NCBI GenBank assembly: GCA_016927595.1
Contig: JAFGMI010000013.1
Span: forward strand, 1-64,000
DNA length: 64,000 nt
Direction of reading: 5' to 3'
Origin: Melioribacteraceae bacterium
GTDB taxonomy: Bacteria > Bacteroidota > Ignavibacteria > Ignavibacteriales > Melioribacteraceae
Below the pieces are notes generated by a model. It saw nothing but the letters and a program-made list of their open reading frames with translations, made no database searches and was not told the DNA's origin. The position numbers and the translations under genes were made by a program. Positions 1-64,000 of the stretch are shown here, one piece after another. Position 1 is the first letter of the stretch. Each line of letters starts with the position of its first letter.

Positions 1-1
1 A

Positions 2-40
2 GAATTTCAGATTAACCCTGCCGGAGTTGTTTCAGGCTAG
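2..40 (+). CDS. possible C-terminal tail of a gene entering from the left edge
   Basis: One forward frame is open from the window edge for 12 codons and ends in TAG; the last residues read NPAGVVSG. It could be the end of an upstream gene, but so short an open stretch can arise by chance. No product can be named. Confidence 0.2.
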   Translation, partial: EFQINPAGVVSG

Positions 41-61
41 ATTGTTTAAGTGTAATTTTAG

Positions 62-82
62 ATGCTGAAATAAATTCAGCAT
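62..82. repeat. stem-loop resembling a dispersed intergenic repeat
   Basis: ATGCTGAA and TTCAGCAT form a perfect 8-bp stem around the 5-base loop ATAAA. No T-run follows, so it is not an obvious terminator. Short hairpins of this type are often scattered between genes in this bacterial group; that it is repeated elsewhere in this genome is inference. Confidence 0.45.
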
Positions 83-107
83 GACAAGGAATTCTGGTAT
101 AACACGC

Positions 108-180
108 CTTAATCGTTTTCGTAATCCCGAACATAGTCTTGATCTTAATCATATTCTTAATCTTTATTTTATTCTTAATC
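108..180. repeat. degenerate CTTAATC repeat tract
   Basis: CTTAATC occurs four times, starting at 108, 144, 156 and 174. All intervals (36, 12 and 18) are multiples of six. The tract ends about 50 bases before the first complete gene and could be a decayed tandem repeat. No function is visible. Confidence 0.4.
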
Positions 181-228
181 CATTCTTTTTGTAAATTTCG
201 TATGGATCAATCATAAAGTGAGCCTACA

Positions 229-1575
229 ATGAGAAGAACATTTTTAATTATTACTTTGCTAATTTCTTTTTCATCGCTTAAAGCACAATACTTCAGTCTG
301 ATGCAGGACGAAGGACTGTTAGCAGGCGGTTTGGGTTTAACATGGATTGACGGGCAGCCACATTATGCACTGCACTTCAGACCTGAAATCGCTTTATCAA
401 ACTTCGGTATCGGTCTTGATTTGAATATGGAATTTAATTCGGGCGGAGAACTGCGTACCGAAAACTTCAACGAGTTTTCAGATTATCTGAGTATAATTAG
501 ATACGTAAGGTACGGTTATAAGAACGATCCGGTTTATGTGAGACTGGGTGCTCTCGATTACGCTTCACTAGGTCATGGCTCCATAATGTACATGTATAAT
601 AACAGTCCGGCGTTCGATACGCGAAAGGTAGGGTTGGAATTCGACATCGACTTCAACACATTCGGGCTCGAAACGGTTTACGGAAATTTTGGTCAGGCAG
701 GTGTAATCGGTCTGCGCGGTTACATTCGTCCTCTTCAGATGAGTTCTGCGGCTGATATCCCGATACTCGGCAATCTGGAAGTTGGGGCAACGTTTGCAAC
801 CGACTTCGATAAAAATGCCGGTGTAACGGCAGGTGGGATTGATCCGGTTTCCGGTAAATTCAAGGCAACCGAAGATGAAGGTTCTATTCAGGCTTACGGC
901 TTTGATTTGGGACTTCCGGTATTCAGCGGAAGCGTTGCAAGTCTGGAACTCTATTATGATTTCGCCGTGCTCAGCAGTTTCGGGAACGGATCTTCAGCAG
1001 GCGCCATACTTAGATTGAACGGTCTGGGTCTGGTGGATATACAAACTAGATTCGAACGCAGGTTTAACAACGACAACTACATACCGTCGTACTTCAACTC
1101 GCTTTATGAAATTGAACGCTTCAGTTTCGATCAGTCAACAGGCATTGTTGCAAGTAAAGTTCAGGCACTTAAAGCCGCCGAATCTATCGGCAACGGTTAT
1201 TATGGTGAACTTCTTGTAAGAGTTTTAAATACATTCGATATAATCGGAAGTTATCAAAGGCTCGACGACCAGCCGAACAGCGGTATACTTCATCTGGCAT
1301 CGGATATATCACCTGAAGGAATGCCGCTTGTTGCCAGAGCAGGCTACGATAAAGTGGGGATTGATGATGAAGGCGATCTGTTCACGCTTGACGACAGATC
1401 GTACATGTTTACGGAAATAGGTTACAAACCTCTTCCTTACTTGATTGTATCGATGGTTTATCACTGGACCTTTACACCTGTGCGGGATAATGATGATAAT
1501 ATTCTGAAGTACAAACCGCAGAAAAAAATTGAGCCGAGAGTGTCGTTTGTTTATCCTCTCGATTTTAAAAATTAA
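229..1575 (+). CDS. outer-membrane beta-barrel-like protein of unknown function
   Basis: A 448-residue protein with a clear Sec signal peptide (hydrophobic residues 4-16, cleavage after a -KAQ motif near residue 20). The mature part has the alternating aromatic/polar strands, Gly-rich turns and Tyr-rich strand ends of an outer-membrane barrel, and the chain ends in an aromatic-rich strand followed by DFKN. There is no T9SS sorting domain or lipobox. The gene appears to be monocistronic and converges on the cheB-like gene. I do not recognise a named family; a transporter or structural barrel are both possible. Confidence 0.75.
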   Translation: MRRTFLIITLLISFSSLKAQYFSLMQDEGLLAGGLGLTWIDGQPHYALHFRPEIALSNFGIGLDLNMEFNSGGELRTENFNEFSDYLSIIRYVRYGYKNDPVYVRLGALDYASLGHGSIMYMYNNSPAFDTRKVGLEFDIDFNTFGLETVYGNFGQAGVIGLRGYIRPLQMSSAADIPILGNLEVGATFATDFDKNAGVTAGGIDPVSGKFKATEDEGSIQAYGFDLGLPVFSGSVASLELYYDFAVLSSFGNGSSAGAILRLNGLGLVDIQTRFERRFNNDNYIPSYFNSLYEIERFSFDQSTGIVASKVQALKAAESIGNGYYGELLVRVLNTFDIIGSYQRLDDQPNSGILHLASDISPEGMPLVARAGYDKVGIDDEGDLFTLDDRSYMFTEIGYKPLPYLIVSMVYHWTFTPVRDNDDNILKYKPQKKIEPRVSFVYPLDFKN

Positions 1576-1604
1576 AGTCCGGATTGAGCTGCCTGAAGGG
1601 GTTA

Positions 1605-2594
1605 CTACACAAGCACTGCATTCAGGTTTTTATGCATATTCTCGATAAGCGCAATGTCTGTATGAAGCTTTAACTCAATAACGGACCGGGGCATTGACGG
1701 GAGTATGGCATTATCGGGGTGTTGAACAATTATCTTGCCTCCGGCGGCTGAAATATAACCGGCACCCATTGAACCGTCGTGACCCATACCAGTAAGTATA
1801 ATTCCGATGCTTTTTTTCCCGAACTCCTTTGCAATACTTCTGAAAAGGGGATCGGCAGAAGGTTTAACGAAATTTTCCGGAGGTGTGTCTATCAATTCTA
1901 TATGAGTTGTATCTTCTTTCAGTACCATGTGCTTTTCGCCCGGAGCTATGTAAATCTTTCCCGGTTCAACCAGAAGACCGTTATTGCCCACCAGAACAGG
2001 CATAGGTGTATAAGCCTGAAGTGAACCAGCAAAAGTTCTCAGCATCCATTCCTGTCCGTGCTGTACTATCATAAAGGCTGCGTTGTCAACCTTACCAAGA
2101 TCCTTAAACAGAGTTGTAACTGTTGATGGTCCTCCCGTGCTGGCAGCAATACCGACGCAGTAGAAACTGCGCTGAGGCGAGAGAGCGGGTTTTTTAATTG
2201 GTAAAGGAAGATGGTTACGTGAGTTTGTACGCTTTAAAGTATTTTCAATTGTTTCGAACAAAGAAGATTTTTCAACGAGTTTAGCAACATATTCATCGGC
2301 TCCGGCATTAAGCGCTTTTTCTCTGGCTTCGCTTGAATTAATTGCGGTAAGAACAATAATAATAGGCTGTTCATCAAATTCACGTCTTACTTTGTTGGTA
2401 AGTTCAATACCATCAAGCACCGGCATTAACCAGTCGGTTAAAAGGATGTCGTACTTTTCTGATTTCAGCTTATCAAAAGCTTCAACACCATTTACTGCCG
2501 TGTCGACAATATAACCTTGATTTGCCAGAATTTTGCGATAGTAAAAACGCGAATTGGAATTATCCTCAGCCAGTAATATTTTTATTTTATCCAT
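1605..2594 (-). CDS. cheB: chemotaxis-type response regulator protein-glutamate methylesterase (CheB)
   Basis: Residues 1-120 are a receiver domain with acidic pocket E10/D11 and phospho-acceptor D54. Residues 145-329 are a CheB methylesterase domain with catalytic S152 (AASTGGP), H179 (VQHG) and D272 (GMGHDG). CheB removes methyl groups from, or deamidates, glutamyl/glutaminyl residues of chemoreceptors when phosphorylated. The length is normal for the family. No cheA, cheR, cheW or receptor gene is nearby, so it is an orphan in this window and its partners must be elsewhere. A non-chemotaxis signalling role is possible. Confidence 0.88.
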   Translation of the reverse strand: MDKIKILLAEDNSNSRFYYRKILANQGYIVDTAVNGVEAFDKLKSEKYDILLTDWLMPVLDGIELTNKVRREFDEQPIIIVLTAINSSEAREKALNAGADEYVAKLVEKSSLFETIENTLKRTNSRNHLPLPIKKPALSPQRSFYCVGIAASTGGPSTVTTLFKDLGKVDNAAFMIVQHGQEWMLRTFAGSLQAYTPMPVLVGNNGLLVEPGKIYIAPGEKHMVLKEDTTHIELIDTPPENFVKPSADPLFRSIAKEFGKKSIGIILTGMGHDGSMGAGYISAAGGKIIVQHPDNAILPSMPRSVIELKLHTDIALIENMHKNLNAVLV

Positions 2595-2718
2595 TGTATC
2601 AGCAAGTAAAATAAAGCAAATATACTATTAAATTATTTAAAGTCACCAGGCAAAATCGTAAGTGTAAATAAAAATTTTGGTGAAGAAAAATCAATTGAAA
2701 TGATTAAATAAATGTAAA

Positions 2719-3381
2719 CTATTTTGAATTGAATATTACTGATTCTAACTGATTTACAGTTTCACAGTAATAGTCACTCTTCAGTTCCACGACGGCGTCT
2801 TTGTCATAACTGTCCCATAGAACAGTGGCGCATCTGGTACCTGCTTTTTTTGATGCAATGATGTCTACTTTTGCATCGCCAATCATAAGAACATTTTGCG
2901 GTAAGAGATTGAACTGCTCAACGAATTTCAGCAGTCCTTCAGGTGACGGTTTGTGTTCTATTACATCATCACCGGTTATTATCGAATCGAAATATTCCGC
3001 ATATCCTGTTTCTTCCAAAGTTATCAGGCTCGATGTTCTTCCTTTGCCGGTAAATATTCCGAGCGGGATTCCGGCATCCTTAATTTTATCTAAAAGATTC
3101 TTCATTCCTCTTACCGGCTTAGTCATGCCTGCATGATTTAATCTGTAAAAATTGTAATAATCTTTTCTGGACGATTCGTAATTTTCGCCCATCCATTCTT
3201 CAAGTATTACATCTTCTGTCGGACCGAAGAGCGAAATAATTTCCTCTCCGGTTAATGTCTTACCGAGATACTTTTGAGCTACGTGATTAAAAGAGGCGAT
3301 TATTAAATCGATAGTTGAAACTAATGTTCCGTCGATATCGAATACTATACCGGAGAAATGTGAATGTTCATTACTAATCAT
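2719..3381 (-). CDS. HAD-superfamily phosphatase, phosphoglycolate phosphatase-like
   Basis: A 220-residue cytosolic HAD hydrolase. Motif I is FDIDGT with nucleophile D15 and acid/base D17, motif II is the Thr in IFTGKG, motif III is the Lys of HKPSPEG, and motif IV is GDAKVD. The helical cap between motifs I and II is of the Gph/PpaX/beta-phosphoglucomutase type. The substrate is probably a small phosphorylated metabolite (phosphoglycolate or pyrophosphate) but cannot be fixed from sequence. It lies 9 bases downstream of the phosphoesterase/propeller gene and is probably co-transcribed with it. Confidence 0.85.
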   Translation of the reverse strand: MISNEHSHFSGIVFDIDGTLVSTIDLIIASFNHVAQKYLGKTLTGEEIISLFGPTEDVILEEWMGENYESSRKDYYNFYRLNHAGMTKPVRGMKNLLDKIKDAGIPLGIFTGKGRTSSLITLEETGYAEYFDSIITGDDVIEHKPSPEGLLKFVEQFNLLPQNVLMIGDAKVDIIASKKAGTRCATVLWDSYDKDAVVELKSDYYCETVNQLESVIFNSK

Positions 3382-3390
3382 AAATGAGAA

Positions 3391-5238
3391 TTATTTAATT
3401 GAGAAAAGAATAATTTTACCGTCCATATTTGAAGCCAGCAGTAAATCATCCTCTTTTACCTGAAGGCTTTGTACTCTCGAAGTACCCATGAATAAAACGG
3501 TTTCATAATTATATTTGCTGTCGACCGAGTAAATACTGCCGTTCTTGCTGTTGAAAAGAATTTTATCCTTATAATTAATTATAGTGCCTGGCATAGTGTC
3601 GAGTCCGAAGTTAATTTTTACTATTTTCACCCAGTTACTTGTAATAGCCGAAACAAGATGGAGCTTGTCATTAATATCCTTAACATAAAGAAGTCGTTTA
3701 TCGTTGGAGATACCGACAGATTCCCAGGCATTATATGAATCCTTCTGCCATTCTGTAATTCCGAGCTGCAGATCGATAGCGTATAAATATTTATTTGGCG
3801 AAGTGATATAAATTTTTTTGCCGTCCGTTACCGGTTGACAAACCGCGGGGGAATAGTAAAAGTTTTTTATTTTATCCCATTCCCAAATCAGCAGACCTGT
3901 TCTGTCGTCTATACAGTAAATTTTGCTGTCCCAGCAGCCGAAAACAATCTTGTTACCGATATGCAGAGGTTTCATTTGAATCATGCCGCCGGGTCTGTCG
4001 AATACCCAGTATTCCTGAAGCGTTTCAACATCATAGCAATATAGTTTCCCCGAGGATGTTCCAAGAACTACGCAGGCTTTGGATTCTGTTGCTTTCGGAA
4101 ACAGTAAAGTTTTATTACCAGTATAGTCAAATGCCAGAAGTTGAGATGTAATAGATTCATCAAATCCGATCGACTGAATCTGTTCCCCTGTAAATGCATT
4201 CAGTGTTATAAGATCGCCCTGAATAGTTGATATTATTAAGTAGCCGTCTATTATTACAGGCTGACTATACACATTGCCGAATGTATCGTATTGCCAAAGG
4301 ATACTGCCCGTCGAATCAAAACACGTTGCAATTCCATTTTCTGTACAACTGTAAATTTTCCCTTTATCGTAAAGCGGAAGAGATATCATTGTTGATTCGA
4401 GATCAAGGTGAAGTTTTATATCAGCCTTATAGGATATGAATTGTACCGAGTCGATCTGTTTAATTTTAGTTTCTTCTGTTTTATTTATCTGTCCCCATTC
4501 AACGGGCTTATGAGAGCGGTCGACTTCATAAAATTTTAAAAGAGAATCATCGCTTTCCACAATCGTATAACCCCAGCTATCCTGATTCTTGCTGAGTGTG
4601 GAACGCGACATTACAGCCGGCAGCCCGTTATATTCAGTTATTTTATTAGCATGACCGTGCCCGTTAAGACTCATCTTAACATTTTTTTCTTTAAGTAAAT
4701 TCATCACCATAAACCAGTTATCGATCTGTTCGTTAAGAGGATGATGAGTTATTATATAAACCCCGCTGCTATCGTCTACCTGTAAAAGCTGTTCCTCCAG
4801 CCATCTTAAATCTTCCGGCTTGATATGACCCCCTCCTCCCTGCCATGGTATGCCGCTGTTCAAGCCGATATATATATCGCCGTTTGCGACGAAGTAGAAC
4901 TTATCATCGTCCCAAAGCTTTTTAAACGTAAAACTACCGCTCTCACTCCATTTCGTATCGTGATTGCCGGGAATAATGAAGTAAGGTATTTTCAATTTAT
5001 CGAGAATCGATTTAGCAGTTTCCAGTTCCGAGCTCTTTCCCTTTTCAGAAATATCACCTGTAGCTATTAGAAATTTGATATTCTTCATTTTATTCACCGA
5101 TGATACAACTGAGTCCAGTTCTTTTTCAGCACCGGGAAATCCAACGTGCATATCGGTTATCCAGGCATATCTGTAAGGCTGACTATAAACGGTGCCCGTT
5201 ATAACTAGCAGTAAAATAATATATTTTAATTTTTTCAT
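3391..5238 (-). CDS. secreted calcineurin-like phosphoesterase fused to a PQQ-type beta-propeller
   Basis: A Sec signal peptide (residues 1-20, ending VYSQ) precedes a metallophosphoesterase domain with DxH (D29/H31), GD (61-62), GNHD (91-94), a THHP motif and GHGH, the full metal-binding set. Residues from about 270 to the end are a repeat domain with recurring GxLYCYD, GKIYCID and KYLYAID blades, typical of PQQ-like (PF13360) propellers. The protein should act in the periplasm or at the cell surface. The substrate is unknown: the esterase half resembles 3',5'-cyclic nucleotide or nucleotide phosphoesterases, and the propeller may bind substrate or partners. It is divergent from lepA. Confidence 0.85.
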   Translation of the reverse strand: MKKLKYIILLLVITGTVYSQPYRYAWITDMHVGFPGAEKELDSVVSSVNKMKNIKFLIATGDISEKGKSSELETAKSILDKLKIPYFIIPGNHDTKWSESGSFTFKKLWDDDKFYFVANGDIYIGLNSGIPWQGGGGHIKPEDLRWLEEQLLQVDDSSGVYIITHHPLNEQIDNWFMVMNLLKEKNVKMSLNGHGHANKITEYNGLPAVMSRSTLSKNQDSWGYTIVESDDSLLKFYEVDRSHKPVEWGQINKTEETKIKQIDSVQFISYKADIKLHLDLESTMISLPLYDKGKIYSCTENGIATCFDSTGSILWQYDTFGNVYSQPVIIDGYLIISTIQGDLITLNAFTGEQIQSIGFDESITSQLLAFDYTGNKTLLFPKATESKACVVLGTSSGKLYCYDVETLQEYWVFDRPGGMIQMKPLHIGNKIVFGCWDSKIYCIDDRTGLLIWEWDKIKNFYYSPAVCQPVTDGKKIYITSPNKYLYAIDLQLGITEWQKDSYNAWESVGISNDKRLLYVKDINDKLHLVSAITSNWVKIVKINFGLDTMPGTIINYKDKILFNSKNGSIYSVDSKYNYETVLFMGTSRVQSLQVKEDDLLLASNMDGKIILFSIK

Positions 5239-5324
5239 CGCTGATTATATAATGAATTTAATTCGAAAAGCAGGATATTACTATAATTTAACATCACGAA
5301 TATAACCAAAAGAAAATTCGATTG

Positions 5325-5356
5325 TTTGTAATTCCTTTTAGCTATGTATATATTTT
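5325..5356 (+). promoter_or_regulatory. candidate Bacteroidetes-type promoter for lepA
   Basis: TTTG (5325-5328), a 20-base spacer and TATATTTT (5349-5356) match the -33/-7 pattern TTTG-N19-21-TAnnTTTG except for the last base. It ends about 20 bases before the lepA start. This is pattern matching only. Confidence 0.3.
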
Positions 5357-5377
5357 CAAGCTAAATTTAAAAGTACA

Positions 5378-7171
5378 ATGAATAACATCCGCAATTTTTG
5401 CATAATAGCGCATATTGATCACGGTAAATCAACAATAGCCGACGGTTTGCTGGAATTTACAGGCACTGTTTCACAGCGAGAACTTAAAGCACAGCTTCTT
5501 GACAGTATGGACCTCGAGCGTGAAAGAGGGATTACAATAAAATCTCATGCAATACAAATGCATTATAAAGCCAAAGATGAGAATAATTATACGCTTAATC
5601 TTATTGATACACCCGGACATGTTGATTTCTCATACGAGGTGTCGCGGTCACTCGCTGCGTGCGAAGGTGCGCTCCTGGTTGTTGATGCTGCACAGGGAGT
5701 GGAAGCGCAAACAATTAGTAATTTATATCTTGCAGTTGATGCTGGGCTCGAAATCATACCGGTGATAAATAAGATAGACTTACCAAGCGCTATGACCGAT
5801 ACAGTTAAAAATCAGATCATCGAATTAATCGGTTGTGATGAATCGGATATTATTCTTGCAAGCGCCAAAACCAGAGTGGGAATTGAAGAAATACTTGAAA
5901 CGATTATCAGGAAAGTACCTCATCCCCAAGGTGATGAAAATAAACCTCTGCAGGCATTAATATTTGATTCCATGTTCGATCCGTACAGAGGAGCCATAGC
6001 CTACATAAGAGTCTTTAACGGCGTTATAAGGGAAAAAGATCTAATAAAGTTTTTTGCACACGATCAGCGGTACCAAAGCGAAGAGTTAGGAATACTAAGG
6101 CTTAGACGAATAAGAACCGGTGAACTTAAAGCAGGCGATGTGGGGTATGTTATAGCCGGTATAAAAGATGTTCATGATACCAAAGTCGGTGATACGATTA
6201 CGCTTAGTAAAAACGGTGCCGAAAATCCGCTTCCCGGCTATAAGGAAATTAAACCGATGGTTTACAGCGGACTTTACCCGACAAATTCCGATGATTATGA
6301 AGATCTGAGGGATGCGCTTGAAAAGTTCAGACTTAATGATTCTGCACTGTTTTTTCTACCCGAAACATCGGCAGCTCTGGGTTTCGGATTCCGGTGCGGT
6401 TTTTTAGGTATGCTTCATATGGAGATCGTGCAGGAAAGACTTGAACGCGAGTATGATCAAAGTATAGTTACAACTCTTCCAAACGTTGAATATTACGTAA
6501 TATCTAAAAATGGTGAGAAAATAGTCGTTGATAATCCGGCTGATATGCCGGATGCCGGTACAATCGAGAGAATTGAGGAACCCTATATTAAAGCTCAGAT
6601 AGTAACGCCGAGTGAATACGTCGGAAACATCATGAAACTGGCGATGGAAAAAAGGGGACAGTACAAAAATACTACTTACATTGATCCTACACGTGCTGAT
6701 ATTGAATTTGAATTTCCTTTGTCCGAAATAATTTTTGATTTTTACGATAAGCTTAAATCAACCACGCGCGGTTATGCATCTCTGGATTATGAATATATCG
6801 GCAACAGACCCTCAAGCTTAACAAAACTCGATATAATGCTTAACGGTGAAAAGGTTGATGCCCTTTCGGTTATTGTACATCATGATAAAGCGTACGAATG
6901 GGGAAGGAAGGTATGCACAAAGTTGAAAGATCTTATTCCGAGACAAATGTTTGAAATAGCAATTCAGGCAGGTATCGGCAATAAAGTAATTGCCCGCACC
7001 ACGGTTAAGGCTCTTAGGAAAAACGTACTTGCAAAATGCTATGGCGGTGATATCACACGTAAAAGAAAACTTCTTGAGAAACAGAAAGAGGGTAAAAAGA
7101 GAATGAAACAGGTCGGGAACGTGGAAATTCCCCAGGAGGCGTTTTTAGCGGTGCTTCAGCTTGAGGATTAA
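5378..7171 (+). CDS. lepA: elongation factor 4 (LepA), ribosomal back-translocase GTPase
   Basis: A 597-residue translational GTPase of standard LepA length. The G1 motif is AHIDHGKST (11-19), G3 is DTPGHVD (77-83) and G4 is NKID (131-134). They are followed by EF-G-like domains II, III and V and the LepA-specific C-terminal domain ([20 protein letters not shown]). LepA remodels stalled or mistranslocated ribosomes and affects initiation. The gene is 59 bases upstream of the signal peptidase gene, the classic lepA-lepB arrangement. No strong Shine-Dalgarno precedes the ATG. Confidence 0.97.
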
Positions 7172-7230
7172 TTCCGGGAACCTGTAATTAATTAATGCAC
7201 TATAACGGAAAAAAATATTAAGGTAATAGT

Positions 7231-8100
7231 TTGAATAAAACACCAAAGCAAAAAGCAATCGATTTTTTTAAAAACTTGTTGTTCGCTGCAGTTGCTGCAC
7301 TACTAATTAAATCATTTTTAATTGAAACGTCGCGTGTGCCAACCGGTTCTATGGAAAAAACAATTTTAATTGGTGACTTTTTATTCGTTAATAAATTTAT
7401 ATATGGATCATCATCACCGAGGAATATACCTTTTACAAATGTGGCTCTCCCTTATTTTCAGCTTCCCGCACTTGCTGATCCGGAAAAAGGTGATATTGTT
7501 GTGTTTGAATATCCGGGTCATCGAGACGAATTATTCTCCAATGAAATTCTTAATTATGTGAAACGCTGCGTAGGTACACCGGGCGATACGCTGGAAATTA
7601 GAAATAAAGTTGTATTTGTAAATGGAGAGGAATTGCCGATCCCTCCGAAAATTCAATACCACACCCGACCAATTCCTGCCGAGATTTCAGATAAAAGAAT
7701 ATTCCCCAGAGGCTCCGGCTGGAATCAGGATAATTATGGTCCTTACGTAATTCCTAAAACCGGTGATGTAATTGAGCTTAATACAGAAAATATTGAATGG
7801 TGGAGAACAATTATCGACAGGGAGTTCGGCAAAAGGGTTGTAAGTACTAAAGACGATAAAGTTTTGATAAATGGTCAACCCGTTGAAAGTTATACGATTC
7901 AGAAAGATTATTATTTTATGATGGGAGATAACCGTGACGATAGTGAAGACAGCCGTTTCTGGGGTCTTGTTCCGCGGGATCTGATTGTGGGTGAAGCTCT
8001 GATGATATACTGGTCATGGAATCCCAATATACCTTTCACTGATATTTTTAATCTGCTTGCATCGGTCAGAATCGGAAGAATAGCAAAGCTGGTATATTGA
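7231..8100 (+). CDS. lepB: signal peptidase I
   Basis: A 289-residue type I signal peptidase. An N-terminal membrane segment (about 13-30) is followed by catalytic Ser40 in the VPTGSME box, the general-base Lys in YVKRCVGTPGD, and the C-terminal box MGDNRDDSEDSR. It cleaves Sec signal peptides at the outer face of the inner membrane. About 70 extra residues lie between the Lys box and the GDNR box. The start is TTG with an AAGG about 8 bases upstream; no in-frame ATG occurs before the membrane segment. It probably forms an operon with lepA. Confidence 0.96.
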   Translation: MNKTPKQKAIDFFKNLLFAAVAALLIKSFLIETSRVPTGSMEKTILIGDFLFVNKFIYGSSSPRNIPFTNVALPYFQLPALADPEKGDIVVFEYPGHRDELFSNEILNYVKRCVGTPGDTLEIRNKVVFVNGEELPIPPKIQYHTRPIPAEISDKRIFPRGSGWNQDNYGPYVIPKTGDVIELNTENIEWWRTIIDREFGKRVVSTKDDKVLINGQPVESYTIQKDYYFMMGDNRDDSEDSRFWGLVPRDLIVGEALMIYWSWNPNIPFTDIFNLLASVRIGRIAKLVY

Positions 8101-8158
8101 TATTTCCATTTATAATGAGCTGTCGTTTTAATATTTTAGCTCAAAAAATTATATATAA

Positions 8159-10123
8159 ATGAAAATAAAAATTATTCTGTTATCGCTTCTTTTTGCTGCA
8201 ACAACAATAAACGCGCAAAAAAAATACCTGATTTATTTCAAAGACAAAGGTCCCGTTTCATTGTCAAAATCTTCCCGTTTATATTCGGATATTATTAATA
8301 ATCTCTCAGGAGAAGCTATCGAGAGAAGAAAAAAAGTGATGGGGAATGATTTTATAGATCATAAAGATATACCTGTCGGTAAAGACTACATTGATAAACT
8401 CAGATACACTGGTGCTGAGATAGTATGGGAGTTAAAATGGTTGAATGCCGTTTCAGCATATATTGAGAATGATAAACTGGAAACGGTTAAAAAACTTCCT
8501 TTTGTTTCGGAAATTAAATCGGTAGGAATATTTAAACAAAAGCCGGTAATATTTAATGATTTCGACCCTGAGAAAACAAATAAACTTCAATCGGTGGAGA
8601 ATCAAAATTACGGAGCGTCATTAACACAGATGGAATTATCCGATGTACCTTTACTCCACAACCATAACATTAATGGTAACGGAGTTACAATTGCTGTGCT
8701 GGACGCAGGATTCAGATTCAATAACCATAATGCCTTAAATAATATTGAAATAATTGCTACACGTGATTTCGTGTACGGTGACGATGATGTAAGCAATGAA
8801 AACGATGTTTCCCACGGTACGAGTGTAATGAGTTTAATAGCGGGATACGAAGAGGGACAATTAATAAGTCCGGCCTTTAATGCCAGCCTTATTCTTGCCA
8901 AAACGGAGAATATAAATGTTGAAGTTAATCTTGAAGAGGACAATTTTGCTGCAGCCGTTGAGTGGGTTGAGGCGCTGGGTGCGGATATTATAACAAGCTC
9001 TCTGGGATACAGCGAGTTCGATCCGGGACAGCGATCATACACCTATGAAGAAATGGATGGCGAAACTACAATAGTAACCAAAGCCATGGAAACAGCCTTC
9101 TCCCGGGGAGTCGTAACTATTACGTCGGCGGGAAATGAAGGAAACGATCCCTGGAGATATATAACCGCACCGGGCGATGGAGAAAATGTGATTACTGTCG
9201 GTGCTGTAAACGGATTAAACGTGCTGACTTCCTTCAGCTCAAGAGGTCCGACTTCCGATGGCAGAATAAAACCCGAAGTACTTGCACAGGGTACAAACTG
9301 TTATGCAGCGGTATCCTCTAATGCAGCTTATAATTTTGTTCAGGGGACATCATTTTCCGCACCTATAGTCGCGGGTATAACTGCCCAGCTGATGTCAGTT
9401 TATCCTCACCTTAATAACAAGCAAGTCCGCGAAATAATAATCAGATCCGGAGATAACTATTCGGATCCTGATAATGACAGGGGATACGGTTTGTTGTCTG
9501 CAAAGCGGGCTGTTGAATATCCCAATATTAAAGCAGACGGTGATCGGTATATAATTAATAAAATATTTCTTCCTGCAGAAGATGTAGATCCTGCTTCAGT
9601 GAAAATAATAATTGATGACGGAACGGATACACTTATAGATAACCTTATGAGTTATGATAATGACTTGAAATATAATTATGTTCTTAATTCTTATACGACT
9701 GGCATGCACTTAAAATTCAACTTTGAGTATAAAGATCTGTCGGGGAATGAGTATTCCGTTCCCCACGGAATGAAATACACTTATATTTACGGAGAATCAA
9801 CCATAGATATTTCGGATGAAAATGAGATAATTGAAATACCTGAGAACTATAAACTCGAGCAGAATTTCCCGAATCCATTTAATCCGTTCACCACAATTTA
9901 TTTTGAACTTCCGCAGAAAAGCAGGGTGAAAATAATCGTGTATGATGTTTTGGGTCAGTATGTTGCAACTCTCGTTGATGAAGTAAGAAGAGCCGGATAT
10001 TATCACGATGTAAAATGGTACGGTAGAGACGCTGAGGGCAAAACGGTAAGCAGCGGTGCTTATATTTACCAGATGATATCCGATTCATATATTTCAGCAA
10101 AAAAAATGATATATATTAAGTAA
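8159..10123 (+). CDS. subtilisin-like serine peptidase (S8), T9SS-exported
   Basis: A Sec signal peptide (1-20, TINAQ) leads into a propeptide-like region to about residue 150. The S8 domain follows, with catalytic D182 (VLDAGF), H219 (SHGTSV) and S398 (GTSFSAP), and oxyanion-hole N326 (SAGNEG). Residues from about 565 to 654 are a T9SS type A sorting domain with NFPNPFNPFTTIYF, VYDVLGQ and a terminal KKMIYIK. The enzyme should be exported through the T9SS machinery and act at the surface or outside the cell. The O-methyltransferase gene follows after 11 bases. Confidence 0.93.
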   Translation: MKIKIILLSLLFAATTINAQKKYLIYFKDKGPVSLSKSSRLYSDIINNLSGEAIERRKKVMGNDFIDHKDIPVGKDYIDKLRYTGAEIVWELKWLNAVSAYIENDKLETVKKLPFVSEIKSVGIFKQKPVIFNDFDPEKTNKLQSVENQNYGASLTQMELSDVPLLHNHNINGNGVTIAVLDAGFRFNNHNALNNIEIIATRDFVYGDDDVSNENDVSHGTSVMSLIAGYEEGQLISPAFNASLILAKTENINVEVNLEEDNFAAAVEWVEALGADIITSSLGYSEFDPGQRSYTYEEMDGETTIVTKAMETAFSRGVVTITSAGNEGNDPWRYITAPGDGENVITVGAVNGLNVLTSFSSRGPTSDGRIKPEVLAQGTNCYAAVSSNAAYNFVQGTSFSAPIVAGITAQLMSVYPHLNNKQVREIIIRSGDNYSDPDNDRGYGLLSAKRAVEYPNIKADGDRYIINKIFLPAEDVDPASVKIIIDDGTDTLIDNLMSYDNDLKYNYVLNSYTTGMHLKFNFEYKDLSGNEYSVPHGMKYTYIYGESTIDISDENEIIEIPENYKLEQNFPNPFNPFTTIYFELPQKSRVKIIVYDVLGQYVATLVDEVRRAGYYHDVKWYGRDAEGKTVSSGAYIYQMISDSYISAKKMIYIK

Positions 10124-10134
10124 TAAGGAATTAA

Positions 10135-10818
10135 ATGCCCAAAATTGTAAATAGAACACAGGAAAAATATTTAAAGTCTTTTCTCCCCCCGAAAGATGAA
10201 CTTATCGACTCGATGGAAAAGTATGCAATGATTCATCGTATACCAATATTACACTGGCAGAGTGCAGAGTTCTTGGAAAAATTAATAATAATACACAGAC
10301 CGAAAATGATTCTGGAAATAGGCTGTGCTATTGCTTATTCAGCAATAAGAATGGCAATGAGCGCTGATAAAATCAGTGATCTGCATACGATTGAAAAAAG
10401 TAAAGACAACATTACAATTGCGCGAAAAAATATTATTAAATCAGGACTGGAAAAGAGGATAAAATTAATTGAAGGCGATGCACTTGATATTCTTCCTGAA
10501 CTCAGCTGCAAATATGATTTCATTTTTCTTGATGCGGATAAGGAAGATTATATCCCGTTATTTATGCATTCATTAAAGCTTCTCAAAACCGGAGGTGTTA
10601 TCGTAATTGATAACCTTCTGTGGCATGGATACGCAGCTTCTGCAAAAGTTCCCCGTAATCTGAAAAAATCGGTAGGTAACATCCGGAAATTTAATATATT
10701 ATTTATGAGTAACGATCAATTAAATGCTATTATAATACCGGTTGGTGATGGTCTGGGAGTGGGTATAAAAAACAGGGCATTTTCTAACGATAAAAGATTA
10801 AAAAATACCCTTAATTAA
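10135..10818 (+). CDS. SAM-dependent O-methyltransferase, family 3
   Basis: A 227-residue class I methyltransferase. Motif I is LEIGCAIAYSA (E61), a second acidic residue in HTIEKS binds the SAM ribose, and the metal/active-site stretch is FLDADKEDY (about 131-139). This is the fold of caffeoyl-CoA-type O-methyltransferases and the tRNA hydroxyuridine methyltransferase TrmR (YrrM). In a bacterium without plant-type substrates a tRNA or small-molecule target is more likely; which one cannot be decided here. It follows the subtilase gene closely and converges on the Rrf2 gene. Confidence 0.85.
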   Translation: MPKIVNRTQEKYLKSFLPPKDELIDSMEKYAMIHRIPILHWQSAEFLEKLIIIHRPKMILEIGCAIAYSAIRMAMSADKISDLHTIEKSKDNITIARKNIIKSGLEKRIKLIEGDALDILPELSCKYDFIFLDADKEDYIPLFMHSLKLLKTGGVIVIDNLLWHGYAASAKVPRNLKKSVGNIRKFNILFMSNDQLNAIIIPVGDGLGVGIKNRAFSNDKRLKNTLN

Positions 10819-10830
10819 AACGTGACATTT

Positions 10831-11259
10831 CTACTTGGCTTTACGAAGCGTTTCAGAATACTTTTCGGCAACTTCCTGAACCGATTTACTTGAAATCAGG
10901 TTATAGATTTTATTCCTTAATTCTGCCCATTCTTCATGCAGGGGGCAGGGAGTTTCATCAGAACATTCTTTTAATCCGGTAACACACTTCAAATTTATTA
11001 CCGGACCTTCAACTCTTTCGACGATTTCCAGAATAGAGCTTTTTTTCGCAAGTTCTGTTATTTTAAATCCTCCACCTCTTCCCTTAAATGAATCTACATA
11101 ACCGTATTTAGCCATCCTTTGTAAAATTTTCGCTAAATAATGAGCGGGAATCTCTTCGCTTTTTGCAATTTCTGAGGACATAATCAAAGCTTCCTTGGGT
11201 TGTCGTGCCAGAAAGAGTATTGCTCTGATTGCGTATTCACCTGTTTTGGTATAGATCAT
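10831..11259 (-). CDS. Rrf2-family transcriptional regulator, probable Fe-S sensor
   Basis: A 142-residue protein with the N-terminal winged helix of the Rrf2 family (YTKTGEYAIRA at residues 3-13, recognition region 25-66 with GRGGGF). Three cysteines, C92, C99 and C105, match the cluster-binding loop of IscR/NsrR-type sensors, although the spacing CX6CX5C differs by one from the common CX5CX5C. It probably represses or activates genes in response to iron-sulfur status, oxygen or nitric oxide. GGGGAAAG precedes the ATG. Possible operator half-sites lie upstream in the gap shared with the SPOR gene. Confidence 0.88.
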   Translation of the reverse strand: MIYTKTGEYAIRAILFLARQPKEALIMSSEIAKSEEIPAHYLAKILQRMAKYGYVDSFKGRGGGFKITELAKKSSILEIVERVEGPVINLKCVTGLKECSDETPCPLHEEWAELRNKIYNLISSKSVQEVAEKYSETLRKAK

Positions 11260-11323
11260 TCTTTCCCCACCTATAATTATTTGCTTTTTCGAAAATGTAG
11301 AGCTATTATTTATGGATTAAAAT

Positions 11324-11449
11324 ATCCTAAAAAATAAAATAAGTAAATGAAATCTTTTTGTCAACGTTTAATATTTTCTTTGATTTAAGCGGTTATCCTG
11401 TTAATAACTAATGATTTTATTGTAGCGAGGATTTAATAAAATTTAGGAT
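11324..11449. promoter_or_regulatory. possible operator region between the Rrf2 and SPOR genes
   Basis: ATCCTAAA (11324-11331) and its exact reverse complement TTTAGGAT (11442-11449) flank this divergent gap. A second AGGAT lies at 11428-11432, 17 bases before the one in TTTAGGAT, and GGAT-N6-ATCC spans 11314-11327. Such sites would suit autoregulation by the neighbouring Rrf2 protein, but the match is only visual. Confidence 0.25.
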
Positions 11450-11472
11450 AAATTTTCTGGAGTGCGTCATAT

Positions 11473-12582
11473 TTGTTAATTTTTATTATATTTTTAAACA
11501 AAAAACAAATAATTAAGATTTTGAAGAATATCAAACTCTATTCGCTGTTATTTATTTTGCTTTTAGTTTCTGAGATTAATGCTCAGGTTAAAAGATGGTA
11601 TCAGCTGGAAACTAATGATTATAAAACCACATTTATAGATACTACTACCATTCGTGAAACTGACGGACAACTATCCGTTTGGGTTCTTGATATCTATAAG
11701 GAGCCTGTTGAAATTGAGAATATTGACGGGATGGTTAAACGGGCGAGGACACAATATCTTTTCGATATAAGGCAACTAACTTATTCCGAAATAGGTAATC
11801 TTTATTATGATGACGTGGGGAAAATAATTTCACAGAGTTACACACCTCAGATAGGCGGTAATGCCAGAACATTTTACCAGCCGCTTGGCGGTGATGAAGA
11901 CGCTTCGGCGGTATTTAATAAACTGGTTGAGCTCTTGAATATCGAGGTAAATACGAGTAACAGTCCTGTAAATTACGATCCAGCAATAGCAAGGCGGATA
12001 GAAGAAGCGAATAAAGATGTTGTGGAAAATCTGCAATCCGGATTGTCGGAAACCTTAAAGCAGCAGCAGATTGAATCCTCGGTCGATTCAGCTGATGAAA
12101 GGAATACGGGAGAAAATATAACTGGGGAAATTGATTCTGAAAATCGGATGATCATCGATCACTCAGAAAATTCAGATACTCAGTTGAATGATGAAGCAGA
12201 CATAAAAAGCATTGCAAAAATTATTGATCCGATAACAGGAAATTTTATTGAACTTAAGAACAATGACAGAGGAACAGATAATAACATATCCGAGACCCAG
12301 GCTGAGGATTCCGACGATGTTGAATTAACTTATAATCCGGCAAATGAACGAAATGTAACTAATACAATTTTCACCGACGGCAATTTGTATTGTTTTCAGG
12401 TCTCCTCCTGGAAGAGAATAACAATTGCTGAAAAGGAGGTTGAGAGACTTAAAAGAAGTAAGCATAATGCATTTATAGTGGAAGCCAGACCAAAACATAA
12501 ACAGGGTGTTTGGTATCGGGTAAGAGTAGGATATTTTAATACTTTACAGGAAGCCAAAGATTATCAGAAGAGAGTTAAGTAG
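11473..12582 (+). CDS. secreted SPOR-domain protein
   Basis: A 369-residue exported protein. An N-terminal signal sequence ends at SEINAQ (about residue 38). A first domain (about 39-115) with the pattern WYQLETNDYKTTFIDTTTI resembles surface-adhesin-E-like domains. A low-complexity acidic linker follows, and a C-terminal SPOR domain (about 305-369) has FQVSSWK and WYRVRVGYF. SPOR domains bind denuded septal peptidoglycan, so a role in division or the cell wall is likely. The start is TTG with GGAG 10 bases upstream; a TTG at 11521 would give a more typical signal peptide (22 residues). Confidence 0.82.
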   Translation: MLIFIIFLNKKQIIKILKNIKLYSLLFILLLVSEINAQVKRWYQLETNDYKTTFIDTTTIRETDGQLSVWVLDIYKEPVEIENIDGMVKRARTQYLFDIRQLTYSEIGNLYYDDVGKIISQSYTPQIGGNARTFYQPLGGDEDASAVFNKLVELLNIEVNTSNSPVNYDPAIARRIEEANKDVVENLQSGLSETLKQQQIESSVDSADERNTGENITGEIDSENRMIIDHSENSDTQLNDEADIKSIAKIIDPITGNFIELKNNDRGTDNNISETQAEDSDDVELTYNPANERNVTNTIFTDGNLYCFQVSSWKRITIAEKEVERLKRSKHNAFIVEARPKHKQGVWYRVRVGYFNTLQEAKDYQKRVK

Positions 12583-12586
12583 CTGA

Positions 12587-13915
12587 TCAAAATTTAATTG
12601 TAAAAGCTGTTCCTTCGTTTACTACAGAATTTACTCTAATAGTTCCATTATTAGCACGTACGATTTGGCGTGCAAGACTCAGCCCAATACCTGATCCATC
12701 CTTTTTAGTTGAAAAAAACGGGATGAAAATTTTTTCCTGTACTTCTTCAGAAATACCAGGGCCATTATCAATTATTCTTATTGTTGTTCTGCCGATCTGA
12801 TCAGGGAAACAAATAACAAGTACCTGTGCGTCCGGTGTATTGATGAGCGCCTGCTTCGCATTTACAAGAATATTTATTATTGACTGCTCGATCATCTCCT
12901 GATCCGCTGTAAGTTCCAGCGATTCGGGTTCAACCGACATACTCAGACTAATATTCGCTTTTTCGAAGCTTTCAGACAATAAATTTTGAATTCGCAAAAA
13001 TAAATTTTTTACCGGAAACAACTCAAATTTGGGTTTCTGTATCTTTGCCAGATTTCTGTAATTCTCAACAAAATGCAATAAGCCGTCACTCCTTTTACCG
13101 ATAGTGAGAACAGCGTTCCTTATATCTTCAATTGTTGATTTATCCGGCAAATGCGAATTGTTCAGAATATCGTTAATAGTACCTGCGAGTGATGAAATTG
13201 GAGTTATTGAGTTCATTATTTCATGCGTCAATACTCTAATCAGTTTTTGCCAGGCTTCCATTTCCTTATCTTCCAGTTCACTCTGTATATTCTGAAGTGC
13301 CAGTAAAGTATACGTCTGCTCTCTCATCCGGAACATAGTTGAATAAGCCACGATCTGATGGATGTCATTTTCATCGATTATTCTAATATCTGTCCGACCA
13401 GTAATTTGTGAATCTAAAATTTTTCTGCTTAATCCATCGCTGATTTTATCCAATTGCTTAATGTTAGTCAGGTTATTAATTCGGAGTAATTTTTTTGCAG
13501 AGTTATTCATGAATTCAACATTCCCTTCACTGTTATATGATATTAAACCCACGCCTACATGTTGCATAACAGTCAGCAGATATTTGTAATTTTCTTCCTT
13601 CTCACTCCTGGTTTTTTTGAAGCTATTGATCACTTCGTTAAAAGCATCCGCCAGTTCTCTGAACGATTTCCCCATTTTCTTATCTGAGAAGGTTTGTGAA
13701 AAATCTGAATGCTTAATAGAAAGGAAAAATTTTGTTAATTCTCTGTTAGTATAATCCACGTATTTAATGAGTGAGTAAATCTGTAGAATCGTAATCACAA
13801 AAATTATGGAAATAGTAGCAGTAAGCCTTGTATTATTCAGCAAATACACTAGTAACAGAATTGTAAACGAAATTAATAGTATTCTTATTATTAAATTAAT
13901 TCTGAAGTTTTTCAT
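12587..13915 (-). CDS. membrane sensor histidine kinase, NtrY-like
   Basis: A 442-residue kinase with two N-terminal membrane segments (about 7-26 and 33-51) and almost no periplasmic loop. A HAMP-like region and a PAS domain (about 108-210) follow. The phospho-acceptor H231 lies in LTHEIMNSITPISS, and the ATPase domain carries the N box (INILVNAKQAL), G1 (DNGPGI) and G2 (GSGIGLSLA). This is the architecture of NtrY-like partners of sigma-54 activators. The short loop suggests a signal from the membrane or cytosol. It is 21 bases downstream of its cognate regulator gene. Confidence 0.92.
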   Translation of the reverse strand: MKNFRINLIIRILLISFTILLLVYLLNNTRLTATISIIFVITILQIYSLIKYVDYTNRELTKFFLSIKHSDFSQTFSDKKMGKSFRELADAFNEVINSFKKTRSEKEENYKYLLTVMQHVGVGLISYNSEGNVEFMNNSAKKLLRINNLTNIKQLDKISDGLSRKILDSQITGRTDIRIIDENDIHQIVAYSTMFRMREQTYTLLALQNIQSELEDKEMEAWQKLIRVLTHEIMNSITPISSLAGTINDILNNSHLPDKSTIEDIRNAVLTIGKRSDGLLHFVENYRNLAKIQKPKFELFPVKNLFLRIQNLLSESFEKANISLSMSVEPESLELTADQEMIEQSIINILVNAKQALINTPDAQVLVICFPDQIGRTTIRIIDNGPGISEEVQEKIFIPFFSTKKDGSGIGLSLARQIVRANNGTIRVNSVVNEGTAFTIKF

Positions 13916-13936
13916 CTTTACCTTTAAGTGCAGATG

Positions 13937-15313
13937 TCATAGTCCGTATTTTTCAAGCCTTCTGTAAAGGGACGTGCGCGTTAAACCCAGCTCTTCTGCT
14001 GCTTTGGATATATTACCCTTATGTCTCTTAAGGACTTTTTTAATTACATTCTTTTCGATTTCTTCGAGGTTAAATGTATTGATGTCGTCGTGATCCCCAA
14101 TTCCGGTTTTACTTTTGAAGAAGAAGTCCGATACCGACAATACGTCTGATTCAGATAAAATTACAGCTCTTTCGACAGCGTGCTGCAGCTCTCTAATATT
14201 ACCCGGCCAATCGTATATCGATAATTTATGTATTGTATCGTCAGCGTATTTCAATTCAGGTTTGTTGTATTTTCTTTTATTTAATTCGAGAAAGTGTTCG
14301 GCTAGCAATGGAATATCTTCTGTCCTTTCGCGTAAAGGCGGGAGATTAATTTCAACTGTATTTATTCTGTAGAGCAAATCCTGTCTGAACTTGTTCGCTT
14401 TAACGAGTTCGCTGATGGGCATGTTTGTTGCGCAAATCAGTCTTATATCAATTGGGTTGTATTTATTTGAACCGACTCTTGCAACCTGACGGTTTTCAAT
14501 AACTGTAAGCAACTTTGATTGCAGTTCTATGGAAAGGTTTCCTATCTCATCCAGAAATAAAGTTCCTCCCGATGCAATTTCAAACCTGCCGGCTCTGTCC
14601 TCTTTAGCATCTGTATATGCACCTCTTACGTGACCGAATAATTCGCTTTCAAACAACGTTTGACTAATTGCACCCATATCTACGCTTATAAAAACGTCCT
14701 TAGCTCTTTCTGAATACCTGTGAAGTGCCCGGGCTACCAATTCTTTTCCCGTTCCGTTTTCACCCGTTATCAGCACGTTGGCATTGGTTTTAGCTACTTT
14801 TTTGACGGTGTTGAATACGCTTTGCATTTGATGAGAAACACCGATAATATCATGAAACTTTTCATCGTAAAGCTCATTCAATTGTTTCTGCCTGGATTTA
14901 AGGGATTGTAGTTCCTGACGAGATTCTCTTAATCTGAGAGCCGATGAGAGTGTTGCAAGAAATTTCTCGTTCTGCCAGGGCTTTAATACAAAATCGGTTG
15001 CTCCTTCCTTCACTGCTTTTACCGCCATTTCAACATCGCCGTAAGCGGTAATTAAAATAACAACCGAAGCTGGATCGAGCTGTAATATCTTTTTCAGCCA
15101 GTAAAACCCTTCCTGACCACTGGTCATATCCTGGGTAAAATTCATATCGAGAAAGATTACATCGAAGTTATCGCTTTGAATTAAATTTGGAATATTTTCA
15201 GGTTCCTTCTCCGTTACGATTTTACCGGCGTGGGATTTCAATAATAGTCTGGCGGCAAAAAGGATATCTTCATTGTCATCCACTATCAATATTTTGGAGT
15301 TTGTTTGACTCAC
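13937..15313 (-). CDS. sigma-54-dependent NtrC-family response regulator
   Basis: Three domains are visible. The receiver (1-125) has phospho-acceptor D56. The AAA+ domain (155-385) has Walker A GENGTGK (184-190), Walker B in LFLDEIG, and a sigma-54 contact loop reading GAYTDA (231-236) instead of GAFTGA. A Fis-type helix-turn-helix is at the C terminus (ISKAAEELGLTRTSLYRRL). Phosphorylated regulators of this type oligomerise on upstream sites and open sigma-54 promoters with ATP. Likely targets are in the neighbourhood: dyads lie next to its own start and upstream of the export operon's sigma-54 promoter. Confidence 0.95.
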   Translation of the reverse strand: MSQTNSKILIVDDNEDILFAARLLLKSHAGKIVTEKEPENIPNLIQSDNFDVIFLDMNFTQDMTSGQEGFYWLKKILQLDPASVVILITAYGDVEMAVKAVKEGATDFVLKPWQNEKFLATLSSALRLRESRQELQSLKSRQKQLNELYDEKFHDIIGVSHQMQSVFNTVKKVAKTNANVLITGENGTGKELVARALHRYSERAKDVFISVDMGAISQTLFESELFGHVRGAYTDAKEDRAGRFEIASGGTLFLDEIGNLSIELQSKLLTVIENRQVARVGSNKYNPIDIRLICATNMPISELVKANKFRQDLLYRINTVEINLPPLRERTEDIPLLAEHFLELNKRKYNKPELKYADDTIHKLSIYDWPGNIRELQHAVERAVILSESDVLSVSDFFFKSKTGIGDHDDINTFNLEEIEKNVIKKVLKRHKGNISKAAEELGLTRTSLYRRLEKYGL

Positions 15314-15390
15314 ATTGATCCCTTTTTAAAAATTGACCAAGACTTATGCCGGTCTCAAAAATATTATTAATCCAGACTAATTGTAAATAT

Positions 15391-15428
15391 AGTGTTCGTA
15401 AACGTACACTACAAAACTTTTTCGTACA
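15391..15428. promoter_or_regulatory. candidate enhancer dyad of the NtrC-type regulator
   Basis: Bases 15391-15410 form the imperfect palindrome AGTGT-n-CGT-nn-ACG-n-ACACT. The half-site TCGTACA recurs exactly 20 bases after the ACGTACA half (15402 versus 15422). The inner 12 bases, read on the opposite strand as CGTTTACGAACA, occur identically upstream of the export operon. The site lies between the divergent regulator and four-repeat genes. I found no GG-N10-GC promoter for either gene here. Confidence 0.5.
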
Positions 15429-15506
15429 AAATGCATTGAAAATGATAAAACAAAATCAACGTGTGTGCGTCTAAAACTCAGACTTGGAGATAGAGGTATT
15501 AATTTT

Positions 15507-17222
15507 ATGTTCACGAAATATTCTAATTCGGTTTCATCTAAACTGCTCCTTCTGTTAATGGCATTTGGCAGTGTGATTTATTCACAAAGCGATAACGAAA
15601 TAGTAGTCGGCAGAATCAGCCCGGGAGAAATTGATATGTCTGCATTCGCTCTGACCGCACCGGCTTCGATTAACATTTCCGGTATGGGGGCATCTTACGG
15701 CGAATGGGACGAAGAAACAGCGTTTTACGGATGGATTTTAAATTCTGAAACCAGACAGGTAGTCTGGCATTTAAGAAATATGAATGAGTTCGGTGAAGAT
15801 GAAGGTTTGTTCGAGTTTAGCACGAGTCTGCAGCTGCCAGCCGGGAATTATGAGGTTTATTACAGCGGTTCTGTCCGGAACTACATTCAGGTAAAAGGCT
15901 GGGGCGATTTCTGGAGCAATGTTTTCGGTGAGCATAAATACAAAGCAAGCGATAGAAAAAAACTATTCATGACAATAACCGGTCCGGAAAAAAATTTCAG
16001 CAAGTTAAGCGCAAGGGATCTGGTTGATAAAAAGGTTAAAAATTCGATTGTTTCTATAATCAGGGTCGGTGATTACGAGGACTTTAAATCTTCATTTACA
16101 CTTACTGAGGAAACAAAAATAAGAGTATACTCAATTGGGGAGGGAAGAAAGGGCAGCGTTTACGATTTTGGGTGGATTTATGATGAGAACAATCACGAAC
16201 GCATCTGGACAATGTCTTCATGGCGGAGTGACCATGCCGGCGGAGGACAGAAAAATATTATTGTCGATAAGGAAATATCACTAAAAGCAGGCAGCTACTC
16301 GGTACGTTTTTCTACTGATGATTCACATTCCTTCGACGAGTTCAACGTACTGCCGCCGGACGATCCGCAATTCTGGGGAATAACACTCTGGCTTGTCGAC
16401 AATAAGGATATAAGCAATGTTAAACCTTTTACCGATTCTGAAAGAATAGAGCCTATTGTTGAAATGATACATGTAGGCGACGATGAATTCAGATCTCAGG
16501 GATTCAGTCTTGAGAAAGATATGGATGTGCATGTCTATTCTCTTGGAGAAGGTACCTCAAGTACGATGGTGGATTACGGGTGGATAATTAATGCCGATAC
16601 TAAAGAAACTGTCTGGAAGATGACCGGTAGAAAAACCGGGCATGGAGGCGGAGCCGATAAGAACAGACTATTTGATGATAAAATTTTTCTGAGTAAAGGC
16701 AATTATATAGCTTATTATACAACAGATGATTCGCATAGCTATGACAATTGGAATGCTACACGACCTATAGAATCCGACAGGTGGGGATTAACCATTTGGC
16801 CGACATCGAAAGAAGATGAAAAATATGTTGAACTCTTTGACGAAGATGAATATAAAAACGAAAATGTAATAGCGGAAATCATAAGAGTGAAAGATCACAA
16901 AGAAATTCACAAAAAATTTTCGTTGAGTGAAAATACTAAGGTCAGAATAATCGCAATTGGCGAAGGTGACCCTGACGATATGTACGATTACGGATGGATT
17001 GAAAACGAAAATGGTGGAGTTGTCTGGGATATGACCTTCAGAAAAACAGAACATGCCGGAGGAGCGAAGAAAAACAGAATATTTAATGATACTATCATGC
17101 TCGAAAAAGGAAGTTACTACATTTACTTTGTAACAGATGATTCGCATTCTTATAATGACTGGAACGCTACTCCACCCGATAATCCTGAACTTTACGGTAT
17201 AACACTTTTATTCGAGAGATAA
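15507..17222 (+). CDS. secreted protein of four tandem ~120-residue repeats, unknown family
   Basis: A Sec signal peptide (residues 1-26, ending VIYSQ) precedes one diverged copy (about 29-156) and three clear copies (181-295, 317-432 and 454-569) of one domain. Shared landmarks are an Arg/His-Val-(Gly/Lys)-Asp start, a GEG turn, (D/Y)(F/Y)GWI, W-x-M, a H(A/G)GG..K(N) stretch, TDDSHS(Y/F) and a closing G-I/L-T-L/I. Spacing is about 137 residues. The domain is probably all-beta; acidic TDDSHS loops could bind metal. I do not recognise it. ATG 15507 was chosen over an in-frame GTG at 15465 because it starts the signal peptide and has GGAG and AGAGG upstream. A terminator follows. Confidence 0.85.
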   Translation: MFTKYSNSVSSKLLLLLMAFGSVIYSQSDNEIVVGRISPGEIDMSAFALTAPASINISGMGASYGEWDEETAFYGWILNSETRQVVWHLRNMNEFGEDEGLFEFSTSLQLPAGNYEVYYSGSVRNYIQVKGWGDFWSNVFGEHKYKASDRKKLFMTITGPEKNFSKLSARDLVDKKVKNSIVSIIRVGDYEDFKSSFTLTEETKIRVYSIGEGRKGSVYDFGWIYDENNHERIWTMSSWRSDHAGGGQKNIIVDKEISLKAGSYSVRFSTDDSHSFDEFNVLPPDDPQFWGITLWLVDNKDISNVKPFTDSERIEPIVEMIHVGDDEFRSQGFSLEKDMDVHVYSLGEGTSSTMVDYGWIINADTKETVWKMTGRKTGHGGGADKNRLFDDKIFLSKGNYIAYYTTDDSHSYDNWNATRPIESDRWGLTIWPTSKEDEKYVELFDEDEYKNENVIAEIIRVKDHKEIHKKFSLSENTKVRIIAIGEGDPDDMYDYGWIENENGGVVWDMTFRKTEHAGGAKKNRIFNDTIMLEKGSYYIYFVTDDSHSYNDWNATPPDNPELYGITLLFER

Positions 17223-17250
17223 TATTTATGACGACCTTTAAAGAGTGGAT

Positions 17251-17287
17251 AAAAGCGGAGCTTTGGGCTGGGACTCCGCTTTTTTTT
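17251..17287 (+). terminator. rho-independent terminator
   Basis: AAAAGCGGAG (17251-17260) pairs with CTCCGCTTTT (17274-17283) around a 13-base loop and runs into seven or more T. It ends the four-repeat gene and insulates it from the export operon. Confidence 0.85.
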
Positions 17288-17299
17288 ATTTAAAATTAT

Positions 17300-17335
17300 T
17301 GTCCGTTTACGAACAGAATTCTCCGCTGACGAACA
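17300..17335 (+). promoter_or_regulatory. tandem upstream activator sites for the export operon
   Basis: TGTCCGTTTACGAACA (17300-17315) is a perfect TGTnCGTnnACGnACA dyad. A second copy at 17320-17335 matches 10 of the 12 fixed positions. The centres are 20 bp apart, two helical turns, and lie about 121 and 101 bp before the predicted start of the sigma-54 transcript, the usual place for NtrC-type enhancers. The first copy shares 12 identical bases with the site near the regulator gene. Confidence 0.6.
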
Positions 17336-17403
17336 TACGATTGAGAGAGGGCTAACACTCAGCTTGTTTTGAACGGAATTTGATGAAAATAAAGTTTATT
17401 AAC

Positions 17404-17418
17404 GGCATAAAAATTGCA
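17404..17418 (+). promoter_or_regulatory. sigma-54 (RpoN) promoter of the export operon
   Basis: GGCATAAAAATTGCA has the invariant GG (17404-17405) and GC (17416-17417) separated by exactly 10 bases, with TTGCA at the -12 element. Transcription would start near 17429, 16 bases before the ATG at 17445, leaving room for the AGAAGGT ribosome site. Confidence 0.75.
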
Positions 17419-17444
17419 TCTTCGGGAAAAATCAGAAGGTAGTT

Positions 17445-18695
17445 ATGGATCGAAAAATTGAAAAGAAAAAGTGGACTTTAAAGAGAATTGGCGCATATTC
17501 CGCCGCTGCAGTATTTATTTTGTTTGTACTCTATAATTTCGTTTTTAGTGATTCCTCATCCAAACTTAATGTGGAAAGGGATAGAATAACAATTTCAGAC
17601 GTCACTTTTGGTCCGTTCAATGAGAACATTCCGATAACGGGGACAGTTCAGCCAATCGAAACATTTTACCTTGATATAAGTGAAGGAGGCAGAGTTGTAA
17701 CTAAATTTGTCGATGAGGGAGCCTTTCTCGAAATCGGCGATCCGATAATACAGCTGGAAAATCCTAATTTAACGCTGAATGTAATGTATAATGAAGCCCA
17801 ACTTTTCCAGCAGATGAATTCTTTGAGAAGCACTCGTCTGTCGATGGAACAGAATAAATTAAATTTAATGACACAAATTCTGAATTTGAGAAACCAGATA
17901 TCCAAGCAGCGAAGAATTTATCAGAGGGATAAGGAATTATTCGGGAAAAATCTTATTTCAGAATTTGAATTTCAGGAGAGTGAAGAACAATATAAGTACC
18001 TCCTGGAGAGTTTGAAGTTAACAAAAGAAACTCAGAAAACCGACTCGCTTTTCAGGGAGAATCAGATTCAGCAATTACAAAGTTCTATAGAGAGGATGGA
18101 AGAAAATTTGAGTATAGCAAAACGGCAGCTGGACAATCTGACTGTTCGGGCACCTATAAAAGGTCAGCTTACTTCTTTAAATGCCGAAATCGGTCAATCA
18201 ATAAGCGGCGGACAAAATCTCGGACAAATTGATAATATTGACGATTATAAAGTCCGTGCACAAATTGACGAACATTATATTGCCAGAGTGGCTCCTGGTC
18301 AGACCGGTGACTTTACATTTGCAGGGAATACATATCAGCTTATTATAAAAACCGTGTTTCCAGAAGTAAGTAACGGCAGATTTGAAGTCGATATGCATTT
18401 TGAGGGTGAGCAACCTTCGGGGATTAGAAGGGGTCAAACATTGCACATTAAGTTGGCTCTTGGTGAACTCCGTAATGTTCTGATGATCGATAAAGGCGGT
18501 TTTTTCCAGACTACGGGCGGGCAGTGGATATTTGTTTTAGATCCCTCAAGCGATTTCGCAACCAAAAGAGACATTAGTATCGGTCAACAAAACACACAGG
18601 TTTATGAAGTATTAAGCGGTCTTACAGAAGGAGAGAAGGTTATTACTTCTTCATATGAAAATTTTGGCGACAACGATAAACTGATACTAAACTGA
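17445..18695 (+). CDS. HlyD/MacA-type membrane fusion protein (efflux adaptor)
   Basis: A 416-residue periplasmic adaptor. A cytoplasmic basic N terminus precedes one membrane anchor (about 17-34). Next come a first half-motif of the lipoyl domain (GGRVVTKFVDEGAFLEIGDPI), a long coiled coil (about 105-215, Gln/Glu/Lys rich), the second lipoyl half (LTVRAPIKGQLTSL), a beta-barrel domain and a membrane-proximal domain. It should link an inner-membrane ABC transporter to an outer-membrane channel. It is the first gene of a sigma-54-driven operon; neither permease nor TolC-like gene accompanies it here. Confidence 0.9.
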   Translation: MDRKIEKKKWTLKRIGAYSAAAVFILFVLYNFVFSDSSSKLNVERDRITISDVTFGPFNENIPITGTVQPIETFYLDISEGGRVVTKFVDEGAFLEIGDPIIQLENPNLTLNVMYNEAQLFQQMNSLRSTRLSMEQNKLNLMTQILNLRNQISKQRRIYQRDKELFGKNLISEFEFQESEEQYKYLLESLKLTKETQKTDSLFRENQIQQLQSSIERMEENLSIAKRQLDNLTVRAPIKGQLTSLNAEIGQSISGGQNLGQIDNIDDYKVRAQIDEHYIARVAPGQTGDFTFAGNTYQLIIKTVFPEVSNGRFEVDMHFEGEQPSGIRRGQTLHIKLALGELRNVLMIDKGGFFQTTGGQWIFVLDPSSDFATKRDISIGQQNTQVYEVLSGLTEGEKVITSSYENFGDNDKLILN

Positions 18696-18739
18696 AAAAA
18701 GTTTATGCAAATTTTAAATACATCAGAGAGGTAAAACAA

Positions 18740-19429
18740 ATGATAAAAACAGACAATCTTAAAAAATTGTATATAACTGAAGAAGTGGAAACTACAGCTT
18801 TAAATGATGTTAACCTTGAAATTGAAAAGGGTGAGTTTGTTTCGGTCATGGGACCATCAGGTTGTGGTAAATCAACGTTGCTGAACATTCTCGGGCTTCT
18901 GGATAATCCGAGTGCCGGAAAATACTTTTTTAACGGTGAGGAAGTATCTTCTTATTCTGAACGGCAGAGAGCCAAACTACGAAAAGAAAACATCGGTTTT
19001 GTATTTCAGAGTTTTAATCTTATTGATGAACTGACCGTATTCGAAAATGTAGAGTTGCCTTTACTTTATCTCGGATATAACAGCAGCGAACGAAAGAAAA
19101 AGGTAAATGAAGTGTTGGAACGTATGGAGATAATGCACAGGGTTAATCATTTTCCGCAGCAGCTTTCGGGTGGTCAGCAGCAGCGGGTTGCAGTTGCCCG
19201 TGCTATTGTTAGTAATCCTAAAATTATTTTAGCTGATGAACCAACAGGAAACCTCGATTCCGAAAGAGGAGATGAGGTTATGAGTCTTTTAACGGGACTT
19301 AATGAAAACGGAACGACAATTGTAATGGTTACCCACTCACCTACGTATGCAGAATACGGCAACAGGATTGTTCACCTGTTTGACGGTCATATTGTCACAG
19401 AGAATTTCAAAGAAAAATTCCATGTCTAG
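18740..19429 (+). CDS. ABC transporter ATP-binding protein, MacB/LolD-like
   Basis: A 229-residue ATPase of the MacB/LolD/FtsE class. Walker A is GPSGCGKST (about 39-47), the Q-loop is in [10 protein letters not shown], the ABC signature is LSGGQQQR, Walker B is IILADEPTG, and the H-loop is in VTHSP. Every catalytic element is present. It would power export of lipoproteins, peptides or drugs together with a FtsX/MacB-fold permease, which is not encoded in this operon. GAGAGG lies 8 bases before the ATG. It is followed after 15 bases by a second, related ATPase gene. Confidence 0.93.
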
Positions 19430-19444
19430 TACTCAGGGATTAAT

Positions 19445-20104
19445 ATGATAAGGCTCCAGGGAATTGAGAAATATTATAAGAATAAATTTGTTAAAACTTA
19501 TGTCCTTAGAAACATAAATCTTGAAATTAAAGAAGGCGAATTTGTTTCGATAATGGGTCCTTCCGGGGCAGGAAAGTCAACACTGCTTTATATTATCGGG
19601 ATGCTGGATACTGCGAGTGGAGGTGAGTATTATTTCCAGGATCAGCCGGTTCATAAATTTACCGAAAGACAATTATCCGAAATGCACAAGACGCAGATCG
19701 GATTCGTGTTTCAGCAGTACCACTTGATTGATGAACTTACTGTTTATGAAAATCTTGAGACTCCGTTGTTGTATCAGAAAGTCAAAGCTGCAGAGCGCAA
19801 GGGACGTGTTGCGGAGATACTTGACAGATTCAATATTGTTGCAAAGAAAGATTTATTCCCGAATCAATTATCAGGAGGGCAGCAGCAACTTGTAGCTGTT
19901 GCAAGAGCAATTATTGCGCAGCCGAAATTGATTCTGGCTGATGAACCAACTGGAAATCTTCATTCAGATCAGGGAAAAGAAATTATGGAACTGTTGAAAA
20001 AGCTCAACGATCAGGGCACTACGATAGTACAAGTCACTCATTCCGGGTCAAATGCCTGTTACGGAAACAGAATAATTAAATTATCCGATGGCTGGCTGGA
20101 ATAA
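19445..20104 (+). CDS. second ABC transporter ATP-binding protein, MacB/LolD-like
   Basis: A 219-residue paralogue of the upstream ATPase. It has Walker A GPSGAGKST, Q-loop FVFQQYHLID, Walker [10 protein letters not shown] and an H-loop in VTHSG. The signature reads LSGGQQQL where the first ATPase has the usual LSGGQQQR, so the final conserved basic residue is lost. The second D-loop region reads GNLHSD instead of GNLDS. Both changes could lower its activity and make the pair an asymmetric heterodimer with one degenerate site; this is inference. Confidence 0.92.
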   Translation: MIRLQGIEKYYKNKFVKTYVLRNINLEIKEGEFVSIMGPSGAGKSTLLYIIGMLDTASGGEYYFQDQPVHKFTERQLSEMHKTQIGFVFQQYHLIDELTVYENLETPLLYQKVKAAERKGRVAEILDRFNIVAKKDLFPNQLSGGQQQLVAVARAIIAQPKLILADEPTGNLHSDQGKEIMELLKKLNDQGTTIVQVTHSGSNACYGNRIIKLSDGWLE

Positions 20105-20130
20105 AATTTTTATTTTAATCGGGGGGAGTT

Positions 20131-20430
20131 ATGAAAGAGATATGCATTCCGATTCCACATTTCGGAGATCAGCAAATTGCTGAAGTCGAAGTAACTGTTA
20201 ACGGTAAAAAAAAGAAGTATAATTTCAGGGTCGAATCGTTTCCCTGGCTGCTTGAAGAAGAGGAGTTAACGGGGACTTTTTCAGAGACACAAATCAAAAT
20301 TGAGCACCTCAGAAAAATGCTGGACGAATACGACGATACCTGGGAATTGGTGCAAATATTCACTCCTCGTGACGGCTCAACTCATATACAGGTTTTATTC
20401 AGACAAAGAACACCGGAACCAGTATCATAA
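20131..20430 (+). CDS. small conserved-looking protein of unknown function in the export operon
   Basis: A 99-residue soluble protein without signal peptide or membrane segment. The N-terminal half reads like a beta sandwich (ICIPIPHFGDQQIAEVEVTV) and the rest is acidic and helical (EELTGTFSETQIKIEHLRKML). A strong GGGGGGAG ribosome site lies just before the ATG, and it follows the second ATPase gene by 26 bases, so it is probably real and co-transcribed. I recognise no family. It could be a cytosolic regulator or chaperone of the exporter. Confidence 0.7.
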   Translation: MKEICIPIPHFGDQQIAEVEVTVNGKKKKYNFRVESFPWLLEEEELTGTFSETQIKIEHLRKMLDEYDDTWELVQIFTPRDGSTHIQVLFRQRTPEPVS

Positions 20431-20553
20431 ATTAATAGTACAGGATATCCCCTATTAAAAATGAGTAAATAGTACTTGTTTATCTGCAATTTCTTATTTA
20501 TATTAAGTCTAAATAATAATTAAACTATATCCCGACTAATTCCGGAGTTGCAG

Positions 20554-21618
20554 ATGAAAATCAGTGCGTACTATATTATGTTCATTTTAATTGTTACTTC
20601 CTCCTTATATGCACAATTCGATATATTTCAGCCCAAAACAACGATCGGTGGTTATGGCGAACTGCATTATAACTATAACAAATCTGAAAACAGTAAAGCA
20701 GAGAAGACGCTTGATTTTCACAGGTTCGTAATGTTTTATTCTCATGCCTGGTCAGAAAAATGGAGTTTTAAAGCCGAACTTGAGCTTGAACATAATTTTG
20801 TTTCAGAAGGTCAGGGTGAACTTGAGCTAGAACAGGCTTATATAGACTACAGACATTCGGGTCAGTTCGGACTTCAGGTAGGAGTTATTTTGCCTTCAGC
20901 CGGACTGCTTAATGAAATACATGAGCCTCCGACGTTCCTCAGCGTGGAGAGACCAGATTACCATAAAAATATTATACCAACAACGTGGTTCGGAAACGGA
21001 TTATCGATTTACGGAGTACTTAAGGATATAGATTATAAAGTAACAGTTATGGAAGGACTTGATGCTTCAAAATTCACGATGAATTCCGGCATAAGGGGAG
21101 GCAGACAGAAAGGATTTAAGTCCGATGCTGAAAATTTGTTATACAACGCCAGGGTTAATTTTACCGGGATAAACGGATTACTTGCGGGAGCTTCGTTTAC
21201 ATATAATAATGCTGGCAAAGATTCCTCTAACATAAGTATCACATTGTTTGAAATTCACCTGAGATACCGTGCCAACAGCATTTATTTCGATGCAGAATAC
21301 GGCAATATAACTTACGGTAACCGGGATGTCGAAAGATCCACAGGATACTATATTGATCTTGGGTATAATATAGGGTCAGTACTGAATATTGAAACCGAAC
21401 TAATACCCTTTGTGAGATATACCGATCTTAACACAGTCGCATCAACTAAGACCGGCGGAGAAATTGAGAAACAGTACCATAATTCGAAATGGATGATCGG
21501 ATTTGCAGTAAAACCCATTCATGAAGTTGTCTTTAAAGTAGATTACAGCGAAAATGAGAACGCACTTTCAGGTATGAAAACCACTTACTTGAATTTTGGC
21601 GCCGGTTATATGTTTTAG
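20554..21618 (+). CDS. porin-like outer-membrane beta-barrel protein
   Basis: A 354-residue protein with a signal peptide (1-21, SLYAQ). The barrel opens with TTIGGYGELHYNY, a pattern of phosphate-selective-porin-like (OprO/P) proteins in this phylum. Many alternating strands follow, and the C terminus is aromatic (LNFGAGYMF), the usual signal for barrel assembly. The solute is unknown. The start ATG was preferred over a TTG six bases earlier because GGAG sits 6 bases before it. The FMN-binding gene follows after 8 bases, suggesting an operon. Confidence 0.83.
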   Translation: MKISAYYIMFILIVTSSLYAQFDIFQPKTTIGGYGELHYNYNKSENSKAEKTLDFHRFVMFYSHAWSEKWSFKAELELEHNFVSEGQGELELEQAYIDYRHSGQFGLQVGVILPSAGLLNEIHEPPTFLSVERPDYHKNIIPTTWFGNGLSIYGVLKDIDYKVTVMEGLDASKFTMNSGIRGGRQKGFKSDAENLLYNARVNFTGINGLLAGASFTYNNAGKDSSNISITLFEIHLRYRANSIYFDAEYGNITYGNRDVERSTGYYIDLGYNIGSVLNIETELIPFVRYTDLNTVASTKTGGEIEKQYHNSKWMIGFAVKPIHEVVFKVDYSENENALSGMKTTYLNFGAGYMF

Positions 21619-21626
21619 AGGATCAG

Positions 21627-22187
21627 ATGCGAATACTTTATTCATTCTCCGTCATTCTTATCTTTACCGTTAATATTTCTGCGAATGAAATCAAAGAACG
21701 GTGCGAAAGTATAATTTCAGAATATTTTAAAAATGATGTTCAATATTCTTTTTTTGAATATACTATTGAACCGAAAACGAGAAGCGAAATAGAAATTAAA
21801 TGTCAGCAGCGTTTTCTCTCTGATAAGGTTATAGTTTGGGAAATCAGAAAAGCGGATTCAATAAAAGCTTATGCTGTTTTAGACAATGTTTACGGAAAAT
21901 CGCTGCCGATTACTTTTCTTGTTATTTTTAACCCCGGGGGATCTGTTCTGAAAAGCGATATAATAAAATATCGGGAACCTTTCGGAGGGGGAGTTGCCAA
22001 TGAAAACTGGCAGCAACAATTCACAAATAAAAACAAGAATTCTGCATTTGATCTTGGAAGTGATATCCATGTATTGAGCGGGGCGACAATTTCATCGCGT
22101 TCCGTCACAAAAGGAATTCAAAAATTGGTCATGTTGATAGGAGAAATATCTAAAAATAATGGAAATAAAATTATATCAGTTAGATAG
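21627..22187 (+). CDS. exported FMN-binding domain protein
   Basis: A 186-residue protein with a signal peptide (1-19). Its C-terminal half is an FMN_bind domain (PF04205) with the flavinylation motif SGATISS (151-157; FMN would be bound through T154, as in RnfG and NqrC). Covalent attachment would need an ApbE flavin transferase, not encoded in this window. It probably passes electrons at the periplasmic face. Its 3' end overlaps the next gene by 29 bases, indicating coupled translation with that membrane protein. Confidence 0.85.
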   Translation: MRILYSFSVILIFTVNISANEIKERCESIISEYFKNDVQYSFFEYTIEPKTRSEIEIKCQQRFLSDKVIVWEIRKADSIKAYAVLDNVYGKSLPITFLVIFNPGGSVLKSDIIKYREPFGGGVANENWQQQFTNKNKNSAFDLGSDIHVLSGATISSRSVTKGIQKLVMLIGEISKNNGNKIISVR

Positions 22188-22656
22188 ATTACTTAAAAAC
22201 ATTCTGAGTACTTTTTTAGCACTCATAAGTGCCGCTCTATTAGTTGGTATCATTTATCTTGTTCAAACAACTAATGCTTCTAAAAGCGGGGTAGTAGAGC
22301 GATGGAACGGATCGGAATCAGCTTATAAGAATGAAGTTCAATTCCGTGAGAGTTTTCCTAAACCGGTTTCAGAAATGCTGGTAACAACACACAATCATCT
22401 TTTCGGATTCGCATTCATTTTTATATCAGTTGGATTGATTTTTTATTATAACTCTACAATCACCGGGTTCTGGAAATCTTTCCTTATAATTGAACCATTC
22501 ATCTCTGCATTTGTCACTTTCGGCTCAATATGGTTGGTCAGATTTTTGCACGAATATTTTGTATATCTGACTATTGCATCTGCTATTCTGATGTACGTAT
22601 GTTATTCTATTATGACCGTTGTTAGTTTATACGAGTTGAATATGAAGAATAATTGA
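22159..22656 (+). CDS. four-helix membrane protein with conserved-looking histidines
   Basis: A 165-residue protein with four predicted membrane helices (about 16-36, 80-98, 106-128 and 133-156). Histidines H78 and H80 (TTHNHLFG) sit at the start of helix 2 and H131 (FLHEYF) between helices 3 and 4, positions that could ligate heme or a quinone. I do not recognise a named family. Overlap with the FMN-binding gene suggests the two form one small electron-transfer unit; the heme idea is inference. Confidence 0.75.
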   Translation: MEIKLYQLDRLLKNILSTFLALISAALLVGIIYLVQTTNASKSGVVERWNGSESAYKNEVQFRESFPKPVSEMLVTTHNHLFGFAFIFISVGLIFYYNSTITGFWKSFLIIEPFISAFVTFGSIWLVRFLHEYFVYLTIASAILMYVCYSIMTVVSLYELNMKNN

Positions 22657-22661
22657 ACTTT

Positions 22662-23570
22662 TTAATACTTTCTTATGGGTATCCTAAATCCGGATACTTT
22701 GATAATGCTGAAAATTAATGCTGCAGCACCGATCCATTGTACGGGTCCAAGAATATTATCCCTGATAAAATATTCAAGAACAATTGCTGTTAGTGGAAAG
22801 GATAACTCGCATATAGTTGCCACAGATGCTGAAATTCTTTTTAAACCGAAGTAATATAAAAATATTGCCAATCCGCCTGAAGTAAAAACAATTATGGTAA
22901 ACACCAGCCATTGATCTGTAGTTACCTGATCTATGGAACTGAATTCCCCCAGACTCAGTACTATGATTATCATTATTACAGTCGTTAAAAGAAATCTGAG
23001 ATATGTGCCGGTAGCATAAGTAACATTTTTTAATGCACGCTTACTTAGAACGGTTGAAAATCCGAAACTGAATGCAGCTAACAGCGCATACAGAGCAGCA
23101 ACCGGAGTTTTATCACCTGTAGAAATATTCGGGAGTGTAGTGCCGAATGTCATGAAATATGTCCCGGCTATAGCTACCGTTGCCCACAAAATGAATTCCT
23201 TTGGCAATTTTTCTTTTAAGAATAAGGCAGCAAGTAAAATTGCAAACAGAGGTTGGAGTTTCTGGATAAGTACCACAATGGAAAGGTTTACGTAATTTAC
23301 ATAGAACAACGCCTTAGTAATTGCCATAGTACCTACTGCGCCACCAAAAAATGCAACACCTGCAAACGCAAGCAGATCTTTAATCGGTAAGGCAATAAAT
23401 GATTTGTAATTTTTTAAGAATACCGTGCTTAGTAAAACGGCAACAATACCACTCTCAATTAAAACTACAACCGGCACCGGAAGCGTATAAAGGTAGGGTC
23501 TGAGAACTATACTGTCGATTCCCCATAATGAAGCGGCTGTTATTACGAATAAAGGTGCAAACCTATCCAT
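22662..23570 (-). CDS. EamA/DMT-superfamily transporter
   Basis: A 302-residue inner-membrane protein with ten predicted helices arranged as two EamA repeats (about 5-140 and 155-295). The second repeat has the typical signature in TICELSFPLTAIVLEYFI. Members export amino acids, nucleosides or other metabolites; the substrate cannot be read from sequence. Its end nearly abuts the convergent membrane-protein gene, and it is divergent from the rhodanese gene across a 162-base gap. Confidence 0.88.
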   Translation of the reverse strand: MDRFAPLFVITAASLWGIDSIVLRPYLYTLPVPVVVLIESGIVAVLLSTVFLKNYKSFIALPIKDLLAFAGVAFFGGAVGTMAITKALFYVNYVNLSIVVLIQKLQPLFAILLAALFLKEKLPKEFILWATVAIAGTYFMTFGTTLPNISTGDKTPVAALYALLAAFSFGFSTVLSKRALKNVTYATGTYLRFLLTTVIMIIIVLSLGEFSSIDQVTTDQWLVFTIIVFTSGGLAIFLYYFGLKRISASVATICELSFPLTAIVLEYFIRDNILGPVQWIGAAALIFSIIKVSGFRIPIRKY

Positions 23571-23732
23571 TACTTAAACTTTGTTGAACTTTTTATTTGT
23601 GTTATCGGTTTATTTAATTGATGCAAATATAGGCAATTAAAGTCTAACAGAAAGATTAAATAAAATTTTTATCACGTTTTAATTTTGATCCGATCTGCAA
23701 TTTAAATAAACAAATAATTTGAGGATGCAGCG

Positions 23733-24602
23733 ATGGACAATATCGAGAGCAGAGGTTACATTAAATCAGAAGTATTAGTCTCAACGGAATGGGTTATGAA
23801 AAATCTAACCAAAAATTCAGTCAGAATTGTGGAATCGAATGAGGACCCGTTGCTTTATTCATCAGGTCATATTCCCGGTGCTGTGCAGATAGACTGGACG
23901 AACGATCTCAATGATCATGTGAGACGAGACTATCTGGATAAAAACGGCTTTGAAAAGCTGATGAGCAGCAATGGTATATCCAACGATACAACCGTGGTTT
24001 TTTATGGCGATAAAAATAACTGGTGGGCATGTTATGCTTTCTGGATATTCCAGCTTTTCGGTCATGCAAATTCGAAAATTATGGACGGCGGCAGATTGAA
24101 ATGGATAAATGAAAAGCTACCGTTGGCTAAGGATTTACCCACTTATCCTCAAACTGAATACATTTCCCCCATGCGTAATGATCATGAGATAAGAGCTTTC
24201 CGTGACGATGTGTTGCGGCATGTAAGAAATGGATTACCGCTTGTTGATGTCAGAAGTCCCGAAGAGTTCAATGGTCTCCGGCTGCATATGCCGGATTATC
24301 CGAATGAGGGATCATTGCGGGGAGGTCATATTCCCGGAGCCGTTAATATTCCATGGGCTGAAGCAGTAAATAGTGCTGATGGCACATTCCGATCTGCTGA
24401 TGAGCTTAGGCAAATTTATGAAATTGATAATCATCTGCAGAAGGATGATGAATTAATTACTTACTGCAGAATAGGCGAACGTAGCAGCCACACCTGGTTT
24501 GCATTAACTTATTTACTCGGATACGAAAATGTAAGAAACTACGACGGGAGCTGGACAGAATGGGGAAATATGGTCGGCGTTCCTGTTCAAAAAGGAAAAT
24601 AA
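23733..24602 (+). CDS. two-domain rhodanese, sulfurtransferase
   Basis: A 289-residue cytosolic protein with two rhodanese domains (about 12-130 and 155-285). The catalytic Cys is C245 in the loop CRIGERSS of the second domain; the first domain is the inactive, structural copy, as usual. This loop is of the thiosulfate sulfurtransferase type. It moves sulfane sulfur to an acceptor. The sufE gene follows after 26 bases, so it probably supplies sulfur for cluster assembly or cofactor synthesis. Confidence 0.92.
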
Positions 24603-24628
24603 AAAATCAGAATTAATATTTATAAACA

Positions 24629-25057
24629 ATGACTAAGTATCCACAAAAATTACAGGCTATAGTTGACGAGATTAATTCCACGTTTGATAGAAATGAAAGA
24701 ATACAGTTTTTGATAGAGTATTCGGAAAAGTACGAAAAAGTTTCTGAGGAGATCGCAAACAAACCGTATCCTGAAGAAAACCGGGTCGAATATTGTGAAT
24801 CTGATGCTTATGTATGGACAGCTGTTGATCAAAATAAAAGAGTTCAGCTATATTTTGCAGTAGAAAATCCAAGCGGAATATCTGCTAAAGCGCTTGCAGC
24901 AATTCTAAGTGAGTCATTAAACGGTGAGAAAGCTGAAACAGTTTTTACAGTAAACTCAGACATAGTTTTCGATTTGTTTGGAAATGAGTTGTCTATGGGA
25001 AAAAATCTGGGATTAACAGGAATTGTCAATAAGATTAAGCATCAGCTTACCTTATGA
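24629..25057 (+). CDS. sufE: SufE family sulfur-acceptor protein
   Basis: A 142-residue protein of SufE size and fold. The conserved cysteine that accepts persulfide is C56 in RVEYCESDAYVW (family pattern RVxGCxSxVW). SufE takes sulfur from a cysteine desulfurase and hands it on for Fe-S cluster assembly. Its partner here may be the rhodanese encoded immediately upstream or the cysteine desulfurase encoded near 44 kb. The Gly-to-Tyr change before the Cys is a mild departure from the consensus. Confidence 0.87.
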   Translation: MTKYPQKLQAIVDEINSTFDRNERIQFLIEYSEKYEKVSEEIANKPYPEENRVEYCESDAYVWTAVDQNKRVQLYFAVENPSGISAKALAAILSESLNGEKAETVFTVNSDIVFDLFGNELSMGKNLGLTGIVNKIKHQLTL

Positions 25058-25237
25058 TAATAACGCAATAAATTTCTGGTATTAATTTCTTTCTGATTTT
25101 GATACTCATCACAGATTTATGCTGACCACTAAAGAATGATAAATAATAACCGATTATAATTATGGAATAATGTCGATTTCTTATAAATAGATTCGGATGC
25201 AGCATATTCAAATGTTGTTGTTAATCATAGGTGCAAA

Positions 25238-25438
25238 ATGCAAAACTTAACACTTGAAGAAGCACGCAGATTTGTTAACCAGCATTTTAGTCTGTTTATC
25301 CAAAAACAGGAAGAGGCTGGATACCATTGCACAATTTTAATTAATGCTGAGGATTATGATTGCCAAGGCAAAAGTATATTTTATCTTAAATTCTGCAAAA
25401 AAGATGAATGTGAAAAATGTTATAAAATAGTCTGCTGA
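25238..25438 (+). CDS. small cysteine-rich protein of unknown function
   Basis: A 66-residue protein with six cysteines (C31, C42, C53, C58, C61, C66). The last four form CX4CX2CX4C, which could bind zinc or an Fe-S cluster. No signal peptide is present. AGGTG lies 5 bases before the ATG. It stands alone between sufE and the amidase gene, with 180 bases of apparently empty sequence upstream. It is probably real, but its family and role are not recognised. Confidence 0.55.
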   Translation: MQNLTLEEARRFVNQHFSLFIQKQEEAGYHCTILINAEDYDCQGKSIFYLKFCKKDECEKCYKIVC

Positions 25439-25556
25439 TTTTAGAGCACAAAATAATCTTGCCACTTCAGTAATTCAGATTCATTTAAATATATGCCCCG
25501 TTCCAGTTATTACCGGCAGCAAATATCAGTTCATAAAAGATTCAGAGATATTGTTT

Positions 25557-26315
25557 CTAAATAAGCCGGATGTCATCAAGAAAATTCAGTTTTTCCCTTA
25601 CCTCTTCGACATCATTAAAATTCAATTCACAGTTATAAATACCTTCTTTATCATCACAAACCATTATCTCATTTCCCATCGGATCATAAACAGCGCTCTT
25701 TCCCGGATATGAATGCTCCGGATCATTTCCGACTCTGTTGCAGCCTATCATAAAGCATTGATTCTCTATTGCTCTTGCTTTAAGCAGATGTGTCCAATGT
25801 TCAATGCGGGGTTTCGGCCAGTTTGCAATATTTATTATCGCTCCGACTTTTCTCTTGCCGTACAAACGGTACAACTCAGGAAACCTTAAGTCATAGCATA
25901 CGGATAATCCGAACAGCTGATTTTCTATTTTACTGGCAACGGGTTCACTTGACGGACTGAAATACTTGTCTTCTTTACCTGGACTGAAAGGATGTATTTT
26001 TCTGTATCGGGCGGATATCAATCCATTTTTGTCAAAGTGTACAGAGTTGTTGTAGTATTTATTATTGTATTTTTCAATTACACCTGCAATAATATGGATT
26101 TTTAATCGTGATGAAAGGTTAATAAAATATCGCGTGGAAAGTCCGTCTATTTCTTCGCCGAAGCGGGCAGTATTCATTGTAAATCCGGTCAAGGACATTT
26201 CGGGGAACACCATTAAATCAGCATCAACAGATTCAGGAATTATGTTACTGAGCTTTGCTATTGAGCCCTCTGGATTCTCCCATTCGGGTGAGAATTGTAC
26301 TATCGCTATCTTCAT
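25557..26315 (-). CDS. nitrilase-superfamily amidohydrolase, omega-amidase-like
   Basis: A 252-residue carbon-nitrogen hydrolase with the full triad E39 (FPEMSL), K106 (YRKIHPF) and C140 (SVCYDLRFPELY). The CYDLRFPELY context is typical of the Nit2/YafV omega-amidase branch, which repairs or hydrolyses alpha-ketoglutaramate and alpha-ketosuccinamate, or of deaminated-glutathione amidases. It is cytosolic and monocistronic, divergent from the SpmA-SpmB gene. Confidence 0.9.
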   Translation of the reverse strand: MKIAIVQFSPEWENPEGSIAKLSNIIPESVDADLMVFPEMSLTGFTMNTARFGEEIDGLSTRYFINLSSRLKIHIIAGVIEKYNNKYYNNSVHFDKNGLISARYRKIHPFSPGKEDKYFSPSSEPVASKIENQLFGLSVCYDLRFPELYRLYGKRKVGAIINIANWPKPRIEHWTHLLKARAIENQCFMIGCNRVGNDPEHSYPGKSAVYDPMGNEIMVCDDKEGIYNCELNFNDVEEVREKLNFLDDIRLI

Positions 26316-26430
26316 TTATTTAATCACATTTTCTTTTTACGAAAATAAGGATTTATTTTTTTAATAGAATGCGTATTTTGTTAGTCAGATTTTCATTATA
26401 ATTTTCAACTCTAACAAACTTCAAAATCAT

Positions 26431-28062
26431 ATGCTGAATTATGTATGGCTCGCTTTGCTCATTCTCGGTATAGGCGTGGCGATTACTTCCGATGTAATTG
26501 ATCAGGTGAACAATAAATATCAGAACGGAAATCAATTGGAAGTAACCTATTCCTTTAACGAGAAATATGAACCGGAAATAGCTAAATCGTATAATGTGAC
26601 TATTAATATCGATTCGAAAAACTTTAGCGAATTCTACAAAACTGACCAAACTTCCAACATCGAACAGAATGCTAAGCTTACTGTTAATCCGGTAAAGAAT
26701 ATTACTTCATTATTTATTAAAATTAACGACCGTACTCCGGCTTTCTGGCGCGAGATGGCAAAGATTACAGGTAAGGAGGATGATTTAATCGGGCATGCGG
26801 CATTTTCCGGTTTTACAGATTCAACTACAGCAAAGGGAACTTTACTGCTGGAGGAAGTTTCATTTGCAAAAATGAAAGAAGTTACGAATTCAGCTTTGGA
26901 TTATGCAGGTATTGCCGTGAATATTGCCATCGGATTAATTGGAATTATGGCATTATGGCTGGGTGTGATGAAGGTAGCCGAAGAAGCCGGATTAATAAAA
27001 ATTATTGCCAGAGCAGTACGTCCCATTACGAAGTTCCTCTTCCCGGATGTACCTCACGATCATCCGGCTATGGGCTCGATGATCATGAATATTTCTGCAA
27101 ACATGCTAGGACTGGGTAACGCTGCTACTCCATTCGGTTTGAAAGCTATGGAAGAGTTAAATGATTTGAACGAGAAGAAAGATACTGCCACAAATGCGAT
27201 GTGTACATTTCTTGCTGTTAACACAGCAGGCTTAACGCTTATTCCCGCTACAGCTATTGCAATAAGGGCTGCTATGGGGAGTTCTGATCCTACCATCATA
27301 ATCGGAACATCGATCTTTGGTGCGGTTTGTGCCACAACTGTCGGAATTACTTCAGCAAAAATTTTCGAAAAGTTCACAGATCCTTCAGTAAGGTTCATCG
27401 AGTGGATTAAAGAAAGTAAAAGAAAATTTATTATCGCACTTTCTCTTATTGCATTCATTATTGTGCTGACACTAACCGGCGGACTTGGTGCAATTTTCTC
27501 GCTGTTCAGCGGTATTGATGCAGACTTTTTTAAGGGAATAATTACTGCGGTTTCTACTCTTGCGATTCCGATGATAATATTTGTTTTTATGCTTTACGGT
27601 TTCTTAAAGAAAGTAAAAGTATATGAAGTTTTTGTTGAGGGCGCTAAAGAAGGATTTAATATTGCAGTTAAAATTATTCCTTATCTTGTCGGTATGCTTG
27701 TCGCAATTGCTATTTTCAGAGCCGGCGGAGTAATGGGACTGCTGGAAGATTTATTGGCTTATCCGGCAAGTTTAATCGGTATGCCTCCTGAAGCGATTCC
27801 AATGGCGCTGATAAGACCGTTATCAGGAAGCGGATCCACAGGAGTGATGACAGAAATAATGGCTGTGCATGGTCCTGATTCCTTCCTTGGTATAATGGTT
27901 TCAACATTTTTTGGAAGTACGGAAACAACTTTTTATGTCCTCGCCGTATATTTTGGAGCTGTAAACATAAGGAAGACAAGACATGCTCTGGCGGCAGGTT
28001 TACTGGCTGATATTGCCGGAATTATTGGGGCAGTGTTTATTGTGAGATTATTGTTCGGGTAA
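26431..28062 (+). CDS. SpmA-SpmB fusion, nucleoside-recognition (Gate) membrane protein
   Basis: A 543-residue inner-membrane protein in which SpmA- and SpmB-like halves are joined. Each half contains a Gate (nucleoside recognition) domain, with GNAATPFGLKAME in the first and LSGSGSTGVMTEIM in the second. A hydrophilic insert (about 25-130) lies after the first helix. In spore formers the two halves are separate proteins needed for spore core dehydration. This organism shows no sporulation genes here, so a general solute-transport role is more likely. The dehydrogenase gene starts 3 bases after its stop. Confidence 0.9.
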   Translation: MLNYVWLALLILGIGVAITSDVIDQVNNKYQNGNQLEVTYSFNEKYEPEIAKSYNVTINIDSKNFSEFYKTDQTSNIEQNAKLTVNPVKNITSLFIKINDRTPAFWREMAKITGKEDDLIGHAAFSGFTDSTTAKGTLLLEEVSFAKMKEVTNSALDYAGIAVNIAIGLIGIMALWLGVMKVAEEAGLIKIIARAVRPITKFLFPDVPHDHPAMGSMIMNISANMLGLGNAATPFGLKAMEELNDLNEKKDTATNAMCTFLAVNTAGLTLIPATAIAIRAAMGSSDPTIIIGTSIFGAVCATTVGITSAKIFEKFTDPSVRFIEWIKESKRKFIIALSLIAFIIVLTLTGGLGAIFSLFSGIDADFFKGIITAVSTLAIPMIIFVFMLYGFLKKVKVYEVFVEGAKEGFNIAVKIIPYLVGMLVAIAIFRAGGVMGLLEDLLAYPASLIGMPPEAIPMALIRPLSGSGSTGVMTEIMAVHGPDSFLGIMVSTFFGSTETTFYVLAVYFGAVNIRKTRHALAAGLLADIAGIIGAVFIVRLLFG

Positions 28063-28065
28063 TAC

Positions 28066-29025
28066 TTGAAAGTATTAATAACACGGCGTATACCTGAAGT
28101 TGCAATAAACTTATTGAAAAAAAATAAGTTTGAAATATTACAGCCTATATCCGATAAACCGATTTCGAAAAATAGACTTAAACTTCTGGCTGAACAAGCA
28201 GATGGTATTTTGTCGTTGCTTACCGACAGGATTGATAAGGAATTAATCAATTCGTTGCAGCGGTGCAAAGTAATTGCAAATTTTGCAGTCGGCTACAATA
28301 ATATCGATATTATTGCAGCTTCGGAAAAAGGTATTATTGTAACAAACACACCCGGCGTATTAACCGATTCTACAGCGGACCTCACGATAGCACTGATGTT
28401 AAACACTACGAGAAGAATATCCGAATCTGAAAAATTTTTAAGGGATGGTAAATTCACAGGTTGGAAACCGGATTTACTGCTCGGAAGGGAATTGAAAAAC
28501 AAAATTTTAGGGATTATAGGAGCCGGTGCAATTGGTCAGGCTGTTGGCGAAAGAGCACTCTCTTTCGGATTAAAAATAATTTATTATAACAGATCGCCCA
28601 AAAGGGAGTTCGAAAGAAAAACCAGATCAAAAAAAGTATCACTGAACACACTTCTAAAGACTTCTGATATCATAAGTATTCATTTGCCGCTAAGTGATGA
28701 AACAAAAAATCTGCTTAGCAAAGAAAAGCTTGAATTACTAAAACGGGATGCCGTGATTATTAATACATCACGGGGCGAAATACTTGATGAGCAGCACATG
28801 ATTAAAATGCTTGAAAGTAATAGAATATACTCGGCAGGTTTGGATGTATTTCATAATGAACCTGATATTAATCCCCGTCTATTAAAAATGCGCAACGTAA
28901 TTGTTTTGCCTCATGTCGGAAGCGCAACAGTAGAAACTCGAAATGCTATGGCTGAGCTGGCAGCAAAAAATATAATTAATGTTTTAAAAGGAAGAAAGCC
29001 GCTGACACCCGTGAACCATGAATAG
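28066..29025 (+). CDS. D-isomer-specific 2-hydroxyacid dehydrogenase (glyoxylate/hydroxypyruvate reductase type)
   Basis: A 319-residue NAD(P)-dependent enzyme. The Rossmann motif is GAGAIG (152-157) and the catalytic residues are R236 (TSRGE), E265 (HNEPD) and H283 (LPHVGSAT). The LPHVGSAT box is typical of glyoxylate/hydroxypyruvate reductases and D-glycerate dehydrogenases. The start is TTG placed 3 bases after the previous stop, so translation is probably coupled to the transporter gene. Confidence 0.9.
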   Translation: MKVLITRRIPEVAINLLKKNKFEILQPISDKPISKNRLKLLAEQADGILSLLTDRIDKELINSLQRCKVIANFAVGYNNIDIIAASEKGIIVTNTPGVLTDSTADLTIALMLNTTRRISESEKFLRDGKFTGWKPDLLLGRELKNKILGIIGAGAIGQAVGERALSFGLKIIYYNRSPKREFERKTRSKKVSLNTLLKTSDIISIHLPLSDETKNLLSKEKLELLKRDAVIINTSRGEILDEQHMIKMLESNRIYSAGLDVFHNEPDINPRLLKMRNVIVLPHVGSATVETRNAMAELAAKNIINVLKGRKPLTPVNHE

Positions 29026-29033
29026 GGTAACTG

Positions 29034-29065
29034 ATTGTTTTATAGAGTATTTATAAGTATTTTTA
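29034..29065 (+). promoter_or_regulatory. candidate Bacteroidetes-type promoter for ald
   Basis: ATTG (29034-29037), a 20-base spacer and TATTTTTA (29058-29065) approximate TTTG-N20-TAnnTTTG with one mismatch in each box, ending 24 bases before the ATG of alanine dehydrogenase. Confidence 0.25.
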
Positions 29066-29089
29066 TTTAGATATAAATGCGGGAATAAG

Positions 29090-30211
29090 ATGAGAATTGG
29101 TATTCCAAAAGAGACTTTACTTGAAGAAAAAAGGATCGCTCTGGCGCCTGCGGGAGTCGATTTACTCATCAAATCGGGTCATACTGTTTTTGTTCAAACC
29201 GGTGCAGGTGATGAAAGTCATTTTACCGATGAGCATTATATAAAAGTTGGAGCGACCGTAGTCTACACTCAGGAAGAGCTTTTTCAGCGGTCGGAACTTA
29301 TTGCTAAAATTGCTCCTTTAACCGAGGTTGAATCGGAACTTCTGCAGGAAAATCAGATAATATTTTCTTTTCTGCACCTTGCAATAGGTAAAAAGAATAT
29401 AGTGCAAAAACTTCTCGACAAAAAAATTACAGCAATTAGTTACGAATTGATTGAAAAAAATGAAGAACTTCCAGTACTGCAGTCGATGAGCGAGATTGCT
29501 GGTCAGCTCGCAGTTCAAATGGGTGAAAGATACCTTGGCAGTGACTTTCCTCATAGCCGGGGTGTGCTTTTAGGCGGAATAACCGGTGTAGCACCTGCAG
29601 CAGTTGTTGTGCTGGGGGCTGGAGTTGTCGGATTAAACGCTGCCAGAGCCGCACTTGGCAGAGGAGCACAGGTTATTGTACTGGATAATGATTTGAGAAG
29701 ACTCAGAAGAATTGAAAACCTGCTGGATAAAAGTGTGACTACGGTAGTTGCTAATCCTTACACGATCGCCCGCGGGGTTAAATTTGCCGATTTATTCATT
29801 GGTGCAATCCAGGTAAAGGGTGAAAAGATGCCTTTTGCCGTTAGTGAAGAAATGATAAAGGGTATGAAAAAGGGAGCTGTTGTTGTCGATGTATCAATTG
29901 ATCAGGGAGGATGTATTGAGACGAGCAGACCTACCTCAATCTCCAGCCCTTCGTATCTCGAACATGATGTAATTCATATTTGTGTACCGAACCTGCCTGC
30001 ACTTGTGCCGAGAACTGCAACTTACGGTTTGACAAATGCTTCGATTGAATATATTAAAAACATAGCGGATAACGGATTTTCTAACGCAGTTATGAGTGAT
30101 ACAGGTCTTACTAAAGGCGTCTGTACTTTCAGCGGATATTGCTCAAACGAAACGCTGGCAGAAACCTTTAATCTGGAATACAGAAGACTGCACGTTTTTT
30201 CAACTAATTAA
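29090..30211 (+). CDS. ald: alanine dehydrogenase
   Basis: A 373-residue NAD-dependent dehydrogenase interconverting L-alanine and pyruvate plus ammonia. The N terminus RIGIPKETLLEEKRIALAP is the family signature. K73 and H96 align with the catalytic Lys and His, and the NAD site is GAGVVG (176-181). It probably forms an operon with the CoA-transferase (17-base gap) and phosphatase genes downstream, suggesting amino-acid fermentation or ammonia assimilation. Confidence 0.95.
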   Translation: MRIGIPKETLLEEKRIALAPAGVDLLIKSGHTVFVQTGAGDESHFTDEHYIKVGATVVYTQEELFQRSELIAKIAPLTEVESELLQENQIIFSFLHLAIGKKNIVQKLLDKKITAISYELIEKNEELPVLQSMSEIAGQLAVQMGERYLGSDFPHSRGVLLGGITGVAPAAVVVLGAGVVGLNAARAALGRGAQVIVLDNDLRRLRRIENLLDKSVTTVVANPYTIARGVKFADLFIGAIQVKGEKMPFAVSEEMIKGMKKGAVVVDVSIDQGGCIETSRPTSISSPSYLEHDVIHICVPNLPALVPRTATYGLTNASIEYIKNIADNGFSNAVMSDTGLTKGVCTFSGYCSNETLAETFNLEYRRLHVFSTN

Positions 30212-30228
30212 TTTTTCGTGAGACGGTA

Positions 30229-31575
30229 ATGGAACAGGTTAAAGATTATAAAAAGAAAGAAGCAGCATGGTTGGGTAAATATAATTCAAAAACAATGAGA
30301 GCTGATGATGCTGTAAAAGTTATCAAATCGGGTCACAGAATTGTTATTCAACCCGGCTGTGCCGCACCAATGGAATTGATTCGTGCAATGGTCAGAAGAA
30401 AGGATGAATTAAGAGATGTTATAATTTATCACATTCTTATAGTAGGTGATCTACCTTATACCGAACCGGGAATGGAAAAACATTTCAGACACGTTGCTTT
30501 TTTTATGGGAGGTAATACACGTAAAGCCGTTAACGAAGGGCGTGCTGATTTTATGCCGATTTTTCTTTCAGAAGTAACATTACTCTTTAAAAAAGGGATT
30601 TTAAAAGCCGATGTTGCATTAATTAACGTATCCCCTCCCGATGAACACGGCTTCTGTTCCTATGGTATAGATGTGGGCAATATAAAAACACCCGCTGAAA
30701 AAGCTGATATAGTTATAGCACAGGTAAACAGTAAAATGCCGCGAGGTCTTGGGAACAGTTTTATTCACATAAATAAAATTGACTATATAGTTGAACATGA
30801 TGAACCCTTGATGGAACTGCCGCAGGTCGATCCGAAGACTTCTCCGGAGATTATTAAAATTTATGATGATATAGGCAGAAATGTTGCTGAATTAATCGAA
30901 GACGGCGCAACGCTTCAGATGGGAATTGGTGCCATACCCGATTCAGTATTGAAATACCTTCACACGAAAAATGATCTCGGAGTACATACCGAAATGTTTT
31001 CAGACGGTATGATTGAACTGGTTGAAGAAGGTGTTATTACAGGTGAATTAAAAACTCTGCATCAGGGAAAGATCGTTGCCGGATTTGTTCTTGGTACAAA
31101 ACGTTCTTATGACTTTCTTGATAATAATCCGATATTTGAGTTTCATCCGCAGGAATATGTGAACGATCCATTCGTAATCGCAAAAAATTATAAGATGGTT
31201 GCAATCAATTCAGCTATTGAAATCGATCTTACAGGACAGGTCTGTGCCGATTCTATCGGGACCAAACTATACAGCGGAATCGGCGGACAGGTTGATTTTA
31301 TAAGAGGCGCTTCTCACTCGGAAGGCGGCAAACCGATTATCGCTCTCCCATCGGCAACGAAGGATATGAAAATTTCAAGAATTGTCCCGACACTTAAACC
31401 GGGTGCCGGAGTTGTAACTTCAAGAGGTGACGTCGACTATATTGTCACCGAGTACGGAAGAGCAAGGTTGTGGGGAAAAACTATAAAAGAACGTGCCCGG
31501 GAATTAATAAGAATTGCTCATCCTGATTTTAGAGATCAGCTGACTCAGTTCGCAAAAGAAACTTATCATATCTAG
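30229..31575 (+). CDS. acetyl-CoA hydrolase/CoA-transferase, 4-hydroxybutyrate CoA-transferase-like
   Basis: A 448-residue family I CoA-transferase of the AcH/Cat type. The predicted catalytic glutamate is E255 in HTEMFSDG, preceded by the oxyanion loop GIGAIPDSV (232-240). The C-terminal CoA site includes SGIGGQVDF. The enzyme moves CoA between acetate and another carboxylate (4-hydroxybutyrate, propionate or succinate) or hydrolyses acetyl-CoA; the true acid is not decidable here. Downstream of ald, it could recycle CoA esters from amino-acid breakdown. Confidence 0.9.
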   Translation: MEQVKDYKKKEAAWLGKYNSKTMRADDAVKVIKSGHRIVIQPGCAAPMELIRAMVRRKDELRDVIIYHILIVGDLPYTEPGMEKHFRHVAFFMGGNTRKAVNEGRADFMPIFLSEVTLLFKKGILKADVALINVSPPDEHGFCSYGIDVGNIKTPAEKADIVIAQVNSKMPRGLGNSFIHINKIDYIVEHDEPLMELPQVDPKTSPEIIKIYDDIGRNVAELIEDGATLQMGIGAIPDSVLKYLHTKNDLGVHTEMFSDGMIELVEEGVITGELKTLHQGKIVAGFVLGTKRSYDFLDNNPIFEFHPQEYVNDPFVIAKNYKMVAINSAIEIDLTGQVCADSIGTKLYSGIGGQVDFIRGASHSEGGKPIIALPSATKDMKISRIVPTLKPGAGVVTSRGDVDYIVTEYGRARLWGKTIKERARELIRIAHPDFRDQLTQFAKETYHI

Positions 31576-31580
31576 GTATT

Positions 31581-32270
31581 ATGGTTGCGGTAATAGGTGA
31601 TATACACGGATGTTTTTATACGCTTGTTGAACTTTTCAACAAGATAAAGGAGAAGTATCAGAATATTCCTGTTTACTGTGTGGGCGATTTAGTCGACAGA
31701 GGTAATAATAGTTACGAAACCATGAAATTCGTGATTTCCGAGAAAATTTTGTTTACACCCGGTAATCACGATTATATGTTCTATCATTTTTTCAAAGATC
31801 CTACCAGCGTATTTGCACGATCGTGGGTTTTTAACGGTAGCGAAACCACCTTGGCATCATACGAGAATCATGAGGATTCGGTTTTTAAACATATCGATTA
31901 TATTAAGAGTGCTCCTTTATATTATAACATTGATGATTGTTTTATTTCGCATGCCGGTGTATCCTCTCATTATAAAAGACTTCTGGACAACGGATATCTG
32001 GACGATCTCGACAGACTGCAGGAATATATTTACCACGATTATAATACAGACAGAGGAGTACTGTGGACCAGGGATACGCTGCTCAATCTGAATAAACTGC
32101 AGGTGGTTGGTCATACCAAACAGCAGGAAATAACACTTGATGAGGATTCCAATGTGGTTTATATCGATACCGGTGCTTTCGTCGGCAATAAGCTGAGCGC
32201 CGTAATTATCAACAAAAGTGAAATAGTTGATATTCTTGATGTTAAGACAAACTTGAATGATATTATCTGA
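31581..32270 (+). CDS. PP2A-type serine/threonine phosphatase or Ap4A hydrolase-like metallophosphoesterase
   Basis: A 229-residue cytosolic calcineurin-like enzyme. It has GDIHG (6-10), GDLVDRG (35-41), GNHD (61-64), an SHAG motif and VVGHT, the set shared by bacterial PrpA/PrpB protein phosphatases and ApaH. It begins 5 bases after the CoA-transferase stop, with AGGT before the ATG, so it is the last gene of that operon. Protein phosphatase versus dinucleotide hydrolase cannot be resolved. Confidence 0.87.
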   Translation: MVAVIGDIHGCFYTLVELFNKIKEKYQNIPVYCVGDLVDRGNNSYETMKFVISEKILFTPGNHDYMFYHFFKDPTSVFARSWVFNGSETTLASYENHEDSVFKHIDYIKSAPLYYNIDDCFISHAGVSSHYKRLLDNGYLDDLDRLQEYIYHDYNTDRGVLWTRDTLLNLNKLQVVGHTKQQEITLDEDSNVVYIDTGAFVGNKLSAVIINKSEIVDILDVKTNLNDII

Positions 32271-32430
32271 AATGGAATAATCTATCACCCTCCAGAAATT
32301 ATTTGAATTTAGAGTTTTTAATAAATAATTTTGATCCACAATAATTGGAGAAGGAGGCATATAGAAAAAGTTTTACCATTGTCTATTTTATTTATCGATT
32401 AATTTGCAGCATAATAATTTAAATACGAAA

Positions 32431-35400
32431 ATGACCTACCGGGGGAAATGGTTTATTCCTCTATTATTTTCCTTTCCGGTAATTCTTCTGACTTTAGGTT
32501 TCACGTTTCCAGGCAGCGAAAAACTAAACGTTCCAAAGCAGAATATTTCAGAACAAAATCAAAGATCTTTATTTGAAATAATTACTGAAGAACTTTCTGA
32601 TTCGACCGATAAAGCCGCAAGCGACACCACTCAAATTCTGGATACCACATTTTCAGAAGCCGCAGCAAGGCGGCTAGCCGGGCAGATCGATACTACTATA
32701 GTCGATTCAATGAAGATTGATTCTACTGCCAGGCTGAAATTCTTCAGATACAACAGGGAAGATAAACCTTATGTTGCAATAGAACAGAAAAAGAAGTCCT
32801 CGTTTTTTGCCTATCCGTCTTCACAAAATTATAAAAGAACTGTTGAACTGGACTCGACAGGTCAGTATGTATTTATAAAAGAAAAAGTCGCCGACTCATA
32901 CGATAAGATATATCTTAAGCTGGAACTCGACGAGTACATTAAAATGAAACTGGATGCACAAAAACGTGAGATGTGGGAAAAGAAAGGCTACGAGTATGAA
33001 TTGAACACGGATCAGAATGACCTCGGTCAGTTTATTTCGGATATTACAAATATTGAAATACCACTGCCCAGTGCCGGATTTCTAAGCATTTTTGGACCGA
33101 ATATAATCCGGCTTCGAATAAACGGCTCAGTTGATATTCATGGTGCATGGCGCAACGAAACAACCGAAGGTCTGACCGCATCGCGTCTGGGCAACACCCG
33201 TAACGAACCTGATTTTAGTCAGCAGGTGCAGATAAGTGTCAACGGTACCATAGGTGATAAACTTAAGATAAATGCGGACTGGAATACTGAAAGGACTTTT
33301 GAATATGAAAATCAGCTTAAAATTGTATACGATGGTTACGAAGATGAGATAGTTAAAAAAGTAGAAGCCGGAAACGTTTCGCTGCAGACATCGCCTTTGG
33401 TCGGCGGAAGTGAAGCGCTTTTCGGTATAAAGTCACAGTTTCAATTCGGTCCGTTTTCGCTTACAGCACTCGCATCGCAGAAGAAGGGTGAAGTAAAGGA
33501 AGTTAATGTAAGCGGCGGTTCAGAGAAACAGACATTTGAAATTCATGCCTACGATTATTCGGAAAATCATTACTTCCTCGATACCATTTATGCCAGTTCG
33601 AGAGCAGACCTTAACTTCTTCAACCGGTATTACGGTTCTGCGGTTTTCAGTCCGACTGATCAAACTGAATTCTGGCGTATAAAGGATATTGAAGTATGGA
33701 AGAGTACAACCGGTATAGTGGATAAGAGCAAGGAAAGACAGGCAAATGCGTACATTCGTTTTCCGGACGGCGGAAGAAGACCTGTTGATAAAATTCCGCT
33801 GGACAGCGATTTAAGAGACAGTACAAAACAGTCAGCACCCGGAATTCAGGAAATAGGAACACGTTTCATTCCGCTGCAAAAAGATATTGATTATTCGCTT
33901 CAGGAGTATGTGGGATTTATCAGTTTCAGGACGCAAATTCAACCAACTGATGTTATAGCCGCAGCATATCGAATTGAGGGACCATCTTCTAGTTCTGAAG
34001 ATGATCTTGTTTTCGGTGAGTTTATTGATGAGATACCAGATTCGGCACTTATAGTGTTAAAATTAATAAAGCCGCAGAATCTGGTTCCCGCTTACAGAGA
34101 AGCCTGGAAATTACAGCTGAGAAATATTTATCCTGTCGGAGGAAGGGATATTAAAGAGGAGGGTTTCACTCTCGATATTTTATTCAGAAAAGAAGGTGAA
34201 GAACCACGGAATGATTACGATGGAGCAAAGTTATTACCTATATTCGGACTCGATAAAACCGATGCCAGCGGCTCCAGTGCAAATCCGGACGGCGCTTTCG
34301 ATTTTGTGCCTGGAAGAACCGTACTTCCGATAACCGGTGAAATTATTTTCCCTGTACTTGAACCGTTCGGGAAATTTATAGTAGAATCCTCTCTCCCGGA
34401 CGATCTTGAATACAGGACTGTTTACGATACTTCAAAAACATTTGCCCGGCAGGATAATGAAAAGGATAAATTTTTAATTTCAGGTGAATACTCAGCCTCA
34501 GTTACTTCTGTATACAATATCGGTTTTAATGTTGTAGAAAATTCTGTCCGTGTTCAGTTGAACGGACGCGACCTTAAAGAAGGTCCTGATTATGTTGTCG
34601 ATTATAATATCGGTCAGATCACAATTCGAAACGATGCCGCACTTGTTCCGGGCGCCGATCTGAAAATAAGTTATGAACAGAATGATTTGTTTTCTCTTGC
34701 TTCAAAAACGCTGCTGGGACTTCGCGGTATTTACGAATTTGACAAAACAACAAAACTGGGTTTTTCCTTCCTGAATCTGAATCAGAAAACACTCAGCGAT
34801 AAAGTCAGGATTGGCGAGGAACCTCTTAATAATACAATTTACGGCGTGGACTTCGAAAGCGATATCGATCTGCCTTTTATTACGAAGGCTTTGGATAATT
34901 TAATTTCAACGAGAGCAAACTCAGCGCTAAGCGTCAAAGGTGAATTCGCTTACATGAGTCCCGATCCGAATACTAAGAAGAGTACAATCTCCAGCGACAA
35001 CGAGGAAAGCATAGCTTATATCGATGACTTCGAAGGCGCTAAACGTACAATACCAGTCGGTATAAATTACACGGGCTGGAAGGATTTAAGTCCGCCCTTT
35101 GTTGGTACTGCGGCAGAACTGGAAACGTATATGTCGACCAAGGCAAAAACTTTCTGGTTCAATATTCTTCCTTCCGATGTGGATGTAAACGCCATCTGGC
35201 CCGAGAAAGCGGTTTCAAGAAAAGAACAGCAGGTTACTGTTCTCGACTTTGTTTTCAGACCAGGTGAAAGAGGTATGTACAATAATTTCCCCGATATTGA
35301 TGCAAATTATGCCGCTAACTGGGGAGGTATGATGCGACCGTTATCATCTACGGCAAGCAATCTTATTGAAGAGAATATTGAATTTATAGAATTCTGGTTC

Positions 35401-38400
35401 CTTCCCAAGGAAGTTCCTGCAAACGCTAAACTATATATAGATATTGGTAAAATAAGTGAAGATGTAATTCCCAACGGTAAACTTGATACTGAAGATCCGG
35501 ACAATAATGATAACCTCGAGGATGAGAGTCAGGACAGGGGTATTGATTATATTTCTGATGCAAACGAGGATGGTAGTGAATCTGTTACGGATAAAGCCGG
35601 CGATAATTTTAGAATTGTTCCCGGGTCGCAGATAGTAGATGATTACAGGAATATTAACGGTACGGAAGGGAACGCACAGTTAACAGATATCGGGCGTTTC
35701 CCGGATTCTGAGGACTTAAATCGCAACTTTACACTGGACAGGCTTGACAGTTATTTCAGGTATGAAATTTCTTTAGACACGTCATTTGCAAATCCTTATC
35801 GTGTCGGCGGCGGCGGTCGTAAAGGTGCATGGTATCAATTTAGAATTCCTGTGAGGGAATTTACCGAAGCTATTGGAGATCCGGATCTTCAGATAATCGA
35901 ATTCTTCAGAATCTGGGCTATAGGATTAACTGAAGAGTTGCATCTTAGATTTGCCGAACTCAATTTTGTCGGCAATCAGTGGCAGAAAAACTTAAAAATT
36001 CCGGGCGTAGATGAGAATGATGAAGTTCTTTCTATTTCAACTATCAACCTGGAGGATAATCCCGAATACGATTCCCCGCCGGGCGTTAAACGTGAAAGGG
36101 ACAGAAGCAAGCCTGATGAAGAAGTTTTTAAGAATGAGCAATCCCTTCAAATTAAAATTGAACAGTTGGAGGACAGTACCTACCGTGAAGCAGTAAAGTA
36201 TCTTTTCAGACCACTGGATCTTTTCGATTATAAACAAATGAAAATGTTTATAAGGGGTGACGAAAATTTCATCGTTCCCGGTAATATATCACATTATATC
36301 GATTCAACTGATTATGCTTCTGAAGTATATTTCAGATTCGGTTCGGATGAAACCAATTATTACGAGTACAGGCAGCCGCTCAAATTCAATGAATCTGAAG
36401 GTGCGAAAGGCTGGGATGAAATTGCAATTGTATTTGATGCACTGACCGCTATTAAAGAGAAACGCAGCCAGGATACCTCTGCTGCAGTATTCCTGGATCC
36501 GGTACCAGGTAAGCCCGGTCACTTTTACGGTATTAGCGGTAACCCTTCACTAACAAGAGTGACATATTTTACAGTCGGTATTTACAATCCGCCCGATAAG
36601 GGAACACCATTAGAAGCTGTATCGGGTGAATTCTGGATAAACGAATTAAGAGTACTTGGTGCAGATGATACACCGGGCTGGGCATACAGTGTGTCTACAT
36701 CATTAAAAGTTGCCGATCTGCTCAATGTCAGTTTTAATACAAGAAAAACCGATCCGTATTTTCATAAACTCAACGACAGATTCGGCGATAGAATTGATAA
36801 AGAAAGCTGGAGTATCAATTCCAATATTGACTTAATGAAACTCATTCCAGCGGATATGGAGGGTAGCAATTTAAAACTTACTTATTCACACTCTGAAAAT
36901 TTCAGCAGTCCGTTGTACAAACCCGGTACAGATATACTCGTTGAAGCTGCTGCAGAAGCTGCTGCAAATCCCGACAGTGTCAGAAAAGAGGCTCAGAACG
37001 TAAGCATTAAGGATACATGGACTTTGTCGAATATCAGAATAAGAATTCCTACGGAAGCATGGTATATAAATGAAACCATTAACAATCTGACATTCGGATT
37101 CACTTATAATAAGTCTTTTACACGTACACCGACAGTATTGAATAATAAGAGCTGGGTTTGGGATGCCAAAGCCGATTACAGTTTGACTTTCGGCAAAGAA
37201 AATTATTTCCTTCCTGCTGATATTCCGTTCATTGGTGATCTTATTAGTTTGTTTGATGATTATAAGAATACGAAAATCTTCTTCACGCCCCAGAATTTCT
37301 CGACTAATTTAAGTGCGAAAAGGAATTGGAGCTTTACTCAGTCCAGAACCATAGGAAGACAGCCTGATATTCAACGTGATTTTACAGCTGCCAGAGGATT
37401 GTCTTTTAACTGGAATATTACTGAAGGTGGATTCCTTAATCTTGGGTTCGATTATAATTTGAATATAACTTCTTCTTTAACTCATTTGCTTACTGAAAAC
37501 GACCGGGAGCGTAGTGAAGCCGAAATATGGAATGAGATTTTCAGCGGAAATTTCTTCGGCAAGGATAACAATTATCAGCAGCAGTTTACTTTCAAGACAA
37601 ATCCTTCACTCCCTTCTTTTCTGAATCTCAACAGGTTTTTTAAAGTGAATTTCGGATACAGAGTTACTTACAACTGGAAAAACAATTTTCAGCAGGAAGA
37701 ACTCGGTAAGAGTGCAAGCTATAACAGTTCACTTAACGCTGGTGTAAATATAAGGCTTCAGTCTATTATGGATCAAATGCTTGGCGATGATGCCAAAGAG
37801 ACTGCACAGAAAACGACAACCATAAACAGACGAGCTCAGCCGCGACGTGCTGAAAGACGACAGAATGAAAATGAACAAGTGAAAGATGAGGAAGAAAAGA
37901 CCGAAGAAGATGGTCCCGCCCCGACTGATAGCACTGCAGCTGCCGAAGACGGTGAATCTGGAATTATGAAAGCTCTTGGTACAATAAAACTGGGATTAAA
38001 ATATTTGTTGTTTGACTATGAACAAATCGCCGTAAACTTTACTTCGTCAAATCAATATGGCGGTGCCGGTCTGCTTTCGGAGGGGACAGGCTTCAGTAAT
38101 TTCTGGGGTATCAGGCAAAGTGATGTCGATGGTCCGGGGCGTTTGTTCCAGCTAGGTTTGAGTAACGAACTGGGACGCAGAGCACCTGGCGGTACTATGC
38201 AGGATAAATTTTCACAAAAAAATAAATTGACCTTTAAAACTTCCAGACCATTATGGGAAAATGCCAAGATCGATATTAACTGGGATCTTGACTGGAGTTA
38301 TAACAAAAGCACAACTCTTCGTACTGATTCTCTTACCGGCGATATTACTATTACTAACGTTGCTTCAACAGGTAATGTAGACAGGACTTTCTTTTCTATG

Positions 38401-39207
38401 CCCCTGCCGTTCTTCGGAAGCGATCTTAAAAAAGTGAATGAACTCTATAATCCTAATGCAGAGGATCAGAACAGAAACCTTGCAAACGCATTTGTCGAAG
38501 GGCTCGAGTCGTTCCCTCTGTTATCGAGTATTCCCATATTAAAAGATGTGGCAAAGTACGTCCCGCGACCTAATTGGCGGTTTTCGTGGTCGGGACTTGA
38601 AAAACTACCTATTCTCGACGGTATTGCCAAGCGTGCCAGACTGGATCATGCATACAGCTCGACATTCATTGAAGGGTGGAAAGTGAATGTTGACGGTAAA
38701 AAGGAAATTCAGTCGCAGAAAATAAGTTACGGGTTCACCCCCTTAATCGGGCTGGATTTGACTTTCGCCGAATTATGGGGCGGTGATTTGAGTGCTAATG
38801 CCAAATACAATGTTAAAACCAATTATGATCTGGGCGTAGCAACGAAAAACGTAACCGAATCTTTATCGCGTGATATCAGCATTACTGCAAGTTTTAAAAA
38901 GTCAGGTTTCGAAATTCCATTGTTCGGTCTGTCATTGAAGAACGATATTGAAATATCTTTTTCCTATTCATTAGGTAAGAACTCGGTTATAATTTATGAA
39001 CTGGGCGAAAACTTTACCGAGGAAGGCAAACCTCAGGACGGAACCACACGTACTACAATGGAACCCCGTATCAGATATGTTATGAGTTCTCGGGTTACAT
39101 TATCACTTTTCTATAAGCGTACATCGGTCGAACCCGAGGGAGCTTCAAGAATTCCCCCTACAACGACTAATGAAGCCGGACTGGATGTTAATATATCTAT
39201 TCAGTAA
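32431..39207 (+). CDS. sprA: SprA, type IX secretion outer-membrane translocon
   Basis: A giant 2258-residue exported protein with an N-terminal signal region (FIPLLFSFPVILLTLGF). It has repeated SprA motifs (GNVSLQTSPLVGGSEALFG and YIDDFEGAKRTIPVG), a very long series of beta-strand segments, and a low-complexity Glu/Arg/Thr-rich stretch (about 1805-1845). SprA (Sov) forms the very large 36-strand barrel through which T9SS cargo crosses the outer membrane. The ATG was preferred over an in-frame TTG at 32404; neither has a clear Shine-Dalgarno. It heads a tight operon whose second gene is PorX-like. Confidence 0.95.
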   Translation: MTYRGKWFIPLLFSFPVILLTLGFTFPGSEKLNVPKQNISEQNQRSLFEIITEELSDSTDKAASDTTQILDTTFSEAAARRLAGQIDTTIVDSMKIDSTARLKFFRYNREDKPYVAIEQKKKSSFFAYPSSQNYKRTVELDSTGQYVFIKEKVADSYDKIYLKLELDEYIKMKLDAQKREMWEKKGYEYELNTDQNDLGQFISDITNIEIPLPSAGFLSIFGPNIIRLRINGSVDIHGAWRNETTEGLTASRLGNTRNEPDFSQQVQISVNGTIGDKLKINADWNTERTFEYENQLKIVYDGYEDEIVKKVEAGNVSLQTSPLVGGSEALFGIKSQFQFGPFSLTALASQKKGEVKEVNVSGGSEKQTFEIHAYDYSENHYFLDTIYASSRADLNFFNRYYGSAVFSPTDQTEFWRIKDIEVWKSTTGIVDKSKERQANAYIRFPDGGRRPVDKIPLDSDLRDSTKQSAPGIQEIGTRFIPLQKDIDYSLQEYVGFISFRTQIQPTDVIAAAYRIEGPSSSSEDDLVFGEFIDEIPDSALIVLKLIKPQNLVPAYREAWKLQLRNIYPVGGRDIKEEGFTLDILFRKEGEEPRNDYDGAKLLPIFGLDKTDASGSSANPDGAFDFVPGRTVLPITGEIIFPVLEPFGKFIVESSLPDDLEYRTVYDTSKTFARQDNEKDKFLISGEYSASVTSVYNIGFNVVENSVRVQLNGRDLKEGPDYVVDYNIGQITIRNDAALVPGADLKISYEQNDLFSLASKTLLGLRGIYEFDKTTKLGFSFLNLNQKTLSDKVRIGEEPLNNTIYGVDFESDIDLPFITKALDNLISTRANSALSVKGEFAYMSPDPNTKKSTISSDNEESIAYIDDFEGAKRTIPVGINYTGWKDLSPPFVGTAAELETYMSTKAKTFWFNILPSDVDVNAIWPEKAVSRKEQQVTVLDFVFRPGERGMYNNFPDIDANYAANWGGMMRPLSSTASNLIEENIEFIEFWFLPKEVPANAKLYIDIGKISEDVIPNGKLDTEDPDNNDNLEDESQDRGIDYISDANEDGSESVTDKAGDNFRIVPGSQIVDDYRNINGTEGNAQLTDIGRFPDSEDLNRNFTLDRLDSYFRYEISLDTSFANPYRVGGGGRKGAWYQFRIPVREFTEAIGDPDLQIIEFFRIWAIGLTEELHLRFAELNFVGNQWQKNLKIPGVDENDEVLSISTINLEDNPEYDSPPGVKRERDRSKPDEEVFKNEQSLQIKIEQLEDSTYREAVKYLFRPLDLFDYKQMKMFIRGDENFIVPGNISHYIDSTDYASEVYFRFGSDETNYYEYRQPLKFNESEGAKGWDEIAIVFDALTAIKEKRSQDTSAAVFLDPVPGKPGHFYGISGNPSLTRVTYFTVGIYNPPDKGTPLEAVSGEFWINELRVLGADDTPGWAYSVSTSLKVADLLNVSFNTRKTDPYFHKLNDRFGDRIDKESWSINSNIDLMKLIPADMEGSNLKLTYSHSENFSSPLYKPGTDILVEAAAEAAANPDSVRKEAQNVSIKDTWTLSNIRIRIPTEAWYINETINNLTFGFTYNKSFTRTPTVLNNKSWVWDAKADYSLTFGKENYFLPADIPFIGDLISLFDDYKNTKIFFTPQNFSTNLSAKRNWSFTQSRTIGRQPDIQRDFTAARGLSFNWNITEGGFLNLGFDYNLNITSSLTHLLTENDRERSEAEIWNEIFSGNFFGKDNNYQQQFTFKTNPSLPSFLNLNRFFKVNFGYRVTYNWKNNFQQEELGKSASYNSSLNAGVNIRLQSIMDQMLGDDAKETAQKTTTINRRAQPRRAERRQNENEQVKDEEEKTEEDGPAPTDSTAAAEDGESGIMKALGTIKLGLKYLLFDYEQIAVNFTSSNQYGGAGLLSEGTGFSNFWGIRQSDVDGPGRLFQLGLSNELGRRAPGGTMQDKFSQKNKLTFKTSRPLWENAKIDINWDLDWSYNKSTTLRTDSLTGDITITNVASTGNVDRTFFSMPLPFFGSDLKKVNELYNPNAEDQNRNLANAFVEGLESFPLLSSIPILKDVAKYVPRPNWRFSWSGLEKLPILDGIAKRARLDHAYSSTFIEGWKVNVDGKKEIQSQKISYGFTPLIGLDLTFAELWGGDLSANAKYNVKTNYDLGVATKNVTESLSRDISITASFKKSGFEIPLFGLSLKNDIEISFSYSLGKNSVIIYELGENFTEEGKPQDGTTRTTMEPRIRYVMSSRVTLSLFYKRTSVEPEGASRIPPTTTNEAGLDVNISIQ

Positions 39208-39237
39208 TATTATTCAGTTAAGATTTTACAGGTTAAT

Positions 39238-40809
39238 ATGAAGCAAAGAAAAATACTTTGGGTTGATGACGAAATTGAGTTGCTTAAATCGCATGTGATT
39301 TTTCTTACCAACAAAGGTTACGATGTTTCTACAGTCACAAACGGGCAGGATGCCGTTGATAAAGTAAATAATGAATCTTTCGATGTGATTTTTCTCGACG
39401 AAATGATGTCCGGTATGGGCGGATTGGAAACCTTAGCCAGAATTAAGGAAATAAACAGCACGGTTCCGGTGGTTATGGTAACGAAGAGCGAGGAAGAAAG
39501 TCTGATGCATGATGCCATCGGAGGAAAAATCAGTGATTATCTTATTAAGCCGGTTGTCCCTTCTCAGCTTTTAATGGTTTGTAAAAAACTTCTCGATAAA
39601 AAGCAGATATCAGGTGAATATGTTGCAAAAGATTATCTTCAGGATTTCAATAAAATTGCGCAGAGTCTTTTGGGACACCTGGACTATGCCGACTGGATCG
39701 ATATATACCTGAAACTTACGAATTGGGAACTTGAACTCGACAGACATTCTGAAGTCGATTTGCGGCAGTCTTTGATTGATCAGAAAAAAGAATGCAACCA
39801 GGAATTTTCAAAGTTCGTTGAGAACAATTATAAAAAATGGATTGACAATATCGGAGATTATGAAACACCTGCGCTTTCACCGGAAATAGCCGAGAAATAT
39901 GTTTTCCCTGAACTGATTAAGTCCGAAGGTCCGGTCTTTTTCTTCGTTCTCGATTGTCTGCGTCTGGATCAATGGCTCGTAATGGAAAAACAGCTCACGG
40001 ATTTATTCAAGATTGAAAAAGATTATTATTATTCAATATTACCAACAGCTACTCCTTATTCACGCAATTCACTATTCAGCGGTTTATTCCCCCTGGAGAT
40101 TGAGAAACAGTATCCCGATCTGTGGAATAATATGAAAGACGATGAACGCAGTATGAATAAATACGAGAAGGAATTATTCGACAGACTTCTGCAGCGGAAA
40201 AAAGTGAATCTTAAAAGTGAAATGAAATACATGAAAATCATCGATCCCGAAGTGGGAAGATCTTTTGAACAGAATATAGGTTCACACAGTAAGACCAGCC
40301 TGATGGCTGTAGTGGTAAACTTCCTCGATATGATTGCACACGGGAGATCGGATTCCGACCTTCTTAAAGAAATTGCACCCGACGAAGCTGCCTACAGATC
40401 GTTGACTTCGAGCTGGTTTGCTCATTCATCTCTGCTGGGAATGTTCAGAAAAATTGCCAATATGCCGAAGGCGAAAATCATACTCACAACTGATCATGGA
40501 AGTATACGAACTCTTCGCGGTGCAAAGGTGCTCGGCGACAGGGAGGCATCGACCAACCTCAGATTTAAGTTCGGCAGAAACCTGAAAGCGGATGATAAAA
40601 ATGCAGTTTTTATTAAAGACCCTGAGGATTACAAATTACCGAACAGAGGATTGACAATTTCTTACATTATTGCGAAGGAAGATTATTATTTTGTTTACCC
40701 TACGGATTATCATAAATATTTAAGCTATTACAAAGATTCATTTCAGCACGGCGGTATTTCAATGGAAGAAATGATTTTGCCGGTAGTTACCATGGAGAGC
40801 AAAGCTTAA
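39238..40809 (+). CDS. porX: PorX-type response regulator with PglZ phosphatase domain
   Basis: A 523-residue protein: a receiver domain (1-120) with acidic D10/D11 and phospho-acceptor D54, a helical linker, and a C-terminal PglZ/alkaline-phosphatase-fold domain (about 200-520) with the metal-site stretches FVLDCLRLDQW and TTDHGS. In Porphyromonas gingivalis PorX, with the sensor PorY and the sigma factor SigP, controls T9SS gene expression. It lies 30 bases downstream of sprA, which supports the same job here. No porY-like kinase is adjacent. Confidence 0.92.
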   Translation: MKQRKILWVDDEIELLKSHVIFLTNKGYDVSTVTNGQDAVDKVNNESFDVIFLDEMMSGMGGLETLARIKEINSTVPVVMVTKSEEESLMHDAIGGKISDYLIKPVVPSQLLMVCKKLLDKKQISGEYVAKDYLQDFNKIAQSLLGHLDYADWIDIYLKLTNWELELDRHSEVDLRQSLIDQKKECNQEFSKFVENNYKKWIDNIGDYETPALSPEIAEKYVFPELIKSEGPVFFFVLDCLRLDQWLVMEKQLTDLFKIEKDYYYSILPTATPYSRNSLFSGLFPLEIEKQYPDLWNNMKDDERSMNKYEKELFDRLLQRKKVNLKSEMKYMKIIDPEVGRSFEQNIGSHSKTSLMAVVVNFLDMIAHGRSDSDLLKEIAPDEAAYRSLTSSWFAHSSLLGMFRKIANMPKAKIILTTDHGSIRTLRGAKVLGDREASTNLRFKFGRNLKADDKNAVFIKDPEDYKLPNRGLTISYIIAKEDYYFVYPTDYHKYLSYYKDSFQHGGISMEEMILPVVTMESKA

Positions 40810-41238
40810 TTGAAAACTATTGAAGAATTTATTTCGGAGAATGAAGAACAAACAAGAGATTTTGCCGCCAGTTGTATATCCATTTTCAAGCCTGGTGATA
40901 TAGTTGAATTGTCAGGAAATCTTGGCGCAGGTAAAACATTTTTTGTTAAATCATTTTGTGAGTTAAAAAATATTCCGAATGCTAACAGCCCGAGCTTTGC
41001 GATTGTTAATGAATACGCTGGTAAAGAGAAAATTTATCATTTCGATTTTTACAGGATAAAAAAAAACGAAGAATTAATCGAAATTGGATTTTATGATTAT
41101 ATTAATGACGAATCTGCAATTACATTTATTGAATGGGGCGATTTGTTCGAGGAATTACTTCCTTTATCCAGGTACGTAATAAAATTCGGTTTACTTGATA
41201 ATACTAAAAGAAAAATTTCTTTGTTAAAATATGAATAA
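40810..41238 (+). CDS. tsaE: TsaE, tRNA t6A-synthesis ATPase
   Basis: A 142-residue P-loop ATPase with Walker A GNLGAGKT (36-43), the family stretch NSPSFAIVNEY and the HFDFYR motif. With TsaB and TsaD it attaches threonylcarbamoyl to A37 of ANN-decoding tRNAs. The start is a TTG immediately after the porX stop, and the 3' end overlaps tsaB by 8 bases, so translation is coupled along the operon. Confidence 0.95.
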   Translation: MKTIEEFISENEEQTRDFAASCISIFKPGDIVELSGNLGAGKTFFVKSFCELKNIPNANSPSFAIVNEYAGKEKIYHFDFYRIKKNEELIEIGFYDYINDESAITFIEWGDLFEELLPLSRYVIKFGLLDNTKRKISLLKYE

Positions 41239-41881
41239 CAGAACACCGATACTGGCGCTAGAAACATCCGGAGAATTGTGCAGTGCCGCAGTACTGCTTA
41301 ATGAAAACAATTACTCTGAAGTTACAATTAAACAAAAACATGTACACAGCCGGAAATTATTTGCGGTCATTGATCAGTCGCTTCAGAATTGCAGTGTTAA
41401 TAAAAGAGATATAAAAAGTATTGCTGTATCGATCGGACCAGGATCATTTACCGGATTAAGAATCGGTTTATCCGGCGCCAAGGGTATAGCGGCGGGACTG
41501 AACATTCCCATAATTCCGGTGCCAACATTTGATGTTTGCGCTTATGAAATATTTGAGTATAATCCGCATATTAAAAAACTGGCTATTGTTGGTAAAGTAA
41601 ATACTACTGAATTGTACTTTAAAGAGTTCAGCATCATAAATCAAACAAATCTAAATGGATTTGACTTAATGCTGATTAATCAAAGTGAATTAATGCTGCA
41701 TGGGGGAGAGCTAACGCTTTTCGGAAACTATGATCATGATTCGGTGAATAAAACAGAATCTCCAAGGGCATCCTCTGTTGCTAAATGGGCTTATATTTTT
41801 GGTGAAGATTTGTTAACTTTTAACTTTGATTATCTTGAACCCGATTATGTTAAAAAATTTGTTGTAAAGGCGAAAAAATGA
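41231..41881 (+). CDS. tsaB: TsaB, tRNA t6A-synthesis scaffold subunit
   Basis: A 216-residue ASKHA-fold protein with the TsaB hallmarks ILALETSGELCSAAVL at the N terminus and SIGPGSFTGLRIGLS (about 67-81). It activates and bridges TsaD and TsaE in synthesis of t6A37. It overlaps tsaE by 8 bases and the next gene by 4 bases (ATGA). tsaD is not in this window. Confidence 0.95.
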   Translation: MNNRTPILALETSGELCSAAVLLNENNYSEVTIKQKHVHSRKLFAVIDQSLQNCSVNKRDIKSIAVSIGPGSFTGLRIGLSGAKGIAAGLNIPIIPVPTFDVCAYEIFEYNPHIKKLAIVGKVNTTELYFKEFSIINQTNLNGFDLMLINQSELMLHGGELTLFGNYDHDSVNKTESPRASSVAKWAYIFGEDLLTFNFDYLEPDYVKKFVVKAKK

Positions 41882-42609
41882 GAAAATTAGGCTTTTTAGG
41901 GTTACTTTTTTTTATTTACGTTCATTTGGCGGCACAAATTGTAGCTCCAAAAATTTCGGTACTTGAAGACAGTTATGATTTTGGGAAAATACCCGAGGGT
42001 GAAACTGTAAATCATGAATTTAAGATAGTTAATACCGGCGGCGATACGTTAAAAATTCTTAATGTAAAAGCATCGTGCGGCTGTACCGCTGCAAAACCGG
42101 ATAATGACTTGTTGCTTCCCGGCGAAACCACAAGTATTAAGGTATCGTTTAATTCGACACGCCGTTACGGACAGCAGAGAAAATATGTTTACGTTTTTTC
42201 AAATGATCCCGAAAATCCTCAGATAAGACTAATGTTTTCGGCTGTTGTGGTTGCTAATACTGAAAAGAGCAAAGGCTCATTAAGCGGTCCGAGACTTTCC
42301 CTTTCGAAGAATCAACATAATTTCGGAAATGTTAAAGAAGGAGAGGTTGTTTCTTTGAGCGTTTATTATAAAAATAATGGTACGAAAGAACTGGAGATTT
42401 CTCGTGTAAAAAGTTCCTGCGGATGTACCGCTACCGTTCTGTCCGATAAAATTCTGAAACCCGGTGAGTCCGGATCTCTGAAGATTGATCTCGATACATC
42501 CGACAGAAAAGGTCAATTTACAAGAACAATTACCCTGTTCACCAATGACTCGGTACAACCGAAACAGACAATAACATTAATTGTAAACATAGTAGAACGG
42601 AATTCTTAA
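41878..42609 (+). CDS. secreted protein with two DUF1573 domains
   Basis: A 243-residue protein with a signal peptide (1-20, HLAAQ) and two tandem DUF1573 Ig-like domains (about 28-120 and 138-240). Each has the signature (K)xSCGCTA and a closing FSNDPENP or FTNDSVQP. The paired Cys of each CGC could form a disulfide or bind metal. DUF1573 proteins are abundant in Bacteroidetes but their role is not settled. The gene overlaps tsaB at ATGA and accD by one base, an odd place for an exported protein. Confidence 0.9.
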
Positions 42610-43448
42610 TGGGCTGGTTTAAAAGATCAAAACAAAAAATATCTCCTGAGAGTCAGAAGCGTGATATTCCCGATGGTCAGTGGGTTAAGTGTAACGACTG
42701 CGGGGAAATTATACATAACAAACAACTTGAAATTAATCTTTGGGTTTGTCATAAGTGCAACTATCATTTTAGAATCGGTGCGGACGAATATGTTTCAATT
42801 TTAATGGATGATAATTCCTTTAAGGAAACAGATAAAAAAATGAAGTCAGGGGATCCTCTTGTATTTGAAGATACGAAAAAATATAAGGACAGGATAAACA
42901 GCACCATTAAAAAGTCGGGTTTATATGATGCCGTTAAAACTGGCACGGGTAAAATAAACGGGATCAAAGTTTCGTTTGCCTGCATGGATTTCAGATTTAT
43001 CGGCGGCAGCATGGGCTCGGTGGTAGGAGAAAAAATTGCTCGCGCTATCGACCGCGCTTATAATAATAGAATGCCGATGGTAATAGTATCCCAGAGCGGG
43101 GGCGCTAGGATGATGGAAGCCGCATTTTCCTTAATGCAGATGGCAAAAACCAGCTCGAGGCTTGCAAGATTATCCGAGGCAAAATTACCGTATATTTCAA
43201 TTCTTACCGATCCAACTACCGGAGGTACCACTGCAAGCTATGCAATGCTGGGAGATGTAAATATTGCAGAACCCAATGCACTTATAGGTTTTGCCGGTCC
43301 CAGGGTTATTAAAGAAACGATAGGCAAAGATTTACCGGAAGGATTTCAGCGGTCGGAATTTTTACAGGAGCACGGATTCATTGATATCATATCGGAAAGA
43401 AAAGACCTGAAAAATAAACTGGCACAGGTGCTGACCTATATGAGTTAA
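42609..43448 (+). CDS. accD: acetyl-CoA carboxylase carboxyltransferase subunit beta
   Basis: A 279-residue AccD with the N-terminal zinc ribbon C28, C31, C47 and C50, followed by the crotonase-like carboxyltransferase core with [11 protein letters not shown] and [12 protein letters not shown]. It makes malonyl-CoA from carboxybiotin and acetyl-CoA for fatty-acid synthesis, together with AccA. The biotin ligase gene is just beyond the convergent cysteine desulfurase gene. It is the last gene of the sprA operon. Confidence 0.96.
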
Positions 43449-43450
43449 TT

Positions 43451-44614
43451 CTACTTCCGGAAATTACTCATCATCTTTTTAATTGCTTCAAGGGTGTAAT
43501 CGATTTCTTCTTTTGTGTTTGCGGGATTAAAAGAAAACCGCAATGTGCCGGAAGCATCACCTGCAGATCTGCCCATGCCCAATATTACATGCGACGGTTT
43601 TAACGTACCTGAAGTACATGCAGCTCCGTTTGATGCAGCAATTCCATTCAGATCAAGATACATGAGCATTGCTTCCGCATCATTATTAAAAAACTCTTCG
43701 CGGAATGTGATGGATAAAATGTATGGTGATCCGTCAGATGGAGTATTTATTGATACTTCTTCATTAAAAGCATTCTGAACTGATTCCCTGAAATATGTGT
43801 TCAGCGCTCTGACAACTTCATAATTTGATTTCATATCAGATGCTGCTAATTTTACCGCCTCTGCAAGTCCCATAATCCCGGCTACATTTTCAGTTCCGCC
43901 TCTACGGTTCCTCTCCTGCGGTCCGCCGTAGATTAAAGGACTAAGCGGTGTGCCGTTTTTCGCGTATAAAAAACCTACTCCCTTTGGTCCGTAAATTTTG
44001 TGTCCCGAAGCCGCCATCGAACTAATGTTAAGTTTCTTAACATCAATATCTGTTTTTGCAAAGCCCTGCACAGCATCAATATGAAAGAAAGAATTTTTCC
44101 CTGAAACAATTTCCGAAATTTTTTCAACATCATTAATCGCACCGGTTTCGTTATTTGTGTGGATAACAGCGACAAGCGACACGGAATCATTAAGGCTATT
44201 AACTAATTCATCAATCTTAATTTTTGACTGATTATCAACTCCAATAAGATTAGTAACGAAACCTGACATTGAGAGTTCCTTCAAACTGTCAATTACCGCA
44301 TGATGTTCTACAGATGTTGACACTAAACCAGTCCTGCCGGATTCTTTATACTCAGTTTTGCTTATTCCAAATAATGCAAAATTATTGGCTTCGGAGCCAC
44401 CGCTTGTAAAATAGATTTCACCTGGATCAGCATTTATAAAATCAGCAATAACTTCACGCGCCTCCTCAATATCTACCTTAACGGTTCTGCCGAAAGCATG
44501 AATCGATGACGGATTGCCGAAAGACTCGGTAAGGTAGCGAATCATTTTTTCCCGTACTTTTGGATGTACCGGGGTTGTAGCCGCATTGTCGAAATAAATT
44601 TTTCTCTTTTCCAT
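43451..44614 (-). CDS. cysteine desulfurase (NifS/IscS family)
   Basis: A 387-residue PLP enzyme. The PLP-binding Lys is K206 (SGHKIYGPKG), other PLP contacts lie in TSGGSEANN and the HH of SVEHHAV, and catalytic C333 sits in AACTSG. It is a group I (NifS/IscS-type) enzyme that takes sulfur from cysteine for Fe-S clusters and thiolated tRNAs. The birA stop lies 5 bases upstream, so the two genes are probably co-transcribed. No iscU or nifU is adjacent; sufE near 24.6 kb could be a partner. Confidence 0.94.
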   Translation of the reverse strand: MEKRKIYFDNAATTPVHPKVREKMIRYLTESFGNPSSIHAFGRTVKVDIEEAREVIADFINADPGEIYFTSGGSEANNFALFGISKTEYKESGRTGLVSTSVEHHAVIDSLKELSMSGFVTNLIGVDNQSKIKIDELVNSLNDSVSLVAVIHTNNETGAINDVEKISEIVSGKNSFFHIDAVQGFAKTDIDVKKLNISSMAASGHKIYGPKGVGFLYAKNGTPLSPLIYGGPQERNRRGGTENVAGIMGLAEAVKLAASDMKSNYEVVRALNTYFRESVQNAFNEEVSINTPSDGSPYILSITFREEFFNNDAEAMLMYLDLNGIAASNGAACTSGTLKPSHVILGMGRSAGDASGTLRFSFNPANTKEEIDYTLEAIKKMMSNFRK

Positions 44615-44619
44615 AAGCC

Positions 44620-45387
44620 CTATCTGATTGAGACGTCGCCGGTGAGTATAGTCTCAACTCCTTCTCTGGTTTTCAACATTAAAAAACCATTATTATCAAT
44701 ATCTTCAAATATACCGTACTTTTCTGCATCACCTTCAACTATTCTTATTTTTTCGCCGATTAACCTGCTTCTGCTTTTCCAATCATTCAACACTTTTTGT
44801 TTGTTGTTTTTTAAGTTTTGGAGCATTTCTTCAAAAAGGTTTAATACTTCGCTTAAAAGCCTTTCACGGCTAACCTGTTTTTTTAATTCCATTCGCACTG
44901 AAGTGGGTCTGATATTAAACTTCCCCGAGAAATTAGGCTGGTTGACATTAATACCGATGCCTACTACAACCTTCTCAAGTTTATTCCCTTTGGTTATTGA
45001 TTCTACCAGGATGCCGGCAATTTTTTTATCTTCAACCAGTACATCGTTTGGCCATTTTACATTTACATCCAGCTGGTAAAGGTTCTCAAAAGCCTGGACA
45101 ACTGCAACCGAAGTACCCAGAGTTAAAAGCTGAACGTTCTTAATATTGACCAGATTATTAATTAAAATGGAAAATGTGAGAGCCTGCTCCTTTGCGGCTG
45201 TCCAGTCGCGCTGTTTTCTACCCCTTCCTTGCAACTGATATTCGGATAATACAACTGTTCCAGGATCGGTATTAACCTCGGTTTCCAATAGGTAAGAATT
45301 TGTAGAATTAACTTCTTCAAAATAAATGAAATTTCTTCCAATTATTTCAGTATCAAGCTTAATATCAAACTCTTCAATATTAAACAA
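44620..45387 (-). CDS. birA: biotin--[acetyl-CoA carboxylase] ligase
   Basis: A 255-residue biotin protein ligase with GRGRKQRDW (54-62), the biotin/AMP loop, and KWPNDV (111-116) with the following KKIAGILVES. The C-terminal SH3-like domain is present. The N-terminal helix-turn-helix of E. coli BirA is absent, so it should be a ligase only and not a repressor. It biotinylates AccB, linking it to accD about 1.2 kb away. It is divergent from dnaK. Confidence 0.94.
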   Translation of the reverse strand: MFNIEEFDIKLDTEIIGRNFIYFEEVNSTNSYLLETEVNTDPGTVVLSEYQLQGRGRKQRDWTAAKEQALTFSILINNLVNIKNVQLLTLGTSVAVVQAFENLYQLDVNVKWPNDVLVEDKKIAGILVESITKGNKLEKVVVGIGINVNQPNFSGKFNIRPTSVRMELKKQVSRERLLSEVLNLFEEMLQNLKNNKQKVLNDWKSRSRLIGEKIRIVEGDAEKYGIFEDIDNNGFLMLKTREGVETILTGDVSIR

Positions 45388-45412
45388 ATTATACTCCTTT
45401 TAGTTAGTAAAT

Positions 45413-45448
45413 TGACAAAAATGCATTATTTATTAAATATTTTTGTCA
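45413..45448. promoter_or_regulatory. perfect inverted repeat in the birA-dnaK gap
   Basis: TGACAAAAAT (45413-45422) and ATTTTTGTCA (45439-45448) are exact reverse complements 16 bases apart. The second arm overlaps TATTTTTG (45438-45445), a perfect -7 element, and an ATTG precedes the first arm. A separate 10-bp palindrome ATTGCGCAAT follows at 45451-45460. It looks like an operator over a promoter. It is not a CIRCE element. Confidence 0.45.
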
Positions 45449-45672
45449 TAATTGCGCAATATGCGTCAAGTCAAAATTTAAAATAAAAATTAATCTTTTT
45501 ATAAGTTATTATAAAACAACTATTTACAAACTATGAAAAAATGGCATATTTATTGTAAAAAGTGTATGATCATTATTTTCTGAATAAATGTCAGATTTTA
45601 TTTTTTACACTACTGAATATATCAGAAACAGAAATTAAATGAAAAATAAATAAATAAAAAAGGAGTTATAGA

Positions 45673-47610
45673 ATGGGTAAGATAATAGGAATTGATCTCG
45701 GTACAACAAATTCATGTGTATCTGTGATGGAAGGCAACGAGCCGGTTGTAATACCGAACAGTGAAGGAGGGAGAACAACTCCGTCAATAGTAGCATTCAC
45801 GAAGAGCGGTGAACGACTGGTTGGTCAGCCGGCTAAAAGACAGGCAGTTACTAATCCAAAGAACACCGTGTTTTCAGTCAAACGCTTTATGGGTAGACGG
45901 ATTGATGAGGTCGGCACAGAAATAGAAGAAGTTCCGTACAGCGTTGTTGAAGGAGATAATAAAACTGCTCGTGTTAAAATTGACGACAGACTTTATTCGC
46001 CGCCAGAAATCAGTGCAATGGTGCTTCAGAAAATGAAAAAGACAGCAGAGGAATATCTTGGTCAGGAAGTAAATGAAGCAGTTATTACAGTGCCTGCTTA
46101 TTTTAATGATTCACAGAGACAAGCTACGAAAGATGCCGGTGAAATTGCAGGTCTTAAAGTAAGACGAATAATTAATGAACCGACCGCTGCCGCACTTGCC
46201 TACGGTCTTGACAAAAAGAATAAAGAAGAATTGGTAGCTGTATATGACCTGGGCGGAGGTACTTTTGATATATCAATTCTTCAGCTGGGTGACGGTGTTT
46301 TCGAGGTTAAATCTACGAACGGAGATACACATCTGGGCGGCGATGATTTTGATCAACGATTGATCGATTTCCTTGCTGATGAATTTAAGAATACCGAAAG
46401 TATAGATTTAAGAAAAGATCCAATGGCATTACAACGATTGAAAGAAGCTGCCGAAAAAGCTAAAATTGAATTATCGTCCTCAATGTCTACAGATGTTAAT
46501 CTGCCGTTTATTACTGCGACTCAGGACGGTCCTAAGCATATGAATATAAATATTACACGTGCAAAATTTGAGCAGCTTGTCGATGATCTTATAGAAAAAA
46601 CTGTTGGTCCATGCCAGAATGCAATTAAAGATGCAGGTGTTTCAGCATCACAAATTGATGAGGTAATTCTTGTGGGAGGATCAACTAGAATACCTAAAGT
46701 ACAGGAAAAGGTAAGACAGATTTTTGGTAAGGAGCCGCATAAAGGTGTTAATCCGGATGAGGTGGTCGCAGTTGGTGCAGCTATTCAGGGAGGAGTGCTT
46801 TCAGGTGATGTAAAAGATGTATTGCTGCTGGATGTTACGCCGCTTTCATTGGGTATCGAAACCCTCGGCGGTGTTATGACCCGTTTGATCGAATCTAATA
46901 CTACTATTCCTACTAAGAAAAGCGAGGTATTTTCAACAGCTGCTGATAACCAGCCATCTGTAGAAATACATGTTCTTCAGGGAGAGCGACCGATGGCAGC
47001 CGACAACAGAACTTTAGGTAGATTTCATCTCGACGGTATTCCACCAGCACCCAGAGGGATTCCGCAGATAGAAGTTACATTTGATATAGATGCAAACGGA
47101 ATTCTTCACGTGGCTGCAAAGGATAAAGCAACCGGTAAAGAGCAGAGTATCAGAATTACATCTTCATCTGGTCTTTCTGATTCTGAAATTGAGAAGATGA
47201 AAAATGCGGCGAAAGAGCACGCTGCGGAGGATAAAAAGAAAAAAGAATCTGTTGAAGTAAGAAATCAAGCTGATAATCTGGTGTTCCAGACGAAGAAACA
47301 AATGGAAGAAATGAAAGATAAAATTCCTGCAGACGTGAAATCAAAACTGGAAGATGAAGTAAAGAAAGTTGAAGATGCGCTAAAAACAAACGATACCGAT
47401 TCAATTAAAAAGACTACTGAAGCTTTAACAAAGGTGTGGAACGATGCCGCTCAGCATCTTTATCAGCAGCAGGGTCAGCCCGGTGCGCAGCCCGGTGCAG
47501 GGCAGCAGGAAAGTCAGCAGGCGGGACAAAAGCAATCCGAACCAAAAAAAGAGGGTTCAGAATCTGTTGAAGACGCCTCGTACGAAGTAGTTGATGATAA
47601 CGAAAAGTAA
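45673..47610 (+). CDS. dnaK: molecular chaperone DnaK (Hsp70)
   Basis: A 645-residue Hsp70. The ATPase domain opens with [12 protein letters not shown] and contains [26 protein letters not shown] and [10 protein letters not shown]. The substrate domain and helical lid follow, with a Gln/Gly/Pro-rich linker and a terminal EVVDDNEK. It folds and protects proteins with DnaJ and GrpE, whose genes are not here. AAGGAG lies 7 bases before the ATG. A strong terminator directly after it makes it monocistronic. No CIRCE box was seen in the 285-base upstream gap. Confidence 0.98.
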
Positions 47611-47632
47611 TTAATAATATTATCTTTTGTTA

Positions 47633-47661
47633 AAAAGTCCGGCTTCTGCCGGACTTTTTTT
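47633..47661 (+). terminator. rho-independent terminator of dnaK
   Basis: AAAAGTCCGGC pairs perfectly with GCCGGACTTTT around the loop TTCT, followed by more T. The 11-bp stem begins 22 bases after the dnaK stop. With A and T runs on both sides it could also serve the convergent peptidase gene. Confidence 0.93.
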
Positions 47662-47677
47662 CTTTAATAAGGTAATG

Positions 47678-49330
47678 TCAGTTCTCAATTTGGAAGACCG
47701 GTTTTATATCAACGGGAAGACTCGAAAGTTTCTCTGTAAGCGCTTTGATACTTGGCGAAACTGCAACATATTTTTCTATTAATTGCCTGGCTCCCTCGTA
47801 GCTGCCTTCTGCCTGTATAATTAAAACCTTGTTCGCAAGTGATTTCAGTACATTATAAATCTTCTCAAAATTTACTTTCACTTTGCCGGATGCTTCGTCA
47901 AATTCATACGCTCCGTTTTCCAATAGGTAATTATAAATAATAGCATTACCACCGCCGTGAGCTTCGTTGATTCCAAATCTCATTGATCTGAATGCGCCTG
48001 CCAGAAATGTTACCCACATTTCATTTTTGAAACTTTCAGGGTAAACACCTTTTTCGATCATAAGTCTGTTATTGAACATTCCGAGTATATCGGCTTTGCA
48101 CTCTTCAATTGTAGAATATGTTTCTTTCAGCTCCTTCTTTACCTCGGTTTCGCGTCCGTCAACCTTAATAAAACCCGGACCTACGCCGTGCGACATTTCA
48201 TGCATGAGTGTATGGTTAAAGAATGCATCGAATGTTACATACATAAGTTGAGACTCATCCAATACTATTTCTGCAATCGGTTTAAGCAGACTGGCAAATT
48301 TCGCTTCATGTATATTCTTCAGCATCACTTTTTTTGATCCTTTCATTTTCCTTACTCTCTCATCATTGGGAAGGTTGAATGCAAGGGTTTGGACCCCGGC
48401 TTTAGTATCACCCGCGCTGAAAACTTGCTGGACAACCATAATAGGGGATTCACTTCCCCTGGAAAAGTTTTTGTGTTTCTCAGGTATCGGCAGGTTTTTC
48501 TCGATGTCATCCAGATAATCGGCGAATTGCTTAAGTTTTTCTGTACTTTCAGGATCGACAATGGTCAAAAAGCACTCGAATGATGCCTTATAGTTGAATA
48601 ACCCGTCCTCATAAACCTCATAAGGCCCAATAATTACCTCTATCTCATGATCTTTAAGGTCCATCCAAGCAACATCACTCTCAAAATAATCATTTGTTTC
48701 AAACGCTTCTGCCCTGGTCAGTAAATAATTCTTAAGAGATTTATTATCGGCATAATCGGCAGCTTCCCTCATAAGCTTAATAATTTTTAGAAGCTTATCT
48801 CCATAATACTCAGTGTAAGGAATGGCCGTTAGTTTACCGTTATCTCTTCTGATAACAGTAAACTCCGATGTAAATTGTGCTGCAAGTTCAGGATTTGCTG
48901 AAATAAAATTTTCGAACTCTTCCTTTGTCATGTCTTCAGGATAAAAATTGGCTCCTTTTGGTTTTGGATCGTTTCCTATAAAAGGCTTATCATGATCGAG
49001 TCTGTCGAACGGTCCGAAATTTATGTTAAAATATTCAAGGTAGAGTTTATCGATCGGATCTTCCGATTTCAACAGTTTTTCCCTTATCTGATAATTCTGT
49101 GAATAAACCTGATCAAGAAATATTTCATCAATAATTTTTCCGGCTTCATACAGCTTATTTACAACAATTTTTTGTCTTTCATCCAGCAGGGATTCATCAT
49201 ACTTTATATCAGTTTTAACATATTGCGAAATTTTCTTCCCGATCATCTTTTTTTCCTCATCTTTTGAGCCTTGTGAGCACGATAAAAGAAGTATCGCTGC
49301 CCCAATCAACAGCAATATAATTTTTTTCAT
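47678..49330 (-). CDS. lipoprotein peptidase of the M49 (dipeptidyl-peptidase III) family
   Basis: A 550-residue lipoprotein: signal peptide with lipobox LLSC (Cys at about 18). The zinc site is HEMSHG (377-382) with the third ligand Glu in EECKAD (about 409). Classical M49 enzymes have the six-residue HExxGH; the shorter HExxH form is known in the family, for example in Caldithrix. It should remove dipeptides from oligopeptides in the periplasm, if active. ATG 49330 was chosen over a GTG nine bases earlier because AGGTGAT lies in front of it. Confidence 0.85.
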   Translation of the reverse strand: MKKIILLLIGAAILLLSCSQGSKDEEKKMIGKKISQYVKTDIKYDESLLDERQKIVVNKLYEAGKIIDEIFLDQVYSQNYQIREKLLKSEDPIDKLYLEYFNINFGPFDRLDHDKPFIGNDPKPKGANFYPEDMTKEEFENFISANPELAAQFTSEFTVIRRDNGKLTAIPYTEYYGDKLLKIIKLMREAADYADNKSLKNYLLTRAEAFETNDYFESDVAWMDLKDHEIEVIIGPYEVYEDGLFNYKASFECFLTIVDPESTEKLKQFADYLDDIEKNLPIPEKHKNFSRGSESPIMVVQQVFSAGDTKAGVQTLAFNLPNDERVRKMKGSKKVMLKNIHEAKFASLLKPIAEIVLDESQLMYVTFDAFFNHTLMHEMSHGVGPGFIKVDGRETEVKKELKETYSTIEECKADILGMFNNRLMIEKGVYPESFKNEMWVTFLAGAFRSMRFGINEAHGGGNAIIYNYLLENGAYEFDEASGKVKVNFEKIYNVLKSLANKVLIIQAEGSYEGARQLIEKYVAVSPSIKALTEKLSSLPVDIKPVFQIEN

Positions 49331-49546
49331 GTTGATCACCTCATTTCTAATAAATAATAGCTAAAAATAAGGCATTTGTTAGATAAATCATATCAGCATT
49401 ATTTAGTCCGACTGTAATCAGAAGTGAATCGTCTGTATATTTATTTATACACTTGTCAAAATTTATAAGCAATTCTCGCTGAAATTAACTCATTCTCTTT
49501 GGCATTTTGTTTGTATAAAGAAAGTATGCAACAGAAGGGGGTTAAA

Positions 49547-50827
49547 ATGAAAAAGCTGATATTAGTAACTTTATTTGCTATTGCAACTCTGACATTTGCG
49601 AAACCGGCGCATTTCAGTTCGGGTGTATCAATAGGATTTTTTATTACATCGCTTGAACCTTACGGAGAATGGATTGAAATAGAACGTGACCTTATAGTCT
49701 GGCGTCCGGTGCATATATCAGGCTCATGGCGTCCTTACTGCGACGGGCGCTGGCTCTGGACTAACGACGGGTGGTACTGGGATTCTTACGAACCGTTTGG
49801 CTGGGCGACATACCATTACGGCAGATGGTATCTTGATGATTATTACGGCTGGGTATGGTTCCCCGATTACGAGTGGGCTCCTTCATGGGTAGAGTGGAGA
49901 TACAACGACCGTTACCTGGGATGGGCTCCGCTGCCGCCTTACGCATCTTTCCATATCGATTTCGGAATACACTTTTCAATCGGGTGGCATTCGCATCACA
50001 GTTATTGGAATTTCGTACCTTACAACAGGTTTGTTAACAGAAATGTTAATTATTATATAATCGATAATTCGACTAACATAAATGTGTACAATAATACGAA
50101 ATACAGAACTAACTACCGGTACAGGGATGGCAGGATATTTAACGGCGGAGTGGACAGAAATTATGTTGAGAAAAAATCGGGATACAGAATTGCCCAGAGA
50201 AGTATTAATACGACTGACAATTTTGATTCTTACAGAAGTCGGAGTAACGATGACAGAAGTGTTACCGTGTACAGACCAGGTACCGCGCAGGTAGAAAAAT
50301 CAAAAAGTATTGACAGGTCGAAAATTGTTAAGTCGGAGAGAAAAATTAGTGTCGATGCCGATAAAGTAAGGACGAGAAGGTCATCGGAAAATACAACTGC
50401 CAGGAACGAAACGGTAAAACGGGGTGAGTCGGGAAGAGATCAGAAAGATGTACGAACAAATGTTCGTGAAAAATCAGACAGGAGTATTGAAAAAAATCAG
50501 AAATCCGAAAATAGAATTCAGAAAGCAGATAATCGGAATAAAGCGGGGAGATCGGGCAGTGTAAAAAAATCAAAAGCTGGGAAATCAGACCAGGCATTTA
50601 ACCGGTCGAATATAAGTAAGCAGAGCCCGAAAGCTTCGTTAAAAAAAAACAGTTATAAAAAGGAAAATTCTAAATCTGTAAATCCAAAAAAAAGTGCGGG
50701 CAGAAGTAAAAACAGTTACAGTAAAAGCGGTACTAAAACTATAAGAGATAAGAGTAAGACTTCGGACAGACAAACGAAGCGTTCAAATACAAAATCAACA
50801 GGAGAAAGAAGCAGATCAAAAAAATAG
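49547..50827 (+). CDS. secreted Trp/Tyr-rich protein with a long basic tail (DUF6600-like)
   Basis: A 426-residue protein. A signal peptide (1-18, LTFAK) is followed by a Trp/Tyr-rich region (about 40-135) with repeating WRPYCDGRWLWTNDGWYW, GWATYHYGRWY and GWVWFPDYEWAP motifs, as in DUF6600 proteins. A Tyr/Asn-rich stretch comes next, and residues from about 240 onward are low-complexity Lys/Arg/Ser/Asn. The tail is probably disordered and might bind nucleic acid, teichoic-like or other anionic polymers. The ATG was chosen over an upstream frame extension because GGGGGT precedes it and the signal peptide starts there. Confidence 0.82.
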   Translation: MKKLILVTLFAIATLTFAKPAHFSSGVSIGFFITSLEPYGEWIEIERDLIVWRPVHISGSWRPYCDGRWLWTNDGWYWDSYEPFGWATYHYGRWYLDDYYGWVWFPDYEWAPSWVEWRYNDRYLGWAPLPPYASFHIDFGIHFSIGWHSHHSYWNFVPYNRFVNRNVNYYIIDNSTNINVYNNTKYRTNYRYRDGRIFNGGVDRNYVEKKSGYRIAQRSINTTDNFDSYRSRSNDDRSVTVYRPGTAQVEKSKSIDRSKIVKSERKISVDADKVRTRRSSENTTARNETVKRGESGRDQKDVRTNVREKSDRSIEKNQKSENRIQKADNRNKAGRSGSVKKSKAGKSDQAFNRSNISKQSPKASLKKNSYKKENSKSVNPKKSAGRSKNSYSKSGTKTIRDKSKTSDRQTKRSNTKSTGERSRSKK

Positions 50828-50853
50828 AAGCGGAACAAATTCCGCTTCTATTT
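50822..50853. terminator. bidirectional terminator between convergent genes
   Basis: AAATAGAAGCGGAA pairs perfectly with TTCCGCTTCTATTT around the loop CAAA (14-bp stem). It overlaps the stop codons of both the Trp-rich protein gene and the M28 peptidase gene and can work on both strands. Confidence 0.85.
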
Positions 50854-52248
50854 CAATCCTTCCTGACTTATCAGATATGCGAGCAAGGTTATAGCTGCAG
50901 TTCCATACTGCATTTCCCTGGCATTAACTGATTGATAAACATCGTTAGCAGAATGGTGGAAGTCAAAATACCTTTGATCGTCCGGTACATAGCCGATTAA
51001 CGCTTTTGTATTTTTTATTCTTGATATGTCCGCTCCGCTGCTGCCTTTTCTGATCCAGTCAATTTTCAACTTATTTAAATAAGGAAGCCATGCCTGCATC
51101 TCTGCGATAACCATACTGTCCGCATCTATGTTGAAACCTCTTGGTGTAAAAACTCCTCTGTCAGATTCTATTGCTGCATAGTGTTTTTCCTTTGCTGTTT
51201 CTGCATATTTCCCATATTCCACAGCACCTCTCAGACCGCTTTCCTCGTTAGCAAACAGAACGCATCTTATTGTACGTTTCGGTTTAAGGTTAAGCACTTT
51301 AATCTGGTGCAGTACTTCCATAGTCTGAATGCAGGGTGCGCCATCATCGTGAGCTCCGTGACCTTTATCCCAGCTATCGAAATGACCGCCGACAACAATA
51401 ACCTCGTCAGGAAATTCCGATCCGTTAACTTGTGCTATTATATTGTATGAGTCGGCTTCACCCATAGGACTGCAGTCCATCTCAATGCTTACCTCAACAT
51501 CCGGATTTGATTTTAGCAGAGAACTAAGATAATCAGCATCTTCAACTCCAATGGCGGCAGCCGGTACCTGCATCACCGAATCTGCGTAGCGCATCATTCC
51601 TACATGAGGAACATTATCCGGTTTTGATGTTACCGATCTTACCAGCGCTGCAACTCCGCCAAGTTTTGCTGCTTCAATAGCACCGTTGCCTCTTTGTCTT
51701 ACTGCTTTGCCGTAGGACCTGAAGGTCGTTGGCTCAGACTGATCAAAAGGTTCATTAAAAAACAATATTTTACCTTTTGCCTCTGAAGGTGAGAGGTTTT
51801 TAACGTCGTCGAAATTTGAAACTTCAATTACCTTTGCTTTTAAAATACCGTTTGTTCCAATACTACCGCCCAGCGAGGCAATACTCAGTTTTCTTCCTGC
51901 TGCCTTTTCCGGTGATACAATTTCCGCTGATTCCTTTTCCCCGCGAACCCAGAAAGGTACTTTAACAGTCTGAAGCCATACAGAATCGCAACCGATTTCG
52001 GTAAATTTTTGCACAGCCCAGTCTGTAGCTTTCTGATAATTGTCGGTGCCGCTTAGCCTGGGCCCAATATTACAAAGCTCTCTAAGCCATTTATAACCGG
52101 CTCTTTCGGAGAGTGAGTAGTTAAGAACCGAGTCCGCGATATGCTTATAGTCATATTTCTGGGCATAAATAATACTTGAGCTTGCAAATATTACAGATAA
52201 AATTATGAGCAAAATCCGCGATTCGGAATTTTTTAATTTGAACAACAT
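50848..52248 (-). CDS. secreted M28-family aminopeptidase/carboxypeptidase with PA domain
   Basis: A 466-residue protein with a signal peptide (1-30, SSIIYAQ), a PA-like insert (about 120-235, with SPSEAKGKILFFNEPF), and an M28 domain. The zinc ligands lie in GGHFDSWDKG and AHDDGA, with the catalytic/zinc Glu pair in FANEESGLRG. It resembles plasma-glutamate-carboxypeptidase (Q) enzymes. It should degrade peptides outside the inner membrane. ATG 52248 was chosen over starts up to 52302 because the longer form would run into the rpmB terminator and spoil the signal peptide. Confidence 0.9.
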   Translation of the reverse strand: MLFKLKNSESRILLIILSVIFASSSIIYAQKYDYKHIADSVLNYSLSERAGYKWLRELCNIGPRLSGTDNYQKATDWAVQKFTEIGCDSVWLQTVKVPFWVRGEKESAEIVSPEKAAGRKLSIASLGGSIGTNGILKAKVIEVSNFDDVKNLSPSEAKGKILFFNEPFDQSEPTTFRSYGKAVRQRGNGAIEAAKLGGVAALVRSVTSKPDNVPHVGMMRYADSVMQVPAAAIGVEDADYLSSLLKSNPDVEVSIEMDCSPMGEADSYNIIAQVNGSEFPDEVIVVGGHFDSWDKGHGAHDDGAPCIQTMEVLHQIKVLNLKPKRTIRCVLFANEESGLRGAVEYGKYAETAKEKHYAAIESDRGVFTPRGFNIDADSMVIAEMQAWLPYLNKLKIDWIRKGSSGADISRIKNTKALIGYVPDDQRYFDFHHSANDVYQSVNAREMQYGTAAITLLAYLISQEGLK

Positions 52249-52280
52249 ATCAATTTCCATGTTAAAATTTGCAACAAACA

Positions 52281-52323
52281 ATTTAAAAATAAAAAAGCTC
52301 ACTTCAATAACTGAAATGAGCTT
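52281..52323 (-). terminator. rho-independent terminator of rpmB
   Basis: Read on the minus strand, AAGCTCA-T-TTCA and TGAA-G-TGAGCTT form a stem with one mismatch and a 5-base loop, followed by TTTTTTATTTTT. It lies 22 bases beyond the rpmB stop. Confidence 0.75.
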
Positions 52324-52344
52324 CTAAATGATAAATTCTTAAAT

Positions 52345-52584
52345 TTATCTGGCAGCTATTTTTCCTTCACGAATTAATTTCGCCAGTTCGGCTGTACCGT
52401 TTTTATTTATAGTTCTTAGTGCTTTCGCACTTAATTTAACGGTAACAGATTTGTTAAGTTCCTGAACCCATATTCTTTTTTTCTGCAGATTCGGTAAAAA
52501 TCTTCTTTTCGTCTTATTATGAGCATGTGAAATGCTGCTTCCTGCAACAGGTCCCTTTCCGGTTAATTCACATTTCCTGGACAT
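52345..52584 (-). CDS. rpmB: 50S ribosomal protein L28
   Basis: A 79-residue L28, the normal length, beginning [22 protein letters not shown] with the conserved NLQKKRIW segment and the basic C-terminal half. The ATG was chosen over a GTG four codons earlier because GTGGAG there is the ribosome site. No rpmG follows; it is monocistronic with its own terminator. Confidence 0.96.
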
Positions 52585-52711
52585 AAAAATCTCCACAATT
52601 CAATTTTTTACAGACAACAAATATAAAAAAACAAATTAAATATGAAAATAAAAAAATAGTAAACGGTAATTACCGGTTTAAGAATTGGGTATTATGCCTT
52701 TAATCTAGGAA

Positions 52712-53212
52712 CTATTCTCCGGTTGTGCCTCTCGAGCCAAGCTCCCTGTCGAGCATATATAATCCGCCTTTATTATCACCGATAAGTTCAAATTTGTCTA
52801 CTATTTCGGAAGCGGTTGCTTCTTCTTCAACCTGTTCGGTTACAAACCAGCCGAGAAAATTATGAGTAGCATGATCCTTTTCGCTTATTGCGAGATCAAT
52901 TATTTCATTAATTGATCTGCTGATAAATTTCTCGTGTTCCAGTGCGTCTTCAAAAGCTGCTTTAGGCGAATCCCATTCGTTTTTCGGCTCGTCGATTTTT
53001 TTAAGAATTACTTTCCCGCCTAAATTCTGAACGAAATCGTAAATTTTCATTGCATGCATAGTTTCTTCAGCCGACTGCGCTTTCATCCAGGCAGCCATAC
53101 CGGTAAGATTCTTATCCGAAAAATATGACGACATTGAGAGATATAAATATGATGAGAACATTTCTTTATTTATCTGCTCATTTAAAGTATCTATCATTTT
53201 CTGTGAAGCCAT
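52712..53212 (-). CDS. ftnA: bacterial non-heme ferritin
   Basis: A 166-residue ferritin. The four-helix bundle carries ferroxidase residues in LNEQINKEMFSSYLYL (E17 region), SAEETMHAMKIYDFV (E and H of EExxH) and the VTEQVEEEATA helix. It oxidises Fe(II) and stores iron as a mineral in a 24-mer. It lies across a divergent gap from the GH18 gene. A possible Rrf2 or Fur-type site was not seen. Confidence 0.95.
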   Translation of the reverse strand: MASQKMIDTLNEQINKEMFSSYLYLSMSSYFSDKNLTGMAAWMKAQSAEETMHAMKIYDFVQNLGGKVILKKIDEPKNEWDSPKAAFEDALEHEKFISRSINEIIDLAISEKDHATHNFLGWFVTEQVEEEATASEIVDKFELIGDNKGGLYMLDRELGSRGTTGE

Positions 53213-53293
53213 TTTTACCTCGATTTTGTACGTAAATTTAATATTTTTAATCGGTCAAGATATCTATTTAGGCTGTTTTATTCAATTTTATTT

Positions 53294-53301
53294 TATCTTT
53301 G
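53294..53301 (+). promoter_or_regulatory. candidate -7 element for the GH18 gene
   Basis: TATCTTTG is an exact TAnnTTTG match, 36 bases before the chosen TTG start. The -33 element is poor. Its position would place the transcript start after 53301, which argues against translation beginning at 53299. Confidence 0.3.
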
Positions 53302-53337
53302 TGCAAGTTTATCTTAACATTTAACAGGGATTTAATC

Positions 53338-55800
53338 TTGATTCGAAAATATTTAGTTCTCGGAATTTTAATATTTAACAGCTATTTATTCGGTCAGCAG
53401 CAATTCAGCGTTCATAAATATCATAAAGATTTGTTCGGAAGTAAACTGCCTGAACTGAAAAAATCTGCAGAACAGCCCGGAATCATCCCGCTTAATACAG
53501 CGAAGAAGAAAAATATTTCAACCGCTGTATTCGGTTATTTGCCGGACTGGGAGGTTTTAAACGGATCACACCAGTACCTTCGCTACGATTTGCTTACTCA
53601 TATCGCTTTATTCGATTTCGGTGTTGATAAATACGGAAATGTTAGCACTCCATACGGATGGCCGGAGTTGTGGGGTGAAATAATAAATAAGGCTCATGAA
53701 AACGGTGTTAAAGTGATTCTCACCGCTGTCAAATTCGGGGGAACATTAACTTCAAATTCAGATATACATCACCTGCTTACTGATGCAGCAGCGCGAGAAA
53801 ATTTTTTCTCCCAGGTAATTTCAATTATGAAGACTTACTACCTTGACGGAATTAATATAGATTTTGAAACATACAACAGTGCGGACGAGGGTATTGTTAC
53901 AACAAATTTTATGAAAGCACTAAAGGCAAGGATCGATACCGAGATTCCCGGAGCGGAAGTCTCATTCGCAACACCCATAGTCAATTGGGACGATGATTAT
54001 GACCTGGAAGGATTGGTTGAAGCGATCGATTATGCATTCATAATGGCATATGATTTTAACGGCCGCTGGAGCACAGCGACGGGTGCTGGCTCACCGCTGG
54101 ACATGATTACAACTTATCTGAACAGCGATTACGGAACTATAATTAATGCGACTCCCGAAAAGCTAATACTCGGCGTTCCGTATTACGGACTTCACTGGCG
54201 AACTTTTTCGAACCAGCCGCATACTACAAAGATTGATACATTTTTATCTTCGCCGAGATTTAAATCTGCTGAAGAACAGGCAAGGATTTACGGTATCAAT
54301 TGGGATAACGGCTCGGAAACCCCCTGGTTTTACTGGGATGACGGCGGCTGGAATCAGATATGGTACGATAATGATTCGAGCCTTGGGTTGAAGTACGATC
54401 TGGCAATGTCGAAAGGTTTTAAGGGTGTAGGTATGTGGGCACTTGGTTACGACGGCGACCGGTCAGAGCTGTGGAATCTGATTGATTACAAATTTGTTTC
54501 GGGTCAGGCTCCACCTCCGCTGGCTCCGGAATCGTTCTATGCTCTGAACATGGAAGGCAGCTCCGTGTTCCTGGGCTTCGATAAACCCGAATGGTCGCAG
54601 GGATTTGAGATTATGACAAGTCAGAATTCGGTTGATAATTTTTTGATGTACGGAATTAATCTGGATAACAACGTAACACTGGAATCATTAACAGAGAATG
54701 AAATATATTATTACAAAGTTGCCGCGTTCAACGCAGCCGGTAAATCGAATTTTACCGAAGTGCTGGCTTCAGCTCCCACAAGTCATGAAACGGATGTGTT
54801 GATAGTAAACGGTTTCGACAGGATTTCCGGTACTAACAATACTTCAGATTATATTAAACAGTATGCTTTACCTGTGGTTGGGAACAGTTATAATTTCAGT
54901 TCCGCATCTAATGAAGCAGTTTTTAACGGCAGAATCATACTGGGCGATTTTGATATCGTTATCTGGATACTGGGTGATGAATCTACTGCCGATGAAACAT
55001 TTAATATATACGAGCAGAGTATAATAAAAATTTATCTTCAGAACGGCGGCAACATGTTTGTAACCGGATCGGAAATTGGATGGGATTTATCGGAGAAGGG
55101 AAGCAGTTACGATAAAAATTTCTATTCGGGTTTTCTGAAAAGTGTATACATAAACGATTCACCAACAGGTGCAAGCGGAACGTATTATTCGGCAGAAGGA
55201 CTTCCGAACACAATTTTCGCGGATCTGCCTTCATTCGGATTTGATGACGGAACGCACGGTACTTTCGATGTTGATTATCCCGATGCGATAAGAGCCGCGG
55301 AAAATGCCAGAAATATTCTGAAGTTTTCCAGCGTTGCAGAAACAATGGGTTACGCGGGCATAAGTTACGAAGGCATTTTCGAAGGAGGTAATAAACCGGG
55401 TAAACTGGTTTATCTTTCAATTCCATTTGAAACAATTTATCCGGATGATGTAAGGATTGAAATAATGCGGAGAGTACTGTCATTTCTGGATAATTCAACA
55501 GCTGTATATGATAATTATCAGCCCGATGATTTCGTTATTCTCGGAAATTATCCCAATCCGTTCAATCCGTCGACAACTATTGAATATAAGCTGGGATCGG
55601 AAGCACATGTTGATCTAAAAATTTATAATGTGATCGGCGAACTTGTTGATCAGCTGGTTAATAAACTACAAAGTCCGGGGGTATATAAAGTTATCTGGAA
55701 TGCACATGACTTTTCTTCCGGCATGTATATCTGCCAGATAACAATTGATGGCAATTCCGTTGCAAAAGTGCTGAGAAAGAAAATGATGCTATTGAAATAA
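53338..55800 (+). CDS. GH18 glycoside hydrolase with fibronectin III and T9SS sorting domain
   Basis: An 820-residue exported enzyme. The signal peptide is 1-20 (NSYLFGQ). The GH18 barrel (about 60-390) has catalytic E177 in DGINIDFE and the MAYDFNGRW strand. A fibronectin III-like domain (about 415-500) and an amidotransferase-like domain (about 505-720) follow, and a T9SS type A sorting domain (about 735-820) carries NYPNPFNPSTTIEY. The DGxNIDFE form is typical of YaaH/SleL-like peptidoglycan glucosaminidases, so cell wall may be the substrate instead of chitin. The TTG start has AGGGA 8 bases upstream. Confidence 0.9.
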   Translation: MIRKYLVLGILIFNSYLFGQQQFSVHKYHKDLFGSKLPELKKSAEQPGIIPLNTAKKKNISTAVFGYLPDWEVLNGSHQYLRYDLLTHIALFDFGVDKYGNVSTPYGWPELWGEIINKAHENGVKVILTAVKFGGTLTSNSDIHHLLTDAAARENFFSQVISIMKTYYLDGINIDFETYNSADEGIVTTNFMKALKARIDTEIPGAEVSFATPIVNWDDDYDLEGLVEAIDYAFIMAYDFNGRWSTATGAGSPLDMITTYLNSDYGTIINATPEKLILGVPYYGLHWRTFSNQPHTTKIDTFLSSPRFKSAEEQARIYGINWDNGSETPWFYWDDGGWNQIWYDNDSSLGLKYDLAMSKGFKGVGMWALGYDGDRSELWNLIDYKFVSGQAPPPLAPESFYALNMEGSSVFLGFDKPEWSQGFEIMTSQNSVDNFLMYGINLDNNVTLESLTENEIYYYKVAAFNAAGKSNFTEVLASAPTSHETDVLIVNGFDRISGTNNTSDYIKQYALPVVGNSYNFSSASNEAVFNGRIILGDFDIVIWILGDESTADETFNIYEQSIIKIYLQNGGNMFVTGSEIGWDLSEKGSSYDKNFYSGFLKSVYINDSPTGASGTYYSAEGLPNTIFADLPSFGFDDGTHGTFDVDYPDAIRAAENARNILKFSSVAETMGYAGISYEGIFEGGNKPGKLVYLSIPFETIYPDDVRIEIMRRVLSFLDNSTAVYDNYQPDDFVILGNYPNPFNPSTTIEYKLGSEAHVDLKIYNVIGELVDQLVNKLQSPGVYKVIWNAHDFSSGMYICQITIDGNSVAKVLRKKMMLLK

Positions 55801-55859
55801 TACTTTTAATTATAGTGACGCTGTATGCGGCGTCTCTGATGATATTTATCATTTAAATT

Positions 55860-56966
55860 TTATTTTGTACCTGCCAGTCCCAACGACCGCATCACCGCAT
55901 CATGAAGAGCCGGTCTTGTATGTGAAATATTTGCAGTATCATCGGGATAAACTCTGTTCGTAAGAAATACAACGAATATTTCTTTTACCGGATCTATCCA
56001 TATCGAGGTACCCGTGTAACCAAGGTGTCCGTATGATCCTGTCGAAAAATATTTACCGGACGAACTGCCTTCTTCGGAGCGTGTGTCGAAACCAATCGCA
56101 CGTTCGGTATTATCTGAATAGCGCTTTGTGAAATATTCTACAGTTTCATGGCTCAGATACGTTTCACCGTTGTATTCCCCCTTGTTTAACAAGAGCATAC
56201 ATAGTTTTGACAGATCTTCAATTGTGGAAAACAAGCCGGCGTTTCCCGACAATCCATCGAGTCCTTTTGCAAGCGGATCATGCACAATTCCGGGCTCATC
56301 ATCCGACGTGGGAACACATCTCGATCTGTAATCCCCCGAGGGAACGAACATGGTCGAGTTCATTTCGAGCGGATCAGTGAAATTCTTTTTATAATACTCA
56401 TACATAGGTTCGTTTGTTACAGATTCAACAACCATCATAGTGGTTACAAAATTCAGACAGCTGTAAACGGTTTTGGAGCCCGTTTCATAGGACAGAGGAA
56501 GCTGCAGTATATGCCGGATAATATCGCTCCTGGATTCCTCCTCCCGGGGAGTATAATATGCCTGCAGACCGCTCTCATGAATCAGCAGATCGTTTACCCT
56601 CACGTTTTCTTTACCACTCTGCCCGAACTCAGGCAAATACTCGGATACTTTTTTGCCGATATCAAGTATTCCGTTATCAACAAGTTTCATCACGCAGAAA
56701 TTAGTGCAGAACGCTTTGGTGACACTTGCCAGATCGTACATAGAATTCAATTCCACTTCGGGCGAGTATTTTTCGTAAGTAAAATTACCGTAAGCTTTCT
56801 GAAATATCGTATTATCTTTATTGCCGACAGCAATTGCAGCCCCGGGGAAAACTGAATCCGCAATCGCATTCAGTACAACTGAATCAACCGGTGCAAAATT
56901 CTGGGGATGTGCTGTTGAACATATAAGAATAATTGAAAAAATTGAGAGGATTTTTATAAGTTTCAT
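55860..56966 (-). CDS. secreted class C beta-lactamase-fold serine hydrolase
   Basis: A 368-residue protein with a signal peptide (1-22, STAHPQ) and a beta-lactamase-related domain. The SxxK motif is S81-V-T-K84, the Tyr motif is YSCLNF, and the third motif region is near HLGYTGTS (HxG type, as in esterases and D-aminopeptidases). It may be an esterase, a peptidase acting on D-amino-acid peptides, or a low-molecular-weight penicillin-binding protein. True beta-lactamase activity is unlikely on motif grounds. ATG 56966 starts the signal peptide and was preferred over 56996. Confidence 0.88.
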   Translation of the reverse strand: MKLIKILSIFSIILICSTAHPQNFAPVDSVVLNAIADSVFPGAAIAVGNKDNTIFQKAYGNFTYEKYSPEVELNSMYDLASVTKAFCTNFCVMKLVDNGILDIGKKVSEYLPEFGQSGKENVRVNDLLIHESGLQAYYTPREEESRSDIIRHILQLPLSYETGSKTVYSCLNFVTTMMVVESVTNEPMYEYYKKNFTDPLEMNSTMFVPSGDYRSRCVPTSDDEPGIVHDPLAKGLDGLSGNAGLFSTIEDLSKLCMLLLNKGEYNGETYLSHETVEYFTKRYSDNTERAIGFDTRSEEGSSSGKYFSTGSYGHLGYTGTSIWIDPVKEIFVVFLTNRVYPDDTANISHTRPALHDAVMRSLGLAGTK

Positions 56967-57053
56967 ATGTCGGGAATCGATTATAAAAATATTCATACCA
57001 AATTAACAATAGAATTTGATATTTAAAACGAATTTAATTCAAAAGGTTCAATA

Positions 57054-57980
57054 ATGATTAGAAAGCTTATAATATTTCTGCTGGTCCTGTTTTTATCGGG
57101 AATAACACTGGCTGCTCAGTCTGTAGAAGTGTTTAGCAAGTCTGTTTTAACGAATGATACTCCCGGAGATTTTTATTTCCCGAAATTCAGCAATGACGGA
57201 AAAAATGTTGTCTTTACCAGCGACGGATATAAAGGTTTATGGTTATACGATGAATACGGCGTCAAAAAAATTACGGATAAAGAAGGCGCAGGTTATAACC
57301 CGGTTTTTACAAGCAGCGGATCGGTAATTTTCAGATCGAGCAGGTTTGAAAATATGAAAAGAATATCTTCTCTGTTTGAACATAATCTCGCTACTGGCAG
57401 AACAAACAGAATTGTAAACGAAAGTCGTTCACTTACAGCTCCTGTTTTGAACTCGAACAGGGAAGTTGAATTCGTACTGGACGGCGAATTGAATTATTAC
57501 AATAGCGGAATCCTGAGCAAGCGGATTGGCAGTCAGCTGTCAAGATCGGTTATGATTGATGATTCAAAACTGCTGCTTATCGAGAACGGTGTTAAAAAAT
57601 ACTTACAGCCGCTGGGCGATGGGAACTATATCTGGTCTTCATTATCTCCCGACGGTTCACAATTACTTTTTAGTGTGGCAGGTAAGGGCACATATATATC
57701 TGATCTTGATGGAAAAATTCTTCATTCTATCGGCAAAGCCAATTACCCCGTCTGGGCAAAAGAAGGCAAATGGATTCTTTATATGGATGATAAAGATGAC
57801 GGGCGGCAATTTACAGCTTCAGATATTTATCTGATTTCACTTGAGACGTATGAGAAGTTTAACCTGACTAATACAGGTGATGAGATTGAAATGTACCCGG
57901 ATTATTCAATGACTAACGATGAGGTTGTGTATCACACTCTTCACGGACAAATAATTAAATTGAAATTAAAGTTTAAGTAG
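57054..57980 (+). CDS. secreted TolB-like propeller protein
   Basis: A 308-residue protein with a signal peptide (1-22, GITLAAQ). The body has PD40/TolB-type blade motifs such as YFPKFSNDGKNVVFTSDGYKG, WSSLSPDGSQLLFS and WAKEGKWILYMDD, so it is probably a six-bladed beta-propeller. Its binding partner is unknown. It is the first of three closely spaced genes, 10 bases before the amidase gene, and is a diverged paralogue of the third. Confidence 0.82.
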   Translation: MIRKLIIFLLVLFLSGITLAAQSVEVFSKSVLTNDTPGDFYFPKFSNDGKNVVFTSDGYKGLWLYDEYGVKKITDKEGAGYNPVFTSSGSVIFRSSRFENMKRISSLFEHNLATGRTNRIVNESRSLTAPVLNSNREVEFVLDGELNYYNSGILSKRIGSQLSRSVMIDDSKLLLIENGVKKYLQPLGDGNYIWSSLSPDGSQLLFSVAGKGTYISDLDGKILHSIGKANYPVWAKEGKWILYMDDKDDGRQFTASDIYLISLETYEKFNLTNTGDEIEMYPDYSMTNDEVVYHTLHGQIIKLKLKFK

Positions 57981-57990
57981 GATCAGGGAT

Positions 57991-60423
57991 ATGAGGTATT
58001 TAAAATTTGTTTTACTGCTGTTTGCAATCGTAAATAATACTTCCGCACAGGATCTGACAGGATACAAGATATGTATTGATCCCGGACACGGCGGTCATGA
58101 TCCTACAAACGACAGGTATGTGATCGAAGCCGATTTCTGGGAATCTGAAAGCAACCTGAGCAAAGGATTGCACCTGAAAGAAATCCTTGAATCGCTTGGG
58201 GCGCAGGTAGTTATAACCAGAACAGGCAACCTTAATTCGGATGACATCGCATTATCGCAAAGGGCGGCGATTGCAAATAATAATAATGTTGATTATTTCC
58301 ATTCTATTCACTCCAATGCTACAGGGGCGGATGTAAGGGTGAATTATCCATTAATACTCTTTAGAGGATATACAAGTGATCCGATTTTCCCCGAGGCGAA
58401 AACGTTTGCCAGTAAAGTCTGGCGAACACTTTATGATTCAAGATCAGGAATATGGAGCCGGCACACAGAGTATATTTCGGGTGATTGGTCGTTTTATACT
58501 TGGTGGGATGATCCTACACAAGGTTTGGGAGTCCTCAGACCATTAGAAATGCCCGGCACACTCTCGGAAGGTTCTTTTCACGATTACATTCCCGAGGCGC
58601 GCAGACTTAAAAACAGTGCATATCACCGTAACGAAGCCTGGGCAATAGCCAAAGCATTCCTCGTGCATTATAATGCTGGAGAACTGACAACCGGAATCGT
58701 TTCGGGAATAGTACGCGATCCGTTCGAAACTATACCTGCTTCTCTTAAACCGGTAAATATTAATGAAGGATTAGAACCGCTGAACTATGTCAAGGTTACT
58801 CTCAAACCGGGTAACAGAGTTTATGAAGGTGACGATCAGTTTAACGGTTACTTTATGTTCGATGGGGTTGATCCAGGCGAGTACACGCTGGTATTCGAAG
58901 CCGAAGATTACATAACCGATTCAACAACGGTAACAGTCACGGCTAACGAATGGGTATTTGCGGATATGTTCATGGAAATAGAACCAAATTACAACCCGCC
59001 GGTTGTGACATACTCTTCACCACAAAACGGTGCATCAGGCGTGCGTAATCTTGCACAGATAATTATTGATTTTGACATCAGTATGAATCCGGCATTAACA
59101 CAGTTGGCTTTCACCATCTCGCCCGATTTAACCGGGTCTTTTCAATGGGAGAACAATAATAAAAGAATGATTTTTACGCCGGCGCTTATTATGACGCCGG
59201 GAATTAATTATACAGTAACACTTTCAAGAGATGCGCTGAGCAGGTTTAATATTAATCCTGCTTCGGAGTACAGTTTCAGTTTCAGAACGCGCCATAAACT
59301 GAATGTGCTTGGTTATTACCCGCAACCCGGAGAGATCGACATCAGCAGGTCTGTACTTGTTAAGATTCAGTTCGATGCACCTCTGAAACAGACAACATTA
59401 CCGGGCAATGTTTTGTTCTATGACGAGAGTGATCAGTTTATAGATCTGGTCGTGAACACTAATGCCTATGCTAAAGGATTTCTGGAGTTTGAACCAAAGA
59501 ACGAGCTGGAACCGGGAAGACGTTACAGGGTAATTCTTAAAGAGGGCGTAGGAGATATTGAAGAACTTACACTTAACGATGAACTTGTTCTTCCTTTTAT
59601 TACTACCAATAGTACATACAGTGCCGGAAGTTTAATTGACAGTCTGGAAAACATCGGCACATGGTGGCAGCCGCAGGTATCAAATACCACAGTTGGCATT
59701 GACAGTTCAAACACTTCTTTCATAATCTCAACAGAACGTAAAAAAGGCGGAAGAAGCAGCGGTCAGATTAATTATTCTTTTACCGATCCTAACGGTATCT
59801 GTGCCGTGTTTAATTATAATCATTTCGAAGTCACTCCCGTTGGAACAGGCGATTTCGGTATGTACGTTTACGGAAATCTCAATAAAAAAACGCTGCAGTA
59901 CGTATTCAGGGATATATACCAGAATGAAACTGTAAAGGATGTTGGAGTGATAGACTGGACCGGATGGAAAATGAAAAATGTAAATCTGAATGATCTGGGA
60001 ATCAATGGCGAAATATATTTTAAAGGTGTTAAAGTAATTAATATACACGGTACGGATTCATCCGGAACAATTTATATTGATGATATTCAGGTTGATTTTG
60101 TTACTCCGGTTGATAACGAGCTTGGAAATGTGCCTGTTGAATATTCGTTAAAACAGAATTATCCTAATCCTTTTAATCCCGTTACAACGATCGAATACAC
60201 TGTTGCGGCAGAATCCGGATTGCAAATGTCGAATTATAATCATGTTTCTTTAATAGTTTATGATATTCTCGGACGTAAGGTTAAATCACTGGTGAACGGG
60301 TTGCAAAAATCGGGAAGTTATAAAGTTGCATTCGATGCAGCTGATTTGAATTCGGGAGTTTACTTCTACAGGTTAACCACGGGAAATTATACGGCATCAA
60401 GAAAAATGATATTGTTGAAATAG
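57991..60423 (+). CDS. N-acetylmuramoyl-L-alanine amidase with Ig-like and T9SS sorting domains
   Basis: An 810-residue exported enzyme. After the signal peptide (1-20, TSAQ), an Amidase_3 domain (about 24-230) shows zinc ligands H33 (DPGHGGHD), a Glu at 51 or 53 and H107 (SIHSNA), and the catalytic Glu in TLSEGSFHDY. A carboxypeptidase-regulatory-like domain (about 235-330), two Big_5-like Ig domains (about 335-540) and a beta-rich domain follow. The T9SS sorting domain (about 715-810) carries NYPNPFNPVTTIEY and an unusual roughly 10-residue insert. It cleaves the peptide from glycan in peptidoglycan. Confidence 0.93.
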   Translation: MRYLKFVLLLFAIVNNTSAQDLTGYKICIDPGHGGHDPTNDRYVIEADFWESESNLSKGLHLKEILESLGAQVVITRTGNLNSDDIALSQRAAIANNNNVDYFHSIHSNATGADVRVNYPLILFRGYTSDPIFPEAKTFASKVWRTLYDSRSGIWSRHTEYISGDWSFYTWWDDPTQGLGVLRPLEMPGTLSEGSFHDYIPEARRLKNSAYHRNEAWAIAKAFLVHYNAGELTTGIVSGIVRDPFETIPASLKPVNINEGLEPLNYVKVTLKPGNRVYEGDDQFNGYFMFDGVDPGEYTLVFEAEDYITDSTTVTVTANEWVFADMFMEIEPNYNPPVVTYSSPQNGASGVRNLAQIIIDFDISMNPALTQLAFTISPDLTGSFQWENNNKRMIFTPALIMTPGINYTVTLSRDALSRFNINPASEYSFSFRTRHKLNVLGYYPQPGEIDISRSVLVKIQFDAPLKQTTLPGNVLFYDESDQFIDLVVNTNAYAKGFLEFEPKNELEPGRRYRVILKEGVGDIEELTLNDELVLPFITTNSTYSAGSLIDSLENIGTWWQPQVSNTTVGIDSSNTSFIISTERKKGGRSSGQINYSFTDPNGICAVFNYNHFEVTPVGTGDFGMYVYGNLNKKTLQYVFRDIYQNETVKDVGVIDWTGWKMKNVNLNDLGINGEIYFKGVKVINIHGTDSSGTIYIDDIQVDFVTPVDNELGNVPVEYSLKQNYPNPFNPVTTIEYTVAAESGLQMSNYNHVSLIVYDILGRKVKSLVNGLQKSGSYKVAFDAADLNSGVYFYRLTTGNYTASRKMILLK

Positions 60424-60435
60424 CAGGATTAAAAG

Positions 60436-61410
60436 ATGATGAATGTATTAATTCGTATCGGAATTTCAGTAATGCTTCTGGCAGCATTCGGATGTCAGGC
60501 GGATAATGATTCCACAAAAAGTAATACTTCTTTTTCACCTGAATACTCTTCTGTAATGATCGATACTGTAATGCAGTTGAAAATTTACAGTGAATTCATA
60601 AAACCACAATTCGATTCATCGGGTAAATTTCTTCTGCTTACCAAAGACGGATATGAAGGATTGTATCTGTATAATCTGCAGGATAAAAAACTTAAACAGA
60701 TTACAGACGGCATGGGCGCAGGATTTCACAACTGCATAGCAGGTGAAAATATTTACTTTGTTTACAACGATTATATTAGTGGAATGGGAAGATTCTACGA
60801 TTTAATAAGGTATGATATTGTTACAGGTGATTCGGAGAAAATTTATTCATCGAAGAGAAAAATTTACAGCTTAATGAATCATCACTCCGGGTACGTTTCA
60901 TTTTTTACCCGCGACAGCATGTATGTAATTGACTTGGAAAGCAAAGAGTTAATTGATAATAAACTTGCTGATGTTACACGCTACTTAATTTCTGAGAACA
61001 TGCTTGTAAAACATAGCCGGGGAAATCAGGAGAGAATTAAAGTTGCTGATGATAAAAATATAATAAGCATCAATTATTATTGCAGCGATACTCTCCTCGT
61101 AGAAATTGCCGGTGACGGATTATTCAAATACTCTTTGAGCAGCGGAAGTAAATCACTGGTGGGTAATTATAAAAACGCAGTATATACCAGGGCAACTGAT
61201 TGTTATGCATACATAGTCCCGGAAGATGACGGCTACAGAGTGATGAAGTCTGAATTATATATCACTAATCCCGAGAAACAGATAAATATTAAAATTTCTT
61301 CGGACAGCAATGCACTTGAGGAAAATCCCTGCTGGTCGATGAATGGAAAAATGCTTGCCTATAATACCTTTGACGGTCAAATAATGCTTGCACATTTAAG
61401 TTACCGGTAG
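60436..61410 (+). CDS. lipoprotein, TolB-like propeller, paralogue of the gene two upstream
   Basis: A 324-residue lipoprotein: lipobox AFGC with Cys near residue 19. The propeller motifs FDSSGKFLLLTKDGYEGLYLY and a closing WSMNGKMLAYNTFDGQI correspond to those of the secreted paralogue that starts at 57054, including the shared GAGF/GAGY turn. It sits 12 bases after the amidase gene, so amidase and both propellers are probably one operon. A role as a membrane-anchored partner of the amidase is inference. Confidence 0.82.
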   Translation: MMNVLIRIGISVMLLAAFGCQADNDSTKSNTSFSPEYSSVMIDTVMQLKIYSEFIKPQFDSSGKFLLLTKDGYEGLYLYNLQDKKLKQITDGMGAGFHNCIAGENIYFVYNDYISGMGRFYDLIRYDIVTGDSEKIYSSKRKIYSLMNHHSGYVSFFTRDSMYVIDLESKELIDNKLADVTRYLISENMLVKHSRGNQERIKVADDKNIISINYYCSDTLLVEIAGDGLFKYSLSSGSKSLVGNYKNAVYTRATDCYAYIVPEDDGYRVMKSELYITNPEKQINIKISSDSNALEENPCWSMNGKMLAYNTFDGQIMLAHLSYR

Positions 61411-61411
61411 T

Positions 61412-62899
61412 TCAATGGAACGCGTAACCGAGAATTAAATAAAGCAATGCCGTTGCTGCACCGGCGGTTAAAGCATAAGGCAGCTGCGTTTTTACATGAT
61501 CGATATGGTCGCTTGCTGAAGCCATTGAAGATATAATTGTAGTATCCGAAATAGGTGAGCAGTGATCACCGAAAACCCCGCCGCCGAGAGCTGCAGCAAT
61601 GGTTAGATACAAGTTGGCATCCAGTGCCTGCGCCATCGGGACGCCAATGGCTATCATTATTGCAAAAGTACCCCACGATGTACCTGTAGAGAAAGCAATG
61701 AAGCTTGCCACAATGAAAACAATCACCGGTACATAATTGGGCGATAGCCATTCTTTAGATAATTCTGCAACGTAAACACCTGTTCCGAGTTCACGGCAGA
61801 CATTACCGATTGCAAATGCAAGCATCATTAATAACGCAAGCGGTATCAATCCGCTTATACCTTTGAAAATAAGATCGATAGTTTCCTTGAATGAAAATAT
61901 TTTCTGCGACATGTAAAGTACGCTGCCTGTTACAATTGATGTAAGTACCGAGTATAAAACCGATGTTGATCCCGAACCTTTTCCAATTGCGGAGATAATC
62001 TGTTCGTACCATGCATAACTGGAAATATTTTCCACCTCACTCCAGCCGGTGTAAATAAGCATCAGAGGCATCATACCTACCATCACACCTATCGGAATTA
62101 TCATGTTTCTCGATCGTGCAATAACACCATTTTTCTTTTCGAGAGCGATTACATCCGAAGATATAAGCGGAGTGGCACCGTCGCGGATAACCTTTCCTTC
62201 GTTCTTCGCACGAAGTTCCGCTTTCTTCATCGGACCAAAATCTTTCTGCGTCAGTATAACGCCAACCACCATAACCATCGCAAGCATCGGGTAAAAATTC
62301 AGAGGGAATGCACCGATGAGTATCTGAAGGGGATTATCGAAACCCTGTGCGGCGATAAGACCCATAATGTATGCACCCCACGCATTCAATGGAATCAGTA
62401 TGCAGGTCGGTGCTGAAATAGAATCCGCTATGTAAGCAAGTTTTTCACGGGGAATTTTCAGCTTGTCGAATATCGGTCTGAATACGGAACCTACCGTCAG
62501 AGCATTAATGCTCGACTCAACAAAAATAGCTGTGCCTGTAAGCCACGCTATTATCTGTACAATTTTTCTGCTGTTGCCTATTTTTTTTTGTTCGAGTTTA
62601 TCCAGGAATTTATAAACCCTGTTAACGAATCCTTCCACACCGCCCGAGCGCTGAATGAACGCTATTAAAGCTCCTACGAGACTGCTGAACATTATAGTCC
62701 GGGTATTCCCGGGATCCTTAAATACATCGACCAGCGCCTGAATTGTATTGGTGGTACCTGAAATAAAATTGCCTTCGCTTAAAATGACCCATCCGAGCCA
62801 TATACCGAAGAGAAGCGAAACGAAAACCTGTCTGGTTTTAATCGCAAGTATAATTGCTAACAACGGCGGGAAAAGAGACCAGAAACTGTAATGATCCAT
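61412..62899 (-). CDS. NhaC-family Na+/H+ antiporter
   Basis: A 495-residue inner-membrane protein with about 11 to 12 predicted helices and the PF03553 features GTAIFVESSINALTVG (about 115-130), FSTGTSWGTFAIM and GGGVFGDHCSPISDTTI. The last motif carries the conserved Asp/His/Ser thought to bind Na+. Members exchange Na+ (or malate/lactate) for protons. It appears monocistronic, and its end abuts the convergent lipoprotein gene with a one-base gap. Its own start lies downstream of metX. Confidence 0.9.
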   Translation of the reverse strand: MDHYSFWSLFPPLLAIILAIKTRQVFVSLLFGIWLGWVILSEGNFISGTTNTIQALVDVFKDPGNTRTIMFSSLVGALIAFIQRSGGVEGFVNRVYKFLDKLEQKKIGNSRKIVQIIAWLTGTAIFVESSINALTVGSVFRPIFDKLKIPREKLAYIADSISAPTCILIPLNAWGAYIMGLIAAQGFDNPLQILIGAFPLNFYPMLAMVMVVGVILTQKDFGPMKKAELRAKNEGKVIRDGATPLISSDVIALEKKNGVIARSRNMIIPIGVMVGMMPLMLIYTGWSEVENISSYAWYEQIISAIGKGSGSTSVLYSVLTSIVTGSVLYMSQKIFSFKETIDLIFKGISGLIPLALLMMLAFAIGNVCRELGTGVYVAELSKEWLSPNYVPVIVFIVASFIAFSTGTSWGTFAIMIAIGVPMAQALDANLYLTIAAALGGGVFGDHCSPISDTTIISSMASASDHIDHVKTQLPYALTAGAATALLYLILGYAFH

Positions 62900-63016
62900 A
62901 CAAATCCTTGGAAGTAATGCGATAGAATACAGTTATTTTTAGAATTGAATTATCCTTATAAGTAATATAATAATTCGATTTAAAATAAAAATCTTTTGAA
63001 AAAACTATTTAACACT

Positions 63017-64000
63017 TCAGCAGTATTTATGCATGAAAGGTTTAATCAGTTTTTCCAGCTGTCCGAACTCAATCAAGAACGCATCATGTCCGTGCGGTGA
63101 TTTCAGCTCTTTATATTCTGCGTTCGGTAACAGCTTTATTATTTCTTTCTGTTCACCGGCAGGATACAATATATCGGATGAAATACCGATTGAGAGAACA
63201 GGCTGTTTAACAGAATTCAGCACCTCCCTTAAATCGCCTCTGTCTCTGCATATATCATGATGATCCATAGTATTAGTGATAGTAATATATGTGTTCGCAT
63301 CAAACCGGTTGACAAGTTTTTCGCCCTGGTAATCCAGGTAGTTTTCAACCTGGAATTTATATTCAGCATCAAAACCATTGCCTGTGTATGCAAGTTCTCT
63401 GCCAAACTTTTTCCAGAAAGAGGGATAGCTTCTGTATGTCAGCATTGCAATTTTTCTGGCGAGTGCAAGTCCCGCAAAAGGCTGATCTTTATAATATCCT
63501 TCATGCCACGAAGGATCATTTATAATAGCATCTCTGGCAATTTGGTTGAATCCTATTGCCCAGGGGGAATGTCTGGCGGCGGTAGCTATAGGTATAATGG
63601 TTTCAACCAGCTCCGGAAACATCACAGCCCACTCGAGCACCTGCATACCGCCTAAAGAGCCGCCAGAAATAGTCCGTATTTTTTTTACGCCGAGATATTC
63701 AATCAGTTTTTTCTGAACATTGACCATATCCCTCACCGAAACATACGGGAAATCCGGACCGTAGTTATTACCCTTACTGTTTAATGATACCGGACCGGTA
63801 CTGCCGTAACAACTTCCGATAAAGTTTGTACATACTACAAAATACTTATCCGTATCGAATAACTTTCCCTCACCGATTAATGGATCCCACCAGCCCGCCT
63901 TGCCTTTAAATATTTCGGAATATGATTTCAAAAGATCGGGTGAACTGTTGATATCGGATTCAATCTCCTCCTGAATACCGGCAGCATGTGCGTTTCCTGT
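63017..64000 (-). CDS. metX: homoserine O-acetyltransferase, 5' end cut by the window
   Basis: An alpha/beta hydrolase of the MetX type. The reading frame stays open through the right edge, and the first visible residues, TGNAHAAG, match the family's oxyanion region, so about 40-60 N-terminal residues are missing. [19 protein letters not shown], nucleophile motif SGGSLGG, the Asp in SSDILYP and the His in PHGHDAF are all present. It makes O-acetylhomoserine (or succinyl) for methionine synthesis. The partner sulfhydrylase gene is expected just outside. Confidence 0.95.

Follow-up and report, generated by a model that had tools for sequence, protein, structure and literature searches.

A tandem-domain protein of a Melioribacteraceae bacterium and the invariant site of its uncatalogued, predicted jelly-roll family

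In a 64,000-nucleotide stretch of a Melioribacteraceae genome (contig JAFGMI010000013.1, positions 1–64,000; hereafter the window), a gene beside a two-component system encodes a repeated domain that none of the libraries we tried could name. What is this domain, what might its most strongly conserved part do, and does the adjacent two-component system bear on the answer? From the nucleotide letters and their translations, the original prediction had read the gene as a secreted protein with four tandem copies of an unassignable domain, sharing GWI, W-x-M, a HAGG-like turn and a TDDSHS loop that might bind a ligand or a metal, perhaps in a periplasmic sensor or chaperone.

Four tandem copies and their export signal

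The features of the gene are given below, with copy boundaries taken from the structure model.

15507–17222, + strand: open reading frame of the tandem-domain protein (ATG at 15507, stop at 17220–17222, 571 aa)
15507–15584, + strand: signal peptide of ~26 residues, Sec type by eye (from the translation; hydrophobic helix at residues 6–25 in the model)
15597–15992, + strand: copy 1, degenerate, its fold predicted to be kept and its site motifs absent (HMM, 21 bits; model residues 31–162)
16050–16397, + strand: copy 2, intact (HMM, model, pairwise blastp)
16452–16802, + strand: copy 3, intact (HMM, model, own-genome search, pairwise blastp)
16866–17216, + strand: copy 4, intact and C-terminal (HMM, own-genome search, blastp; pLDDT 97.5 when modelled alone)
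17245–17290, + strand: terminator-like hairpin and T-run (RNA fold −18.4 kcal/mol, z −3.6)

A longer form of the frame begins with a GTG at 15465. Orthologues of the protein also have a signal-peptide-like stretch at the N-terminus; together with the start read by eye and the modelled helix, this bears out the proposal that the protein is secreted. No type IX sorting tail was seen in it, unlike a secreted subtilisin-like protease encoded at 8159–10123 of the window, which by eye has an apparent one. The terminator-like hairpin and T-run close off the gene upstream of an exporter operon; they are missing from the list produced by our pattern scan, which had a loop limit of 8.

The four tandem copies are real, since they match one another in pairwise blastp and an HMM built from copies 2–4 alone detects copy 1, and both frame and repeats lie where they had been predicted. 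Identity is 37.5% between copies 2 and 3, 46% between 2 and 4 and 48% between 3 and 4 (E 1e-32 to 6e-39); copy 1 aligns with these three at 25–29% over 76–95 residues (E 5e-7 to 2e-3), and its HMM score, 21 bits in the window, ranges from 7 to 37 bits in orthologues. A search of the organism's own genome with copy 3 returned the other three copies and one weak extra place (E 0.14), with no further convincing copy. Copies 2–4 carry all of the motifs that had been ascribed to the whole set (GWI, W-x-M, the GG..KN turn and TDDSHS). That description does not extend to copy 1, which lacks HAGG and TDDSHS and retains only GWI, a W (in WHL) and the L..G-Y strand. The 11 aligned orthologues agree with this: copy 1 has neither GG..KN nor DSH in any of them, and a single one (L038) has a leftover GEG at the corresponding place. 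By its sequence, copy 1 is genuinely related to copies 2–4 but degenerate.

The view that no family could be assigned was upheld: neither the whole protein nor its single copies matched a Pfam or NCBIfam family above cut-off, no PDB chain matched in sequence searches with a single sequence or a 90-row profile, and no strong match to a characterised family emerged from these searches. Scanning 90 members one by one against the libraries gave scattered weak matches only. DUF5013 was hit by 7 of the 90 (best E 7e-4), and DUF4458 and DUF6786 also appeared; all three matches are weak, and none was adopted as the family of the domain. We found no mention of the motif TDDSHS in the open-access literature searched, and open-access work on sensor architecture, Ignavibacteria repeats, bacterial CUBs and combinations of Omp85, bactofilin and toastrack yielded nothing on the tandem-domain family. 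The domain is a real family outside the libraries tried, with a striking invariant site and a fold of a common kind.

The invariant site, its spread and its reuse

Scanning a single genome per species yielded 441 confirmed stretches. The domain was detected in 20 of 58 relatives, in 7 of 61 genomes of its own class, in 66 of 395 genomes of its own phylum and in 39 of 40 genomes of the Calditrichota phylum (the phylum of locus L094). By record title, the best 80 of the 441 stretches come from Melioribacteraceae, Cyclobacteriaceae, other Bacteroidota, Calditrichota and KSB1, and further from Zixibacteria, Gemmatimonadota, Latescibacterota, Krumholzibacteriia and a few others; because they were selected as best matches, they favour close relatives. 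All of these best 80 of 441 loci have four copies, counting partial copies in the few loci where a contig end cuts copy 1 or copy 4. Other copy numbers occur as well. Among 20 Calditrichota-phylum loci, hand-chosen from 17 of the 40 genomes with long contigs favoured, three encode six-copy versions (L178, L180 and L193; ORFs of 856–888 aa), although four is the usual number in that phylum, and three-copy proteins probably exist, judging by ORFs of ~451–506 aa with three matches in the own-phylum survey.

Across this spread, six residues (E, D, K, N, D and H) are identical in 253 of 253 copies, namely 79 of 79 copies 2, 79 of 79 copies 3, 79 of 79 copies 4 and 16 of 16 single copies from other proteins. 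They are E35, D43, K71, N72, D93 and H96 in copy-4 numbering, which correspond to E486, D494, K522, N523, D544 and H547 of the protein.

16962–16964, + strand: copy 4 E486, in the GEG loop (invariant, 253 of 253)
16986–16988, + strand: copy 4 D494, in DYGW (invariant, 253 of 253; 8 residues after the E in 75 of 90)
17070–17075, + strand: copy 4 K522 and N523, in the GG-x-x-KN turn (invariant, 253 of 253)
17136–17147, + strand: copy 4 loop D544-D-S-H547, in TDDSHS (first D and H invariant, 253 of 253)

In an alignment of 90 of 115 prepared rows, from which near-duplicates had been removed by hand, G34, W56, G68, Y86, N102, P106 and G113 are also invariant, W101 is present in 82 rows and position 112 is W or Y in all 90. 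The E-to-D spacing differs from 8 in 15 rows; Y or F precedes the first D in 63 of the 90, and T or S precedes the second in 89. D-x-S is present in 81 of the 90 copies, and its S in 8 of the 16 single copies. No cysteine is conserved among the invariant or near-invariant columns. To judge from strand order in the model, all invariant residues except W56 and Y86 would sit at strand ends, at the same end of the sandwich. The suggestion that the acidic, His and Trp loops form a binding site gained in weight, as these loops look like a putative site and include six residues that never vary.

Single copies of the domain lie in long ORFs (~1190–1510 aa, some cut by contig ends). We sampled 16 of them, from the organism's own family and order only, and their identity to window copy 4 falls as low as 31–41%. 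The three single-copy sensor ORFs that were scanned contain Reg_prop and Y_Y_Y, with SpoIIE, HisKA/Response_reg/AraC-type or HisKA_3 outputs. The domain is inserted between propeller motifs, starting at residue 515–549 in 11 of 13 listed ORFs and at 193 and 243 in two kinase-type sensors. One single copy forms the C-terminus of a beta-lactamase-family hydrolase. At one locus (L027, 1978–17577), four consecutive long propeller-type sensor genes carry one inserted copy each.

The same site is therefore found in three unrelated contexts, the tandem protein, propeller sensors and a hydrolase tail, which argues that packing inside a single protein is not its purpose. The idea of a sensor holds for the domain, because single copies sit within the propeller part of sensor proteins; for the window protein, which shares the domain with some two-component propeller sensors (Reg_prop, Y_Y_Y) but has neither a propeller nor an output domain, it is no more than a candidate reading.

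How these copies are related was read from a FastTree phylogeny of the 253 copies (79 each of copies 2, 3 and 4, and 16 singles; two of the best 80 of 441 loci, whose fourth copy is cut, were dropped, leaving 78 and the window). Copies 2 fall largely into one pure clade (74 of 79; support 0.90), and 56 of the 79 copies 3 form another (0.86). A third clade (0.95) holds 78 of the 79 copies 4 and all 16 singles, and nothing else. Within it, the singles form a clade of their own (0.95), nested among 38 copies 4 (0.987); the copy 4 nearest to them is from Ignavibacteriales, a placement that is weakly supported (0.60). Since copies group by position, the four-copy plan probably predates the spread over the sampled phyla. 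The sensor and hydrolase copies, sampled as they were from one family and order, look like exports of copy 4.

Fold and likeness to CUB, PPC and GOLD domains

AlphaFold2 modelled the whole protein with a pLDDT of 84.2 and copy 4 alone with 97.5 (pTM 0.89). The predicted fold is a beta sandwich (jelly roll), which the comparison with known folds that the original prediction had proposed places near CUB, PPC and GOLD, with Z no higher than 8.1. The best matches were Kremen (5fwt, Z 8.1, presumably through its CUB), PPC (5sv5, 8.1), collagen-binding domains (7.7), GOLD (7.5) and C1s CUB1-EGF (7.5), and identity across the top 50 was 7–17%. Matches at Z of ~8 may reflect common arrangement only, as unrelated beta-sandwiches reach the same Z. 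About half of the top 50 (25 by count, some of them presumed CUBs) are CUB rows at Z 6.2–8.1; PPC, GOLD and other sandwiches score alike. The CUB matches titled, or stated in their papers to be, metal-bound include 1nzi (Z 7.5), 5ckn and 3pof (6.9) and 5ckm (6.8). Rows for haemagglutinin, Cry and Clostridium perfringens enterotoxin in the fold searches were likewise taken as common arrangement, and a viral fold library gave weak jelly-roll matches only.

The calcium-binding subset of CUB (PF00431; C1r/C1s, MASP, neuropilin) is one of the nearest comparisons. Its jelly-roll fold is similar to that predicted here, and CUBs and our domain are both used in tandem as ligand-binding modules, putatively so for the latter. 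CUBs have conserved cysteine pairs; these find no counterpart in the domain, whose 90-row alignment has no conserved cysteine. The domain also adds to the CUB plan an invariant K-N turn and a long W-N-P-P loop. For C1s CUB1, one study describes Glu45, Asp98 and Ser100 as contacting the ligand lysine and Asp53 as essential for calcium, and reports that mutation of Glu45, Tyr52 or Asp98 alters binding (PMC4222235). The E-(8)-D and [ST]-D-x-S spacing of our domain is like that of this calcium/lysine site (45/53/98/100), a likeness of sequence spacing only, and our invariant K and N fall outside the site as described for C1s.

Common descent with CUB is unsupported by either sequence comparison, for which PPC served as a control. 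None of 90 members matched Pfam CUB (PF00431) at E ≤ 0.1, and profile–profile comparison with nine bacterial CUBs gave a probability of 1% (E 0.056) with only the [ST]-D motif in register. Of these CUBs, which come from the same phylum, 8 of 9 carry [ST]-D, and where an E is present (8 rows) the E-to-D spacing is 4. The domain may work like a calcium-binding CUB; by sequence, it fails as a member of that family.

PPC/collagen-binding domains (PF04151 and relatives) have a similar fold (Z 8.1 with 5sv5) and no motif that we could see in common with the domain; 0 of 90 members matched PF04151 at E ≤ 0.1, and profile–profile comparison with 10 PPC rows gave a probability of 0.2%. GOLD (p24/TMED) is also similar in fold (Z 7.5; Foldseek E 8e-4), with no sequence link to the domain in library scans, and we know of no comparable invariant site in it.

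Neighbouring genes and competing explanations

Conservation of the gene neighbourhood in general was looked for over the best 80 of 441 loci and not found, with no clustered family in more than 10 loci. Among 147 direct neighbours the commonest Pfam family was the toastrack DUF4097, with 7, and receiver domains were present in 5 of the 147 immediate neighbours scanned. In the 20 chosen Calditrichota-phylum loci, an Omp85/DUF5686 barrel gene lies directly upstream in 12 (with a bactofilin-like part in 5 of the 12), a toastrack gene lies directly downstream in 12, and both neighbours are present in 11. The three-gene operon of barrel, tandem-domain and toastrack genes is seen in L175, L178, L180–L183, L185, L187, L189, L190 and L192. 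By eye, 7 of 7 barrel starts and 8 of 8 toastrack starts are signal-peptide-like. A barrel or toastrack gene also occurs in 9 of the best 80 of 441 loci, some on contigs common to the 20-locus set; the association is pronounced in a single phylum.

Toastrack domains have been linked to envelope stress systems and, in the contexts examined in that work, proposed to be intracellular (PMC11237479). The Omp85–toastrack partners are not beside the gene in the window, whose genome has weak, unlinked barrel matches only. A SPOR/Adhesin_E gene is present in the window at 11473–12582, and a relative lies directly upstream of the tandem-domain gene in L046, L053, L054 and L065. The cell envelope is the common thread of the recurring neighbours.

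We see about an even chance that the protein is a periplasmic, envelope-associated multi-site binder with a cation-assisted pocket that works in a CUB-like manner. It would be an exported, most likely periplasmic, protein of four jelly-roll domains from one uncatalogued family, in which copy 1 would be a degenerate structural copy and copies 2–4 would each have a pocket at one sandwich end, lined by E, D, K, N, D, (S), H and N. By analogy with calcium-binding CUBs, we infer that E, D and D may hold a divalent cation, probably Ca2+, together with a ligand. Three such sites in a row would make a multivalent binder or scaffold holding an envelope polymer or protein, and the propeller sensors would use their single copies to detect a ligand of that kind. 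In that case this small domain, modelled with confidence, could reveal an envelope ligand common to the tandem protein, the propeller sensors and the hydrolase, and would offer the propeller–SpoIIE sensors a candidate input. The domain presents a clear target: its site is unchanged in 253 copies, 39 of the 40 Calditrichota-phylum genomes carry the domain itself, and neither Pfam nor NCBIfam gave a family for it.

A more far-reaching version of this reading is speculative, and we hold it with considerable doubt: bacteria could have an ancient and so far unrecognised equivalent of the calcium-binding CUB system, in which the protein would be a tandem periplasmic adaptor, near-universal in one phylum, with three cation-assisted pockets for a fixed envelope ligand and a last domain copied into SpoIIE and kinase sensors that monitor the same ligand. 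If so, candidates for the ligand would include amine-bearing or anionic groups on a polymer or on the Omp85–toastrack partners.

It is unlikely that the copies instead form an array of carbohydrate-binding modules (CBMs), whose Trp-rich loop end would bind an envelope or environmental glycan in the style of CBM6 or CBM35, with or without Ca2+. The invariant W56, the near-invariant W101 and the aromatic residue at 112 would suit such an array, as would the CBM35 and CBM6 chains among the Foldseek rows (E ~5e-3) and the SPOR-domain gene upstream in four loci. Those chains, however, match weakly (TM ~0.4), no Pfam CBM family passes (AMPK1_CBM in 4 of 90 members, best E 0.018), and an invariant charged cluster is unusual in modules that bind varied sugars.

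A purely structural site, in which Ca2+ or a salt-bridge network stabilises a spacer or a protein–protein sandwich, strikes us as less likely still. Many extracellular beta-sandwiches do use structural Ca2+, but copy 1, which has no such site, is nonetheless predicted to have the same fold, so the site is seemingly not needed for the fold, and it is hard to see why a spacer would have to keep these six residues invariant in 253 copies. That the same cluster is catalytic, and the protein an enzyme, is very improbable: the complete invariance of charged and His residues speaks for it, yet library and PDB sequence searches gave no enzyme-family match, the closest folds are mostly binding domains, and three sites in a row together with single copies in sensor propellers fit binding better.

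The two-component system that had first been taken as a clue to function found no support in the comparison of neighbourhoods. In the window, the gene is flanked on one side by a divergent kinase (HATPase_c) and a sigma-54 regulator (Response_reg, Sigma54_activat, HTH_8) and on the other by an HlyD-like/ABC exporter set, named by eye. Of the best 80 of 441 loci, only the same-genus L045 contains a relative of the kinase or of the HlyD-like gene, and a relative of the regulator adjoins the gene only in L045 (74%) and L117 (36%), at E 1e-20. The gene has no conserved partner in the adjacent two-component system; the Omp85 barrel and toastrack (in the Calditrichota phylum) and SPOR (in four loci) recur. 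An accessory sensor of the adjacent histidine kinase or sigma-54 regulator, as the original prediction had it, is the least likely of these readings: the divergent neighbours in the window and in L045 and a palindrome-like element in both intergenic regions favour it, but only 1 of the best 80 of 441 loci retains the pair, the kinase has only HATPase_c at E ≤ 0.001 and may lack a sensor part, though nothing identifies such a part with the tandem protein, and the terminator-like hairpin stands between the gene and the exporter operon.

Sigma-54-like −24/−12 sequences lie at 17403–17418 (+ strand) before the HlyD-like gene, with one mismatch, and at 15336–15351 (− strand) before the regulator gene, with two; over the whole window the pattern occurs 16 times against 25.6 expected, which is not above chance. 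The palindrome-like element, GTGTTCGTAAACG, is found at 15392–15404 (+ strand) and, with one mismatch, at 17304–17316 (− strand), only in the two intergenic regions flanking the gene; at least two matches also arose in 27 of 100 shuffled versions of the window. It may be a binding site of the adjacent sigma-54 regulator, and a close form of it stands at the same place before the gene in L045.
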